This document shows positions 1 through 50,461 of a stretch of DNA of 50,461 bases, piece after piece; position 1 is the first letter of the stretch, and the number at the start of each line of letters is the position of its first letter. The stretch is from assembly GCA_913009695.1 (NCBI GenBank), contig CAJVWV010000006.1, positions 1 through 50,461 on the forward strand. The letters run 5' to 3'. Origin of the DNA: an uncultured bacterium (GTDB lineage: Bacteria; Patescibacteriota; Patescibacteriia; Patescibacteriales; SZUA-104). The notes beneath the pieces are model-generated. The model worked only from the letters and a program-made list of their open reading frames with translations, ran no database searches and had not been told where the DNA came from. A program made the position numbers and the translations under genes.

Positions 1-102
1 TGGCTGAAGTTTAGTATTGTGTTTTGTTTTTTTTTTCAAGCAGAAGACGGCATACGAGATATATCAGTGTGACTGGAGTTCAGACGTGTGGTCTTCCGAT
101 CT
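1..102. other. Illumina adapter read-through (artefact)
   Basis: Positions 37-60 are the P7 flow-cell sequence, 61-68 an 8-base index (ATATCAGT), and 69-102 the TruSeq read-2 adapter with one mismatch. Positions 1-36 are low-complexity T-rich sequence beyond the adapter. The biological sequence starts at 103. Confidence 0.97.
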
Positions 103-1286
103 TTGTCATTTGCCGTCAGAACCTCTGGCAAATCTAGCTCCTCAACATGATCATTTTCAACAGACACATCACCATAACCATGAATACTATTAATAAAATT
201 GGCTGTGCGGTAATTTATTGCGTTAAATTCATAGTTAATTTTAATCTTACCATTTTTTCTTATAAATTTTCGCTTGAATGAAAGAGTCAATATCTCTTTA
301 TTAGCAACGACAATATTACCATACTTTTGTTTCAGCATTTTATAGCATTGATAATAATTCATCTGTACAGATAAACGGTGATTATTACCAAATGAAAAAT
401 CATCTAACGCATTATCATGCTTCTTCATTGTCAATGTTTCTGTATCAAAAATAATCCTTCTTACTCTGCCACCATTTTGCACTAGATCTTCCGAAATAAT
501 AAAAGGAGAACACGTTCCGTATGACATATTTTTGGGCAAGTCCTTTGCCATAAAGAGATAGCCGTCACCTGATACATCGACTTTTTCTTTCAATTGTCTC
601 TTATCAAGAAAACAACCTGTTTCAGGAACAACAACAGCAAAAAGAACTTGATCACTTGAACTTTCTACATAGAGGGCTTTAATAATATTAAGTGGATTCC
701 AACCATCCAGTATTATCCCTTTTTCGTAACACGTATTTGTCCCATAAGGATATGATACAACCCGAAATTCTTTATTGTTCGCATGAAGCTTGAAATCAAA
801 TCCACAACCATGTTTTGTTGTGTCTTCAATTTGATAATTTTTAAATGCGTCAATTTTGGTGTAATTTTCCTTAAAATAATGTTCCGCCGCTTGTCCTGTT
901 ATCAGCCGTTTTGCAAAACTGCTTTCTTTATCTTCTTTTTTGGCAACTTGCTCCATTAAAACATCCAACTCGTGATTTTCATAAATTATTTCTTTCAATA
1001 AATTTGAAAAGTTTCTTATGTCTAAATCTTTGAAAGAATTATAAATATCTTTACAATACTGCCTTATCTCTCTTTTATGCCAGCCCTGTCTTTTGTTTGG
1101 AAAAACAGGATCAAATTCATCTCTGTAATTTTTAACGGAAGCCGGCTTAACTTCCAACGCAAACCCGATAACATTAAATGCTTCTGTAAAATTATCAAAA
1201 CCGAGATACTTTAAACCTCTTTCATCAAATTTTGATAAAAATAATCCAGCCAATATTGATTTTTCTCTAAGTGATAATTTTTGCAT
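103..1286 (-). CDS. Putative type II restriction endonuclease, 3' end missing
   Basis: About 394 real residues are present; the C-terminus is lost because the contig runs into adapter at 102. The N-terminal half (residues about 20-75) contains the run YRDEFDPVFPNKRQGW, which I associate with N-terminal regions of restriction-type proteins. Residues about 130-180 (GQAAEHYF, then HGCGFDFKL and EFRVV) resemble the GxxAE...GxDf...v core of PD-(D/E)XK or DUF3883-like nuclease folds, although the usual E-x-K is not obvious. It starts 11 bases downstream of a truncated cytosine methyltransferase and a controller-like HTH gene on the same strand, the order of a C-M-R cassette. The nuclease assignment is inferred mainly from this context; a DNA-binding accessory protein is possible. 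Confidence 0.5.
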
Positions 1287-1297
1287 ATTTTTTATTA

Positions 1298-1474
1298 TTA
1301 AATCTCCATGTTTTTTTCGTCTTCGCCAAAAAATTCTCTGTATGTCTTTTCGGCGTTTTTATCTATTTCTGAAAATCCGACGCATTGCATACCTAAATTT
1401 TCAAGCCCGATTCTTCCGCCTCCTATTCCCGCGCAAAAATCAATAAATTTTATATTGTCCGTTGTTTTTTCCAT
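1298..1474 (-). pseudogene. N-terminal stub of a C5-cytosine DNA methyltransferase
   Basis: A 58-residue open frame reads MEKTTDNIKFIDFCAGIGG and continues with RIGLENLG, VGFSEIDKNAEKTY and FFGEDEKN before a TAA. This covers the SAM-binding motif I (D-x-F-A-G-x-G-G) and motif II (S-E-I-D) of Dcm-type enzymes. The catalytic PCQ motif, the ENV motif and the target-recognition domain are absent; family members usually have 300-400 residues. It lies 4 bases after the controller-like gene and 11 bases before the putative nuclease. The gene looks deleted after motif II; an assembly collapse is the main alternative. Confidence 0.8.
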
Positions 1475-1478
1475 ATTC

Positions 1479-1682
1479 TTATTTTATCAAATCATCAACG
1501 CCAATGTTCAACGCCTTGGCGATTTTTGTTAATGTTTCAATGGTTGGATTTTTATTGATTCCGTTTTCCACTTTAATAATCGTATTCAAAGACAAATCAG
1601 CCGAACGAGCGACTTTTTCAAGAGAATAACCCCTTTTTGACCTGTATTTTTTTAAGTTTTCCGAAATTTTGTTGTTTGACAT
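1479..1682 (-). CDS. XRE-family HTH regulator, R-M controller-like
   Basis: The 67-residue protein is a single Cro/C1-type helix-turn-helix domain. The run GYSLEKVARSADLSLNTI forms the first two helices and the recognition helix, followed by the typical VENGINKNPTIETLTKIAKALN segment in shorter pieces. Size and position ahead of a methyltransferase stub and a putative nuclease fit a C (controller) protein that times R-M expression. No Shine-Dalgarno is visible. The upstream DNA (1683-1740) is very A+T rich with a TATAATATAA stretch on this strand that could serve as a -10 region, and short inverted AT motifs that might be operators. A toxin-antitoxin or phage repressor role cannot be excluded. 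Confidence 0.8.
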   Translation of the reverse strand: MSNNKISENLKKYRSKRGYSLEKVARSADLSLNTIIKVENGINKNPTIETLTKIAKALNIGVDDLIK

Positions 1683-1742
1683 TGTTTTAAAATTGATATA
1701 ACATTATAATATATAGAATATAGTTTATACTTTACCTATTTT

Positions 1743-2141
1743 CTATTATAATAATAGCAGATAATTAAAAAATAGCCAAATCCGAAAAAATCGGGCGAAG
1801 CCCGAAAAGAAAAAATCTCTCCGCCGAAGGCGAAGAAAAAAAAGGGGGGGGTTAAAAAATTGCGCCGCAGGCGTAAAAAAAGAAATCGTCAGCGTTAGCG
1901 TTTCCGCAATTCCGCCAAAAGCGGAATTAAGCTAAAACAGAAAAATTTTCTCTCCTATTAAAAGAAAAAGGGGGCAAAAATCAAAAAATGAAAAGAAAAT
2001 TTTTCTGTTTTGGCTACCGCCGAGCTTGCGAGGCGGGCGGAAATGCAAATCGTAAATTATTGGTCGGTATCACCGCGCGCGCGGAGCGCGCGTCAGTCGT
2101 CGGGATTATTAGCAAAATGAGTTCTAATTTCGTCCAAAACA
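1743..2141. repeat. Non-coding stretch packed with mini-palindromes
   Basis: No convincing gene is present. Short hairpins follow one another: TCGGGCGAAGCCCGA (about 1788-1802), CGCCGAAGGCG, TTGCGCCGCAGGCGTAA, TTCCGCCAAAAGCGGAA and CGCGCGCGGAGCGCGCG. Purine tracts and a G run lie between them. A longer inverted repeat, left arm 1931-1951 and right arm 1994-2014 with one mismatch over 21 bases, brackets a purine-rich 42-base loop. The 28.3-28.8 kb gap has similar texture. Confidence 0.75.
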
Positions 2142-2386
2142 CACCGCATTTTTACAATTTCAGCGTTTCGGAAAGTTTTGCGCGCCTGCGGCGCGGTCGC
2201 TCCGCCTGCGGGCGGAGAAAAAGGGGCTGATTTTGCAACGATTTGCCACGCTTCGCGTGGCAAAAAAGAAATGTTTTGGTTTTGGATTTGGAAGTTCGTT
2301 TGAGCGAAGCTCAAAATTTCGCTGAAAGCGAAATAACCAATCTTTTTTCTTTCCGCTGAAAGCGGAAATTGTAAAGCGATAATTTT
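2142..2386. repeat. Left inverted repeat of the recombinase cassette
   Basis: This 245-base segment is the inverted copy of 3747-3964. From CACCGCATTTTTACAATTTC to GGATTTGGAAGTTCG the copies agree almost base for base. They then diverge by hairpin insertions and rejoin at ACCAATCTTTTTT and AAAGCGATAATTTT. On the minus strand it encodes an alternative recombinase tail (FQIQNQNISF through EIVKMR) that continues with CVLDEIRTHFANNPDD and then stops. Confidence 0.9.
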
Positions 2387-2411
2387 TAATAATATTTTGA
2401 CTTCAATAAAT

Positions 2412-4130
2412 ATGGAAAATATAAAAGATCAAACCAAAAAATTTTTTATCTACGCTCGCAAGTCAACGGATAACGAGGATAGACAAGTGCGGAGTATCGG
2501 CGACCAGTTGTCGGAATTGCGGGAATTGGCGGGCAAAGAAAACATTGAGATTGTTGATGTGTTGGTGGAAAAACAAACCGCCAAAATTCCGGGCAGACCT
2601 GTTTTCTCCGAAATGTTAAAAAGGATTGAACAAGGCGAAGCAATGGGAATTTTAGCATGGCACCCCGACAGATTGGCAAGAAATAGCGTTGACGGCGGAC
2701 AAATCATTTATCTCGTTGATACTGGGGTTATTCAAGAAATGAAATTCCCGACTTTTTGGTTTGATCCTACGCCTCAAGGCAAATTTATGTTATCAATAGC
2801 TTTCGGTCAGTCAAAATATTATATTGATAATCTTTCGGAGAATATTAAGCGAGGACATCGTCAAAAGTTGAAAAATGGAATTTGGCCTCAAATGGCTCCG
2901 ATTGGTTACCTAAACAACAAAGAAACGAAACAAATCTATGTTGATAAGGAAAGGGCAAAATATATCAAAAAAGCCTTTGAGGCCTACGCCACAGGAAACC
3001 ACACTTTGAAAAATCTCCGAAAGATTATCAACGGGCTTGGTTTGCAGAGTAGGTCAAACAGATTGCTTTCCGTTTCAAATTATCAATACTTTTTGCGAAA
3101 TCCCATTTATTGCGGAGTAATCAGATACAACGGCGAACTATACAACGGAAAGCATAAACCGATTATTTCAAAGAAACTTTTTGATGAGGTTCAAGAAGTA
3201 ATGACGAGAAAATCAAAACCGCAGAAAGTAGAGACGATGAAATTTTTTCTTTATCGTGGATTTTTTCATTGCGGTGAGTGCGGATTTACAATTACCGCCG
3301 ACAAGAAAGTGAAGCCGAGTGGTAAAGAATATATTTATTACTATTGCACAAAGAAAAATCCGCACCACGATTGCAAGCAAAATGTATTTACAAGAGAAGA
3401 AAAAATTTCATCTCAAATTAACGAAGAAATCCAAAAAATTTCTTTGCCCGACGATTGGTCTGATTGGATGATTAAGGAATTGGAAACAGAAAGAATCCAA
3501 TCAAATCAATCGTCGGACTTTTTCGCTCAAAAGAATAAAAAGGAACTTTCAAAAATTGACGAGAAGTTGGAAAAACTAATGACAGCGTATTTAGAAAGTG
3601 TTTTGAGTTTAACGGAATATCAGCAAGCAAAAAATATTCTCGTCAATCAAAAACAAATTTTGAAAGACAAAATATCTTCTTTTGAGCGTAAAAGTAATAA
3701 TCGGTTCGAACTCGCCATAAATTTCGTAAAAGCCAGCAAACAAGCCAAAATTATCGCTTTGCAAGAAAATCCCGAAGGGATTCGGGATTTTCTAAAAAAG
3801 ATTGGTTCGAACTTCCAAATCCAAAACCAAAACATTTCTTTTTCGCCACGCGGAGCGTGGCAAATCGTTGTAAATTCAGCCCTTTTTTCTCCGCCCGCAG
3901 GCGGAGCGACCGCGCCGCAGGCGCGCAAAACTTTCCGAAACGCTGAAATTGTAAAAATGCGGTGGGAGAAGGATTCGAACCCTCGGTACCCTTTCGAGCA
4001 CAGCGGTTTTCGAAACCGCCCCATTCGACCACTCTGGCATCCCACCAATTATCATAATAATTTTATTAAACCCCTACCCCAAACTTATTTCGGAGGTTCC
4101 GGCACACCTCCATTATTAATCACCCAATAA
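2412..4130 (+). CDS. Large serine recombinase / integrase
   Basis: About 572 residues from the ATG; an in-frame TTG lies 15 bases upstream. The N-terminal resolvase domain begins with FFIYARKSTDNEDRQ, whose serine in ARKST is the expected nucleophile, and includes the conserved Arg in HPDRLARN. The central Recombinase domain spans roughly residues 160-270. A zinc-ribbon follows (CGECG about residue 290, later YYYCTKKNPHHDC), then a coiled-coil-rich region (about 360-450), as in large serine integrases. The tail from FLKKIGSNFQ onward is encoded by the right inverted repeat, runs antisense through tRNA-Ser and ends overlapping the 3' end of the pseudouridine synthase gene. NPEGIRD is encoded by a mini-palindrome. 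It is probably the integrase of a mobile segment targeted at the tRNA. Confidence 0.92.
   Translation: MENIKDQTKKFFIYARKSTDNEDRQVRSIGDQLSELRELAGKENIEIVDVLVEKQTAKIPGRPVFSEMLKRIEQGEAMGILAWHPDRLARNSVDGGQIIYLVDTGVIQEMKFPTFWFDPTPQGKFMLSIAFGQSKYYIDNLSENIKRGHRQKLKNGIWPQMAPIGYLNNKETKQIYVDKERAKYIKKAFEAYATGNHTLKNLRKIINGLGLQSRSNRLLSVSNYQYFLRNPIYCGVIRYNGELYNGKHKPIISKKLFDEVQEVMTRKSKPQKVETMKFFLYRGFFHCGECGFTITADKKVKPSGKEYIYYYCTKKNPHHDCKQNVFTREEKISSQINEEIQKISLPDDWSDWMIKELETERIQSNQSSDFFAQKNKKELSKIDEKLEKLMTAYLESVLSLTEYQQAKNILVNQKQILKDKISSFERKSNNRFELAINFVKASKQAKIIALQENPEGIRDFLKKIGSNFQIQNQNISFSPRGAWQIVVNSALFSPPAGGATAPQARKTFRNAEIVKMRWEKDSNPRYPFEHSGFRNRPIRPLWHPTNYHNNFIKPLPQTYFGGSGTPPLLITQ
3747..3964. repeat. Right inverted repeat of the recombinase cassette
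   Basis: Inverted partner of 2142-2386, lying inside the 3' part of the recombinase gene and touching the last bases of tRNA-Ser. It carries a different mini-palindrome (ATCCCGAAGGGATTCGGGAT, about 3769-3788) where the left copy has TTTCCGCTGAAAGCGGAAA. It lacks the extra two-hairpin insertion of the left copy. Confidence 0.9.
3960..4046 (-). tRNA. tRNA-Ser (anticodon CGA)
   Basis: The 7-base acceptor stem GGTGGGA pairs with TCCCACC. The anticodon arm is GCGGT-TTCGAAA-ACCGC with anticodon CGA, a long variable arm follows, and the T arm contains GGTTCGAATCC. The base after the acceptor is G, the usual serine discriminator. CCA is not encoded. The whole gene is antisense to the recombinase tail. 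Confidence 0.96.
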
Positions 4131-4832
4131 ATTTATAACTTCTTTTTCACTTAAATATTTCCACTCTCCTTTTTTTAAATTTCCTATAGTTAAATTTCCT
4201 ATCCCGATTCGCGCTAAATCCTTAACATTAAAACCAATCTCCTTAAACATGCGCCTAATCTGCCTTTTCTTTCCTTCGGTTAAAATAATTTTAAATTTAT
4301 TCTTATCTAAAAACTTAATTTCTTTTACTTTAACCACTCCGTCATTATCTCCCACATCTATACCATTTTTAAAATTATTTATAACATTTTTTATATTATT
4401 TTCATTTATCTTGCCCTCAACTTCAATTTCATATATTTTTTTATGTTCAAATTTAGGATGAGTTAATTTCTGAGTCAGTTCACCGTCATTAGTAAGAAGA
4501 ACTAATCCTCTACTATTTTTATCTAACCTACCAACCGCGAACAACCTATCTTTTACATCAACTAAATCAAAAATATTCTTTTCTCCCCTAAATCTACGAT
4601 TACTACATACATACCCCTCGGGTTTATTAAGTTTAATATATATTCTCTTTTTTGCCAACCCTAGCCTTTCTCCATTAATTTTAACCTCATCATCAACGTC
4701 CACTCTTTGCCCTAATTCCGCTAACTCGCCATTTACCGTTACTTCCTTATATTTAATCGCTTCTTCCGCTTTTCGCCTTGAGCAATAACCGGAATTGGCA
4801 ATAAATTTTTGTAATACTATTTTATTTTTCAT
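4116..4832 (-). CDS. 16S/23S rRNA pseudouridine synthase, RsuA/RluB family
   Basis: The 238-residue protein has an N-terminal S4 RNA-binding domain (LQKFIANSGYCSRRKAEEAI, residues 6-25). The RsuA/RluB/RluE catalytic domain contains the signature GRLDKNSRGLVLLTNDG (about 99-115), where the Asp is the catalytic nucleophile. The C-terminal motif EGKKRQIRRMF (about 186-196) is also typical. It isomerises a specific rRNA uridine during ribosome assembly; whether the target is in 16S or 23S rRNA cannot be told. Its 3' end overlaps the recombinase tail tail-to-tail by 15 bases. No Shine-Dalgarno is visible. Confidence 0.92.
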   Translation of the reverse strand: MKNKIVLQKFIANSGYCSRRKAEEAIKYKEVTVNGELAELGQRVDVDDEVKINGERLGLAKKRIYIKLNKPEGYVCSNRRFRGEKNIFDLVDVKDRLFAVGRLDKNSRGLVLLTNDGELTQKLTHPKFEHKKIYEIEVEGKINENNIKNVINNFKNGIDVGDNDGVVKVKEIKFLDKNKFKIILTEGKKRQIRRMFKEIGFNVKDLARIGIGNLTIGNLKKGEWKYLSEKEVINLLGD

Positions 4833-4920
4833 TGTTTTTCACTTAAACATTTTTTAACTCCTGGATATAAAAATAATAATACAAAAAACATAATAAACCC
4901 AAAAATAAGACTTCTTAAGA

Positions 4921-5778
4921 TTATCCCATGCGCATAAATATAATGGAAATAACAGCAAGCATAATTAAAAATATTTTTTTAATAGTAATTTTCTCATGAA
5001 AAAGGAAATAAGCTGTTAATGCGGTAACAAAAATATATAAAGAGTGGATAGAAATAATTAGCGAAAATAATCCCTTAGTTAAAGCTAAATAAAGCGAATA
5101 ACCACCAAAGAAGCTAAAAATACCAATTGGAACTCCTATCTTTAGAGCTCCAAAAAATAAACTAAGTTTCCATTTCTTCCTATGCTCTATGAGAATAATA
5201 AAAAACATAACTATTGTTGCAAAAATATATTGATAAATTTGGAATGCATGAATGTCAATATTATCAGCAACTATTTTTTGAAGCACTTTATTAAAAGCAG
5301 AAAGAAAAATAATGCCAGACCCCACGCCAAACATCAAAGGCTTAAATTGTAATTTACCACGCCTATAAATAAATTGAAATACAGTAAAAATTGCTAGTGC
5401 GATACCTAATCCTTGTATAAAGGTAACTCTCTCACCAAAAGCAAAAATTCCTATTAATACAGTAATCATTAAGCTTGTTGTTGATGTGATGGGGAAAAGA
5501 ACGTTCGTATCAACATGGTTTAATGCATACATTTGCAATAACATAATTATCGGAAATGAAATACCCCAAAGAAGAGCCAACCATAACATTCCGCTTGTTG
5601 TTAATGGAAGATATGAATAGAAAAAAATCAACGAAAGTATTGCTGGCACAAAAAGCGCACCAAAGGCCGTCAAAGAGCGACTGTATGCCTTGGCTGCGGG
5701 AAATTTATAAAACGCCATCGCTACTCCAAACAAAATAGTAGCTAATATTGAAAATGGAAACCATGTTAATTCATGCAT
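4921..5778 (-). CDS. EamA/DMT-superfamily transporter-like membrane protein
   Basis: 285 residues with about ten hydrophobic segments in two five-helix halves, the organisation of drug/metabolite-transporter proteins. The short basic loop YRRGKLQFKP separates the halves. Helix pairs such as FAFGERVTFIQGLGIALAIF and YFLFHEKITIKKIFLIMLAV match the repeated EamA end motif (G-E-x-x-t-x-x-q-x-x-G). The substrate is unknown. A second member of the same superfamily lies at 7284-8249, with the O-antigen ligase-like gene between them, suggesting a role in cell-surface precursor traffic. That link is inference. Confidence 0.8.
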   Translation of the reverse strand: MHELTWFPFSILATILFGVAMAFYKFPAAKAYSRSLTAFGALFVPAILSLIFFYSYLPLTTSGMLWLALLWGISFPIIMLLQMYALNHVDTNVLFPITSTTSLMITVLIGIFAFGERVTFIQGLGIALAIFTVFQFIYRRGKLQFKPLMFGVGSGIIFLSAFNKVLQKIVADNIDIHAFQIYQYIFATIVMFFIILIEHRKKWKLSLFFGALKIGVPIGIFSFFGGYSLYLALTKGLFSLIISIHSLYIFVTALTAYFLFHEKITIKKIFLIMLAVISIIFMRMG

Positions 5779-5824
5779 ATATAAGTTAATAGAATAAATA
5801 AAATTTTACAAATTACTTAATAAT

Positions 5825-7282
5825 TTATTTTCTAAAATCATCTTTTAGTTTTAAATTAATTAAACTCATCATCGCAATAAGTACCCAAAACATAACCGCT
5901 AAATCATTTTTAAAATAAGGAACGTCAACGAGACCATGCACTACCATAACTACCATTGCGCAAATTAATCCAATAATTAAAAATTTATTATTCGTAATTC
6001 GTAATTCGTAATTCGTAATTAACTTCATTCCAATTACAAAATACTTTACAATAATCCATATAAACAAAAACATCCCAGCGATTCCCAGTTCAACCAAAAA
6101 ATTTAAAAATATATTATGCGGATATAAATAAATTTCGGTTGGCTGCCAAACTTTATTTCTAAATTCTTCATTAAAAACTGTTTTTTTGTGCCAGTCAGGA
6201 TCGTTATAATCTCTAACAAAAATTCCTTCCTGATGATACGGCTTTATCGCGTTTTTATAATTAGTTAAACCGGAGCCGGTAATAATATTTCCATCTTTTA
6301 ACATCTCCCAAGTTTCCACCCATTGCGCTTTTCTGATTTGTCCCGATAAATCTCTTAGCAAAATTTTATTAACCGCGTATTCCCTTGCCGGCGTAAACGC
6401 CATTATACTCGCTGTCGCAAAAATAACTATCCCTACAGTCGCCCATCTTGCTTTTTTGCCAGCCAACAATCCAAACACAACTAATCCGGCTGCCACGCCG
6501 ATTAATGCCCCTTCTGACTTTGCAAAATAAATTGACAATAACGACAAAACAATTGATAAGGAAACAAATAATAATTTAAAATTAATTCGTAATTCGTAAT
6601 TCGTAATTCGTAATTTGCCTACCAGCCATCCAAACAAAACCATCACAATCGGCGCTAAATAAAGCCCCACCGCATTGGGGTAACCAAAAAACGAAGTCAC
6701 CCTTCTCGTTTCTTCCGCCGCCCAGAATTCATTAAAAATAAAAGCGCCGGTAAATTTTTGATAAATCGCGAACAATGAAACCGCCAAAGCCGAAATTGCC
6801 AACGACCACAATATTTTATTCCCCCCTTTAGCAAAGGGGGGTTGGGGGGATTTTTTCGCGTCCCTGTTCCCAAATACATTTAAAACTAAAATAAAAAACA
6901 AAGCCGGTTCAAAAAAATACGCTTTCCAAATTCCTAAAGCGCTCTCTGAAAATCCTGAAACCGCTACCGCAATGTATGAAATTATTAGAAGTAATATTAG
7001 TTCTACTCCAAATGGGTACCTCGTCCTTTTCTCTCGACTTTTCTTTAAATCTTTCCACCCATATTTTCCTTTAATAAATTCTTTAAACTTTGTATGCCTT
7101 AAAAACCAAGTTCCGAAAGAAATTAAAATCATAGCCTCAAGCAACGTAAAAGGAATGCCAAAAATACTAGATCTTATTAAATAGCTGGGCAAAGCAATAA
7201 TTAAAAGCATAACAGCCCAGTCTAAACGCCTAAAAGCTAAAATAAAATATAGTACACAAAAAATAAAAATTATTAAATTCAT
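5825..7282 (-). CDS. O-antigen ligase / Wzy-like polysaccharide membrane protein
   Basis: 485 residues with about twelve predicted membrane segments. A large loop at about residues 300-390 contains GSGLTNYKNAI and YLYPHNIFLNFLVELG, the H-N-x-x-L-x-x-x-x-E-x-G pattern of O-antigen ligase (Wzy_C) proteins, which join glycans to lipid or protein carriers. Three repeat insertions are visible: a palindrome-encoded PQPPFAKGG (6821-6850) and two heptamer-array peptides (NYELRINF near 6582-6615 and NYELRITNN near 5988-6020). All keep the frame and fall in loops or at helix ends. The gene starts 1 base after the upstream transporter's stop codon, so co-translation is likely. Confidence 0.82.
   Translation of the reverse strand: MNLIIFIFCVLYFILAFRRLDWAVMLLIIALPSYLIRSSIFGIPFTLLEAMILISFGTWFLRHTKFKEFIKGKYGWKDLKKSREKRTRYPFGVELILLLIISYIAVAVSGFSESALGIWKAYFFEPALFFILVLNVFGNRDAKKSPQPPFAKGGNKILWSLAISALAVSLFAIYQKFTGAFIFNEFWAAEETRRVTSFFGYPNAVGLYLAPIVMVLFGWLVGKLRITNYELRINFKLLFVSLSIVLSLLSIYFAKSEGALIGVAAGLVVFGLLAGKKARWATVGIVIFATASIMAFTPAREYAVNKILLRDLSGQIRKAQWVETWEMLKDGNIITGSGLTNYKNAIKPYHQEGIFVRDYNDPDWHKKTVFNEEFRNKVWQPTEIYLYPHNIFLNFLVELGIAGMFLFIWIIVKYFVIGMKLITNYELRITNNKFLIIGLICAMVVMVVHGLVDVPYFKNDLAVMFWVLIAMMSLINLKLKDDFRK
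5988..6020. repeat. Heptamer array (TAATTCG unit) inside a CDS
   Basis: More than four copies of a 7-base unit. Three units add 21 bases, so the array is read in frame as a seven-residue NYELRIT-type repeat in the O-antigen ligase-like protein. A second array of the same unit is at 6582-6615. Confidence 0.95.
6821..6850. repeat. PPxPFxKGG-coding palindrome
   Basis: C6-TTTAGCAAA-G6 followed by TTGGGGGGA. It is one of at least six copies in the window of a palindrome with C-rich and G-rich arms around TTTA(A/G)(T/C)AAA. Other copies are at 22243-22273, 22382-22445 (two), 28822-28850 and 33878-33908. Confidence 0.9.
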
Positions 7283-7283
7283 A

Positions 7284-8249
7284 TTATGTAATTAACATAT
7301 AAAGCCCCGTACTGACCAGCATTACCCCAATAATCTTCTGCAACAAAACCCCGCCTCCAAGTTCTTCCGCGATAATCCTCGGATGTTTTTTTGATAAAAA
7401 CAAAACAAGCAGGAATAAAAATACATATTGCGCGCCCTGAAGCGAATTAATTAAAGCTACGTTTCCTAAACTTATAGCCCAATTTAACATAATAAAAGCC
7501 AGCGCGGCTAATAATCTTATGCTTAAAAAGAAAAATAAATTTTTCGGAACTTTTCCTTCTTTCCTATGCTCTACTATATGTTTCCGCCAGTCCGGAACAA
7601 ATAAAATTAATAATACTCCTATAAACGTGCCAAGGCGCGACCAAACAAAAGCGCCGATGAACGGCTGATGGCCGTAAATATATTTGATTAAAACATAATA
7701 AGCGGCAAAAAATATAGCTGACACGACCGAATTAATAATAAGCCTGCGTGACGGCCTGTAGTGCGCGTGTATTCCGCCAAGAACATCGCCGAAAATATTT
7801 CTTGCACTCTTCCATACTTCTTTTATAGCATAAAATTTAGTCCTTCTCACGGAAACCAAAATTCCGCCGTAAATCAAAATTAAAAAAGCCAACAACTGCC
7901 TTTCTCCCAAGCTCTGGCCCAAAAAAATAAAAGATAATATAAAACTAAATATCGGCGTTAGCGCCCCAACAATCGGCACGACCCTTGTCGCCTCGCTTTG
8001 ATGCAGTGCCTTATACCAAAAAATCAAAGTTACCAAAAACAATAAGCCGGCCAATAAATCAATGGATAGCTCGCGCAAAGTAGGAATCCATGGAGCAAAT
8101 ATTAATAAAGTAAAATTAAAAATACTCCAGATGCCAACGTAAAAAGCGTAAGTAATAGATGAGTGAATTTTTTTGGAAAGCAAAAATTTATCAGCGACGT
8201 AAACCCCGGCATTTATAAAATAAGCGCTAACTGCTACAAATAACCACAT
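7284..8249 (-). CDS. EamA/DMT-superfamily transporter-like membrane protein
   Basis: About 321 residues from the chosen ATG; the longer reading begins with a TTG that lies inside a CAATTTT heptamer array, so I take the internal Met preceding WLFVAVSAYF. About ten membrane helices form two EamA repeats; FLGQSLGERQLLAFLILIYG ends the first and a similar segment ends the second. A long hydrophilic stretch (about 140-175, HAHYRPSRR) joins the halves. The stop codon is one base from the start of the O-antigen ligase-like gene. The substrate is unknown. Confidence 0.78.
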   Translation of the reverse strand: MWLFVAVSAYFINAGVYVADKFLLSKKIHSSITYAFYVGIWSIFNFTLLIFAPWIPTLRELSIDLLAGLLFLVTLIFWYKALHQSEATRVVPIVGALTPIFSFILSFIFLGQSLGERQLLAFLILIYGGILVSVRRTKFYAIKEVWKSARNIFGDVLGGIHAHYRPSRRLIINSVVSAIFFAAYYVLIKYIYGHQPFIGAFVWSRLGTFIGVLLILFVPDWRKHIVEHRKEGKVPKNLFFFLSIRLLAALAFIMLNWAISLGNVALINSLQGAQYVFLFLLVLFLSKKHPRIIAEELGGGVLLQKIIGVMLVSTGLYMLIT

Positions 8250-8254
8250 GAAAT

Positions 8255-8284
8255 CAATTTTCAATTTTCAATTTTCAATTTTCA
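8255..8284. repeat. Heptamer array (CAATTTT unit)
   Basis: Four consecutive 7-base units upstream of the transporter start codon; the same unit recurs in the 23S rRNA insertion and at 45.5 kb. Confidence 0.93.
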
Positions 8285-8337
8285 AACAATTACTAATTGC
8301 CAAATTGATTAATTAAAAATTGTTTTGAATTTTAAAA

Positions 8338-9597
8338 TTAATTTTTGATAATTAACTCATTGTTCTTACAAATTTCCGCGTAAACTTTTGCGCTTGGTCG
8401 TATTTTTCGTTCCTGTGTTTTGTAATCTATTTCTACTAATCCAAACCTCGGCCAAAATCCCTTGTCCCATTCATGATTATCAAGAAACGACCAATATAAA
8501 TATCCTCTTATATCAACCCCGTCTTTAATTGCCATAAAAACATTTTTTAATGTTTCCTTTATGAACCACTCTCGATTTTTATCGTCTTTGTCCGCTAATC
8601 CATTCTCGGTAATATAAATAGGTAAATTATATTTTTTTAAACCAACCAAAACCGAATAAATAGATTTTGGATAAATTTCCCAGCCTAAATCATTTAGAAT
8701 TTTATTTTCATTTTTATTAAAACCGTAATTTATTCTATTGTGAAAATAATGATTTAATCCAATAAAATCCAGGTGCTTTTCAATTTTTCCTAAAAATCTA
8801 AAATTCCACCAATTATCGGCAAATTTTTTAAACAATCTATTGATGGGTTTTTTCTTATAATCTTCAAAATGAATATTGTTTTTCGCGATACCAATATTAT
8901 AGTTTTGATTAATTGACTTTAGCGCCAGATAAGTTTCAATATGCGCTTTTATTAAATTTTTTCCTACATTTAAATATTTAATAATACTTTTTTTATTCGG
9001 TGACCAACTTCCTTGTAAGTATGACTTAGTGGAATATATTTCCGGCTCATTAAATATTATCCAAAATTTTACATCTTTTAATTCGCTAGATATTTTCTTG
9101 GCGTATTGAATAAAATTATCTATTGTTTTTTTATTTTCCCAGCCGCCATTATCTCTTACCCACAAAGGTAAAGTCCAGTGCCAAAGAGTAACAAAGGGCT
9201 CTATCCCTCTTTCTTTAAGTGAGCTTATAACGTTTCTATAATGTTCAATTTCTTTTTCATTAAATTTTCCTTCTTCTGGTTCAATCCTTGACCATTCAAT
9301 TGATAACCTATGCGCGTTATGATTTAAAGATTTAGCAATATCAAAATCTTCCTTATATCTATTATAGTGATCGCAGGCAATGCCTGAAATATAATTTTGT
9401 GGCTCAAACATTTCTGGAAATTTTTCTTTTTGCCAGTTTTGCCATTTATTATTAGCTTCCCCCGCCAATCTCTCCGCATTCTTCTTTTCCCATTCCGACC
9501 AATCATTAATATTTCCGCCCTCAACTTGATGGGCGGAAGTGCTTGCTCCCCAATAAAAATTTTGAGGAAAATTTAATGTTTTTTCTTTATTATTCAT
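8338..9597 (-). CDS. Glycoside hydrolase family 1 (beta-glucosidase-like)
   Basis: 419 residues, close to the 420-480 usual for GH1. The N-terminal FPQNFYWGASTSAHQVEG is the GH1 N-terminal signature. FNEPEIY (about residue 180) carries the acid/base Glu of the N-E-P motif, and PIYITENGLAD (about 325) carries the nucleophile of I-T-E-N-G. The C-terminal GYLYWSFLDNHEW is also characteristic. GH1 enzymes are (beta/alpha)8 barrels that hydrolyse beta-linked glucosides, galactosides or 6-phospho forms; the exact substrate is not evident. There is no signal peptide, so a cytoplasmic enzyme is expected. It is set off from its neighbours by 88 bases on the 3' side and by a plus-strand promoter region on the 5' side. 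Confidence 0.95.
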   Translation of the reverse strand: MNNKEKTLNFPQNFYWGASTSAHQVEGGNINDWSEWEKKNAERLAGEANNKWQNWQKEKFPEMFEPQNYISGIACDHYNRYKEDFDIAKSLNHNAHRLSIEWSRIEPEEGKFNEKEIEHYRNVISSLKERGIEPFVTLWHWTLPLWVRDNGGWENKKTIDNFIQYAKKISSELKDVKFWIIFNEPEIYSTKSYLQGSWSPNKKSIIKYLNVGKNLIKAHIETYLALKSINQNYNIGIAKNNIHFEDYKKKPINRLFKKFADNWWNFRFLGKIEKHLDFIGLNHYFHNRINYGFNKNENKILNDLGWEIYPKSIYSVLVGLKKYNLPIYITENGLADKDDKNREWFIKETLKNVFMAIKDGVDIRGYLYWSFLDNHEWDKGFWPRFGLVEIDYKTQERKIRPSAKVYAEICKNNELIIKN

Positions 9598-9667
9598 TTT
9601 TTTAATAATTTATCACCTATTATAATTATAGCATTTTTTGAGTTATTTTCGCAAAAAACCAAAAAAC

Positions 9668-9698
9668 TTGACAAATTATTAAGATATGATAATATATT
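9668..9698 (+). promoter_or_regulatory. Promoter for the T-box transcript
   Basis: A perfect TTGACA at 9668-9673 is followed by an A+T-rich -10 candidate (GATAAT/TAATAT around 9688-9698). It is placed just before the structured leader. The exact -10 is uncertain. Confidence 0.6.
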
Positions 9699-9721
9699 CT
9701 TAGTTATTTAAAACTACAAAA

Positions 9722-10022
9722 CCCATAACTTATGTCCCCGTATTCGGGGATTGGGCATAGGTTAGCCGCAAGGCAGGGTGATTTCTGCTACTACCCGCGC
9801 ATAGTGCGGGGCGAGGTGGAAATCCGGCATCCTCCGTAATCATAGGATAATCAATGTCTTCCGCCGTTTGGCGGAGTAAGAGTTGATGAGTGGAACAAAG
9901 GTCGCTTTCCATAGCGGTTTTTTTGTTTTAAAAGGGTGGTACCACGTGTAGTCAAATTTATTAAGACTTCTCGTCCCTTTATCTGTATTTTATATATGGA
10001 TAAAGAGATGGGAAGTTTTTTG
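9722..10022 (+). promoter_or_regulatory. T-box riboswitch leader with intrinsic terminator
   Basis: AAAGGGTGGTACCACG (9931-9946) matches the T-box consensus AGGGTGGNACCGCG. Its 5' AAAGGG can pair with CCCTTT of CGTCCCTTT (9972-9980) to form the antiterminator. The alternative terminator is CTTCTCGTCCCTTTATC pairing with GATAAAGAGATGGGAAG (9967-10015), followed by TTTTTT. Upstream (9724-9925) are several stems, including CCGCC/GGCGG and GAGG/CCTC. The variable base in TGGT predicts a tRNA with discriminator A, which argues against Trp, Cys, Gly and Ser. I could not place the specifier codon, so the sensed amino acid is unknown. The only gene downstream is the 42-residue zinc-knuckle gene. Confidence 0.78.
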
Positions 10023-10077
10023 TTTCCCAAATTGATCATTAAAACTAAAAATAAATAAAAGTATAAAAGGAGAAAAA

Positions 10078-10206
10078 ATGCCTGACAAAACAAAAGTAAA
10101 AAAAGAAAAATGCGGAAAATGCGGAGCAGAACTTGAATTTATATCCCAACCAGGATGGGGCGTTCCAAAAAAGAAAGGATGTCCAAATGGTTGCCCGCAA
10201 AAATAA
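10078..10206 (+). CDS. 42-residue zinc-knuckle-like protein under T-box control
   Basis: The peptide starts with a lysine-rich segment (MPDKTKVKKEK), then CGKCG, a hydrophobic ELEFIS stretch, PGWGVPKKK and CPNGCP. The four cysteines in a C-x2-C...C-x3-C arrangement suggest one structural zinc site. The ATG has a strong Shine-Dalgarno (AAAGGAG, 6 bases away), rare in this contig. It is the sole gene between the T-box terminator and the terminator at 10222-10258. I do not recognise the family. In Bacillus subtilis the T-box-controlled rtpA gene also encodes a small zinc protein (anti-TRAP), but no sequence similarity is visible, so that is only an analogy. Confidence 0.75.
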   Translation: MPDKTKVKKEKCGKCGAELEFISQPGWGVPKKKGCPNGCPQK

Positions 10207-10221
10207 ACCCTCAAACACAAA

Positions 10222-10258
10222 AGCCGTCCCGATATTTATATCAGTACGGCTCTTTTTT
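10222..10258 (+). terminator. Rho-independent terminator
   Basis: AGCCGT (10222-10227) pairs with ACGGCT (10246-10251), followed by CTTTTTTATTTT. It closes the zinc-knuckle transcript before the convergent GlyRS gene. Confidence 0.85.
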
Positions 10259-10270
10259 ATTTTAAAAATT

Positions 10271-11662
10271 TTATTTTTCTAATTTCTCTTTTAAATAATC
10301 TTTTAATCCTTCTATTTTTATTCTGTCTTGCTTCATTGTATCCCTGTCCCTTACTGTAACATCGCCGTTATCCAAGCTGTCAAAATCAATCGTTAAACAG
10401 AAAGGCGTTCCAATTTCATCCTGTCGCCTATACCTTTTTCCAATATTTCCATTATCGTCAAATTCGCACATAAATTCCCCTTTTAAATTATCATAAACCT
10501 CACGCGCTTTTTTAACTAAGTCCGGTTTATTTTTAAGTAATGGAAATACAGCAACTTTAATCGGCGCTAAATTTTTAGGGAATTTCATAACTACTCTTAT
10601 TTCTTTATCTACTTTTTCTTCCATATATGCTTCAGTAATTACAGCCAAGAAAGTTCGGTCAACGCCGGCGGAAGTTTCCACAACGTGCGGAATATATTTT
10701 TCATTTGTTATCGGATCACGGTAGCTCAAATCTTCTCCCGAACATTTTGTGTGCTGAGTTAAGTCATAATCTCCTCGGGCGTGAATTCCTTCAAGCTCCT
10801 GAAAACCGAACGGAAAATTATATTCAATATCCCAAGCAGCCTTCGCATAAAAAACTAAATTCTCATGCTCGTGCCATTTTAAATTTTTTTCTTTAATGCC
10901 TAAATCAATATAATACTGCCAGCGCCTCTTTTTCCACTCTTCATACATTTTCATTTCCTCGTCAGGACGGACAAACATCTGCATTTCCATTTGTTCAAAT
11001 TCGCGTTTTCTAAAAATAAACTGACGCGCCGTAATTTCGTTCCGGAAAGCTTTTCCGATCTGCGCTATTCCAAAAGGAACCCGCACTCTAGATGAATCTA
11101 AAACATTCTTAAAATTTATATAAATACCTTGGCAAGTTTCCCCGCGAAGATAAACAGGAGACTTATCCCAATCTCCGGTAAAATTACCAAGATTTGATTT
11201 AACTAAAAGATTAAAACTTTTTGCCGGAGCAAAATCGCTTTTTCCGCACTTCGGGCATTTTATTTTTTTCTTATTATCCACCAATAACTTATTAATTTTT
11301 TCCTCGCTCATCTTTTCATCAGCAAAAATACCAGCTTCCTCAAGAATATGATCAACCCTGCTTCTCGTATGGCACTTTCGGCATTCAGAAAGAGGATCAG
11401 AAAATCCGCCAACATGTCCCGACGCTTCCCAAACCTTCGGATGCATAAAAATACTGGAATCAATTCCAACTATATTTTCATTTCCCTGAACCATCGCTTT
11501 CCACCAAACATCTTTTATATTATTTGCAAGCTCTACTCCGTATGTTCCATAATCATAAACTGCCGCGAATCCTCCGTAAATTTCCGAAGAAGGAAACACA
11601 AAACCCCGCCTCTTACATAAAGAAACGATTTTTTCCATTAAATTATTATCTTGTTTATTCAT
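10271..11662 (-). CDS. glyQS: Glycyl-tRNA synthetase (dimeric GlyQS type)
   Basis: 463 residues, the single-chain class II glycyl-tRNA synthetase rather than the alpha/beta form. Motif 1-2 region: GFVFPSSEIYGGFAAVYDYG at the N-terminus. Zinc-binding Cys pairs lie at CRKCHTRS (about 92) and CPKCGKSDF (about 137). Motif 2 contains FRNEITARQFIFRKREFEQME (about 205-225, in two pieces) and motif 3 contains the SAGVDRTFLAV run. The C-terminal anticodon-binding domain begins near LAPIKVAVFPLL. It charges tRNA-Gly. The start is the first Met; no Shine-Dalgarno is visible. The ArgRS gene is 24 bases upstream on the same strand, so the two may be co-transcribed. Confidence 0.95.
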   Translation of the reverse strand: MNKQDNNLMEKIVSLCKRRGFVFPSSEIYGGFAAVYDYGTYGVELANNIKDVWWKAMVQGNENIVGIDSSIFMHPKVWEASGHVGGFSDPLSECRKCHTRSRVDHILEEAGIFADEKMSEEKINKLLVDNKKKIKCPKCGKSDFAPAKSFNLLVKSNLGNFTGDWDKSPVYLRGETCQGIYINFKNVLDSSRVRVPFGIAQIGKAFRNEITARQFIFRKREFEQMEMQMFVRPDEEMKMYEEWKKRRWQYYIDLGIKEKNLKWHEHENLVFYAKAAWDIEYNFPFGFQELEGIHARGDYDLTQHTKCSGEDLSYRDPITNEKYIPHVVETSAGVDRTFLAVITEAYMEEKVDKEIRVVMKFPKNLAPIKVAVFPLLKNKPDLVKKAREVYDNLKGEFMCEFDDNGNIGKRYRRQDEIGTPFCLTIDFDSLDNGDVTVRDRDTMKQDRIKIEGLKDYLKEKLEK

Positions 11663-11686
11663 AGTATTTATATTCTACATTTATTT

Positions 11687-13468
11687 TTACATTTCTTCAA
11701 CCACTTCAATACCTAATAATCTTAATCCATTATCAATAATCTGCGCCACAGTATTTATTAACACCAATCTCGCTTCCATAATTTCTTTTTTCGCCTTTAA
11801 AACCGGGACACTATGATAATAATCATTAAAATCACGAGCTAATTCAAATAAATATTTAGCAATCTCAGATGGATCATAATTTTCCCCCGCCCTACTAACT
11901 ATATCCGGATACTTCGCCATTTTCATAATTAATTCACTTTCTTTATTCTCAGTTAAATTATCAAAATCAATATTTGTTTTCTTGCTTTCTTGCTTGTCCT
12001 CCGAAATTTTAATGTAGGGGGGCTTTCTTGCTTTCTTGTTTATGCTTTGTATTCTCGCGTACGTATATTGCAAATATGCCGACGTGTACCCTGAAAACTG
12101 CAATGCCTTATTTATATCAAATGTAATAACCTGATTAGCGTTCACTTTTATCATTTCAAATTTAATTGCGCCGTTAACGATTTTTCCAGCTATTTGTTCA
12201 ATTTTTTTATCGCTCCAATCTTTATGGCGTTTTTTAATTTCTTGAACAGCTTTTTTCGTTACTTTTTCTCTTAAATCTTCATATGTGATTACGTTTCCTG
12301 TACGCGATGACATCATTCCAGTCGGAAGCTTAACAAAATCATAACATAGGTGGACATTCTTTTTCTTGTGCCCCATTAACTCTAAAATTTTAAATAATTG
12401 CTTAAAATATTGCCCTTGCCTTATGTCAACAACATAAATTGATTCATCTAATTTATATTTTTTAAATTTTTCTTCAGCTAAAGCAAGGTCGGCAACAGGA
12501 TAAAGGGCTGTGCCATCTGAACGCATAAAAACAAGTATGCCAAGATTATATTTATTTAAATCAGCAATTATAGCCCCTTCACTTTTTTCCAATATTCTTT
12601 TTTCGTACAATTCAGCAGTAAGATTCAGTCCTTTTTTCATTACTTCACTTTCATAAAAAATATGATCAAACTTTACCCCCAACTCTTTATAAATTTCATC
12701 CATATATTTAATGCTCCATTCTCTTGTTTCTTGCCATAATTTATATTCCGGTCCCTTTCTTGATTCAATTCTTTTCATCATAAATGACACAAATTGTTTT
12801 AAACTTTCATCTTCTTCTAATTTTTTAGTCGCCAATAAATATTGCTTGCCCAAAAAATAACCTCTATCTCTCCAATTTTTTGCTATTTTTTTTGTTAAAT
12901 CCGAAAATTTTTCATAATACCACAACGTTTTAGCGACATGAATGCCGAAGTCATTAATATAGGAAACCGGAATGGACTTATAGCCATTGGCGGATAAAAT
13001 TTTATTAACCGCGTCGCCGTAGCAAATATTCCGCAAATGTCCGACATGATATTCTTTATGCGTATTGGCATTGGAATATTCAATCATTACTTTTTTATTT
13101 TTTCCGCTTTTATTTTCGCCGTACTTTTCTTTTTCTTTGTTAATTTCTTTTATAACATTTTCTGTTAAATAATTTTTATTTAAAATAAAATTTAAATAAG
13201 GGCCGATCGCTTTTACTGAAACAAAAAATTCGTTCGCCTCAACCCTTCCGACAAGCCAGCTAGCCGTTTCGGTCGCTGTTTTTCCTATTTTTTTCTTGTC
13301 CGCCGAAGCTTTGGCGTAGGCGGAAGCTATATCAAAACAAGGCATACTCAAATCGCCAAATTCAGGATTAGGCGGAAAAATTAATAGAGACGCTTGAACT
13401 AAATTTTTAGTAAGCGCCTTATTTATTTCTTTGGCTATATTTTGTTTTATTTTTTCTAATGTATACAT
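11687..13468 (-). CDS. argS: Arginyl-tRNA synthetase with a palindrome-encoded insert
   Basis: About 593 residues from the ATG preceding YTLEKIKQNI. A longer reading runs into the REP-like repeat upstream and is not credible. The class I HIGH motif is HVGH (in KEYHVGHLRNICYGD), and the tRNA-Arg-specific N-terminal Add domain precedes it. A KMSKS-like region is MMSSRTGNVITYEDL (about 410), and the DALR anticodon domain ends the protein. An insert reading SAYAKASAD lies near residue 48 between FDIA and KKIGK, where other ArgRS proteins have no extra residues. It is encoded by TCCGCCTACGCCAAAGCTTC plus CGGCGGA (13307-13332). The start codon is 8 bases from a REP-like element, leaving almost no room for a native promoter. 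Confidence 0.94.
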   Translation of the reverse strand: MYTLEKIKQNIAKEINKALTKNLVQASLLIFPPNPEFGDLSMPCFDIASAYAKASADKKKIGKTATETASWLVGRVEANEFFVSVKAIGPYLNFILNKNYLTENVIKEINKEKEKYGENKSGKNKKVMIEYSNANTHKEYHVGHLRNICYGDAVNKILSANGYKSIPVSYINDFGIHVAKTLWYYEKFSDLTKKIAKNWRDRGYFLGKQYLLATKKLEEDESLKQFVSFMMKRIESRKGPEYKLWQETREWSIKYMDEIYKELGVKFDHIFYESEVMKKGLNLTAELYEKRILEKSEGAIIADLNKYNLGILVFMRSDGTALYPVADLALAEEKFKKYKLDESIYVVDIRQGQYFKQLFKILELMGHKKKNVHLCYDFVKLPTGMMSSRTGNVITYEDLREKVTKKAVQEIKKRHKDWSDKKIEQIAGKIVNGAIKFEMIKVNANQVITFDINKALQFSGYTSAYLQYTYARIQSINKKARKPPYIKISEDKQESKKTNIDFDNLTENKESELIMKMAKYPDIVSRAGENYDPSEIAKYLFELARDFNDYYHSVPVLKAKKEIMEARLVLINTVAQIIDNGLRLLGIEVVEEM

Positions 13469-13475
13469 ACTATTT

Positions 13476-13581
13476 AGCGGACTGTTTGTCCCGACGCTTC
13501 GGGATGGACAGTTTGCCTGAACAAAATGTGGATTAACGCCGACGCAAACTGTCCGTTCGCTCCGCTCACAAACAGTCCGCT
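13476..13581. repeat. REP-like compound palindrome, copy 1
   Basis: 106 bases bounded by AGCGGACTGTTTGT and its exact reverse complement. An inner pair GACAGTTTGC/GCAAACTGTC and a small hairpin TCCCGACGCTTCGGGA lie inside. It is nearly identical to 14196-14301 in the same orientation; the two copies flank the transposase remnant. Confidence 0.95.
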
Positions 13582-13589
13582 GAGATATT

Positions 13590-14168
13590 TTAATCAAATA
13601 ATATATTTTCAATCTCTACCCAATTTTGTCTCTCTAATTTCTCAATCATTATTTTATTATACGCCCCCAATCCTTCTAATAAATTTAAAATAATTCTTTT
13701 GTCTGGCAATGTGCCATTTCTGATTCCTATATAATCTTGCGCGCTTGACCAAACCCAATCATCAGGCAATTTTACTAATTGAGCGCTAACAGGATTTAAA
13801 TGAATATAAAAAATTAATTCCAATAACTGCGCCTCTGATTTTACTTCTTTGGCCTTAAATCTTCCTTGAAATAAGTGTCCTATTCTATTATGTTTTTTAT
13901 TAAAATAATTTGAATAACTTGTATGTAGTCCACCCATGCATTTTGACAGCGGAATTTCGCTATTTTGTTTTATTTCAAAATGTATATGATTCGGCATTAA
14001 ACAATATCCAAGTAATACAGCGTCATATTTTTCTAAATATTTTTTTAATACTATTAACTAAAAAATGTAATCGTTTTTATCTAAAAATATATTTTCTTTA
14101 TTGTTGCCGCGATTGTAGATATGATAAATTCCACCTTTATAATAATTTTTATATCTATCTAGTCTCAT
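13590..14168 (-). pseudogene. REP-associated tyrosine transposase (RAYT/Y1), broken
   Basis: The N-terminal part reads MRLDRYKNYYKGGIYHIYNR and then GNNKENIFLDKNDYIF before an in-frame TAG at 14058-14060. The frame continues with LKKYLEKYDAVLLGYCLMPN, then HIH, the histidine pair of the HUH metal site. LIFYIHLNPVSA carries the expected catalytic tyrosine, and a C-terminal helix follows. RAYT proteins are single-strand transposases that mobilise REP palindromes; the two flanking 106-base repeats fit that pairing. The interrupting stop suggests inactivation, although a truncated protein from the internal Met (13590-13997) retains the HUH and Tyr motifs. Confidence 0.85.
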
Positions 14169-14195
14169 AAAATTAATGCGACGAACATACCGTCA

Positions 14196-14301
14196 AGCGG
14201 ACTGTTTATCCCGACGCTTCGGGATGGACAGTTTGCCTGAACAAAATGTGGATTAACGCCGACGCAAACTGTCCGTTCGCTCCGCTCATAAACAGTCCGC
14301 T
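14196..14301. repeat. REP-like compound palindrome, copy 2
   Basis: It differs from copy 1 by only two visible bases. Both are in the terminal arms and compensate each other: GTTTGT/ACAAAC in copy 1 becomes GTTTAT/ATAAAC here, keeping the arms perfectly complementary. Confidence 0.95.
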
Positions 14302-14311
14302 GGCATCACAA

Positions 14312-15520
14312 TCATGCTAAAACTACTTTTATAAACCCTCTCTTCCCTTTCTGAATTATTACGCCTTCTTTTGTAGCTTTAACTTCTAAATTAACATCTT
14401 TAACAATCTCCCCACCAACCTTTACTCCGCCCTGTTCAATCAATCTTCTCGCTTCACTTTTAGAACTCGCCAATTTTATTTCAACCAATAAATCAACTAT
14501 ATTGATATTCGTAATTCGTAATTCGTAATTCGTAATTTCGTCAGGTATTTCTTTTTTTTGTATTGTTTTCCTAAAATTTTCTTCCGCCTCTTTAGCTTTT
14601 TTCTCTCCATGATAAATCTTAACAATCTCTCGCGCTAATTCCATTTTTAAATTCCGAGGATTTTTTCCTTCTTTTAATTGTTTTTTAATCTCATCAATTT
14701 TATCTAATGGCAAGAACGTACATAACTCAAAATACCTAATAATCATTTCATCCACTATAGACATAATTTTACCGTACATATCTTCAGAACTTTCGGTTAA
14801 GGCAATATAATTGTCTAAACTTTTGCTCATTTTGTCTTTACCATGAACGCCTTCAAGTATAGGACAAGTTATTATATCTTGTTCGGGTTGGTTATATCTT
14901 TTCTGCAGCTGTCTTCCCATGAGCAAATTAAACTTCTGATCCGTACCGCCAATTTCAACGTCCGATTTCAACTCTACTGAATCATACCCCTGCATAACCG
15001 GATACATGAACTCCTGTAAACTTAAATCAATATCATTTTTGATCCTTTTCTTAAAGTCAGATCTATGAGCTACCTGCGCGTAAGTTACTTTTGAAGTTAA
15101 TTCTATTATTTCTTTAAAATTTAATTTTGCCAACCATTTTGAGTTATATTTTACTTTAATCTTTCGCATGTTCAATATCATTCCAGCCTGCTTAGTATAG
15201 GTCTTCATATTTTTTTTGATTTCTTTGTCGGTTAAAGGCTTCCTTTCAGATGATCTTCCCGTAGGATCTCCTATACGAGCGGTAAAATCTCCAATTAAAA
15301 AGATGACCTGATGCCCCAAGTCTTGAAATTCTTTTAGTTTACGCAGAACAACAGCATGCCCTAAATGAAGCACCGAACCGGTTGGATCAATACCAAATTT
15401 TATTTTTAGTTTTTTTCCAGACAATAATTTCTTTCTTAAGCTCTCTCTAACTAAAACTTCTTCTACTCCCCGCGTCAAAACCTCATCTATTCTATTTTTA
15501 TCAATTATAACTTTTCTCAT
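14312..15520 (-). CDS. tyrS: Tyrosyl-tRNA synthetase with a heptamer-array insert
   Basis: 402 residues, class I. GIDPTGSVLHLGHAVVLRKL (about 44-63) contains the HIGH-like HLGH. KMSKSLDNYI (about 230) is the KMSKS loop. IGDFTARIGDPTGRSSERKP and the VMQGYDSVELKSDVEIGGTD region form the tyrosine-binding pocket of the TyrZ-type enzyme. The C-terminal S4-like domain (ASSKSEARRLIEQGGVKV) binds tRNA. Between the catalytic and S4 domains lies ITNYELRITN, encoded by a TAATTCG heptamer array at 14508-14537, a linker that should tolerate extra residues. The gene starts 8 bases after the DUF389 gene's stop, so they are probably co-transcribed. Confidence 0.95.
   Translation of the reverse strand: MRKVIIDKNRIDEVLTRGVEEVLVRESLRKKLLSGKKLKIKFGIDPTGSVLHLGHAVVLRKLKEFQDLGHQVIFLIGDFTARIGDPTGRSSERKPLTDKEIKKNMKTYTKQAGMILNMRKIKVKYNSKWLAKLNFKEIIELTSKVTYAQVAHRSDFKKRIKNDIDLSLQEFMYPVMQGYDSVELKSDVEIGGTDQKFNLLMGRQLQKRYNQPEQDIITCPILEGVHGKDKMSKSLDNYIALTESSEDMYGKIMSIVDEMIIRYFELCTFLPLDKIDEIKKQLKEGKNPRNLKMELAREIVKIYHGEKKAKEAEENFRKTIQKKEIPDEITNYELRITNINIVDLLVEIKLASSKSEARRLIEQGGVKVGGEIVKDVNLEVKATKEGVIIQKGKRGFIKVVLA
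14508..14537. repeat. Heptamer array (TAATTCG unit) inside tyrS
   Basis: Four units of the 7-base repeat, read in frame as a NYELRIT-type peptide in TyrRS. Confidence 0.93.
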
Positions 15521-15528
15521 AAATATTA

Positions 15529-16311
15529 TTATTTACCTTTTTTAATTTCTTTCTTAGCCTCTTTTATAACTTTCTCTTCTTCCTTGGCTTCTTCAGCTTC
15601 TTCTTTCGCCTTTTTTAATTCTTTTTTAACTTTTTCTTTTTTAATTTCTTTTTCTTCTTCTTTAACCTCCTCAACAATCTTTTTCTTTGCTTTATAAAAA
15701 TCCATTAAAGAAAAGATAATAAGGCTGGAGACGATTATGCCAAACATATTTAAAAGTAAAGTTTTAAATATGTCGGAAAATATAATCCATTCACCGTCAG
15801 CTACGGCCAAACCAATCGCCGTAAGAGGCGGAATTAAAGTAACGGTTATGGCTATGCCCGGCAAAGTTGAGTTTAATTCCGGCTTTGCCCAAGTGTACGA
15901 GGCCGCTATTCCCGCCACAACCGCGATAAAAAAAGTAAATAACGTAGGCTGCATTATCGTAATCAACTTTATTTCGGATAGACTGGCTGAGCTAAAAATT
16001 CCTAAAAGAAAAGCAACTAAAAAAGCAAAGCCAAAAGCGGTTAAAAATATTCTAACCGAACGCCAAATCACTTTACTTTCATTAATGACTATCCCAAGAG
16101 AAATAGCTAAAATCGGAGAAAGTATCGGCGTGACCAACATACCGCCGATAACTAAAATTACGTTATCAACCAAGAGCCCCATAGCGACGATTAACGTTGA
16201 TAAAATAACCAAAAAATAAAAATCCGCCTTAGGAGCGCTTGCCTCAATAATATAAGAACAAAATTTATGCCGGTCAGCCTGGCTGACCTTGCAGAGATCC
16301 ATTAATCCCAT
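15529..16311 (-). CDS. DUF389-family membrane protein with charged tail
   Basis: About 260 residues from the ATG preceding GLMDLCKV. A start 18 bases upstream lies within an AACAGTA heptamer array and is less likely. Six or so membrane helices include FLVILSTLIVAMGLLVDNV, VIGGMLVTPILSPILAISLG and PGIAITVTLIPPLTAIGLAV, the conserved core of DUF389. Function of the family is not settled; transport has been proposed. The last 55 residues are almost purely Lys/Glu/Ala (VKEEEKEIKKEKVKKELKKA and on), predicting a long charged helix in the cytoplasm. The gene lies directly upstream of tyrS. Confidence 0.85.
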   Translation of the reverse strand: MGLMDLCKVSQADRHKFCSYIIEASAPKADFYFLVILSTLIVAMGLLVDNVILVIGGMLVTPILSPILAISLGIVINESKVIWRSVRIFLTAFGFAFLVAFLLGIFSSASLSEIKLITIMQPTLFTFFIAVVAGIAASYTWAKPELNSTLPGIAITVTLIPPLTAIGLAVADGEWIIFSDIFKTLLLNMFGIIVSSLIIFSLMDFYKAKKKIVEEVKEEEKEIKKEKVKKELKKAKEEAEEAKEEEKVIKEAKKEIKKGK

Positions 16312-16313
16312 AA

Positions 16314-16347
16314 AACAGTAAACAGACAACAGTAAACAGTAAATAGA
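16314..16347. repeat. Heptamer array (AACAGTA unit)
   Basis: About four degenerate 7-base units just upstream of, and overlapping the alternative start of, the DUF389 gene. Confidence 0.8.
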
Positions 16348-16460
16348 GAATTAAGCAAAATATCATGTTTATTATTTATTGTTGTCTAAAAAAATATTAA
16401 TTATTTGTATTAAACACTGTTTGTTATACATTTATTTTAACTTGTTTGAGGGTTTTTTGC

Positions 16461-16494
16461 AAATAAAACCGCTATTTAAATAGCGGTTTTATTT
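16461..16494. terminator. Bidirectional intrinsic terminator
   Basis: AAATAAAACCGCTATTT is followed by AAATAGCGGTTTTATTT, a near-perfect palindrome with U-rich runs on both strands. It lies downstream of the minus-strand MscS gene at 16534, whose transcript it probably ends. Confidence 0.75.
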
Positions 16495-16533
16495 AATATT
16501 TGTAAATTCGTAATAGATTCGTAATTCGTAGCC

Positions 16534-17604
16534 CTATTTCTTTACATACACGGTAGTAGTCGGATAAGCAATACCTATCTTTTCCTTTTCAAACTTCTCT
16601 ACAATATCTAAATTAACCGCCTGTTGAATGTCCATATATACCGCGTATTCCGGCGCGTTTACGTAAAACACTATTTCATAATTTAAACTTGAATCGCCGA
16701 ATTCCTTAAAATGGACACGGTCCACTTCTGCCTTGCTATGATTTTCAATAATTTCGCGGAGCATATCAGGAATATTTTTTAATTTCGCGTGCGGAGTATT
16801 ATAATCAACCCCTATGCTAAACACTATTCTGCGTCTTTCCATTTTTCCAAAATTTTGAATTCTCACGTTTGTTAACTCATTATTTGAAATAACTAGTTCC
16901 TCTCCCTGAAGAGTTTGAATTCGCGTAGTTTTAATTCCAATCTTTTTTACAATTCCCATATCCGCGCCAACAATTATAAAATCCCCATCCTTAAACGGCT
17001 GGTCAAAATAAATGGCAATAGCGCTAAAAAGATCACCTAATACGTTCTGCAAAGCTAAAGCAATCGCGATACCGCCGATGCCAAGCCCGGCTATTAACGA
17101 AGTTATGTTATACCCTAAGTTAGAAAGTATTAATAAAAAAGCAGACACCCATAAAACAAACTTAGCGATGCCGCTTAAAACTTTTATCATTCCCGTGTCT
17201 GCCTTTTCTTCAGCTTCTCTTTTTTGAATTATTTTTTTCGCGGCATAATCAATAAATTCCTGAGCAACCTTTATGGAGTAATAAATTACCGCAATCAAGA
17301 TAATATAATAAGACCATTTCTGAACCAAAAAATGAACTTCCTTTAAAAAATTAAGGGAGATGTAAGCTGAAACAAAAACATAAAATGGCCAATGAATAGC
17401 GTAAATCGCGTTAATAGCGATATCATCAATATCGGTTTTAGTCTTTTTAGCTAAACTTTTTAATCTAGCGACAATCGCGACTTGAAAAATTTTAAGCGCG
17501 ATTGCTGCGCCTATAAATACAAAAGCGGCTGTAATCCAGCTGCAGACTGTATTACCTAAAAATTCAATTTGAAAAATTGGGTTGTTTAATAATTGTGTAA
17601 GCAT
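16534..17604 (-). CDS. MscS-family mechanosensitive channel
   Basis: 356 residues. Four hydrophobic helices occupy the first half; the pore-lining helix is rich in Gly/Ala (GLGIGGIAIALALQNVLGDLF, about 172-192, in one run of MscS type). The beta domain follows with FDQPFKDGDFIIVG and QTLQGEELVISNNELTN, hallmark segments of MscS cytoplasmic vestibules. The C-terminal alpha/beta domain ends with IAYPTTTVYVKK. Such channels open under membrane tension and release solutes on osmotic downshock. It appears monocistronic: the IS110 element lies just upstream and a terminator downstream. Confidence 0.93.
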   Translation of the reverse strand: MLTQLLNNPIFQIEFLGNTVCSWITAAFVFIGAAIALKIFQVAIVARLKSLAKKTKTDIDDIAINAIYAIHWPFYVFVSAYISLNFLKEVHFLVQKWSYYIILIAVIYYSIKVAQEFIDYAAKKIIQKREAEEKADTGMIKVLSGIAKFVLWVSAFLLILSNLGYNITSLIAGLGIGGIAIALALQNVLGDLFSAIAIYFDQPFKDGDFIIVGADMGIVKKIGIKTTRIQTLQGEELVISNNELTNVRIQNFGKMERRRIVFSIGVDYNTPHAKLKNIPDMLREIIENHSKAEVDRVHFKEFGDSSLNYEIVFYVNAPEYAVYMDIQQAVNLDIVEKFEKEKIGIAYPTTTVYVKK

Positions 17605-17678
17605 ATGATTTATTAATATTTAATTTTTAAAATTCCTCTCATCTTTGTCATATAAAAGAAATATCAAGAGTAATGGTG

Positions 17679-17880
17679 TATAATTAGAGGAGGGAAGAAG
17701 AGACTAAGTTGTCAACGGCTTTAAAGCCACTCGGGATACGATCGTCTCCTCTTTCCTCTAATTATTAAGTCTCTATTTGAGACAAAACAATTCATTTAGC
17801 TTCGTTTATGGGTATGGCCATATGACAAGCCACTTTAACCAATATGACAAGGCGAATGAATTGCCATTATTATTAATAAT
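17679..17880 (+). ncRNA. Candidate IS110 bridge (guide) RNA region
   Basis: A TATAAT at 17679-17684 precedes a long stem: AATTAGAGGAGGGAAGAAGA region (17681-17704) against GTCTCCTCTTTCCTCTAATT (17744-17763), with an inner GGCTTTAAAGCC hairpin. A second hairpin (GTCTC/GAGAC) covers 17769-17783. A third stem joins CAATTCATT (about 17788) and AATGAATTG (about 17855), and its loop contains ATATGACAAG twice (17820-17829 and 17842-17851). The 5' non-coding end of IS110 elements is where bridge RNAs with target- and donor-binding loops are known. Identity as a bridge RNA is inferred from position and structure. Confidence 0.6.
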
Positions 17881-17889
17881 ACAAAATGT

Positions 17890-18921
17890 ATGGCAAAAAA
17901 TCAATTACAATCTGACACTCCTGTTCTAATCGCCGTTGGAATAGATGTGTCAAAAGACAATTTAATGTTTTGTAAAAAATACGATGACGGCGGCAAAACT
18001 ATTTTTGAAATCAAAAACAAAAGCGAGGAAATCAAAAAAATAGCAAAAACAATCAAATCGGAAAAATTTCATGGCAAAATAGTCGTTGAATCAACCGGCA
18101 GGCATCATCTGCTAAGCGCCATGGAAATGAGCAAGAGCAATTTAGATATAAGGGTTATTAATCCGTTAATCGCCAGCAAGTACATTAAATCGTCAATCAG
18201 AAAAGTTAAAACAGATAAGCGGGATGCCGAGGTCTTGGCGGAAATCGCCATTAAAGAAGAGAAGCTGCCGAATAGATTTGACGGGAATAAAAATGCGCTA
18301 AAAATGAAGAAAAAAGTCAGTTTAATAGCAACTATGGACAAGCAATTGCAGAAATTAACAGCCGCTATGAATGAATTCAAGAAGACAGGAGAGGAAATGG
18401 GATTAGGACTGTCAATCGCGGAAAAGCAGATTTTTAAAACAATTAAATTATTAAAAGAGCAAAAGAAAAAATTGGAAAAGGAAGTGGAAGCAATGGCGGT
18501 TAAATCGGAATACAAGCAAGAAATCGCCGGCAGATACAACAGCATCCCCGGTGTCTCGGAATATTTAGCTTCCCTGTCCACGCTATTCTTCAAAGAAGAA
18601 GAGCATAGCCGGAGCGCCAAACAATGGATAGCTTTTACCGGATTGGATATTTCAGTGAGGGAAAGCGGCAATTGGCGGGGCAAGGGCAAAATGACAAAGC
18701 GGGGAAACGGATATTTGCGGAAACGATTATTTCAAGCGGCTTGGGGCGCGGTAATGCATGATGAAAAATTTAAAGCATACTACGACCACCTAAGAAAAAA
18801 TGGTAAATCATACATAGAAAGTTTAATAATCATTACCAGAAAAATCGTTACGATTATGTTCGCTTTAAGCAAGAATAAATGTTGTTATGATAATTCAAAA
18901 GAACTGTTTGCGGCCGCTTAA
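17890..18921 (+). CDS. IS110-family transposase (DEDD_Tnp_IS110 + Transposase_20)
   Basis: 343 residues. The N-terminal RuvC-like DEDD domain shows VGIDVSKDNL (first Asp), VVESTGRH (Glu) and KTDKRDAEVLAEIA (the D-x2-D pair). A coiled-coil middle (about 130-210) follows. The C-terminal Transposase_20 domain starts at YNSIPGVSEY and contains GLDISVRESG and KMTKRGNGYLRKRLF. The position near KMTKRG, where many members have Ser, holds Thr here. The frame is intact, so the element may be active. It opposes its neighbours in strand, as expected for a recent insertion. Confidence 0.95.
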   Translation: MAKNQLQSDTPVLIAVGIDVSKDNLMFCKKYDDGGKTIFEIKNKSEEIKKIAKTIKSEKFHGKIVVESTGRHHLLSAMEMSKSNLDIRVINPLIASKYIKSSIRKVKTDKRDAEVLAEIAIKEEKLPNRFDGNKNALKMKKKVSLIATMDKQLQKLTAAMNEFKKTGEEMGLGLSIAEKQIFKTIKLLKEQKKKLEKEVEAMAVKSEYKQEIAGRYNSIPGVSEYLASLSTLFFKEEEHSRSAKQWIAFTGLDISVRESGNWRGKGKMTKRGNGYLRKRLFQAAWGAVMHDEKFKAYYDHLRKNGKSYIESLIIITRKIVTIMFALSKNKCCYDNSKELFAAA

Positions 18922-19065
18922 AATTAATTTTCCACACCATTGCTCTTGACTTTTTCTCTTAATGGGTATCCCGGACGTAGTCCCGAAGCTTCGGAAAAGA
19001 TCCGAAATCCAGAGTTAACCGCAATTACTTAAAATCATCAAACAAATCTTTCCGTCCCCGCAAAG

Positions 19066-19285
19066 CCCTCACCCTGCCACTCTCCCGCTCCTCTGGAGCG
19101 GGAGAGGGAACTAGTTTTAGAAGTTTAAATGTTTAATAATAAATTCAGTTTGTTTAAAATAATTCTAAAATTTAATAAAAAATTATTTTCATACAATCCC
19201 TCTCCTGCAGCTTGCCGTGGGAGAGGGTGCCGACTTGTCCCTCGTAGCTTTAGCGAAGTGGGGGCGAAGCGATGGCGGGTGAGAG
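19066..19285. repeat. MITE-like palindromic element
   Basis: 220 bases bounded by CTCACCC and GGGTGAG. It contains a strong hairpin CTCTCCCGCTC/GAGCGGGAGAG (19080-19106) and a second, CCCTCTCC/GGGAGAGGG (19198-19227), around an A+T-rich centre. No gene is present. It fills the gap between the IS110 element and valS. Confidence 0.7.
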
Positions 19286-19321
19286 CTCTACGTGAATGAC
19301 AGTAGAGCTATTTTATTTTTT
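19284..19321 (+). terminator. Possible terminator overlapping the valS 3' end
   Basis: AGCTCTAC (19284-19291) pairs with GTAGAGCT (19302-19309), followed by ATTTTATTTTTT on the plus strand. It could end read-through from the IS element. On the minus strand the T-run is absent, so it is not an obvious valS terminator. Confidence 0.45.
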
Positions 19322-22300
19322 CAACTTTTTTAACTCATTTTCCGCCTTTTTTAACTTATTTTTTTCCATATTAACGACTTTCTCCGGCGCTTTGGCGACA
19401 AACTCCTTATTCCCTAACTTCATTTTAGCACTTTTTATGACTTTCTCTAAATTTTCAATTTCCTTCTTAATCCTCTCTTTTTCTTTTTCTTCGTCAACCG
19501 CACCAATTAAATAAATATCAATCTCTCCTACGGTAATATATATAGCGTCTTTAATTTTAGGTCCTTCGTCTTTAATTTCCAGTTCGTTTATTCCGGTTCG
19601 TAAGCTTTTAATTAATTCAGCCTGTGATTCAATTAATTCTTTATTTTTCCCTGCATAAATAACAGCTTTAATCTTTTTGGCCGGCTCAACTTTATTTTGC
19701 GCTCTTGCATCACGAATAGCTTTTACGATGAATGTGGTTGCATTAAATCCAGCTACATTATTTTCATATTGAATTTTTGTATAATAATTTTCATCCGGCC
19801 ATCTTGAAATCATTAATAAATCTTTATGTCCCAATTCTTTCCATATAGCCTCGGTAACAAAAGGAATAAATGGATGCCATAGTTTTAATAAATCATTTAA
19901 AATTATTGCTAATATTTTTTCCTTTTCTTTTGTTTGCTCAAATTTACTAGCCTCTAAATACCAGTCTGCTAAATCGTCCCACGTAAACTCACGTAGTCGT
20001 TCTCCTGCCTGGGAAAATCTATAATTATCCAAATCTACCTTTACTAAAATTATTAATCTACACATTCTTAGTAAAATCCAATAATCGGCGCTAGTTAAAT
20101 TATTTTGATTAATTTCTTTATTCGTAATTGTTAATTCGTAATTCGTAATTATGTACCTGCTTATATTCCAAAGCTTATTCGCAAAATTTCTATAACCGGC
20201 TACTTTGTCCTCGGACAAATTCATGTCATTACCCGGAGTAGAACCTATTACCAATGAAAGTCGAGTGGCGTCCGTTCCATATTTTTTTATCATATCCAAC
20301 GGATCAATAGTGTTACCCAAAGACTTTGACATCTTTTTGCCTTTCTCGTCCTTAACTAGTCCATGCAAATATACGTCCTGAAAAGGAATATCTTCAATCG
20401 CGTAAGTTGTCATTATAATCATGCGCGCGATCCAAAAAAATAAAATATCATATCCCGTTTCTAAAACGTTTGTCGGATGAAAATTTTTAAAATCTTCCGA
20501 GTCAATAACCAACTTACCGTCTTTAATTTTAATCTGATCCGGTTTCTGGGCAAGCGTAGAAAATGTCCAAAGCCCGGAAGAAAACCAAGTATCTAAAGTA
20601 TCGGAATCTTGAATTAAATTTTCTTTTTTTCCGCATGACGGACATACTTTTGGCGCTTCAATATCAACTATCGTCGTGCCACAACCTTTAGACAATAAAT
20701 TGTTATCAAATTTATATGTATATATCCAAACTTTAGTATTATTGTTAATTTTCTTTTCTGGATGATGTCGTTTAAAAGCAGCAATTAACTCTTCACGTTT
20801 TTCGTACGTTTTCCAGTGTTTTTTATCTTTTAAATTAATTTGGCCAACATTTATAACAGAAACTTCCGTGATCGTTCCTTGTCCGAATATTATTTTCTTT
20901 GCGCTGTCCTCAAATGCCACAATGTCTCCGACTTTAATCCCATGATCACGCAATCTATATGTACGTGTTTTTGTATCAAACACTTGAGTTACAATATCAC
21001 CGGCAAACCCCATTTTTTTAATAGTCTGTGCCTGTTTACCGCAGTACCATACCGGAATCTGATGCCCAAACCAAATCTGGCGAGATATGCACCAATCGCG
21101 CAAATTATCCATCCAATGGAAATAATTTTTTTCAAAACGAGTCGGTATAATATTAATTTTATCACGCCCGAATACTCCCTTTTTAACCGCGTCAACGCTT
21201 AATTCTTTAATTGATTTATTGCCTCGTCTTTTAATTTTTTTATGTACGTCTATAAACCATTGCAGAGAAGGCAAAGGTTCAATCGGAGTATCGCATCTAT
21301 AACAAATAGATAATTTATTATCAACTTCTTCTTCTTTTTCTAATAGCTTATCTTTTTTTAATTTATTAACAATCATTTTGCGCGCCCTAAAAACATCTTC
21401 GCCTGAAAATGGGTCAAATCCCTCGCGAATATTACCGTCCTCATCTATTACTTTAATAATATCCAGCTTATTTTCTTCCGCCATGTGCCAGTCAATCATA
21501 GAATGGGCCGGCGTTACTCCTAACGCGCCTGTTCCAAACTCCATATCAACTTCTCGGTCAGCAATAATTTTTAATTTTAATTTTATGCCGACAAAATCAA
21601 CTTCATATTCTTTACCAATATATTTTTTATAACGCTCGTCTTTAGGATTAACCGCTACGGCCGTATCGCCTAATTTCGTTTCCGGCCTAGTTGTCGCTAT
21701 TGTAAACGGAAAATCTTTAGAATATTTAAAAGTATAAAGCTTAGCTTTTTGTTCTTTATATTCAACTTCATCATCAGCTAAAGTAGAATGGCATCTTGGA
21801 CACCAATTAACAATCCGTTCGCCACGATAAATTAACCCGTCGTCGTACATCATCTTAAAAACCGTGCGTACCGCACGAGTTCTAACTTCATCTAGAGTAT
21901 AAGCCTCGCGAGACCAATCGCAAGACGAACCCATTTTTTTAATCTGGTTAACAATAGTGTCGTGCGATTCTTGAGCGAACTTATTTACTTCTTTTAAAAA
22001 CTTTTCTCGTCCTAATTTATGCCTATCTTTTCCTTCTTTTCTCAATTCTTTTTCAACCTTAGTCTGTGTGGCAATAGCGGCATGATCCGTCCCAGGAACC
22101 CAAAGCGCTCGCTCGCCCTTCATTCTATGGTAGCGCGTTAAAATATCCTCAATAGCAAGCATAACCGCGTGCCCCATATGGAGCGTTCCGGTAACATTCG
22201 GCGGCGGCATAGAAATCGTATAGCTTTTTCGCTTATCTAAAACTCCCCCTTTATTAAAGGGGGTTGGGGGGATTTTATCCGGATTAAATAATCCGGACTT

Positions 22301-22369
22301 TTCCCATTTTTTATATATTCCGTCTTCATATTTAGACGGCTCATATGCTTTTGGAAGTTCCTTTTTCAT
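19313..22369 (-). CDS. valS: Valyl-tRNA synthetase with two repeat-encoded inserts
   Basis: 1018 residues, longer than the usual 880-950. Class I motifs: PPPNVTGTLHMGHAVMLAIE (about 55-74, HIGH as HMGH) and KMSKSLGNTIDPLDMI (about 680). The CP1 editing domain includes ATTRPETKLGDTAVAVNPKD. Zinc-type Cys clusters appear at NWCPRCHSTLADDEVEY and CPSCGKKENL. The C-terminal coiled coil (about 955-1018) binds tRNA. Near residue 35, NPDKIPPTPFNKGGVLDKRK carries a palindrome-encoded PPTPFNKGG (22243-22273). In the helical domain, ITNYELTITNKE is encoded by a heptamer array (20119-20150). Both inserts keep the frame and avoid catalytic motifs. Confidence 0.96.
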   Translation of the reverse strand: MKKELPKAYEPSKYEDGIYKKWEKSGLFNPDKIPPTPFNKGGVLDKRKSYTISMPPPNVTGTLHMGHAVMLAIEDILTRYHRMKGERALWVPGTDHAAIATQTKVEKELRKEGKDRHKLGREKFLKEVNKFAQESHDTIVNQIKKMGSSCDWSREAYTLDEVRTRAVRTVFKMMYDDGLIYRGERIVNWCPRCHSTLADDEVEYKEQKAKLYTFKYSKDFPFTIATTRPETKLGDTAVAVNPKDERYKKYIGKEYEVDFVGIKLKLKIIADREVDMEFGTGALGVTPAHSMIDWHMAEENKLDIIKVIDEDGNIREGFDPFSGEDVFRARKMIVNKLKKDKLLEKEEEVDNKLSICYRCDTPIEPLPSLQWFIDVHKKIKRRGNKSIKELSVDAVKKGVFGRDKINIIPTRFEKNYFHWMDNLRDWCISRQIWFGHQIPVWYCGKQAQTIKKMGFAGDIVTQVFDTKTRTYRLRDHGIKVGDIVAFEDSAKKIIFGQGTITEVSVINVGQINLKDKKHWKTYEKREELIAAFKRHHPEKKINNNTKVWIYTYKFDNNLLSKGCGTTIVDIEAPKVCPSCGKKENLIQDSDTLDTWFSSGLWTFSTLAQKPDQIKIKDGKLVIDSEDFKNFHPTNVLETGYDILFFWIARMIIMTTYAIEDIPFQDVYLHGLVKDEKGKKMSKSLGNTIDPLDMIKKYGTDATRLSLVIGSTPGNDMNLSEDKVAGYRNFANKLWNISRYIITNYELTITNKEINQNNLTSADYWILLRMCRLIILVKVDLDNYRFSQAGERLREFTWDDLADWYLEASKFEQTKEKEKILAIILNDLLKLWHPFIPFVTEAIWKELGHKDLLMISRWPDENYYTKIQYENNVAGFNATTFIVKAIRDARAQNKVEPAKKIKAVIYAGKNKELIESQAELIKSLRTGINELEIKDEGPKIKDAIYITVGEIDIYLIGAVDEEKEKERIKKEIENLEKVIKSAKMKLGNKEFVAKAPEKVVNMEKNKLKKAENELKKLKK
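20119..20150. repeat. Heptamer array (TAATTCG unit) inside valS
   Basis: Four units, one of them degenerate (TAATTGT), read in frame as NYELTIT. Confidence 0.9.
22243..22273. repeat. PPxPFxKGG-coding palindrome inside valS
   Basis: TCCCCCTTTATTAAAGGGGG followed by TTGGGGGGA, in frame within the N-terminal extension of ValRS. Confidence 0.92.
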
Positions 22370-22381
22370 AATTCATATTAC

Positions 22382-22445
22382 GCCCCCTTTATTAAAGGGG
22401 GCGAGGGGGATTAAAAGCCCCCTTGATAAAGGGGGTTGGGGGATT
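22382..22445. repeat. Two tandem PPxPFxKGG-type palindromes, intergenic
   Basis: GCCCCCTTTATTAAAGGGGGC and GCCCCCTTGATAAAGGGGG lie side by side upstream of valS, in the divergent gap with the small plus-strand gene. Confidence 0.92.
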
Positions 22446-22477
22446 TATATTATTTAGCGTACCAAAAACAGCCCAAT

Positions 22478-22506
22478 TTGACAAGAAAGAAAAGTAGTAC
22501 TAAGAT
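22478..22506 (+). promoter_or_regulatory. Promoter, TTGACA-N17-TAAGAT
   Basis: TTGACA at 22478-22483 and TAAGAT at 22501-22506 with 17-base spacing. It drives the small Cys-rich gene that starts 57 bases downstream. Confidence 0.75.
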
Positions 22507-22562
22507 ACACAAAGAATATAATAATATTGTTATTTTTATATAAAATATATGGGGAGGGGAAA

Positions 22563-22772
22563 ATGTGCATATTGAATCCAGACAATAGGCTAGCAAACGC
22601 AATGTCAGCAGGAGAGCCAAGGTTAATGGCAAATTGCCAAAAAACAGGAAAACAAATAGAAGTAAAGGACACTGACAGTCTTGAAATTTGTCCAGCTTGT
22701 GAGTGCGAAATTGGCAAAGCAATGCATATGTGTAATTGCATGATAGGTAAATTTTCCTTGCTTACAAACTAA
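22563..22772 (+). CDS. Small Cys-rich (zinc-ribbon-like) protein
   Basis: 69 residues from the ATG that follows GGGGAGGGGAAA, a strong purine-rich ribosome site. A longer frame starting at 22527 lacks such a site. The protein has six cysteines, among them MANCQKTG, ICPACECEIG and HMCNCMIGK. CPAC plus a downstream C-x-C suggests one zinc knuckle. The family is not recognised. It is a single-gene transcript with its own promoter (22478-22506) and terminator (22794-22820), the same plan as the 42-residue gene at 10078. Confidence 0.75.
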   Translation: MCILNPDNRLANAMSAGEPRLMANCQKTGKQIEVKDTDSLEICPACECEIGKAMHMCNCMIGKFSLLTN

Positions 22773-22793
22773 TTCCTGAACAAAGGATTGCTA

Positions 22794-22820
22794 GAGCATC
22801 TACTTGATGCTCTTTTTTTA
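22794..22820 (+). terminator. Rho-independent terminator
   Basis: GAGCATC (22794-22800), loop TACTT, GATGCTC (22806-22812), then TTTTTTTA. Confidence 0.92.
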
Positions 22821-22822
22821 CA

Positions 22823-22853
22823 TAAAAAATCTCAGGGGATAGTTTCCCCTGAG
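22823..22853 (-). terminator. Rho-independent terminator
   Basis: On the minus strand CTCAGGGGAA pairs with TCCCCTGAG, followed by ATTTTTTATG. It ends the transcript of the 127-residue gene. Confidence 0.85.
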
Positions 22854-22890
22854 AATAATTAATTTAAGCGGCGCTCAAATCAAAACCGTC

Positions 22891-23274
22891 CTAATTTACA
22901 ACCTCTCCTCCCTTTATACCAAAAGAAACATTAAATGAATAAAAGTTTTCCTTTTTTCTTTTTTTAAAAAATTTTATTTCAGCGTTAACTGTTTCGTTGT
23001 CCAAGTTAATAGTAGTCTCCATCCTCGCTGCAAAATTAAATGCTCTTATTGAATTGTTTCGGCTTAAAAATCCTGTATTTAAATTCCATATTGCCTCATA
23101 AATAGTCGGGCATTTATACTTATCCCTATTAACAAAACCATACTGACAAATTATTATTACCTCATTGGGCAATTGAATAGCATTGAGAAACCCGGAGCTT
23201 ATGCGGAACCCCTCGTCAAAATCTAACAAATTACGAACAGGAGTTGTAAAGAAAATACTTGCTTTTTTAATCAT
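22891..23274 (-). CDS. Uncharacterised 127-residue protein
   Basis: I do not recognise the family. It begins MIKKASIFFTTPVRNLLDFD and reads as a mixed alpha/beta protein with amphipathic strands at its C-terminal end (FYSFNVSFGIKGGEVVN). There is no signal peptide or membrane helix, and the two cysteines are unpaired in sequence. Expression signals are unusually good for this contig: AAAGGAGG 7 bases before the ATG, promoter TTGACA-N17-TAATCT at 23353-23381 and terminator at 22823-22853. A GTGGT/ACCAC inverted repeat (23292-23309) between promoter and start could be an operator. It is a single-gene unit. Confidence 0.75.
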   Translation of the reverse strand: MIKKASIFFTTPVRNLLDFDEGFRISSGFLNAIQLPNEVIIICQYGFVNRDKYKCPTIYEAIWNLNTGFLSRNNSIRAFNFAARMETTINLDNETVNAEIKFFKKRKKENFYSFNVSFGIKGGEVVN

Positions 23275-23352
23275 GATTTGCCTCCTTTGGCGTGGTTCAT
23301 TATGACCACTTTTAAAATGTGCGGACGGTAAAACCGCCTTATTTGTTTTATT

Positions 23353-23381
23353 AGATTACATTATTTTATTAATTATGTCAA
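23353..23381 (-). promoter_or_regulatory. Promoter of the 127-residue gene
   Basis: Minus-strand TTGACA (23376-23381) and TAATCT (23353-23358) with 17-base spacing. It is back-to-back with a plus-strand promoter at 23383. Confidence 0.8.
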
Positions 23382-23382
23382 T

Positions 23383-23448
23383 TTGACAAAAAACCCAAAA
23401 ATTACTATAAGCTAAAACCGCTTGACATTATCCATAATATAATATAAA
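23383..23448 (+). promoter_or_regulatory. Two promoters for the DHH gene region
   Basis: TTGACA (23383-23388) and TATAAG (23406-23411) are 17 bases apart. A second TTGACA (23422-23427) is followed by A+T-rich -10 candidates (TATAAA at 23443-23448, spacing 15). Confidence 0.65.
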
Positions 23449-23471
23449 TTAGTATATTGGATAATAATCAT

Positions 23472-23496
23472 ATCCCCAAGGAGCGAGGGGATTTTT
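23472..23496 (+). terminator. Attenuator-like hairpin in the DHH leader
   Basis: ATCCCC, loop AAGGAGCGA, GGGGAT and then TTTTTCT. It sits between the promoters at 23383-23448 and the gene at 23581, so it could attenuate transcription or end a short leader RNA. Confidence 0.6.
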
Positions 23497-23509
23497 CTAT
23501 TTCTACAAA

Positions 23510-23578
23510 TTATAAATTTACGAATATATTCTTAAATTTATAATTCGTAAATTCGTAATAAAATTCGTAATTCGTAGA
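23510..23578. repeat. Degenerate heptamer array (TAATTCG/TAAATTCG)
   Basis: Repeated ATTCGTA-type units with arms of both orientations directly upstream of the DHH gene start. Confidence 0.8.
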
Positions 23579-23580
23579 CT

Positions 23581-24741
23581 ATGTTAACACAAGAACAACA
23601 AATATTTGAACAAATCAAAAAAACTGAACGTATATTAGTTACATTCAGAAAAACTTGGAACGGCGATTCGGTTGCGAGCGCTTTGGCTATGTATTTATTT
23701 TTAAAAAAATTAGATAAAGAAGTTGATGTTGTAGCGGAAAAATTTGACCAAAGCAACCTGTATTCTTTCTTGCCATCCTATGGAGAAATTAAAAATTCAA
23801 TTGAAAACCTCCGCCAATTTATAATTTCTCTAGACATAGAAAACGTAAAAGTTAACCAGATTAAATATAAAGTAAAAGACAACGCCCTAAACTTTATTAT
23901 CTCCCCAAAAGAGGGATTTTTTAATGAAGACGATATTAGTAGCAAGTCCGGCGATTTTAAATACGATTTAATAATTACACTTGATACACCTGATTTAGAA
24001 TTCTTAGGAAAAATCTATGATAACGATACGGAATTTTTCTATAATACTCCAATTATTAATGTTGATCATCATGGTTCAAACGAAGAATTCGGACAAATTA
24101 ATCAAGTTGATATAACTGCAGTGGCAACTTCAGAAATTTTATTTTCTCTTTTTAATAAATATTCCCGCGACGTAATTGACGAAGACATTGCAACTTGTCT
24201 TTTGTCCGGTATGATATCTAAAACAAGAAGCTTTAAAACTCCGAATGTAACTCCGGTCGCGTTATCATCCGCAGCTCAATTAATTTCTATGGGCGCGCGC
24301 AGAGAAGAAATAGTAAATTTTCTTTACCGCTCAAGACCTTTAAGCGTATTAAAACTTTGGGGAAGAGTTTTGGCTAGACTATCAAGCGCTTTGGATGATA
24401 AGCTTGTTTGGTCTTCTATTAAAGCAAGTGATTTTGAAAACACCGAAACAACCGAGCATGATTTAAATGAAGTTGTTGATGAGCTTATAGTAAATATGCC
24501 ACGAGTTAAAATTGTTGTTTTGGTTTACGAAGTTAAGGATTCGTCAACTGACGATAATAAAAAACATTCAAAAGCGTTAATTTACTCAATTAAAAATATT
24601 GACTCTCTAAATATAGTTAAAGAGCTAAAGCCGGAAGGAACAAAAAAAATGGCCATGATTAAATCCGAAAAACCAAGGGAAGATCTAGAAAAAGAAGTTA
24701 TTAAATTAATTAAAGATAAACTAGATAAATTGCCTATTTAA
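23581..24741 (+). CDS. DHH-family phosphoesterase (NrnA/RecJ-like)
   Basis: 386 residues. The N-terminal motif RKTWNGDSVASALAMYLFLK (about 21-40) aligns with the D-x-D-S-x-x-S motif I, with Asn-Gly-Asp in place of Asp-x-Asp. IITLDTPDLEFLG (about 137) is motif II and IINVDHHGSNEEFG (about 159) is the DHH motif III. Family members bind two Mn2+ ions and hydrolyse nano-RNA, pAp or cyclic dinucleotide products. The C-terminal region (about 300-386) is DHHA1-like but lacks an obvious GGGH motif. The gene starts 3 bases after a heptamer array and ends before an intrinsic terminator at 24783-24803. Confidence 0.85.
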   Translation: MLTQEQQIFEQIKKTERILVTFRKTWNGDSVASALAMYLFLKKLDKEVDVVAEKFDQSNLYSFLPSYGEIKNSIENLRQFIISLDIENVKVNQIKYKVKDNALNFIISPKEGFFNEDDISSKSGDFKYDLIITLDTPDLEFLGKIYDNDTEFFYNTPIINVDHHGSNEEFGQINQVDITAVATSEILFSLFNKYSRDVIDEDIATCLLSGMISKTRSFKTPNVTPVALSSAAQLISMGARREEIVNFLYRSRPLSVLKLWGRVLARLSSALDDKLVWSSIKASDFENTETTEHDLNEVVDELIVNMPRVKIVVLVYEVKDSSTDDNKKHSKALIYSIKNIDSLNIVKELKPEGTKKMAMIKSEKPREDLEKEVIKLIKDKLDKLPI

Positions 24742-24782
24742 TACTTGAAAAAAATTAAATATAATGCTAAATTTTAAATACT

Positions 24783-24803
24783 AAAGGATTAAGTCCTTTT
24801 TTT
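24783..24803 (+). terminator. Rho-independent terminator
   Basis: AAAGGA, loop TTAAG, TCCTTT and more T residues, 40 bases after the DHH gene. Confidence 0.85.
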
Positions 24804-24810
24804 GTTTTAA

Positions 24811-24873
24811 GGACGGTTAGCTTCCGCCTACGCCAAAGGCTTCGGCGGACAAGCAGTTGTCCCCGTAACTTTT
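24811..24873 (+). pseudogene. Broken tRNA copy with palindrome insert, copy 1
   Basis: GGACGGTTAGCT matches the first 12 bases of the intact tRNA-Val (GGACGGCTAGCT) with one change. It is then interrupted by TCCGCCTACGCCAAAGGC plus TTCGGCGGA (24823-24849). The following CAAGCAGTTGTCC keeps only faint similarity. Confidence 0.65.
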
Positions 24874-24934
24874 GGGTTCGTAGCTCAGTTGGTTAGAGTC
24901 CCGAAGCGTCGGGATTGACATCAATCAATATTTA
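24874..24934 (+). pseudogene. Broken tRNA copy with palindrome insert, copy 2
   Basis: GGGTTCGTAGCTCAGTTGGT plus TAGAG (24874-24898) is a complete tRNA 5' part through the D arm. The mini-palindrome TCCCGAAGCGTCGGGA (24899-24914) follows, then TTGACATC as in the tRNA-Val anticodon loop. The acceptor 3' half is missing. Confidence 0.8.
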
Positions 24935-25008
<74 letters not shown>

Positions 25009-25023
25009 CATCACATATATTAA

Positions 25024-25099
25024 GGGCCTATAGCTCAGCGGTTAGAGCGCCACGCTTATAACGTGGATGTCGATGGTTCGATTCCATCTAGGCCCACCA
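25024..25099 (+). tRNA. tRNA-Ile (anticodon UAU)
   Basis: Acceptor GGGCCTA pairs with TAGGCCC. The D arm is GCTC/GAGC, the anticodon arm CCACG-CTTATAA-CGTGG, and the T arm GATGG-TTCGATT-CCATC. Discriminator A and encoded CCA. The anticodon at positions 34-36 reads TAT, decoding AUA without the usual lysidine-modified CAU. Confidence 0.93.
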
Positions 25100-25181
25100 A
25101 ATAGGTCTTTGCGATTTTTTTACGCCTGCGGCGTTTGCGGAGAGCGTTAGCTCGCCTCGCCTGCGCCTGCCTGCCGGCATT

Positions 25182-25268
25182 GAAAAAGGCAAAAGGAATA
25201 TATCAATAAAGAATTTAGAAAAAATAGCCAATGGTTTAAAAATTAAGCTTGATGAGCTATTAAAATAG
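25182..25268 (+). pseudogene. C-terminal remnant of an XRE-family regulator
   Basis: 28 residues, EKGKRNISIKNLEKIANGLK then IKLDELLK and stop, match the last two helices of HTH_3 domains. The recognition-helix half is gone. Bases 25100-25181 upstream hold mini-palindromes (ACGCCTGCGGCGT and GAGCGTTAGCTC) instead. It lies between tRNA-Ile and the accessory island. Confidence 0.7.
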
Positions 25269-25271
25269 CTT

Positions 25272-25970
25272 ATGGTCTATAAACATAAATATTTTACTTT
25301 AGACGATAAATCAAGAAAGGTTTTTGACGAGAACAATAAAGAATTATCTTTAACAGGCAACGCTTTTCGCTTGCTTGTTTTTTTATGCGCCAACGGCTCC
25401 GCTGCTATTACGGACATCGGCGATTATCTTGATTCATCCAAAGATTATGATGAAAATCATATCAGACAATACCGCTATAAAATCAACACAATTATCGGAA
25501 AGAATATTATTGAATATAAAAATAGCGTTTATTCGGTAATCGGCAACATTAAAAAACTTGAAAAATTAGAGGAAAACGATCGTAATACGGATTTATTACG
25601 GCCAGATAATGTAAAATTGAAGAATAAAAATAAATTTGTGGAAAAGTTAAAAAACATACAATTTTCAAATATTCCGGCGATCATCGCTATTATTGCCTTG
25701 CTTTTAACTTTTATTGACTGGCACTCTTACGGATATTACACCTTAATGAAATTTGTCGTCGCGGGAACAACCGCCTATTACGCTTATTATATTTACGAAG
25801 TAGTTAAAAAACAGGATTTTTGGTTTTGGGGATTAATAATCATCGCGATTTTGTTCAATCCAATTATTCCCATTTATCTCGGAGATAAGAGTTTATGGAT
25901 GATTATAGATGTTGTGGTGATTGGGTTTTTGATCAGCTTTATTTTTAATTTTAAAAAATATAGTAAATAA
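25272..25970 (+). CDS. Winged-helix / DUF6804-like membrane protein
   Basis: 232 residues. The first 95 resemble an OmpR/PhoB-type winged helix: LTGNAFRLLVFLCANGSAAI and HIRQYRYKINTIIG. Residues about 135-228 form three or four membrane helices with YGYYTLMKFVVAGTTAYYAY and ILFNPIIPIYLGDKSLWMII, the pattern I associate with DUF6804. The fusion predicts a membrane-tethered DNA-binding protein. It starts 3 bases after the XRE remnant stops and is followed after 10 bases by the antirepressor-like gene, suggesting co-transcription within an accessory island beside tRNA-Ile. The domain calls are from pattern recognition only. Confidence 0.65.
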   Translation: MVYKHKYFTLDDKSRKVFDENNKELSLTGNAFRLLVFLCANGSAAITDIGDYLDSSKDYDENHIRQYRYKINTIIGKNIIEYKNSVYSVIGNIKKLEKLEENDRNTDLLRPDNVKLKNKNKFVEKLKNIQFSNIPAIIAIIALLLTFIDWHSYGYYTLMKFVVAGTTAYYAYYIYEVVKKQDFWFWGLIIIAILFNPIIPIYLGDKSLWMIIDVVVIGFLISFIFNFKKYSK

Positions 25971-25980
25971 TTAAAATAAT

Positions 25981-26841
25981 ATGGAAGAAAAAATTTCAAC
26001 GGCAAAAAAACAAGAAAAATCTATTATTATTTTTAATAATCAAAGCGTACGCCGCCATTGGGATGATAAAAAAGAAGAATGGTATTTTTCGATTATTGAT
26101 GTTATTAGAATTTTAACTAATAATGAAAGGCCGAGAAAATATTGGAACGACTTAAAAACAAAGCTAAAACAGGAAGGAAGCGAAGTGTCCGAAAAAATCG
26201 GACAGTTGAAAATGACGGCTCCTGACGGCAAAATGCGCTTAACTGATGTTGGCGACACTGAAACCATGCTCCGCCTAGTCCAATCAATCCCGTCGCCCAA
26301 AGCCGAGCCGTTTAAGCTCTGGCTGGCGCGCGCGGGCAAGGAAAGGATTGACGAAACAGCTGATCCTGAAAAAGCGATTGACCGAGCTATGCGGACATAC
26401 TTAAAAAAGGGGTATCCCAAGGAATGGATAAACCAAAGGTTAAAAAGCATTGAAGTAAGAAAAGATTTGACTGATGAATGGGAAAATCGCGGAGTAAAAG
26501 AAGGATTGGAATTCGCCATCCTCACTGATGAAATTACCAAGGCGTGGACAGGCGGGTTAAAAACAAAAGATTATAAGAAATTGAAAGATTTAAAAAAAGA
26601 AAATCTGCGGGATAATATGTCAAACTTAGAGTTAGTTTTAAATATGCTAGCGGAAGCCAGCACTACGGAAATATCCAAAAAGAAAAAACCGAAAACTTTT
26701 GAGCGCAATAAATCAGTCGCCCGCCAAGGCGGAGAGGTCGCTGGCAACGCGAGGATTGAGATTGAGAGAAAAACAGGCGTGAAAGTTATAGCCGGAAAGA
26801 ATACCAAGATGTTTGGTAAAGAACGGAAAAAGATAAAATAA
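25981..26841 (+). CDS. BRO-N / DinD-like phage antirepressor
   Basis: 286 residues. The N-terminal BRO domain includes IIIFNNQSVRRHWDDKKEEW and WYFSIIDVIRILT, then LRLVQSIPSPKAEPFKLWLA. The middle region TYLKKGYPKEWINQRLKSIE and the LTDEW...AILTDEITKAWTG segments match proteins annotated as phage antirepressor or DNA-damage-inducible protein D. The C-terminus is basic (KKKKPKTFERNKSVARQGG), consistent with DNA binding. Such genes are typical of prophages and integrated elements and may respond to DNA damage. It is the best evidence that 25.1-28.3 kb is an acquired island. Confidence 0.88.
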   Translation: MEEKISTAKKQEKSIIIFNNQSVRRHWDDKKEEWYFSIIDVIRILTNNERPRKYWNDLKTKLKQEGSEVSEKIGQLKMTAPDGKMRLTDVGDTETMLRLVQSIPSPKAEPFKLWLARAGKERIDETADPEKAIDRAMRTYLKKGYPKEWINQRLKSIEVRKDLTDEWENRGVKEGLEFAILTDEITKAWTGGLKTKDYKKLKDLKKENLRDNMSNLELVLNMLAEASTTEISKKKKPKTFERNKSVARQGGEVAGNARIEIERKTGVKVIAGKNTKMFGKERKKIK

Positions 26842-26873
26842 TATAATAAATAATTTAGAAATAAAATATATAT

Positions 26874-27242
26874 ATGAGATCTGCTTTAATAGGAAAATTT
26901 GCTGCAAGTTTAAGCATAGAAACCATAAAAGAATATTATTATATTTTTGTTATTCTTTTTATTGTTGGTGGGCTCGCTTACTACTTTATAAATAAATATG
27001 AAAATTCAGAAGAAGGTAGAAAAGAATTAAAAAGACAGGAGGAAGAATATAAAAATTCAGAAGAATACAAACAAACATTGCGATACGAAGTTGAAATAGA
27101 AAAATACAAAATAGAAACGCCTCTGCATAAAAGATTTCTCTTAGGAGTAAAAGATTTTTTTAAGGGACTTACTTATGCAATTATATTAATAATTATTGTC
27201 GCATTAATAGCAGGTATAGTAGCTAATATTTTAAATAAATAA
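26874..27242 (+). CDS. Small two-helix membrane protein
   Basis: 122 residues with a membrane helix at about 20-40 (YYYIFVILFIVGGLAYYFI), a charged amphipathic middle (ENSEEGRKELKRQEEEYKNS, likely coiled coil), and a second helix at about 97-118 (AIILIIIVALIAGIVANIL). No family is recognised. It is 32 bases after the antirepressor-like gene and 7 bases before the next membrane-protein gene, so these probably form one transcript. Confidence 0.65.
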   Translation: MRSALIGKFAASLSIETIKEYYYIFVILFIVGGLAYYFINKYENSEEGRKELKRQEEEYKNSEEYKQTLRYEVEIEKYKIETPLHKRFLLGVKDFFKGLTYAIILIIIVALIAGIVANILNK

Positions 27243-27249
27243 TAAAAAT

Positions 27250-27930
27250 ATGGAAAAACTGAACAAGCCATTATCTTGGAAGATGTTATTGATTGTCGGC
27301 GCAGTCTTGCATACTGTGGCATATTTTCTTACGTCTTATTACATCTTATTTTCTTGGGTTGGTGTTCTTGGAGATATAATGTTCCTGTTGGGTTTAGTGA
27401 ATTCAATTGTATATTTTATTAAAAAGAAAAAAAATAAAAACAATGAAAAAAAACAGCTTTTAGAAGAGATAAAGCCACAACCAGATACTATTATAAATTT
27501 ATCCCAAAAAAAGAGCAATGGTTTTAATGAAAATAAATTTAACAAGCTAGCATTGCCATCCACAATTATAATAGCAAGTATTATTTTAGGAGGATTTTAT
27601 TATGCGAGCCAAGTTATAAAACAAAAATCAGTAGAAAAACAACAACAAACCCAAATACAGGTAAAAATAGAGGAAACAAATAATGAATATCTAGTGAAAA
27701 GAAAAGCACAATGTTACGAAATAGAGCAAACTGAAAGAAAAAATTATAACAATGTTGACGGCAGCTTTTATATTGAAGAGTTTGATATATGTAAGGTTAG
27801 ATACCTTAATGAAAAGTGGGGCAAGGGCAATCTTAATGATTGTCCTGTTTCTGCTGACCAAGATCAAGGATTGAATTTAGATGAAACCGGTGATTGCACA
27901 ATTACACGTTATAGTTATAAGGCTTTTTAA
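27250..27930 (+). CDS. Uncharacterised membrane protein with Cys-bearing C-domain
   Basis: 226 residues. Two N-terminal membrane helices (about 12-32 and 38-57) are followed by a cytoplasmic Lys-rich linker, a third helix (about 100-120, STIIIASIILGGFYYASQVI), and a polar C-terminal domain of about 100 residues. Four Cys residues (QCYEIE, DICKV, NDCPVS, GDCTI) could form disulfides if that domain is outside. No family is recognised. It is the last complete gene of the island's plus-strand run. Confidence 0.65.
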   Translation: MEKLNKPLSWKMLLIVGAVLHTVAYFLTSYYILFSWVGVLGDIMFLLGLVNSIVYFIKKKKNKNNEKKQLLEEIKPQPDTIINLSQKKSNGFNENKFNKLALPSTIIIASIILGGFYYASQVIKQKSVEKQQQTQIQVKIEETNNEYLVKRKAQCYEIEQTERKNYNNVDGSFYIEEFDICKVRYLNEKWGKGNLNDCPVSADQDQGLNLDETGDCTITRYSYKAF

Positions 27931-28019
27931 TAAATATATCTGAAAAAATAAATAATTTAAAACAAGGTTTTGGAAAAAAATAATAAAATATTATAAAATT
28001 AAAAAATAAAATTTTATTT

Positions 28020-28148
28020 ATGAGAGAATCAACTATATATCAAAATAAAATAGAAAAGTTACTGACTAATTATTTTAGTGAAAGTGAAGTAGAAACGGAA
28101 TGGGCAGTCTCTAGAAGGCGGTTAGGAAACGGCAAACCGTTAAAATGA
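28020..28148 (+). CDS. Short ORF, likely gene fragment
   Basis: 42 residues beginning MRESTIYQNKIEKLLTNYFS and ending RLGNGKPLK. No recognised family. Its TGA overlaps the ATG of the next frame (ATGA), a coupling arrangement, but both frames are short, so they may be remnants of one larger gene. Confidence 0.4.
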   Translation: MRESTIYQNKIEKLLTNYFSESEVETEWAVSRRRLGNGKPLK

Positions 28149-28330
28149 AATACGATTCAAACACATCCGGTTTGTCCGAAAGATTGGTTGATCCGTATAA
28201 GTCCAGCGCGCCATACGGCGAGGGCTACTGCCATAACCGCGGGGAAGTTCGCAAGTTCCGTTTTGATCGGGTTATTAATATTAAAATAACAAATAAAAAA
28301 TTTATCAAGCCAAAAAGTTGGAAAGTTTAA
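28145..28330 (+). pseudogene. WYL-domain-like fragment
   Basis: 61 residues. SERLVDPYK, then EGYCHNRGEVRKFRFDRV and INIKITNKKF match the end of WYL domains (V-x-P-Y ... gyC..r.e.R.FrldRi..i). Complete WYL regulators have about 300 residues with an N-terminal HTH, so this would be a remnant. The family call is from pattern only. Confidence 0.5.
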
Positions 28331-28772
28331 AAATTAAAAAGATAGGCAAACGGACAAAAACTTTTGGGCGAAAACTTTCGCCCTCTTGCCCTGATCGCGC
28401 TCCGCGCGGTATGCGGGGGCTGGATTAAAGAGGAAACAAAAAGAAAAAAATTTCACTCCTTTATTTAAAAAATAAAAAGAGAGGGGGGGGCGTTTAAAAA
28501 ATGAATCTGAAATTTTTTTCTTTTTATTTCCGCTTTTGGCTCCGCATCGCAAAGCGTGCGGGATAAACTCCACGGAAACGCCCCGAATAGCAGACGCTAT
28601 GGAGCAAGCTGAGCCGTGTTGTTAGATAATCAGCTCGCAAAGCGAGCATCCTTTTTAAAATGGGTTTGAGCATTCTCAAATATAGCCCACAACTAAATAT
28701 AACAAAAAGAGTGTAGTGAAAACTATACTTTTTTTATTTTGATATGTGGCTGTGACAATATAATTTTGGCTC
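28331..28772. other. Non-coding stretch with mini-palindromes and G/T runs
   Basis: No gene is seen. It contains GGGCGAAAACTTTCGCCC (28368-28385), CGCGCTCCGCGCG, a run of eight or more G (about 28482), GCTCGCAAAGCGAGC (28634-28648) and an AGTGTAGTGAAAACTATACTTTTTTT hairpin-like end split around 28711-28736 that may be a terminator. Texture resembles 1743-2141. Confidence 0.65.
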
Positions 28773-28821
28773 TTGCCTATATTTCTTAAAAATATTATAA
28801 TAATAATAGTTTTATTTATAA

Positions 28822-28850
28822 ATCCCCCAACCCCCTTTAATAAAGGGGGA
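28822..28850. repeat. PPxPFxKGG-type palindrome supplying a ribosome site
   Basis: ATCCCCCAACCCCCTTTAAT then AAAGGGGGAG. Its 3' arm AAGGGGGAG lies about 8 bases before the hsp20 ATG and is the only Shine-Dalgarno-like sequence there. Confidence 0.85.
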
Positions 28851-28859
28851 GATAAAATT

Positions 28860-29312
28860 ATGACAAGTATTTTTAATAAAATAATCGGTAAAGGAAAGAA
28901 AAAAGAAATTGCTGATTCACATATACACGAAAATAATCTGGCTAGCGATGGCTATGATGAATGGATTGACGAAGATTTTGAAGAAGGGCAATTATCTATT
29001 GACGTTTATCAGACGCCGAAAAATTTAATTATTAAATCAACAATCGCCGGCGTAAGACCGAATGATATTGATATATCTATTAATAACGACATGCTGACAA
29101 TTAGGGGGAAAAGAGAATTGCAGGAAAAAGTCATAAGCGAGGACTATTTGTACCGGGAATGCTATTGGGGCGCTTTTAGCCGTTCTATAATATTACCGGT
29201 TGAAGTTAAATCTGAAAAAATTGACGCTTTTTTAGAAGACGGCGTTTTGACCATAACTCTTCCTAAAGTAAATATTAAAAAAAACGTTAACGTAAAAGTA
29301 AAGGAAAAATAA
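28860..29312 (+). CDS. Hsp20 / alpha-crystallin small heat-shock protein
   Basis: 150 residues from the ATG preceding TSIFNKIIGK; an upstream ATG at 28773 would read through the palindrome and is less likely. The alpha-crystallin domain spans about 50-145: QLSIDVYQTPKNLIIKSTIA, then GVRPNDIDISINNDMLTIRG and YLYRECYWGAFSRSIILP. The end motif is DGVLTITLPK, the conserved G-V-L-x-I-x-x-P. It is an ATP-independent holdase that binds unfolding proteins. Its N-terminal arm is short and acidic. It is followed by the DUF3006 gene after 69 bases. Confidence 0.93.
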   Translation: MTSIFNKIIGKGKKKEIADSHIHENNLASDGYDEWIDEDFEEGQLSIDVYQTPKNLIIKSTIAGVRPNDIDISINNDMLTIRGKRELQEKVISEDYLYRECYWGAFSRSIILPVEVKSEKIDAFLEDGVLTITLPKVNIKKNVNVKVKEK

Positions 29313-29381
29313 TAATGCGAATAATTCGCATGTCTCGTCCCGAGTACTCGGGATAGCGCGGGTTCGCAAAGCGAATAACTT

Positions 29382-29603
29382 ATGAATATCAAAATAACAA
29401 TAGACAGGTTTGAGGGGGAAAAGGCTGTTTTAAAAACCGAGGACAACCAATCTATTGTCTGGCCAAAAGATAAATTGCCGGCTAACGCCCATGAGAGCAT
29501 GGTTCTAAATTTTAATATACTAAACGATACTGAAACTGAAAAAGATAAAAAAGAATTAGCTAAAGAAATATTGAATGAAATACTTGATGTGGATGATAAG
29601 TAA
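29382..29603 (+). CDS. DUF3006-domain protein
   Basis: 73 residues. ITIDRFEGEKAVLKTEDNQS, then IVWPKDKLPANAHESMVLNF matches DUF3006 (I-D-R-f-E-g-x-x-A-v-L ... P-x-x-x-L-P). It is a small beta-rich domain of unknown function, often near envelope or secreted-hydrolase genes. The C-terminus is an acidic helix. The preceding gap contains CCCGAGTACTCGGG, a mini-palindrome (29339-29352). Confidence 0.85.
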   Translation: MNIKITIDRFEGEKAVLKTEDNQSIVWPKDKLPANAHESMVLNFNILNDTETEKDKKELAKEILNEILDVDDK

Positions 29604-29757
29604 TAAATATAAAATCCTAATGTCAAAATCCTAATGTCAAATCAAGCTTAAATGATAAAATGCTTAAATAAATAATTTGGACTTTGTTATTTGGATTTGA
29701 TTTGACGTTTGGGCTTTGGATTTAAAAATTTTATTTACAATTAAAAGTTTATTAGGT

Positions 29758-31638
29758 ATGCTGAACTTCATTAAAAACAAAAAAAATATTTCTCACGGTT
29801 GGTTGCTTGATGTAGCAATCATTTTTTTTATTGTTCTTGTTTTAATGACCGCGCTTTTAATAGGTTTTGAAAAAAAATATAAAGATAAAATATATCCCGG
29901 AGTAACCGTTGGCAATATAGATTTAGATGGTAGGCCAATAAGATCAGCCAGAACCATAATAAACGAAAAAATAAACGAAATTAATCAGGACGGCATTACT
30001 TTTTATTACGGGAATAAAGAAACAATAGTTAAACCTATTATCGCCTCATTAGAAAGCGATTTGGCGTACGAAATTATTAATTTTGACGCGGAAAACACTG
30101 TTCTTGAGGCGTATAACTTCGGACGGGAAGATAATTTTTTCGTAAATTTACAAAATAAACTTAAATCACTCTTTTTTAAGAAACAAATTAATCTTCATAT
30201 TACAATTAATGACGAACAAGTAGAAGAGGCTCTTCGCAATAATTTTTCAGAACTTGAAATTCCGGCTGAAAACGCAAAATTAGTAAGTAAAAAGAAAATC
30301 TATTTGGGGGGAATGGAAAATTTTCAATTTGACGTACAAAAAGAAAAACTTGGTAAAACGATAGATTATAAAAAAGGAATCTCCCAGCTTAAAAAACAAC
30401 TAGCTCAAATTAATAACAATTCAATAGAGCTATTTACTAGCACCGATTATCCTACAATATATAAAAAGGACGCCCTTAATATTGAAAACAAAGCGCAAAA
30501 CATAGTAGCTCTTGCGCCCTTAGTATTAAAGCATGATAAACAAGAATGGAAACTAAATAAAGCAGAGTTGGCCGGATGGCTAACCTTAAAAAATGAAACT
30601 GCCGAAGATAACGATATAATTAAAGTAAGTATAAATTCGGAGGTCGTTCAAAATTACCTAAAAGAAAAGATTGCGCCAGAAATAAATCAGGAACCGATTG
30701 AGGCTAAGTTTGAAATTAAAAACGGCCGAGTTACTAAATTCCAAGCCAGTCGCGACGGAATAACATTAAATACTGAAGCGACTTTTTCTAAAATTGAATT
30801 TGAATTTATTAAAAATGAACAAAAAGAAATTGATTTAGTTGTTGAAGAGTTAAAAAGCAATAGTTCTATTGAAGATGTAAATGATATTGGCATTAAAGAG
30901 ACCGTAGGAATTGGCGAATCCGATTTTTCCGGTTCACCGGCAAACCGTAGGCATAATATTAGCATAGGCGCGAATACATTAAATGGTATTATTATAAAGC
31001 CGGATGAAGAATTTTCGCTTATGGGCACTTTGGGGGAAATTGACGGCTCAGCCGGATATAAGCAGGAACTTGTAATTAAAGACAATAAAACGATTCCGGA
31101 ATATGGAGGCGGCTTATGCCAAATCGGGACTACTATGTTCCGCGCCGCCCTTGCTTCCGGACTCCCAATAACAATGAGACGCAATCATTCTTATAGAGTT
31201 TCGTATTATGAACCGGCGGGAACAGACGCAACGATCTACGACCCATGGCCCGACTTAAGATTTATTAACGACACCGGAAATAATATCTTAATACAATCTA
31301 GAATTGAAGGAAATAATTTATATTTTGATTTTTGGGGGACCAATGACGGACGGATTGCGGAAAGAACCGATCCTATTATATATAATATAGTAAAGCCTCC
31401 ACCGACTAAATTTGTTGAAACACTTGATTTAAAACCAGGAGAAAAAAAATGCACTGAACATGCTCACAACGGAGCAGACGCTTATTTCGATTACAAAGTA
31501 ACTTACCAGAACGGTGAAGCAAAAACAGAAAGATTTAATTCACATTACGTTCCTTGGCAGGAAGTTTGCTTAATCGGCGTAGAAGAATTATCAGAACCGG
31601 AAAAGAGCGCTACATCAACGGAAGAAGCTATTGAATAA
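29758..31638 (+). CDS. VanW-family cell-wall protein
   Basis: About 626 residues from the ATG preceding LNFIKNKKN; an earlier Met 42 bases upstream lies in repeat-like DNA. An N-terminal membrane anchor (about 20-40) is followed by PG-binding-type repeats (YPGVTVGNIDLDGRPIRSAR, about 55-75, and another copy before 340). The VanW domain follows (about 385-520): PDEEFSLMGTLGEIDGSAGY, then GGGLCQIGTTMFRAALASGL and NHSYRVSYYEPAGTDATIYD. VanW occurs in vancomycin-resistance clusters and in many peptidoglycan-associated proteins, but its reaction is not settled. The protein should face the outside of the membrane. Intrinsic terminator at 31771-31810. Confidence 0.9.
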   Translation: MLNFIKNKKNISHGWLLDVAIIFFIVLVLMTALLIGFEKKYKDKIYPGVTVGNIDLDGRPIRSARTIINEKINEINQDGITFYYGNKETIVKPIIASLESDLAYEIINFDAENTVLEAYNFGREDNFFVNLQNKLKSLFFKKQINLHITINDEQVEEALRNNFSELEIPAENAKLVSKKKIYLGGMENFQFDVQKEKLGKTIDYKKGISQLKKQLAQINNNSIELFTSTDYPTIYKKDALNIENKAQNIVALAPLVLKHDKQEWKLNKAELAGWLTLKNETAEDNDIIKVSINSEVVQNYLKEKIAPEINQEPIEAKFEIKNGRVTKFQASRDGITLNTEATFSKIEFEFIKNEQKEIDLVVEELKSNSSIEDVNDIGIKETVGIGESDFSGSPANRRHNISIGANTLNGIIIKPDEEFSLMGTLGEIDGSAGYKQELVIKDNKTIPEYGGGLCQIGTTMFRAALASGLPITMRRNHSYRVSYYEPAGTDATIYDPWPDLRFINDTGNNILIQSRIEGNNLYFDFWGTNDGRIAERTDPIIYNIVKPPPTKFVETLDLKPGEKKCTEHAHNGADAYFDYKVTYQNGEAKTERFNSHYVPWQEVCLIGVEELSEPEKSATSTEEAIE

Positions 31639-31770
31639 AAAAATTAATCTACGAACTACGAATTCATTACGAATTTACAAATATATAAATTATTAAATTT
31701 TTGTATTTTCGTAAATTTGTAATTGATTTGTATATTTGTAGAAGTAAAGTTATCCACAGTTTTAACAAAA

Positions 31771-31810
31771 AATGTAGAGAAGGTTTTTAAACCTATCTCT
31801 ACATTTTTTA
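31771..31810 (+). terminator. Rho-independent terminator
   Basis: AATGTAGAGA pairs with TCTCTACATT around an inner GGTTT/AAACC stem, followed by TTTTTATT. It ends the VanW transcript. A perfect DnaA-box-like TTATCCACA is at 31750-31758 just before it. Confidence 0.85.
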
Positions 31811-31825
31811 TTAAAAAAAAATTTA

Positions 31826-31981
31826 AAACAAAAAGACCGCCTTAAACGGGTAGGCAAGAAATTTTCGTTAGGAAAAATTTAGCTAACGCCGAATTGAACC
31901 TAGCGATAAATCCCCATGCTTGTCGTGCCTAACCCGTTTAAACCGATCTTTTAAAATTTAAATTGCTATGTCTTAATGCAA
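31826..31981 (-). ncRNA. Candidate structured small RNA of unknown class
   Basis: A long stem pairs AAGATCGGTTTAAACGGGTT (5' arm within 31926-31950) with the 3' arm ACCCGTTTAAGGCGGTCTT (31833-31856). About 70 bases between them include a CGTTAG/CTAACG hairpin. The 3' arm runs directly into TTTTTG and further T residues, so it also works as a terminator. A TTGACA-N17-TAAGCT promoter with a TGA extended -10 lies at 31988-32016 on the same strand. No open frame is present. I checked by eye for the SRP, tmRNA and RNase P signatures and did not find them; 6S-like RNA remains possible. Confidence 0.6.
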
Positions 31982-31987
31982 CGTTTA

Positions 31988-32016
31988 AGCTTATCATACA
32001 AAAACAATCTTGTCAA
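31988..32016 (-). promoter_or_regulatory. Promoter of the candidate small RNA
   Basis: Minus-strand TTGACA (32011-32016) and TGATAAGCT with the -10 hexamer at 31988-31993; spacing 17. Confidence 0.75.
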
Positions 32017-32039
32017 GCATTCTTTAAAATATACAATAA

Positions 32040-32430
32040 AAAGGGCTAATATTAAACAAATTATTCTATTAATACAAAAAGTGTCACCATAATAATCATT
32101 TAACACTATTCTTATAAAATTACTCTTGTTTTATATTATTATTATCATCTCAGTTAAAAATTTTTAAAAAAACTTTTAATAAAGAAAAAATAAAATAAAA
32201 AGTAAAATAAACAAGAACTAAAATAAAAAATATCTTATTTTTTCTTTTTCTTATTATTATTTATTTTTATTTAATTAATAATTTAATTTTTATTTATTTT
32301 TACTAGAAAGTATTGTTTGAAGGCCATTTTTTTAGTATAATATAAGTAATAATATATTTTTCAAAAAAATGATTAATTAATAATACAAATATTATTTTAA
32401 ATTAAAAAAATAATTTGTATTATCTTAGAG
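32040..32430. other. Extremely A+T-rich non-coding gap
   Basis: Long runs of A, T and TAA/TTA with very few G or C from about 32150 to 32410. No gene or structured element is visible. It could hold the promoter of the lysine-rich gene or act as an easily melted region; the DnaA-box-like site at 31750 is about 300 bases away. Confidence 0.6.
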
Positions 32431-32442
32431 AGGAGGTGAAGT

Positions 32443-32625
32443 ATGGCAGTAAAAAAGAAAAAAGCTAAAAAGAAAGTAGCCAAGAAAAAAGTGGCTAAGA
32501 GAAAAGTAGCAAAAAGAAAACCAGCTAAAAAGAAAGTGGCTAAAAGAAAGCCTGCGAAAAAGAAAGCTACAAAGAAAAGAAAACCTGCGAAAAAGAAAGC
32601 AGCAAAAAGAAAAAAGAGAAAATAG
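32443..32625 (+). CDS. Lysine-rich histone-like DNA-binding protein
   Basis: 60 residues, almost entirely Lys, Ala, Arg, Val and Pro in KKxxAK/KRKPAKKK repeats after MAVKKKKAKKK. Such tails resemble histone H1 C-terminal domains and bacterial AlgP/Hc1-like proteins that compact DNA. The ribosome site is AGAGGAGGTGA, five bases from the ATG and the best match to the anti-Shine-Dalgarno in the window, which suggests high expression. A very A+T-rich gap lies upstream; a long hairpin and a terminator lie downstream. It appears to be a single-gene transcript. Confidence 0.85.
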   Translation: MAVKKKKAKKKVAKKKVAKRKVAKRKPAKKKVAKRKPAKKKATKKRKPAKKKAAKRKKRK

Positions 32626-32646
32626 AAATATTTTTATTTTCCAATA

Positions 32647-32697
32647 CCTCGTCAACTAAATATATATCACAAGGTGGTATATAGTTAATTGACGAGG
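32647..32697 (+). other. Long 3'-UTR hairpin
   Basis: CCTCGTCAACTAAATATATA plus TCAC pairs with GTGG and TATATAGTTAATTGACGAGG over 24 positions with two mismatches and one G-U pair. It lies 21 bases after the lysine-rich gene and before its terminator. Confidence 0.8.
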
Positions 32698-32706
32698 GAG
32701 GAAAAG

Positions 32707-32737
32707 AAAATCCGCCTAATGGGCGGATTTTCTTTTT
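32707..32737 (+). terminator. Rho-independent terminator
   Basis: AAAATCCGCC, loop TAATG, GGCGGATTTT, then CTTTTTG. Confidence 0.93.
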
Positions 32738-32772
32738 GAGTTTTTAATATTTTATTAATATTAATCTATAAA

Positions 32773-33321
32773 CTAAACCTTATACATACCACTATGACCA
32801 GGAATTACCCAATCCGCATTTTCTAAAATCTTTTTTCTTGATTCTTTGAGCGCTTTAAGGTTGTCAGCATAAATATCCTTTTTGGGATAATTCTTTTTCC
32901 AAAAAACATCTCCACAGATAGCTATTATTCCTTTGTCGGTTTTGACTAAAAGAGTTATACTTGTGCTATCGTGCCCAGGAGTCTTTATTATTTTTATATC
33001 ATCAGTAAACTGTTCATCCCAATCATCAACCGTATTTTTGTCCCACAATCCATAAAATTCTAACGTCTTGGCGTCCGGAAACATGCCTATATTTCTATAG
33101 TGGTCAATATGAGAATGTGTTATACAAACCACGTTAACATCACTTATTCCTAACCTCTCTTCTTTTAAAGCACTAACAAGCATCTCTTGGCTTTCTAAAA
33201 CCCCTGGGTCAACAACCATTACAATGTTTTTGTCTTTTACTAAAGTAATAGTAGCGCAAGTTTTTTCTTCACCGCTATCATCGCTAGTATAACCTGCAAT
33301 TAAAATTTTAACTTCTGCCAT
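32773..33321 (-). CDS. Metallo-beta-lactamase-fold hydrolase
   Basis: 182 residues. The metal-binding motif H-x-H-x-D-H is THSHIDHYRN (about 87-96). The second His is in IIKTPGHDSTSITLLV (about 120) and the Asp in IAICGDVFWKK (about 139), with a final His in WVIPGHSGMY at the C-terminus. These are the five motifs of small metallo-beta-lactamase-fold enzymes. It is similar in size to MBLAC1-like and glyoxalase II-like proteins. Substrate is unknown. No signal peptide. It is encoded 43 bases downstream of the endonuclease Q-like gene on the same strand, possibly one transcript. Confidence 0.9.
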   Translation of the reverse strand: MAEVKILIAGYTSDDSGEEKTCATITLVKDKNIVMVVDPGVLESQEMLVSALKEERLGISDVNVVCITHSHIDHYRNIGMFPDAKTLEFYGLWDKNTVDDWDEQFTDDIKIIKTPGHDSTSITLLVKTDKGIIAICGDVFWKKNYPKKDIYADNLKALKESRKKILENADWVIPGHSGMYKV

Positions 33322-33364
33322 ATACTATTTATTATTTTATTTAAATTATTTAAAAAACCTAATC

Positions 33365-34657
33365 TTATAAATCTAATGCTTTTTGTTGTTTTTTCTCTTT
33401 CTCGCTAAATATCTTTACTTTTCCATACTGCCCGTCAAAACCCGGTTCAATAATTAATTTTCCTGTCCTTACTCTTTTGATTCCTTCGGCTATAGCGGGC
33501 AACGTCGCTTTTTTAATTTCCTCAATCGGCGCTTCAATTAAAATATAGAGCTCAGTTCCTAAAGCTTTAATTATTTTATTATATTCTATTTGTACTTTTT
33601 GCGAACTCCTACTTTTTATTCCAATTGCTTCGGCAATAATCTTATCAAGCTCAACTAATTTTTTAAATCCCGGCATGTTCTTTGGTGTATAGCCTTCTTT
33701 GCGGTCAGCTAATTCTTCAACTCGATTCATTACTCCGATTATCAACGGTTTTTTACATTTTGGGCAAATTCCTTTTTGCTTTTTTGTTTCAATCGGCGCG
33801 TAGCTTATCCCGCAATCCCGATGCCCGTCGTAATGATACATTCCTTCTTCAGGATAAAATTCTATTGAATATTTAATCCCCCTTTCTCCCCCTTTAATAA
33901 AGGGGGGTCTATCCTTTATGATGCTGTAAATTTCATTATAAGTTATTTCATTCATCTCAAAAACGTTGGCTTCGCGCGCGAGGTTCGGCAGAGAATGCGC
34001 GTCAGAATTAGAAAGAAGAGTTAAATTATCTAGTGCAGATAAACGCCAATTCATTTCTGGGTCTGACGAAAGGCCAGTCTCATAAGCATAAACATTTTTA
34101 GTGTATTCGCCAAAACATTCTTCCATCTTATCAAAACCAGACTTGGAACCAAAAACCGAAAACCATGGCGTCCAGATATGCGCAGGATAAATCATAAACT
34201 TTGGATGAATACTAAGGCATATTTTCATTAACTCAACCGCGCTCATTCCTAAAATCGGACGGCCGTCCGACCTAATATTATATTTCTTGTCTAAATATTT
34301 ATTTAATTCTTCTACAGCTTTAATGTTTGGGGCGTGTACGACTAGATGAATTCGTCTTGCGTTGCTCGTTTTTCCTGGGCGCGGTTCTCCTGACTTATAA
34401 ACTAAAGCCAGCTCGGTAGATAAAATAAATTTAATCTTATCATCTTTCGCTGTTTTTAATTTGTAAAGCCCTGTTTTGCCAACCTCTTCTAGTTCATTTT
34501 TTATATCAGAAAACCAATCAGGATAAGTAAAATCTCCTGTGCCAATAATATCAATTCCCTTAATACAACATGCCTTTTCAATGTTAGGAATTGTTAACGC
34601 GGTTGAACATGCGCGAGAATATTTAGAATGTATATGGAAATCAGCTATTTGTTGCAT
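33365..34657 (-). CDS. Endonuclease Q-like PHP-domain protein
   Basis: About 430 residues from the ATG preceding QQIADFHIHSKYS; a start 15 bases upstream is possible. The PHP core shows DFHIHSKYSRACS, IDIIGTGDFTYPDW, YPAHIWTPWFSVFGSKSGFD and LLSNSDAHSLPN, the metal-binding His/Asp set. The C-terminal zinc finger is CGISYAPI...GICPKCKKPLIIGVMNRVE. This layout matches the TIGR00375 family, including archaeal endonuclease Q, which nicks DNA beside deaminated or abasic bases. PPFIKGGERG (about residue 255) is encoded by a palindrome (33878-33908) inserted before KYSIEFYPEEGMYHYDG. The activity here is inferred from family resemblance. Confidence 0.85.
   Translation of the reverse strand: MQQIADFHIHSKYSRACSTALTIPNIEKACCIKGIDIIGTGDFTYPDWFSDIKNELEEVGKTGLYKLKTAKDDKIKFILSTELALVYKSGEPRPGKTSNARRIHLVVHAPNIKAVEELNKYLDKKYNIRSDGRPILGMSAVELMKICLSIHPKFMIYPAHIWTPWFSVFGSKSGFDKMEECFGEYTKNVYAYETGLSSDPEMNWRLSALDNLTLLSNSDAHSLPNLAREANVFEMNEITYNEIYSIIKDRPPFIKGGERGIKYSIEFYPEEGMYHYDGHRDCGISYAPIETKKQKGICPKCKKPLIIGVMNRVEELADRKEGYTPKNMPGFKKLVELDKIIAEAIGIKSRSSQKVQIEYNKIIKALGTELYILIEAPIEEIKKATLPAIAEGIKRVRTGKLIIEPGFDGQYGKVKIFSEKEKKQQKALDL
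33878..33908. repeat. PPxPFxKGG-coding palindrome inside the PHP gene
   Basis: CCCCCTTTCTCCCCCTTTAA then TAAAGGGGGG, read in frame as PPFIKGGERG. Confidence 0.9.
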
Positions 34658-34673
34658 ATGATAATAAATCAAA

Positions 34674-34821
34674 ATGACAAAACCCTAATGTCAAATCAAA
34701 TCCAAATTATTAAATTATATTATATCTTCACCAAATTTTGCCGTTCGCTCTTCTAAGTCATATATTTTAGCATTTGGATTTTGTGCTTGATTTGTCATTT
34801 GGATTTTGACATTAGGGTTAG
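34674..34821. repeat. Intergenic inverted repeat of AATGTCA-type units
   Basis: CCCTAATGTCAAATCAAATC at the left and GATTTTGACATTAGGG at the right form the arms, with further GATTTGTCATTTGGATTTTG in between. Similar units are at 29617-29700 upstream of the VanW gene. No gene is present. Confidence 0.75.
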
Positions 34822-34840
34822 CAATCGCATTATACCACTA

Positions 34841-35572
34841 TTATATCAACTTCTCCGCTATCTCTAATTCCTCTTTACTATTAATCCCGATTGCTTCATT
34901 AAAATTAATTTTTATTGAACTAATTTTAATATTTTGTTCAGAGGCAATTTTAATTAAATCAGTTAAATAATATTCTTTTTGCGCGTTATTATTTTCCAAC
35001 TTTTTAATATTTTTCCAAAGCCACTCAGCACTAAAACAATAAAATGCCGGGTTTAACTCTTTAATTTTCTTTTCTTCTTCGCTCGCGTCCTTAAATTCTT
35101 TTATCGCTTGTATTTTATCACCTTCCCTAATTATACGCCCCCAGCTATAATAATTTTTTCGCCAATCATTAAAATCTTCAACTTCGGTTGTCATCATGGT
35201 TATTTTACCAGTATGAACTTCTATTAATTCTTTTATTGTTTCAGGTTTAATAAAAGGATGATCGCCGTAGAGAACAATTATATTATCTGCTGATTCGTCA
35301 ATTAAATCTTTGACGCACGCGAGAGCGTGTCCAGTCCCTAGTTGCTTGTCTTGCGGGGCGTACTTACAATCATAATTTTTTAACGCATTGTTAATTAATT
35401 CTTTGTTGTCCAGCGAGACAACAATAACGGGGTTATTATCAACCCCGGAATCAAATATTGATTTAATTAAATATTCTATCATTGGCTTACCCTTTAGAGG
35501 CACTAATACTTTGGGAAGCTCATCCTTCATTCTTGTGCCCTTTCCGGCGGCCAATATAACAATTTTATTCAT
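34841..35572 (-). CDS. Sugar-phosphate nucleotidyltransferase (GlmU N-domain-like)
   Basis: 243 residues. The N-terminal MNKIVILAAGKGTRMKDELP with K in PKVLVPLKGKPM matches the L-A-A-G-x-G-T-R-M...K-x-L nucleotide-binding signature. GTGHALACVKDL and IVLYGDHPFI (Gly-Asp metal site) follow. It aligns with the pyrophosphorylase half of GlmU; the left-handed beta-helix acetyltransferase half is absent, so it makes a UDP- or other NDP-sugar but cannot acetylate glucosamine-1-phosphate. glmS nearby (37606-39459) makes a UDP-GlcNAc role plausible. It follows the HAD gene by 7 bases. Confidence 0.88.
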   Translation of the reverse strand: MNKIVILAAGKGTRMKDELPKVLVPLKGKPMIEYLIKSIFDSGVDNNPVIVVSLDNKELINNALKNYDCKYAPQDKQLGTGHALACVKDLIDESADNIIVLYGDHPFIKPETIKELIEVHTGKITMMTTEVEDFNDWRKNYYSWGRIIREGDKIQAIKEFKDASEEEKKIKELNPAFYCFSAEWLWKNIKKLENNNAQKEYYLTDLIKIASEQNIKISSIKINFNEAIGINSKEELEIAEKLI

Positions 35573-35579
35573 AACAAAT

Positions 35580-36176
35580 TTAAAATAATTTTAAGCAATC
35601 TTTAATATTATATGTTTTTAAATTATGTTTTGCGTTTCCTGAATAAGGTCCACAAATTAAACAGACGTCGCATTTTCCAATCGCTTTTTTCATATCAAAA
35701 GTTTCTCCAGCATTATCATTAATAATTAAAATTTCATCGTTTTCTTTTTTAAGAAAATCTAAATTTTTATATTTTTCTTTTTCTAAAATAATAATTCTAT
35801 CAAAATAATTTTTAATTTTAAGGCTATTTATTTTTTTCTTCTGCCAAGACAATGGCCCCACTGATATCAATATTAATTTATCGCCTCTATTCTTAAATTT
35901 TTCAAGAACTTCTGTCGCTTTAGGAAATAAATATCTTTTAGAATTTTTTAGAAGATTTTCAATTTTTTCACTATTATTTTTAATTGATGAAATGCGTTTT
36001 TCACTTTTTAATATTCGTAATAATTCATATAGATTATACGTTTTCTTTTTGTCTGTAAAATATTTCTCACAATCCTTATTGTATTGATTAATATTAATAT
36101 TTAAAATTTTAGCAATATCTTCTTTAAATTTTTCCGTATCAAAAATTGTACGATCTAAATCAAAAATAACAATCAT
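35580..36176 (-). CDS. HAD-superfamily hydrolase
   Basis: 198 residues. Motif I is VIFDLDRTIFDTEKF (DxDxT nucleophile at the N-terminus), motif II is KLILISVGPLSW (Ser), and motif IV is EILIINDNAGETFD (acidic pair partly replaced by Asn-Asp). The cap between about 20 and 90 is helical and Lys-rich. The substrate is unknown; many HADs dephosphorylate sugar phosphates. It is 3 bases after the YvcK-like gene and 7 bases before the nucleotidyltransferase gene, so the three are probably one operon concerned with sugar nucleotides or cell wall. Confidence 0.82.
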   Translation of the reverse strand: MIVIFDLDRTIFDTEKFKEDIAKILNININQYNKDCEKYFTDKKKTYNLYELLRILKSEKRISSIKNNSEKIENLLKNSKRYLFPKATEVLEKFKNRGDKLILISVGPLSWQKKKINSLKIKNYFDRIIILEKEKYKNLDFLKKENDEILIINDNAGETFDMKKAIGKCDVCLICGPYSGNAKHNLKTYNIKDCLKLF

Positions 36177-36179
36177 AAA

Positions 36180-37148
36180 TTATTTTATTATTTCTTCTAA
36201 TGCCTTTTTTAATTTTTCAGGATGATGCCTTATTATTCCTCCGGTTATGTCCATTAAATCTTTCTTAATAATTTCCCGTCCACCATATCCATTTTTTACA
36301 TCAATTTTTACCAATTTTGCTTTTTGCTTTTTATATTTATTTAAGATGCTTTTTGGAGCTTTGCCCGAATTAACTAAAACTTCGTCAAATTTACGGCCAA
36401 TAAATTTTTCCGCTTTTAAAATAAAATCCTTTGCTTTAAAATTATCTGTTTCACCGAATTTAGTCATTATATTTATAACATAAATTAATTTAGCTTTTGA
36501 TTTTTGCACAGCTTCGGCTACTCCCGGAACTAAAAAGTTAGGAGTAATGCTTGTATATAAATCACCTGGACCAATTATTATATTATTTGCCTCTTTAATT
36601 TTTTTGACAACCGGAGGGTAAACATTAACAGCTCCGTTGCGGTGAGGAACTAAATAAGTTTTTTTAATTTTTTCTCTTTGGTCGCCACGGGGGACATCAA
36701 TAGCAGCCTCTCCATAAAGAAAACTTCCGTCAGTTAATTGCGCGACCAATGTAGCTTTATGAACAGTAACCGGCAAAACCGTTCCTTTAATTTCTAAAAC
36801 TTCGCCTAGCGCCTTAACGCCCTCCGAAAAGCTTCCCCCGTACTGGGAAAGAATAGTTAAAAGAAGATTGCCGGCATTATGCCCGCCTAATCTGCTCGGA
36901 CCGTTAAATCTTTTTAAAAGTATTTTTCGCGCGGATTCACGGTTTGGAGACAGAGCTAAAATACATTTTAATATATCTCCGGGAGGCAAAACTCCCAATT
37001 CATCACGAAGTCTTCCCGTACTTCCGCCCGAATCAACCATAGAAACAACAGCGGAAATTACAATCCCTTTTGTATCCCTAAGAGCGGACAATAAATTAAA
37101 TTGCCCCGTTCCTCCACCGATTGTCACTATTTTTTTTACATTACTCAT
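36180..37148 (-). CDS. YvcK/CofD-family protein (gluconeogenesis factor)
   Basis: 322 residues. IVTIGGGTGQFNLLSALRDT at the N-terminus is the nucleotide-binding loop of YvcK-like proteins. VSMVDSGGSTGRLRDELGVL (about 35-54), GHNAGNLLLT (about 93), and NIIIGPGDLYTSITPNFLVP (about 189) are all diagnostic. YvcK proteins bind UDP-GlcNAc and help coordinate central metabolism with cell-wall synthesis; CofD relatives are 2-phospho-L-lactate transferases. The UDP-GlcNAc link fits the neighbouring glmS and nucleotidyltransferase genes. A heptamer array (37147-37170) lies at its start. Confidence 0.92.
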   Translation of the reverse strand: MSNVKKIVTIGGGTGQFNLLSALRDTKGIVISAVVSMVDSGGSTGRLRDELGVLPPGDILKCILALSPNRESARKILLKRFNGPSRLGGHNAGNLLLTILSQYGGSFSEGVKALGEVLEIKGTVLPVTVHKATLVAQLTDGSFLYGEAAIDVPRGDQREKIKKTYLVPHRNGAVNVYPPVVKKIKEANNIIIGPGDLYTSITPNFLVPGVAEAVQKSKAKLIYVINIMTKFGETDNFKAKDFILKAEKFIGRKFDEVLVNSGKAPKSILNKYKKQKAKLVKIDVKNGYGGREIIKKDLMDITGGIIRHHPEKLKKALEEIIK

Positions 37149-37170
37149 ATTCGTAATTCGTAATTGATAA
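37147..37170. repeat. Short heptamer array (TAATTCG unit)
   Basis: ATTCGTAATTCGTAATTGAT immediately upstream of the YvcK-like gene start codon. Confidence 0.85.
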
Positions 37171-37181
37171 TTGTAAATTGA

Positions 37182-37517
37182 CTAAAGGTACATTTTAAAC
37201 TCTTTTCCAAAATCTTCAAAACCCAACTTTTTATATAATCTATGTACATTCTCACTTTTATATCTGCTTGTTGCTACTATTTTATAGCATTTTTTCTCTT
37301 TTGCCAACTTTATAACTTCTTCTATTAATTTACTTCCGATTCCCTTCTTACGATAATTTTCGTCTACAAATATATCCTCCATATATCCGAATGGCTCTTT
37401 ACGCAAATCATTTTTTAAAATATACAAAAAGGCCCTGCCGATTTCCTTGCCGCCGTCTTCAGCCGATATTCTAATGCCTTCGGATTTTATTTTTTTATTA
37501 TTAATTCGCATTTGCAT
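37182..37517 (-). CDS. GNAT-family N-acetyltransferase
   Basis: 111 residues, a compact GNAT fold. The acetyl-CoA-binding motif A is EDIFVDENYRKKGIGSKLIE (about 44-63, R-x-x-G-I-G). KKCYKIVATSRYKSENVHRL followed by YKKLGF (about 77-103) is motif B. The acceptor substrate cannot be told. It starts at MQMRINNKK and is 33 bases upstream of the YvcK-like gene, downstream of glmS on the same strand. Confidence 0.88.
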   Translation of the reverse strand: MQMRINNKKIKSEGIRISAEDGGKEIGRAFLYILKNDLRKEPFGYMEDIFVDENYRKKGIGSKLIEEVIKLAKEKKCYKIVATSRYKSENVHRLYKKLGFEDFGKEFKMYL

Positions 37518-37605
37518 GAATTTTTAATTTTTAATGTTTAAAAATTAAGACATTAAAAATTATTTATAAAATTAAAAATTACAAAATTTAAAAATTAATA
37601 CACAA

Positions 37606-39459
37606 CTATTCCACAGTTACACTCTTCGCTAAATTTCTCGGTTTATCAACGTCCAATCCTTTTAAAACTGCCATATGATAAGCGAATAACTGAAGTGGTA
37701 CGGTCGCTAAAATAGGAGTTAACATCTCTAAAGTTTTCGGTATATAAATTACGTCATCCGCTATTTCTTTTATTTTTTCGTCTCCCTCGGTAGCGATAGC
37801 AATAATACGACCGCCTCTTGATTTTACTTCTTCCATATTACTAATATTTTTTTCATACACGCTGTCTTTAGGGCAAATAAACATGCTCGGAAAATTTTTA
37901 TCAATTAAAGCGATAGAGCCGTGTTTCATCTCTCCGGAAGGAAGTCCTTCAGCGTGAATATATGACAATTCTTTTAACTTTAATGCGCCTTCTAGGGCGG
38001 TCGGATTATTATATTTTCGTCCCAAATAAAAAAAGTTTTTAGCGTCAATATATTTCTCTGCAATTTTTTTAATTTCATCATTTAGTTCTAAAATCTTTTT
38101 TATTTTTTCCGGAATTGCGAGTAATTCTTTAATTATACGCTGACCAATTATTAAAGACATATCTCTTTGTCTACCTAAATAAACCGTCATTAGAACCATG
38201 ATTGCTACTTGCGAAGTAAAAGCCTTTGTGGAAGCGACTGAAATTTCCGGCCCGATATGGTTATAAGCGCCAACGTCAATTTCACGGGCAATAGTTGACC
38301 CGACCACATTAACAACCCCAAGAGTTAAAGCGTTTTTTTCTTTAGCTTCGCGGATAGCGGCTAAAGTATCGGCCGTTTCGCCCGACTGGCTTATCGCGAG
38401 AATAGCGGTTTCTTTATCAATTATCGGTTTTCTATAACGAAACTCGGAAGCGTAATCAACTTCAGTCGGAATCCCCGCATATTCCTCTAACATATATTCA
38501 CCAACCAATCCGGCATGCATAGCCGTTCCACAGGCCGTAATAATTATTCTATTAATGTCTCTTAATTTTTTAGAAACCGAATCAAATCCGCCTAACTTTA
38601 CCTTTCCTGTCTTTTCTATAATACGTCCGCGAATACTATTCATAATTGATTCTGGCTGTTCAAAAATTTCTTTAAGCATAAAATGCGAAAAACCTTTTTT
38701 CTCCGCTTCCTCTATGTCCCAATTCACAGTCTGCGCTTCTTTTTCTATTTTTACATTATCTATATTAAAAATATTTAAATTATTTTTTTCAATCTCGGCT
38801 ATTTCACCATCATCCAAATAAATAACCTGCTTAGTATACATAATAATCGCCGAGATATCCGAAGCTATTATCATCTCAGAATCCCCCAGTCCAATTGAGA
38901 GGGGACTACCCATTTTCGCGGCCATAATTTTTTCCGGATGGTCTTTGTGTATTAAAACTAGGCCGTAAGCGCCATGCAATAATTTTAAAGTTTTTTGAAG
39001 CGTAGAAGTTAAATCGCCGTTATATAAGTCTTCAAATAAATGCGCGATTACTTCTGTATCAGTTTGCGATTTAAACTTATGCCCTTTTTCTTCAAGCTTT
39101 TCTTTTAGGCTTTTATAATTTTCAATAATACCGTTATGCACTATGGAAATTTTTCCAGAACAGTCAAAATGCGGATGCGCGTTATTTTCAGTCGGCTTCC
39201 CGTGCGTTGCCCAGCGAGTATGCGCAATTCCCAAATTGCAAAGCAGACCCTCGGGGTCTGCGCGCTCGCAGACCCCGAGGGTCTGCAAACGTTTTTCCAG
39301 CTCCTTAATTCTACCGACAGATTTAATGGTCTTTATTTCACCTCCTAAAAACAAAGCAACACCAGAGGAATCATACCCCCGATATTCAAGCCGCTTAAGC
39401 CCGTCAATTAAAATAGGCAAAGCGCTATTTTTTCCTAAATAACCAATAATTCCGCACAT
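37606..39459 (-). CDS. glmS: Glutamine-fructose-6-phosphate aminotransferase with palindrome insert
   Basis: About 617 residues from the Met preceding CGIIGYLG; the Cys becomes the catalytic N-terminal residue after Met removal, which fixes the start. The glutaminase domain (about 1-235) has GIAHTRWATHGKPTENNAHP and HNGIIENYKSL. Two SIS isomerase domains follow (RIIITACGTAMHAGLVGEYM, AILAISQSGETADTLAAIRE), and the protein ends DKPRNLAKSVTVE as in GlmS. It makes glucosamine-6-phosphate for peptidoglycan. The insert LQTLGVCERADPEGLLC just before NLGIAHTRW is encoded by a nested palindrome (39243-39286) and is absent from ordinary GlmS proteins. Confidence 0.97.
   Translation of the reverse strand: MCGIIGYLGKNSALPILIDGLKRLEYRGYDSSGVALFLGGEIKTIKSVGRIKELEKRLQTLGVCERADPEGLLCNLGIAHTRWATHGKPTENNAHPHFDCSGKISIVHNGIIENYKSLKEKLEEKGHKFKSQTDTEVIAHLFEDLYNGDLTSTLQKTLKLLHGAYGLVLIHKDHPEKIMAAKMGSPLSIGLGDSEMIIASDISAIIMYTKQVIYLDDGEIAEIEKNNLNIFNIDNVKIEKEAQTVNWDIEEAEKKGFSHFMLKEIFEQPESIMNSIRGRIIEKTGKVKLGGFDSVSKKLRDINRIIITACGTAMHAGLVGEYMLEEYAGIPTEVDYASEFRYRKPIIDKETAILAISQSGETADTLAAIREAKEKNALTLGVVNVVGSTIAREIDVGAYNHIGPEISVASTKAFTSQVAIMVLMTVYLGRQRDMSLIIGQRIIKELLAIPEKIKKILELNDEIKKIAEKYIDAKNFFYLGRKYNNPTALEGALKLKELSYIHAEGLPSGEMKHGSIALIDKNFPSMFICPKDSVYEKNISNMEEVKSRGGRIIAIATEGDEKIKEIADDVIYIPKTLEMLTPILATVPLQLFAYHMAVLKGLDVDKPRNLAKSVTVE
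39243..39286. repeat. Nested 44-base palindrome inside glmS
   Basis: Arms of 20 bases are perfect complements around a 4-base loop, and each arm is itself a hairpin (GCAGACCC-TCG-GGGTCTGC). It encodes the extra peptide of GlmS in frame. Confidence 0.95.
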
Positions 39460-39608
39460 AAATTTATGAAACATGAAACAAAAAACATGTAACATTATTA
39501 ATTTTTGTTACATGTTACACGCTATATGTTGCATATTATCTAAGTATATAATATCATTTTGCCTTGCTTAAAGCAAATAATTATTTTTGGACGCAAAAAA
39601 ACACCATA

Positions 39609-39726
39609 GTTCTGGCACTGGCCTACTTTTCCAGGGGTAATCCCCAAGTATCATCGGCGCTGAAGGGCTTAACTTCTGAGTTCGAGATGGGATCAGGTGT
39701 GACCCCTTCGCTAGAAGTACCAGAAC
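39609..39726 (-). rRNA. rrf: 5S ribosomal RNA
   Basis: Terminal stem GTTCTGG/CCAGAAC. Internal sequence includes the reverse of CCCATCTCGAACTCAGAAG and a CCCCTGG-type loop, as expected for 5S rRNA. 118 bases; last gene of the rRNA unit. Confidence 0.95.
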
Positions 39727-39743
39727 AATGATGTCTTTTAACT

Positions 39744-39847
39744 CCCAATGAATCAACAAATTTTACAACGAATACTACGAATATCTATTATTAAATAATA
39801 AATTAAATATTTGTTGCATTCGTTGTAAAATTTGTTGATTCGTTGGG
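39744..39847. repeat. Long inverted repeat in the 23S-5S spacer
   Basis: Arms 39744-39772 and 39819-39847 match 28 of 29 bases (CCCAATGAATCAACAAATTT and on). The transcript would fold into one long hairpin, a possible RNase III processing site. Confidence 0.9.
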
Positions 39848-39865
39848 AACTTTAAAATCAAAAAT

Positions 39866-43140
<3,275 letters not shown>

Positions 43141-43278
43141 ACACTTTTGATTTTAATTAAAAGTGTTTCTTTATAATTTATATGCAAAATATTATAAATT
43201 ATAAAATTTTTTTGATTCTCTATTTGATGCTCATATTTAATTGTTAAGGTCCTTTTTTGGGAACAAACATCTGAAATC

Positions 43279-43305
43279 ATTATAATCCCAAATTTCTGGT
43301 TCCAA
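43279..43305 (-). promoter_or_regulatory. Possible 23S rRNA promoter
   Basis: Minus-strand TATAAT at 43279-43284 and TTGGAA at 43300-43305, spacing 15. It lies between the PilT-side terminator and 23S, consistent with 23S-5S being its own transcription unit. Confidence 0.5.
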
Positions 43306-43330
43306 ACTTATTTAATTTTATATAATTTAA

Positions 43331-43359
43331 GCAAACAAAAAACCGCTTTTAAGCGGTTT
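43331..43359 (-). terminator. Rho-independent terminator
   Basis: Minus-strand AAACCGCTTAAAAGCGGTTT followed by TTTTGTTTGC. It separates the pilT unit from the rRNA unit. Confidence 0.88.
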
Positions 43360-43563
43360 AAAACACTTAAGATTAGCTAGTGCATTAACCGCCTTTTGTA
43401 TTAGTTAACAAATTAGTTTTCATCATATGTTTTTATATAAATATATAGTATTTATACTATGTATATTATACATTATTTCAGAATAGTGTCAAGCAATAGA
43501 TATTCACATCTTACTAAACTATAATACTTTATAAAATTTATTTAATATTAGCTAAATACAATC

Positions 43564-44616
43564 TTAAATTATCCTAAATTTATCCAATAATTCCGGATTC
43601 ATCATTTGTGCCTGGGCAACTTCTTTACTTACTAATCCTTCTTTAAATAATCTTTTTAAATCCTGATCCATGCTGACCATGCCGTCTCTGGCGCTTGTTT
43701 CAATAACGTTCCTTATTTGCGCTACTTTATTTTCTCGAATTAAGTTAGAAACAGCGGAATTGTTTATCATTGTTTCGCGAGCCGCGGATCTTCCTCCCTT
43801 AACCCTTGGCAATAAACGCTGAGAAATAACGCTTGCTAAAGTCATTGATAACTGCATTCTAACTTGATTCTGCTGATAAGGCGGAAAAGCGTCAATAATA
43901 CGGTCAATAGTCTGCGCCGCGCTATAAGTATGAAGTGTAGCGAACACCAAATGCCCAGTCTCGGCGAGAGTAATGGTAGTAGCGATTGTTTCCAGGTCGC
44001 GCATCTCGCCGACCATTATTACATTAGGATCCTGCCTTAAGGCGTGTTTTAGCCCGTTCTCAAATGTAAGCATGTCGCTTCCCAGCTGGCGCTGCATAAT
44101 AATGCTTTTGTCCGGCTTAAAAATATATTCAATCGGATCCTCTAAAGTTATAATGTTGCACCGGCGGTTACTATTTATATAATTAACCATTGCGGCCAAA
44201 GTCGTTGACTTGCCGCATCCGGTCGGACCGGTAACTAATATAAGTCCCTGCTTTAAATCAAGCAAGCTATTTACGATATCCGGCATTTGCAAATCTTCTA
44301 ACGTCGGCATTTCTTCGCTGATAACGCGAGCGACCATTCCCATGTTATTTCTTTCAAAGTGCAGGTTAACCCTAAATCTTGATCCGCTATCTTCAAAACT
44401 AATATCAAGTTCGCGGGTTGAAATAAATTTTTCCTTTTGTTCATTTGTTAGTATTGATAAAATACCTTGTTCCATTTCTTTGTTGCTTGTCTCCTTTTCA
44501 TTTTTAATTTCAATCAACCCTCCATCAATTCTAAGTATGGGCGGCAAATCAACCACTAAATGCAGGTCAGAAGCTTTTTGTTTTACGGCAATTTGTAATA
44601 ATTTTTTTATATCCAT
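43564..44616 (-). CDS. pilT: Type IV pilus retraction ATPase PilT
   Basis: 350 residues, the usual PilT size. Walker A is GPTGCGKST (about 130-138). The Asp box is NIITLEDPIEYIF, Walker B is QDPNVIMVGEMRDLETI, and the His box is LVFATLHTYSAAQTIDRIID. The N-terminal PAS-like domain begins MDIKKLLQIAVKQKASDLHL. The AIRNLIRE-like retraction motif appears as SNLIREN near residue 300. PilT depolymerises type IV pili and powers twitching, DNA uptake or surface attachment. No other pilus gene is nearby. It is the last gene before the terminator at 43331-43359. Confidence 0.95.
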   Translation of the reverse strand: MDIKKLLQIAVKQKASDLHLVVDLPPILRIDGGLIEIKNEKETSNKEMEQGILSILTNEQKEKFISTRELDISFEDSGSRFRVNLHFERNNMGMVARVISEEMPTLEDLQMPDIVNSLLDLKQGLILVTGPTGCGKSTTLAAMVNYINSNRRCNIITLEDPIEYIFKPDKSIIMQRQLGSDMLTFENGLKHALRQDPNVIMVGEMRDLETIATTITLAETGHLVFATLHTYSAAQTIDRIIDAFPPYQQNQVRMQLSMTLASVISQRLLPRVKGGRSAARETMINNSAVSNLIRENKVAQIRNVIETSARDGMVSMDQDLKRLFKEGLVSKEVAQAQMMNPELLDKFRII

Positions 44617-44621
44617 GAAGT

Positions 44622-44715
44622 TGAATTACGAATTAAGAATTAAGAATTAAGAATATTTTTTAAATAGGCTGCTGTAATTATATTCCTAACTCTAAATTCT
44701 AAATTCTCAATTCTA
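44622..44715. repeat. Heptamer arrays (TAAGAAT and TAAATTC units)
   Basis: ACGAATTAAGAATTAAGAAT on one side and TCTAAATTCTAAATTCTCAA on the other, partly complementary, fill the rnc-pilT gap. Confidence 0.85.
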
Positions 44716-44723
44716 AACTCCCC

Positions 44724-45416
44724 TCACCATCCTTTCTTTTTAATCCCTTTGCTGGCCGCTTCAACTTGGGCTTCTTGTTTTGATGCTCCTTTCCCCTTGG
44801 CTACTATTTCACTGCCAACATAAAGGCCAATTTCAAAAATTTTATTGTGATCCGGCCCAGATTCTTTTAATACTTTATAATGCGGAGTAACGCCCAACAC
44901 TTCTTGCGCTTTTTCCTGAAATTTTGATTTTGGATCTAAGTATAATTTATTAGACAATATATAATCCAGCTTAGATAACATATTTTTTTTAATAAATTTT
45001 TTGGCAGCCCTAACCCCCTGATCTAAATAAATAGCGCCGATTAACGCCTCAACAGCATTCGCCAATATATATTGCCTTGCCTTTGAGTTTTTGTCTTTTG
45101 CCTCCCCCCTAGAGAGATATAAAAAATCTTCTAATTTTAAATCATTTGATACTTCTGCCAGCATTTTTGAATTAACTAAACTCGCGCGCCAATTAGTTAA
45201 ATCGCCTTCAGGTGTAGTCGGAAAATTATTAAACAAATATTCGGTTACAACAATCTCCAATACGGCATCTCCTAAAAATTCTAATCTTTCGTTATGCGGA
45301 AGCTTAAAGTCAGGATGCTCGTTTAAATAAGACCGATGCACCATTGATTGCCTGGCTAAGTCTTTATTTTTAAATTTAGTGTCAATAATCTTCTCAAGCT
45401 TAGAAAAATCTTTCAT
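44724..45416 (-). CDS. rnc: Ribonuclease III
   Basis: 230 residues from the Met preceding KDFSKLEKI. The signature NERLEFLGDAVLEIVVTEYL (about 43-62) holds catalytic Glu and Asp. ANAVEALIGAIYLDQG (about 115-130) holds the second acidic pair. The C-terminal dsRNA-binding domain ends SKQEAQVEAASKGI. It cleaves double-stranded RNA in rRNA processing. The 23S insertions and long spacer hairpins in this window are plausible substrates. It lies between nusB and pilT with heptamer-filled gaps on both sides. Confidence 0.95.
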   Translation of the reverse strand: MKDFSKLEKIIDTKFKNKDLARQSMVHRSYLNEHPDFKLPHNERLEFLGDAVLEIVVTEYLFNNFPTTPEGDLTNWRASLVNSKMLAEVSNDLKLEDFLYLSRGEAKDKNSKARQYILANAVEALIGAIYLDQGVRAAKKFIKKNMLSKLDYILSNKLYLDPKSKFQEKAQEVLGVTPHYKVLKESGPDHNKIFEIGLYVGSEIVAKGKGASKQEAQVEAASKGIKKKGW

Positions 45417-45485
45417 GATAGTAAACAATAAACGGTAAACAGAATATAGAATATATTCTATGCTCTCTTCACGGCTTACATTCTT

Positions 45486-45577
45486 AATTTCTAATTTTCA
45501 ATTTCTAATTTTCAAACAAGTAATAATTAATAATTTAAAAATTGAAAATTGTTTGAAAATTGAAAATTGAAAATTTA
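45486..45577. repeat. Heptamer arrays (CAATTTC/CAATTTT), inverted
   Basis: TTTCAATTTCTAATTTTCAA and TTGAAAATTGAAAATTGAAA face each other around an A+T-rich centre in the nusB-rnc gap, forming a long imperfect hairpin. Confidence 0.88.
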
Positions 45578-45582
45578 TTTTT

Positions 45583-46038
45583 TTAATCTTTTTTTCTCGC
45601 CCCACTCTCCTTCCTCTCATCAATATCTTTGTTGGCGGCATAAATTGCCCCCAATACACCATTTACAAATTTACCGGACGATACTCCGCCAAATGCTTTG
45701 GCAATTTCAATCGCTTCATTAATCGCCACCCTGGCCGGAATTTTATTATCAAAAATAAGTTCATAAACGCCAATTCGTAAAATATTACGATCAACAATAG
45801 TAATCTGGTCTAACGGCCATTCAGTCGCGTATTTAATAATATATTTATCAATTTCCACTAAATGCTTCTTAACTCCATTAATTACGTCCGCGACAAATCC
45901 GTTGTCGTCAAAACTTGGAGCAAAATTAGAAAACACTTCTTTTATAAGTTTACCAAAGTCCTTTTGTTTTTTATCATTAAAATCCCACAAAAACAAGGTT
46001 TGCATTGCTAATGTACGAGCTAAATGCCTGTTAGACAT
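45583..46038 (-). CDS. nusB: Transcription antitermination factor NusB
   Basis: 151 residues. NRHLARTLAMQTLFLWDFND at the N-terminus, IVDRNILRIGVYELIFDNKI (about 90-109) and ARVAINEAIEIAKAFGGVSS (about 112-131) are the conserved NusB helices, ending GKFVNGVLGAIY. NusB with NusE (S10) binds boxA and supports rRNA transcription antitermination. It is encoded downstream of rpmF and upstream of rnc, a sensible ribosome-biogenesis grouping. Confidence 0.95.
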   Translation of the reverse strand: MSNRHLARTLAMQTLFLWDFNDKKQKDFGKLIKEVFSNFAPSFDDNGFVADVINGVKKHLVEIDKYIIKYATEWPLDQITIVDRNILRIGVYELIFDNKIPARVAINEAIEIAKAFGGVSSGKFVNGVLGAIYAANKDIDERKESGARKKD

Positions 46039-46040
46039 GT

Positions 46041-46077
46041 TTTAGGGATTAGGGATTAGGGATTAGGGATTAGGGCG
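46041..46077. repeat. Heptamer array (TTAGGGA unit)
   Basis: Five tandem units in the rpmF-nusB gap, directly upstream of nusB. Confidence 0.95.
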
Positions 46078-46112
46078 TTAATGCCCTATACCCGAAACGC
46101 TATACCCTAAAA

Positions 46113-46313
46113 TTATTTCTTTTCTTTCTTTGATTTACTTTTTATTTTAATTGCTTCCTTGCCTTTATATGCTCCACAAAAAGTACACGCTTTATGAGGC
46201 TGTACTGCTTTACCGCATTTAGAGCATTTATTTAATTTAGTCTTTTTTAAAGCCTGATGAGATCTTCCCATTCTTGCTTTTCTTGATGTTTTTCTTCGAG
46301 CTGGTACTGACAT
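46113..46313 (-). CDS. rpmF: 50S ribosomal protein L32
   Basis: 66 residues. MSVPARRKTSRKARMGRSHQ is the conserved L32 N-terminus, and KCSKCGKAVQPHKACTFCGA carries the four-cysteine zinc site (C-x2-C...C-x2-C). The C-terminal tail is Lys-rich. It is probably the first gene of rpmF-nusB-rnc-pilT, with a promoter at 46371-46400. Confidence 0.97.
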   Translation of the reverse strand: MSVPARRKTSRKARMGRSHQALKKTKLNKCSKCGKAVQPHKACTFCGAYKGKEAIKIKSKSKKEKK

Positions 46314-46370
46314 AGTTTAAATTGCGAGTTTCGAATGACGAATTTCAAATTATGAATTATGAATAATTTT

Positions 46371-46422
46371 ATTATACATCAAAAATATTCACTTGGTCAA
46401 GTGTGGAATTGTTTGGTATAAT
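46371..46422. promoter_or_regulatory. Overlapping divergent promoters
   Basis: Minus strand: TTGACC (46395-46400), 18 bases, TATAAT (46371-46376), toward rpmF. Plus strand: TTGGTC (46393-46398), 18 bases, TATAAT (46417-46422), toward the membrane-protein gene at 46546. The two -35 boxes overlap within the near-palindrome ACTTGGTCAAGT. Confidence 0.75.
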
Positions 46423-46545
46423 AAAATTACAAATCACGGATTTACGAATAAATTTTCGTAAATTTGTATATAAATTTGTCCCGCCACTTTAAATTATTTC
46501 ATAGTGGGCGGGATCCCGCTATAAGCGGTGATAATTCGTAGACTT

Positions 46546-48153
46546 ATGAAAAAAATTAAATTTTTACATGTTGTTTGGGCATTATTTTATATAACTATAT
46601 TTTTTATTTTATTAAATAATTCATATAGCTATTTAGATCCCGACCTAGGTTGGCATTTAAAAGTCGGAGAGCAAATATTGGCTGAAAAATCTATACCAAA
46701 TGCTGAACTTTATAATTATACCCTTGAGGGGCGCGCGTGGGTTGATCATGAATGGCTGATTAATGGGGCAACTTATTGGATTTATCATAATCTTGGTTAT
46801 CTTGCGTTAAATATTTTTTTCGCGTCAATAATCGTTGTCTCACTCATTATTATAAATTTATTAATCCAAAAATATATTTTGGAGGAAAAAAACGGCCTTA
46901 TTTTTATAATTTTTTTTCAAACCATAGGAGTAATCGCCAGCCTGCCGCATTTCGGAATAAGGATGCAAGAAATAACTATATTAAATTTAACGCTTCTTTT
47001 TTCAATAATTTATCATTACAATAAAAATCAGAACGCTAAAATACTTTTTTTTCTTTTTCCTTTGTTTGCCTTTTGGGCGTCAGTACACGCGGGATTTTTA
47101 ATTGGCCTATTCATTTTATTTATCTGGTTTTTTATTAAATTATTTGAAAATTTATTATCCAGATATAAATATTTTCAAATCATTGATTATAAAAATAAAT
47201 TAACAATAAAACAAATTACAATTATTCTGCCATTTTTCTTTGGCGCGATAATCTCCACTCTTATTACGCCATACGGCCTAAGGCTTTATCAATTTTTAAG
47301 CGACTATCAAAATACAATTTATTTAAAAATCTTAAGAGAATGGCAACCGTTTTATTATTTGCCAATACAATACTGGCAGCTGCTATACGTTGGCGTAGTT
47401 ATGTCAATAATTATACTTGTGCTTGTTTACGCTACGGCGAAAAAGAATGATTGGAAAATTAATCTTTGGGATATTTCTATTTCTCTTATTTTTTTATTTT
47501 TAGCGTTAAAGTCTAGGCGGCATTTCCCGCTCCTTTTTATTATTTCATTCCCATTACTAATTTATTTTTTTACAAATTTTTTTAAAATGCCAATTGACAG
47601 CTTCATTAATAAAAAACTTCCTAAAGAGTATTTCATAATTAAGCCTTATATAATGATAGCTATGCTGTTAATTATCGCGGCCAAGCTGATAGGCGCTAAT
47701 TATATTACTGATCCTTTTATTTCTACTAATAAATTCCCGCGTGATGCCATAGAATTTCTTAAACAGAATCCGGAATTTAACAATTTAAAATTATTTAACA
47801 AATACGGCTGGGGAGGGTATTTGATTTGGATGCTTCCCGAAAAAAAATTATTTATTGACGGACGGCTTTCGCAATTTCCGTATGCGGAGCACACTTTACT
47901 GGAAGAATATCTTGAATTTTTTCAAGAAAAAAAGGTTGAAAAAAAAATTAAAGATCATAATATTAAATTAGTATTAATACCTCAAAAAGAAAATTATTAT
48001 AAATTAAATTGGTTTGAAAAACATTTTTTATTATTAAACGAAGAGAATATAAATAAATCAGAAAATTATCTTAAAAAATATTTAAATAACTCGCTTGAAT
48101 GGGCAATCGCGTACAGCGATGATGTTAGCAGTATTTATGTTAAAAACAAATAA
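46546..48153 (+). CDS. GT-C-like polytopic membrane protein
   Basis: About 535 residues from the ATG preceding KKIKFLHVV; a GTG 18 bases upstream lies in repeat DNA. About eleven membrane helices. The first outside loop reads YLDPDLGWHLKVGEQILAEK, then NYTLEGRAWVDHEWL, a pattern shared by a family of putative GT-C glycosyltransferases in which an early-loop Asp is catalytic. The C-terminal soluble part (about 410-535) contains WGGYLIWMLPEKKLFIDGRL. It may transfer sugars from lipid-linked donors to surface glycans or proteins; the acceptor is unknown. A GT2 gene follows, giving the usual donor-maker and transferase pair. Confidence 0.75.
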   Translation: MKKIKFLHVVWALFYITIFFILLNNSYSYLDPDLGWHLKVGEQILAEKSIPNAELYNYTLEGRAWVDHEWLINGATYWIYHNLGYLALNIFFASIIVVSLIIINLLIQKYILEEKNGLIFIIFFQTIGVIASLPHFGIRMQEITILNLTLLFSIIYHYNKNQNAKILFFLFPLFAFWASVHAGFLIGLFILFIWFFIKLFENLLSRYKYFQIIDYKNKLTIKQITIILPFFFGAIISTLITPYGLRLYQFLSDYQNTIYLKILREWQPFYYLPIQYWQLLYVGVVMSIIILVLVYATAKKNDWKINLWDISISLIFLFLALKSRRHFPLLFIISFPLLIYFFTNFFKMPIDSFINKKLPKEYFIIKPYIMIAMLLIIAAKLIGANYITDPFISTNKFPRDAIEFLKQNPEFNNLKLFNKYGWGGYLIWMLPEKKLFIDGRLSQFPYAEHTLLEEYLEFFQEKKVEKKIKDHNIKLVLIPQKENYYKLNWFEKHFLLLNEENINKSENYLKKYLNNSLEWAIAYSDDVSSIYVKNK

Positions 48154-48245
48154 TGATATACTTTGTATTACTTGGATATATTGCCCTATATATCCTTTAT
48201 TATAAAATTTTATTTTAATTACAATCATTCCTGTTTAACTATAGT

Positions 48246-48974
48246 ATGCGTTTATCAATAATAGTTCCCGCGTATAACGAAGAAAAAAATCTATTTAAAA
48301 ATATTAATGGATTTAATAAATATTTGAGCCAACAAAAGTATGATTACGAAATCATAATTGTTAATGACGGCTCAACTGATAATACGTGGCAAATCGCTAG
48401 TGAGCTTGCTAATAAAAATAATAAAATTAAATTAATAAATATTAAAAAAAATAAAGGCAAGGGCGCCGCTGTACGCCAAGGATTACTATCAGCAAGCGGG
48501 GAATACAGGCTCTTTCTTGACGCGGATAACGCTACTTCTATAGACCATATTGAAAAAGTGTGGCCGTATTTTAAAGAGGATTATGATATTGTTATTGGCA
48601 GCCGAAGCCCTAAAGACGCAAAAAACGCGAAACAAGTTTTACCCCAGCCAATCTGGAAAAAATTTTTAGGCATATGCGGAAATTATATCATCCGCCTGCT
48701 CGCCATTAAAGGCATATATGACACACAATGCGGATTTAAAGCTTTTACAAAAAGGGCGGTTAAAAAAATAATTCCAAAAACTACAATTAATCGCTGGGGG
48801 TTTGATGTTGAAATATTAGCCCTAGCTCAACACATGAATTATAAAATAGCGATAATCCCCGTAAGCTGGATTAATTCAGAAGAAAGTCGAGTTGGCATTA
48901 AAGGATATTTTTCAACATTAAAAGAAATTATTAAAATAAAACTAAATTTAATTAATAAAAAATATAAAAAATAA
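48246..48974 (+). CDS. GT2 glycosyltransferase, dolichyl-phosphate-sugar synthase-like
   Basis: 242 residues. GT-A fold: MRLSIIVPAYNEEKNLFKNI, YEIIIVNDGSTDNTWQIASE, and LFLDADNATSIDHIEKVW with the DxD-type Asp-Ala-Asp. IVIGSRSPKDAK and YDTQCGFKAFTKRA follow, typical of ALG5/DPM1-like enzymes that load a sugar on a polyprenyl phosphate. No C-terminal membrane helices, so it is a peripheral or soluble form. It is encoded 92 bases after the GT-C-like gene and 3 bases before the small membrane-protein gene. Confidence 0.9.
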   Translation: MRLSIIVPAYNEEKNLFKNINGFNKYLSQQKYDYEIIIVNDGSTDNTWQIASELANKNNKIKLINIKKNKGKGAAVRQGLLSASGEYRLFLDADNATSIDHIEKVWPYFKEDYDIVIGSRSPKDAKNAKQVLPQPIWKKFLGICGNYIIRLLAIKGIYDTQCGFKAFTKRAVKKIIPKTTINRWGFDVEILALAQHMNYKIAIIPVSWINSEESRVGIKGYFSTLKEIIKIKLNLINKKYKK

Positions 48975-48977
48975 CTT

Positions 48978-49196
48978 ATGAATATAATATTTAATGCAAT
49001 TTTATTAACTCTTGTTTTTGTTATTACTTCCAGGGAAGTATCCGCGTACCTTGATCCCGGCACCGGCAGTTTTATTTTCCAGCTTATAGTTGGCGCTTTA
49101 TTGGGGGGAATTTTCACGATAAAAATTTACTTTAAAAAAATAAAATTATTTTTTGTTAAACTTTTTACTAAAAAAAACAATGACCAGCGAAAATAG
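48978..49196 (+). CDS. Small membrane protein
   Basis: 72 residues. An N-terminal helix or signal peptide (IIFNAILLTLVFVITS), then AYLDPGTGSFIFQLIVGALL, a motif I recall in small hypothetical proteins next to polysaccharide methyltransferases. A second helix and a basic tail follow. Its stop overlaps the methyltransferase start by 17 bases, so the two are translationally linked. Function unknown. Confidence 0.7.
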   Translation: MNIIFNAILLTLVFVITSREVSAYLDPGTGSFIFQLIVGALLGGIFTIKIYFKKIKLFFVKLFTKKNNDQRK

Positions 49197-50366
49197 CAAC
49201 AATGCAATATCAGGTTCATTTAGAGATCCGAGCGGTTTTATGTTTCTGCGCGATGGCCGGCTCTATCGCCAGATAAATAATGTTTATAAAAATGACTATG
49301 GCTATTTAATTAACTCCGGACTCTATAAGGCATTAATCAAAAAAAACTTAATTATTCCCCATGCTGAAGTCTCACTGAAAAACCATGAATCTAATAATTA
49401 TTACAAAATAATTAAACCGAAAAAAGTAAATTTCATTTCCTATCCTTACGAATGGTGTTTTAGCCAGCTAAAAGATGCCGCCCTTACTACTTTAAAAATT
49501 CAAAAAATCGCGCTTGAATTTGGGATGGTTTTAAAGGACTCAAGCGCTTTTAATATTCAATTCCATAACGGAAAACCAATATTGATAGATACTTTATCTT
49601 TTGAAAAATATACCGAGGGGCGACCATGGACAGCGTATAAACAATTTTGCCAGCATTTTTTAGGGCCCTTAGCATTAATGGCCCATACGGACATTCGTCT
49701 TAATCAATTATTCCGTATTTTTTTAGACGGTCCGCCGCTAGATTTTGTTAGTAAACTTTTGCCTAATTACACCCGCTTAAAATTATCTCTTTTAACGCAC
49801 ATACATCTTCATGCTAAAACCCAAAACCATTTCGCGGATAAATCCGTCAAAAAAACTACCCATCAAATGAGTAAGCGCTCTTTTTTCGCTTTAATTGATA
49901 ATCTAGAATCCGCCACTGGAAAAATTAAATGGAATAATAAAAATACTGAATGGGGAGAATATTATTCAATCACAAATTATTTCAAGGATTCCTTTAAAAA
50001 TAAAAAAGAAATTGTAGACGAATTTATTGAAGAAATTAAACCTAAGAAAGTTTGGGATATTGGAGCCAATACCGGCGTATTTAGCCGCATCGCCGCGAAC
50101 AAGGGGATTAAAACCATTTCTTTTGATATTGATTTAACGGCAGTTGAAAAAAACTATCTTCTTAGCAAAAAAAATAATGAAAAAAATATATTGCCATTGT
50201 TCCTGGATTTAACAAATCCCAGCCCGGCCATAGGATGGAAGAATCAAGAAAGAATATCTTTTATAGAAAGAGGTCCGGCTGACTTGGTAATAGCGCTCGC
50301 GCTTATACACCACTTAGCCATATCTAATAATCTGCCCCTAAATAATATAGCGGATTATTTTAGTAA
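49180..50366 (+). CDS. SAM-dependent methyltransferase, 3' truncated
   Basis: About 395 real residues from the ATG preceding TSENSNNAIS; a frame starting 27 bases upstream lies inside the small membrane-protein gene. The N-terminal half (SGSFRDPSGFMFLRDGRLYR, YEWCFSQLKDAALTTLKIQK) resembles proteins annotated as nodulation protein NoeA-related methyltransferases. The Rossmann motif I is VWDIGANTGVFSRIAANKGI (about 288-307), followed by ISFDIDLTAVEKNYL. The gene runs into adapter at 50367, so the final residues in any translation past DYFSK are artefact. It probably modifies a surface glycan with the upstream glycosyltransferases. Confidence 0.82.
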
Positions 50367-50461
50367 AGATCGGAAGAGCACACGTCTGAACTCCAGTCAC
50401 ACTGATATATCTCGTATGCCGTCTTCTGCTTGAAAAAAAAAAAAAAAAAATAATTACAAAA
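50367..50461. other. Illumina adapter read-through (artefact)
   Basis: 50367-50400 is the TruSeq adapter, 50401-50408 the index ACTGATAT (reverse complement of the left-end index), 50409-50432 the P7 end, then 18 A residues and noise. The biological sequence stops at 50366. Confidence 0.98.

Follow-up and report, generated by a model that had tools for sequence, protein, structure and literature searches.

Organization of the recombinase locus

The window analyzed here is a 50,461 nt stretch of contig CAJVWV010000006.1 (assembly GCA_913009695.1) from an uncultured member of the Patescibacteria. An open reading frame at 2397–4130 on the forward strand, with a likely ATG start at 2412, encodes a recombinase in which Resolvase (PF00239), Recombinase (PF07508) and zinc ribbon (PF13408) domains were each found above cut-off, identifying it as a large serine recombinase. 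The nearest solved structures were those of the A118 integrase and SPbeta YokA. A repeat search of the window revealed two inverted arms of 157 nt (2142–2298 and 3808–3964), spaced 1509 nt apart, which were 97% complementary and unlike at ~5 of 157 positions; such a repeat is far beyond chance. When compared at the protein level the tail homology of the left copy reached ~2096–2386 (73% over 100 aa, with small palindromic insertions), the part outside the 157-nt arm, to ~2386, being weaker and diverged. This extension agrees with the 220–245 bases given in an initial annotation of the sequence, which had placed the recombinase between inverted copies, and that placement was confirmed. The left copy does, as had been claimed, encode this tail on the reverse strand with a different ending (CVLDEIRTHFANNPDD): the reverse-strand ORF at 2093–2314 corresponds to this tail and ends in ...KMRCVLDEIRTHFANNPDD, and the recombinase ORF reads on as ...KMRWEKDSNPRY... 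The view of both copies as inverted recombination sites, with the C-terminus of the gene inside the site, also held. An assembly duplication, raised in the same annotation as a possible source of the repeats, was ruled out by the unlike positions in the arms and by the occurrence of the same layout in many genomes, including single-contig ones.

A tRNA-Ser (CGA) gene, absent from the initial annotation, was detected by tRNA search at 3959–4046 on the reverse strand, at the end of the right arm. From this position it follows that the right copy stops where the tRNA gene has its 3′ end and that antisense tRNA encodes the residues (WEKDSNPRY...) beyond the shared KMR; the coding region of the recombinase (2412–4130) past 3962 consists of antisense tRNA and flanking DNA. 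Short GC-rich palindromes (e.g., CGCCTGCGGCGCG, TTTCGCTGAAAGCGAAA) were numerous at 1780–2060 and 2299–2370, around and inside the arms.

The two copies as attachment sites

A set of 211 unique related Patescibacteria recombinase loci, 131 with both flanks, was gathered from a genome-collection scan and from phylum, relatives and class searches. We designate the arm common to both copies P and the conserved sequence beyond the core on the left P′. Among the approximately 35 Ser-type loci the copies agree up to four bases, GCGG, and the arms stop exactly there, being followed by antisense tRNA-Ser on the right and by conserved P′ (TGTGTATTGGACGAAGTTCGAATG..., with C-V-L-D-E-I-R-T-like tails) on the left. 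As P, the GCGG core and P′ are all present in it, the left copy is, on this comparison, a complete inverted attP (P′-GCGG-P) directly upstream of the recombinase, and the right copy is on the same grounds a hybrid end, P-GCGG-tRNA. In the window, ORF translation and locus comparison place the start of the inner P′ arm, with its native-type tail, at 2093–2143 on the reverse strand, followed by the inner core at 2144–2147 (CCGC on the forward strand, GCGG on the reverse) and the inner P-arm copy at 2148–2298 on the reverse strand, which together with P′ makes up the second attP. The right P-arm copy (3808–3958, forward strand) lies within the recombinase gene, and the right core GCGG (3959–3962) forms the junction of element and tRNA gene. 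Both the arms (median 120 bp) and the P′ repeats (median 145 bp) exceed the ~50 bp required for a serine-integrase site.

Among the relatives the inner arm ends 19–200 nt (median 63) before the ATG of the recombinase, a position that makes this arm or its immediate vicinity the most likely place for the recombinase promoter. The motifs seen there, a -10-like GATAAT at 2378–2383 on the forward strand of the window (a weak consensus match that is the reverse complement of KIIAL codons) and GCGATAATTT upstream of the recombinase gene in several relatives, point only weakly to a particular promoter.

tRNA targets and element ends among related loci

Of the 131 fully flanked loci, 117 carried an inverted repeat 60 bp or more in length; the remaining 14 complete loci do without a long inverted repeat, which is therefore dispensable. 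A tRNA gene antisense to the recombinase was found at its 3′ end in 109 of these 131 loci, and the right arm terminated 2–8 nt within the tRNA 3′ end in 105 of 129. The targets span 18 tRNA types, with Ser the commonest (55), and insertion thus occurs at tRNA 3′ ends with a defined core. The current tail of the recombinase would stem from integration into tRNA-Ser and not from inversion, as antisense tRNA accounts for its extra residues and the 109 complete loci likewise enter some tRNA 3′ end. Of 380 genomes sampled from the phylum, 136 contained relatives of the recombinase. Searches of plasmids, phages and IMG/VR returned only distant relatives (<60% identity, best matches ~20%–30%) and no episomal or viral form.

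Where sufficient sequence was available, most loci had an inverted P′ copy reaching the core 1–5 kb further left, and 55 complete elements of 2.5–6.7 kb (median 3.8 kb) were delimited. In these 55 related elements the core-P′ on the far left is inverted relative to the inner P′ (median 145 bp, 98.6% identity); the far end of the window's own element lies outside the assembly. The resulting layout is chromosome-core-P′-cargo-P′-core-P-recombinase-P-core-tRNA. In several loci the flank just past the far-left core resembled a terminator oriented like the tRNA gene. Strict terminator-like hairpins were present there in 9 of 55 elements as compared with 10 of 1100 random windows; the opposite strand, used as a control, gave 5 of 55. 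This excess, a modest signal, fits an insertion which parts the tRNA from its terminator.

Concerted evolution of the arms

In a set of 79 arm pairs with one end at a tRNA, 149 of the 158 arms had their own partner as best match. Median arm identity was 99.25% within an element and 75.8% between elements, so that the arms evolve in concert. Over 155 repeats the median identity was 99.05%, and 63 were exactly 100% identical. Since distantly related recombinases share the layout, the arm duplication is either old or regenerated. Recombinase coding lies in the right copy only, yet both copies stay identical, and we infer that gene conversion or recombination between the arms maintains this identity.

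Cargo

Elements whose recombinases were 82%–93% identical at the DNA level mostly had no detectable similarity in their cargo and otherwise shared just ~30–120 bp, which indicates, at the level of sequence comparison, that cargo is swapped freely between elements. The sampled cargo included a C5 methyltransferase, a sodium:solute symporter, an aminotransferase, a carbamoyltransferase, a class I tRNA synthetase domain, a P-type ATPase and regulators, and no transfer, replication or phage genes were recognised in this sample. A PADLOC analysis gave no general defence role for the cargo, which is mixed.

The cargo in the window lies on the reverse strand. A small helix-turn-helix regulator (PF01381) is encoded at 1479–1682 and a 58-aa fragment of a C5-cytosine methyltransferase at 1298–1474, its residues 8–52 aligning with positions 1–44 of the 324-position PF00145 profile. 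Next to it and downstream is a longer ORF (36–1286) with no recognised domain by domain search, which is truncated by the contig end; judged by position, it probably encodes a nuclease paired with the methyltransferase fragment, and the set has the appearance of an incomplete or rearranged restriction-modification system. An Illumina P7/TruSeq adapter occupies 41–102, at the contig end, and the ORF finishes in adapter-derived residues at its C-terminus.

Interpretation and alternative explanations

Positions 1–3962 of the window probably represent the tRNA-proximal end of a small Patescibacteria integrative element residing in tRNA-Ser, with the inner inverted attP serving as promoter region and as a second attachment site maintained by homology. 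As read from comparison of the loci, which established the layout, the core, the tRNA target, the element ends, the concerted identity of the arms and the swapping of cargo, the large serine recombinase would insert the element into the tRNA-Ser 3′ end at the GCGG core. The 3′ end of its own gene would constitute the P arm of attP, such that integration would exchange the native, P′-encoded tail (CVLDEIRTHF...) for residues of the antisense tRNA. The upstream inverted copy would be a second complete attP (P′-core-P) that doubles as the 5′ portion of the recombinase gene with its likely promoter. Among the possible roles of this inner attP our first choice is that it acts mainly as promoter/operator and as a gene-conversion partner keeping the attachment site copies identical; inversion between the copies would be possible but rare. 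An operator role alone does not account for how long and how nearly identical both halves are, features that the single-strand and amplification models considered below would explain.

The initial annotation, which is partly supported by these results, had proposed a self-switching cassette. In a full form of this model, a flip of the gene would alternate its C-terminus between the native and the antisense-tRNA tail, change its transcription relative to the tRNA and so act as an on/off switch for excision. Inverted sites do flank the segment, they have an identical core at which one crossover would both flip the gene and swap its tail, and the arms evolve in concert, although a core crossover alone does not homogenise arms. 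It was the recurrence of the flip that the comparison of both orientations in related genomes failed to support. The recombinase faces the tRNA in 109 loci, and the single-contig genomes (G005, G136, G107 and G167) had this state only. The sole fully flanked exception, L124, has a tRNA-Ala before the recombinase and is complex, with a tRNA 3′ fragment and another tRNA-Ala following the recombinase (1305–3101) and arms that are only 79% identical. Four other contigs also look flipped (L048, the same as L229, L130, L249 and L269); the flip suggested by L048 is downgraded, since each of the four stops within the recombinase or where the second arm begins, and near-identical arms defeat short-read assembly at such contig ends. 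The orientation in the window is more secure because its arms differ. Large serine recombinases carry out attP x attB recombination without a directionality factor and require one for attL x attR, and they normally refuse the attP x attP and attP x attL reactions such a switch would call for. With orientation almost fixed across relatives, recurrent switching is judged from these sequences to be unlikely, and the self-switching cassette as an account of the locus quite improbable.

Two further models give the duplicated site a more active role, and both proceed by analogy. In one, pairing of P with inverted P and of P′ with inverted P′ in single-stranded DNA would produce a double-stranded attP at the base of a stem, with the recombinase and cargo as loops. 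This would suit the duplication and inversion of both halves and their high identity well past a minimal site, as well as the phylum-wide conservation of competence genes (PMC10633639) and the natural transformation shown in Saccharibacteria, and the hairpin attP of CTXphi offers a precedent (PMC4439123). Against this, a single-stranded element could not express the recombinase, so a resident copy would have to supply the enzyme, and gene conversion alone would also explain the identity; we regard this model as improbable. In the other, the two inverted attP sites would flank the recombinase in an excised circle, and inversion during replication would lead to double rolling-circle copying. A recombinase does lie between two inverted, near-identical, site-holding repeats, and the circle so envisaged would share the topology of the yeast 2-micron plasmid (PMC3147054). 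This model would nevertheless require attP x attP recombination, no replication gene was recognised in the sampled cargo, no plasmid relative exceeded 60% identity and no circular form was seen, and the integrated copies, rather than existing as equal isomers, are strongly biased in orientation; it is accordingly the least credible of these explanations and very unlikely. A broader, tentative and rather doubtful proposal is that these widespread minimal gene-carrying elements make active use of the second attP, with its inversion and concerted evolution, in their transposition cycle. If true, for example through a double-stranded attP formed from transformed single-stranded DNA or through inversion-driven copying, this would be a new integration strategy for serine recombinases.

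Comparison with known systems

The elements share with serine-recombinase elements and phages of the A118, TP901-1 and SPbeta types the same domain plan and a core-specific insertion which yields two hybrid ends. They differ from these in targeting tRNA 3′ ends, in having the site inside the recombinase gene and in possessing a second inverted attP upstream; they are also tiny, and the sampled ones contained no recognised phage or transfer genes. In mycobacteriophage BPs the attP is reportedly carried by the repressor gene, giving integration-dependent immunity. There too attP is described as lying in a coding gene whose protein is altered at the C-terminus by integration (PMC4557955); in the Patescibacteria elements, unlike BPs, the recombinase itself carries attP and an inverted second attP is present. 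Archaeal integrases of the SSV1 type and of pTN3 also have attP inside the integrase gene and target tRNA genes, and that of pTN3 in addition inverts DNA lying between tRNA sites in opposite orientation (PMC5495485). These are however tyrosine recombinases whose gene is disrupted on integration rather than given a new tail, and no inner inverted attP is described there. The FLP/FRT system of the yeast 2-micron plasmid similarly has two inverted repeats holding the recombination site (PMC3147054), but on a replicating plasmid with a tyrosine recombinase, whereas the Patescibacteria elements are chromosomal and almost always in one orientation. As in CTXphi, inverted halves could form a double-stranded attachment site in single-stranded DNA (PMC4439123); CTXphi relies on the host XerCD recombinases and not a serine integrase, and the likeness is one of analogy only.

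Serine integrases, tRNA targeting, an attP in a gene altered by integration (BPs) and inverted recombination sites (2-micron) are thus known singly. No description of the combined architecture was found in the open-licence literature searched, and this large family of Patescibacteria elements is apparently undescribed. With their exchangeable cargo of DNA methyltransferases, transporters and enzymes the elements appear to be an important route by which these ultrasmall, poorly cultivated bacteria acquire genes. Known serine integrase models do not predict the inverted double attP, a design feature that is both conserved and testable, and recombinases reading the tRNA 3′ ends of many isotypes could serve as integration tools.

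Atypical ends

At three loci (L030, 3577; L054, 5487; L056, 5506) the right flank is a common motif (GACACTCGGGTTAAG-like) with no recognised tRNA, and an Rfam search of the non-tRNA right flanks (these three and L022) gave no match. In L022 (5523–5596) and L052 (1132) the tail runs into P′-like sequence and not into a tRNA; such ends could reflect a native attP junction, elements in tandem or a copy that has flipped.

A tRNA-Ser 3′-like motif (GCGGAAAGGGAGGGATTTACCCC...GGGGCATAAAC) was observed ~70–100 bp past the far-left core in L040 (1084) and L071 (7052). As this motif occurred in only 2 of 15 inspected far-left ends (L040 and contig C1 of the window's own genome), it was rejected as a generally carried attB. 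The end in C1 (L071, 7052–7160) belongs to a second, different element with a GCGG-P′ variant and neighbours a P-type ATPase-like gene at 7573–9450; no recombinase matching it was found in the 43 contigs of this assembly. In L008 (1495) and L012 (1822) the sequence flanking the far-left core is another element's P arm, placing two elements side by side at one tRNA; the recombinase of the neighbour may there regain a P′ tail.

Follow-up and report, generated by a model that had tools for sequence, protein, structure and literature searches.

What does a T-box riboswitch control when the only gene behind it encodes a cysteine-rich protein of 42 residues? The usual output of a T-box is an aminoacyl-tRNA synthetase, a biosynthetic enzyme, or a transporter, and to our knowledge anti-TRAP is the one case of a small protein under such control. 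The question is raised by positions 9668-10258 of a 50,461-nucleotide stretch of DNA (hereafter the window), which is one of the 43 contigs of a 939-kb genome that is about 80% complete (G000; its relatives G001 and G002 belong to the same family, and other G and L numbers denote genomes and loci, respectively). This segment holds, in order, a promoter-like site, a T-box leader, a terminator, a single gene for a 42-aa Cys4 protein, and that gene's own terminator (Table 1).

Our explanation, to which as a whole we assign a probability of about 0.62, is that a transcriptional T-box riboswitch specific for tRNA-Trp controls this stand-alone small basic Cys4 gene, and that the product is a Trp-starvation effector from a Parcubacteria family placed under two Trp sensors. 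Uncharged tRNA-Trp would pair through its anticodon CCA with the specifier UGG and through its GCCA end with the UGGU bulge, so that the antiterminator would form and the gene would be read; otherwise, transcription would end at the terminator at 9966-10021. The product would most likely bind RNA, the ribosome, or TrpRS and adjust the use of Trp. Sequence comparisons support the leader, its Trp specificity, the mutually exclusive folds, the monocistronic gene, the fact that this gene is conserved, and its twofold link to Trp; that tRNA and zinc are bound and that the product acts as an effector is what we infer.

Anatomy and conservation of the leader

Table 1 Features of the T-box leader and the small gene in the window
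Feature	Positions	Strand	Basis
Promoter-like site: TTGACA 9668-9673, 16-nt spacer, TAATAT 9690-9695 (putative)	9668-9695	+	Sequence
P1 helix, ACCC 9721-9724 with GGGU 9776-9779, enclosing Stem I	9721-9779	+	Alignment A1: changes on both sides in 4/4 pairs; P1 not among the leader-selection criteria
Stem I: basal helix 9729-9735/9755-9761, apical hairpin 9736-9749	9729-9761	+	A1 and RNAalifold; both helices are part of the selecting descriptor
Specifier UGG (read as Trp), bulge on the 3' side of Stem I	9752-9754	+	Comparison of UGGG + basal helix; downstream trp genes of the same leader type
Stem II, 9780-9788 with 9816-9824, hairpin inserted in the loop	9780-9824	+	A1: changes on both sides in 6/9 pairs
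Stem IIA/B element, UCCU 9830-9833 with AGGA 9844-9847	9830-9847	+	A1: changes on both sides in 4/4 pairs, 100% of cells paired
Stem III hairpin, limits approximate	9891-9929	+	Fold, RF00230 alignment
Antiterminator with T-box bulge UGGU 9937-9940	9931-9980	+	RF00230 alignment; UGGU could pair with tRNA-Trp G73-CCA by U.G
Intrinsic terminator, mutually exclusive with the antiterminator	9966-10021	+	Fold, sequence
Ribosome-binding site AAAGGAG	10066-10072	+	Sequence
42-aa Cys4 zinc-ribbon-type protein, PGWG motif	10078-10206	+	ORF; 4 Cys invariant in a 13-sequence alignment; net charge +6
Terminator 3' of the small gene	10222-10258	+	Sequence

The T-box core GGG-UGGU-ACCACG lies at 9934-9946, and the CCCUUU at 9975-9980 can either pair with AAAGGG at 9931-9936, which gives the antiterminator, or enter the terminator. 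The fold of 9700-10030 reaches -121 kcal/mol (z -7.25), with 0/100 shuffles as low. A sequence-only reading of the same DNA had proposed a T-box core, an antiterminator, and a strong terminator, all of which were found at 9931-10021, and had held that a tiny Cys4 ORF was the only gene before the next terminator, which was likewise borne out (ORF at 10078-10206, no synthetase). Because the small gene is followed by its own terminator, it appears to be monocistronic; the neighbour past that terminator is a convergent glycyl-tRNA synthetase gene (window 10271-11662). A convergent glyS beside the small gene is common to the window and G013 (L171). Elsewhere in the window, the 23S rRNA gene at 39866-43140 carries long inserts relative to the Rfam consensus.

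The search with the Rfam T-box model RF00230 that had been recommended as a check came out differently by score and by E-value: at the gathering threshold (93 bits), the window leader went unreported, whereas under an E-value threshold it matched with 34.1 bits (E 8.7e-6, 801 bases searched) and all 219 model positions aligned. Run over the whole window genome, the model gave two matches, of which the window leader was the better (E 2.4e-6) and the second precedes a gene reading as thrS, an ordinary T-box target. Of the 145 genomes searched in this order and class, 95 had a match at E 0.001 and 6 had one above the gathering cut-off, and the Rfam threshold therefore misses most of these T-box matches; the gathering score is a scoring convention and no structural feature.

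Covariation was assessed in an alignment of related leaders (A1). A strict leader descriptor (UGGG plus the basal and apical helices) retrieved 59 distinct leaders among the loci covered, and A1 comprises 39 of the 50 non-redundant ones, the 11 left out being mostly longer; UGGG and helices 2 and 3 are partly given in A1 because they were built into the selecting descriptor. Over the whole structure, 96.2% of the cells in A1 were paired, compared with 76.1% in shuffles and at most 49.7% when the structure was slid, and changes on both sides occurred in 25 of 30 pairs (0/500 shuffles as high). P1, Stem II, and Stem IIA/B covary strongly though they lie outside the selection (Table 1). The leader within 9668-10258 is confirmed as a real T-box, with strong covariation among its relatives.

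Like the T-boxes of RF00230, the window leader has a specifier, Stem II, Stem IIA/B, Stem III, a UGGN bulge, an antiterminator, and a terminator, but it differs in its short Stem I, where the UGG sits in a one-sided bulge by the basal helix and the long distal Stem I is absent, in scoring far under the gathering value, and in its unusual target gene. T-box anatomy and short Stem I forms are treated in passages of PMC7778990 and PMC7583486. In the open-licence literature, we found no paper on T-boxes in the Candidate Phyla Radiation, Patescibacteria, or Parcubacteria and none on Trp attenuation in the Candidate Phyla Radiation, and the T-box is absent from the passages found of the open-licence riboswitch literature on Patescibacteria. 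Our searches suggest that T-boxes with a short Stem I occur widely in this group and that the Rfam threshold passes over most of them.

The tRNA read by the leader

The specifier codon, whose placement had been advised as a check, is UGG, which most likely reads as tryptophan. To put this in context, the Stem II pattern alone was run over the named genome collection and selected 53 loci, in 50 of which a script found UGGG with a 5-bp basal helix within 230 nt upstream; the exceptions are L195 and L198, which have no UGGG within 150 nt, and L226, which has a UGGG without the helix. The same loose rule also picked out 22 of 77 Thr/Asp/Gly leaders, so the UGGG motif alone is weakly suggestive and no proof, and the main grounds for assigning Trp are the genes found downstream, the matching tRNA, and the attenuators described below.

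Genes of tryptophan metabolism follow this leader type in other genomes. They include trpE (L056) and trpD (L102), which are NCBIfam names with trpE_most and trpD somewhat below their cut-offs, TrpB-type genes in G010 and G033 (TIGR01415, above cut-off), and trpS, identified by PF00579 in G010 and G029 and by sequence elsewhere. Because the same leader type precedes these genes, its ligand is most likely tRNA-Trp. The leaders of thrS, aspS, and glyS were different by eye: 21 of the 22 inspected show ACC, GAC/AAC, or GGC in a short hairpin loop, with ACC in 8/9, GAC in 4/9 and AAC in 5/9 (aspS), and GGC in 4/4. The AAC in 5/9 aspS leaders would fit an enzyme that charges both Asp and Asn tRNA.

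The window genome carries a tRNA-Trp(CCA) gene at G000:C5:5388-5458, whose anticodon matches the specifier at 9752-9754 and whose discriminator base is G73. The same G73 is present in 10 tRNA-Trp genes read from relatives with a search pattern that missed 6 of 16 genomes, including the window genome, whose gene came from a separate search. The window's UGGU would meet G73 by U.G wobble pairing, and among Trp-type leaders the variable bulge base was read as U 23 times and as C 15 times (one unread). A discriminator A, as had been predicted from the bulge, is unsupported because tRNA-Trp has G73 and a C in the bulge fits only G.

Small Cys4 genes and their Trp sensors

The T-box loci covered were 133 of 144 matches, with at least 300 nt downstream in 38 Trp-type and 94 other leaders (56 Thr, 17 Asp, 4 Gly, and 17 unclassed). 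Using a filter for ORFs of 35-80 aa with a Cys-knuckle and a ribosome site, the pairing of leader and small gene that the sequence-only reading had proposed to seek in relatives was found again: a small Cys-knuckle ORF comes next after 18 of the 38 Trp-type T-boxes, compared with 0/94 others and 0/128 antisense stretches. The Fisher p value for 18/38 against 0/94 (5e-12) only describes the contrast, because the genomes are related and the other leaders are mostly thrS. A first, stricter filter had given 13/38 vs 0/94, and the Cys spacing was widened after missed members had been seen; by the widened filter, 20 of the 38 Trp-type leaders have no small Cys ORF. One leader (G070:C36) was assigned to the Trp group by hand, with trpS next, and by descriptor alone the counts are 17/37 vs 1/95. 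Another, G074:C70, has only 144 nt downstream and stands outside the count; it probably continues on a different contig (L300), where a T-box core and a Cys4 GWG protein are present.

The surroundings of these genes vary. By eye, 8 of 9 loci (the window, L181, L187, L203, L171, L176, L180, and L230) have a hairpin with a T-run close behind the small gene, and in the ninth (L215) there is a hairpin without a clear T-run; another short ORF lies upstream of the small gene on the same transcript in L203 and L181. In G007, G010, G029, G033, G035, G040, G041, G069, and G070, the small gene shares a cluster behind the leader with trpB and/or trpS. Within the window's family, the sole Trp-type T-box match found per genome leads to such a small Cys gene, and no T-box core was found in the flank examined of trpS in G000, G001, and G002 (only ~190 nt in G001). 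Leaders that precede a synthetase with the small ORF absent, which had been named in advance as evidence against the pairing, do occur in some relatives (e.g., G081, where the gene is trpS and the small ORF has no Cys), and others keep the small ORF. Loci of the G081 type do not refute the pairing because other relatives have the small ORF on its own or inserted between this leader and trpS.

A search by protein led to a second kind of regulation. Profile A2 (7 members), run at E 0.001 in the order (111 genomes) and in the class (380 genomes), returned 7 further small members, none of which had been used in building it; this count leaves out G266 (a copy of a seed protein) and G246, G397, and G253 (inside frames of 362-748 aa). 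A Trp device lies upstream in 6 of the 7, namely 5 leader-peptide attenuators and 1 Trp-type T-box (G360), and none was found upstream of the G230 member (L311). The G005 member has no T-box and is preceded by a leader peptide MIINQTKINLCQKSAWWQITVFHERLVFCAG (WW) and a terminator, and the leader peptides of the other attenuators contain WPW (G305) or WWW (each of G132, G275, and G257), with trpS downstream of the small gene in the last three genomes. Each of the 5 attenuators includes a terminator, with energies from -12.7 to -22.7 kcal/mol, and their antiterminator pairing beats all 300 shuffles in 3/5, is only weakly better than shuffles in L315 (29/300), and is no better in L312 (224/300). 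For comparison, 85 of the 11,414 short ATG ORFs in the loci covered contain WW, attenuators included. Five weaker matches in the order (E 0.003-0.05) were also inspected: that of G074 lies behind a T-box core, upstream of those of G024, G048, G014, and G062 there is neither a T-box core nor WW, and by eye two of the four resemble ribosomal protein L32.

Taken at the level of sequence, these data support the view that a single family of basic Cys4 proteins carrying G-W/F-G motifs is controlled by two unrelated Trp sensors, a T-box and a Trp-rich leader-peptide attenuator. Leader-peptide attenuators of the trp type exist in enterobacteria as trpL. The attenuators in G005, G305, G132, G275, and G257 resemble trpL in having a short peptide with 2-3 Trp codons, a terminator, and then the gene, but here the gene controlled is a small Cys4 gene, the antiterminator is clear in 3/5, and the attenuator is not in the window. 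On the reverse strand of L299, from position 2629, the WW attenuator of G005 has as its neighbour a further leader peptide, MGKIIHTTNFYFYWFYFTLKQRLVFCAVNNI, and a terminator-like hairpin, which together look like an aromatic-amino-acid attenuator before a gene of unnamed function.

The small protein and its possible role

The window protein has the pattern C-x2-C + C-x3-C, ends in CPQK, and carries a net charge of +6, and its four Cys are invariant in the 13 sequences of alignment A4 (window included, G230 member left out). It had been called a zinc knuckle; the Cys4 pattern holds, and the putative zinc site is better described as a zinc ribbon. In Parcubacteria, this small Cys4 family often adjoins trpS. 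Among 23 listed small proteins, looser relatives included, 22 have a positive net charge and 22 have 1-3 Trp codons, often near the end, and these proteins thus need Trp themselves. A motif of the G-W/F-G type is common among members, and the presence of Phe at the Trp position in some of them favours a need for an aromatic residue over a codon-level role. No family was found above cut-off for 11 of the small proteins in Pfam or for 10 in NCBIfam. Profile A2 against PDB sequences gave 18 matches up to E 1, which are generic zinc fingers and ribbons (best Aart, E 1e-4) and include no anti-TRAP chain, and AlphaFold models of the window protein from 7 and from 13 sequences were both poor (pLDDT 64).

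LysW is among the known systems closest to the window protein. It is an amino-group carrier protein whose C-terminal Glu carries the substrate. The likeness lies in a small Cys4 zinc ribbon, a weak match to PF21344 (E 0.02, 15 bits vs a cut-off of 27), and a Trp-Gly near the C-terminus in many relatives, whereas the window protein, with its CPQK end, is without the C-terminal Glu of LysW.

The closest precedent is anti-TRAP (rtpA/yczA) of Bacillus subtilis, which in passages of PMC11255114 appears as a T-box-controlled small zinc protein with an additional tRNA-dependent ribosome-stalling control, and which is counted among T-box-controlled former hypothetical proteins in a passage of PMC2494555. 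The analogy, drawn already from the sequence alone, stands for the input, where a Trp T-box precedes a small Cys4 gene of putative zinc type and relatives use a Trp-codon leader peptide as the alternative control, but fails for the output. TRAP (PF02081) was found in 0/111 genomes of the order, the window genome included, with the B. subtilis positive control detected; trpE was found in 0/18 genomes, and 12 of these 18, the window genome among them, gave no TrpB-type match, some of the genomes being incomplete. The likeness to anti-TRAP is therefore on the input side only, and the product is unlikely to free a trp operon from TRAP in the genomes searched. The arrangement differs as well: ribosome stalling is a second control there, whereas T-box and attenuator here are alternatives between genomes and not layers of one operon.

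The host cell seems unable to make Trp, and a Trp-starvation effector would be the simplest reading of the small gene. The basic charge and the zinc-ribbon pattern suggest RNA, the ribosome, or TrpRS as a partner. A broader statement, which we hold at about even odds, is that small basic zinc-ribbon proteins with G-W/F-G motifs form a hitherto undescribed family that serves as a dedicated Trp-starvation output in Parcubacteria and is switched by a T-box or an attenuator, depending on the genome; in Trp auxotrophs that lack both TRAP and trp genes, the family would act directly on translation, through the ribosome, tRNA-Trp, or TrpRS, or else on the supply of Trp. The recurrence under Trp sensors points to an undescribed response to tryptophan starvation. 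A protein family unlike anti-TRAP, placed under two unrelated Trp-sensing RNAs in bacteria in which neither TRAP (111 genomes) nor trpE (18) was found, would be a concrete candidate for a new starvation effector that can be put to the test, in a phylum where little work has been done on gene regulation. Against our explanation weigh the low RF00230 score, the U.G contact with G73 and the hairpin inserted into the Stem II loop, the UGGG in 22/77 non-Trp leaders, the 20/38 Trp-type leaders that lack a small Cys ORF, the G230 member, the uneven antiterminators of the attenuators, the Trp required by 22/23 of the small proteins, and the poor AlphaFold models.

Among other explanations, the one to be taken most seriously, though we consider it unlikely, is that the small protein serves TrpRS or TrpB as an accessory subunit or as a chaperone, is produced along with these enzymes, and has no separate effector role. 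The nine clusters with trpB and/or trpS listed above and the trpS downstream in G132, G275, and G257 would fit it, but in the window and in 7 more of the 9 loci inspected the gene has its own terminator close by and no recognised Trp enzyme next, and trpS of the window genome and of its two family relatives showed no T-box core in the flank examined. That the ORF is the precursor of a ribosomally synthesized and post-translationally modified peptide (RiPP), modified at Trp or Cys by a radical SAM maturase under Trp starvation, is improbable: a radical SAM gene does follow the small gene in G002 (L054) and, truncated and judged by eye, in L206, a Trp T-box stands directly before one in L191, and peptide maturases are among the weak matches of the L054 protein, but no radical SAM gene lies beside the window's gene and none was seen in the other clusters inspected, the four invariant Cys are spaced as in zinc ribbons, and the best NCBIfam match of the L054 protein is of the heme d1 type at 60.5 bits against a 500-bit cut-off. 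We give still less credence to a decoy without any function as a protein, be it a chance ORF or a second-level leader peptide with Trp codons; the Trp codons in 22/23 members would suit it, yet the window has no downstream gene to regulate, Phe stands for Trp in some motifs, the Cys pattern is kept across genera, and the 213-nt coding sequences of G084 and G073 differ at a single third-codon position, a comparison of little power.

The remaining two accounts seem to us very improbable indeed. A true anti-TRAP (rtpA) homologue would share the Trp T-box and the small zinc-type protein described in the passages of PMC11255114, but the searches for TRAP, trpE, and an anti-TRAP chain in the PDB speak against it. 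A T-box that reads another tRNA, with UGG as a structural element only, could explain the tyrS and leucine-dehydrogenase-like genes (by eye) that also stand behind this leader type, as well as the UGGG beside the helix in 22/77 non-Trp leaders; against this are the trpE, trpD, trpB, and trpS genes downstream elsewhere, the codons in the hairpin loops of 21/22 Thr/Asp/Gly leaders (by eye), and the Trp attenuators that guard the same protein family. We thus retain the Trp-starvation effector under a tRNA-Trp T-box as the preferred reading.

Several other genes were observed behind Trp-type T-boxes. In L218, L201, and L223, a carboxylate-amine-ligase-like gene is followed by a look-alike of a succinylglutamate-desuccinylase-type deacylase, possibly a Trp-linked ligase/hydrolase pair; the ligase-like gene of L218 matches GCS2 (22.6 vs 21 bits), and those of L201 and L223 were judged by eye. 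A protein of ~265 aa with the motif STVCPDYPH is encoded behind such leaders in L145, L069, L167, and L017; the L145 copy, when scanned, matched nothing in Pfam or NCBIfam at the thresholds applied, and in 2 of its loci the next gene is a histidine-phosphatase look-alike. UGG leaders precede leucine-dehydrogenase-like and aminotransferase-like genes in L199, L210, and L119 (by eye), and in L182 and L213 a UGG leader is followed on the same strand by a small Cys5 protein and then tyrS (NCBIfam tyrS). Radical SAM genes lie behind the Trp T-boxes of L054, L191, and L206, directly after the small Cys gene in L054, and in L176 the gene past the small Cys gene and its terminator resembles a ribosome hibernation factor by eye.
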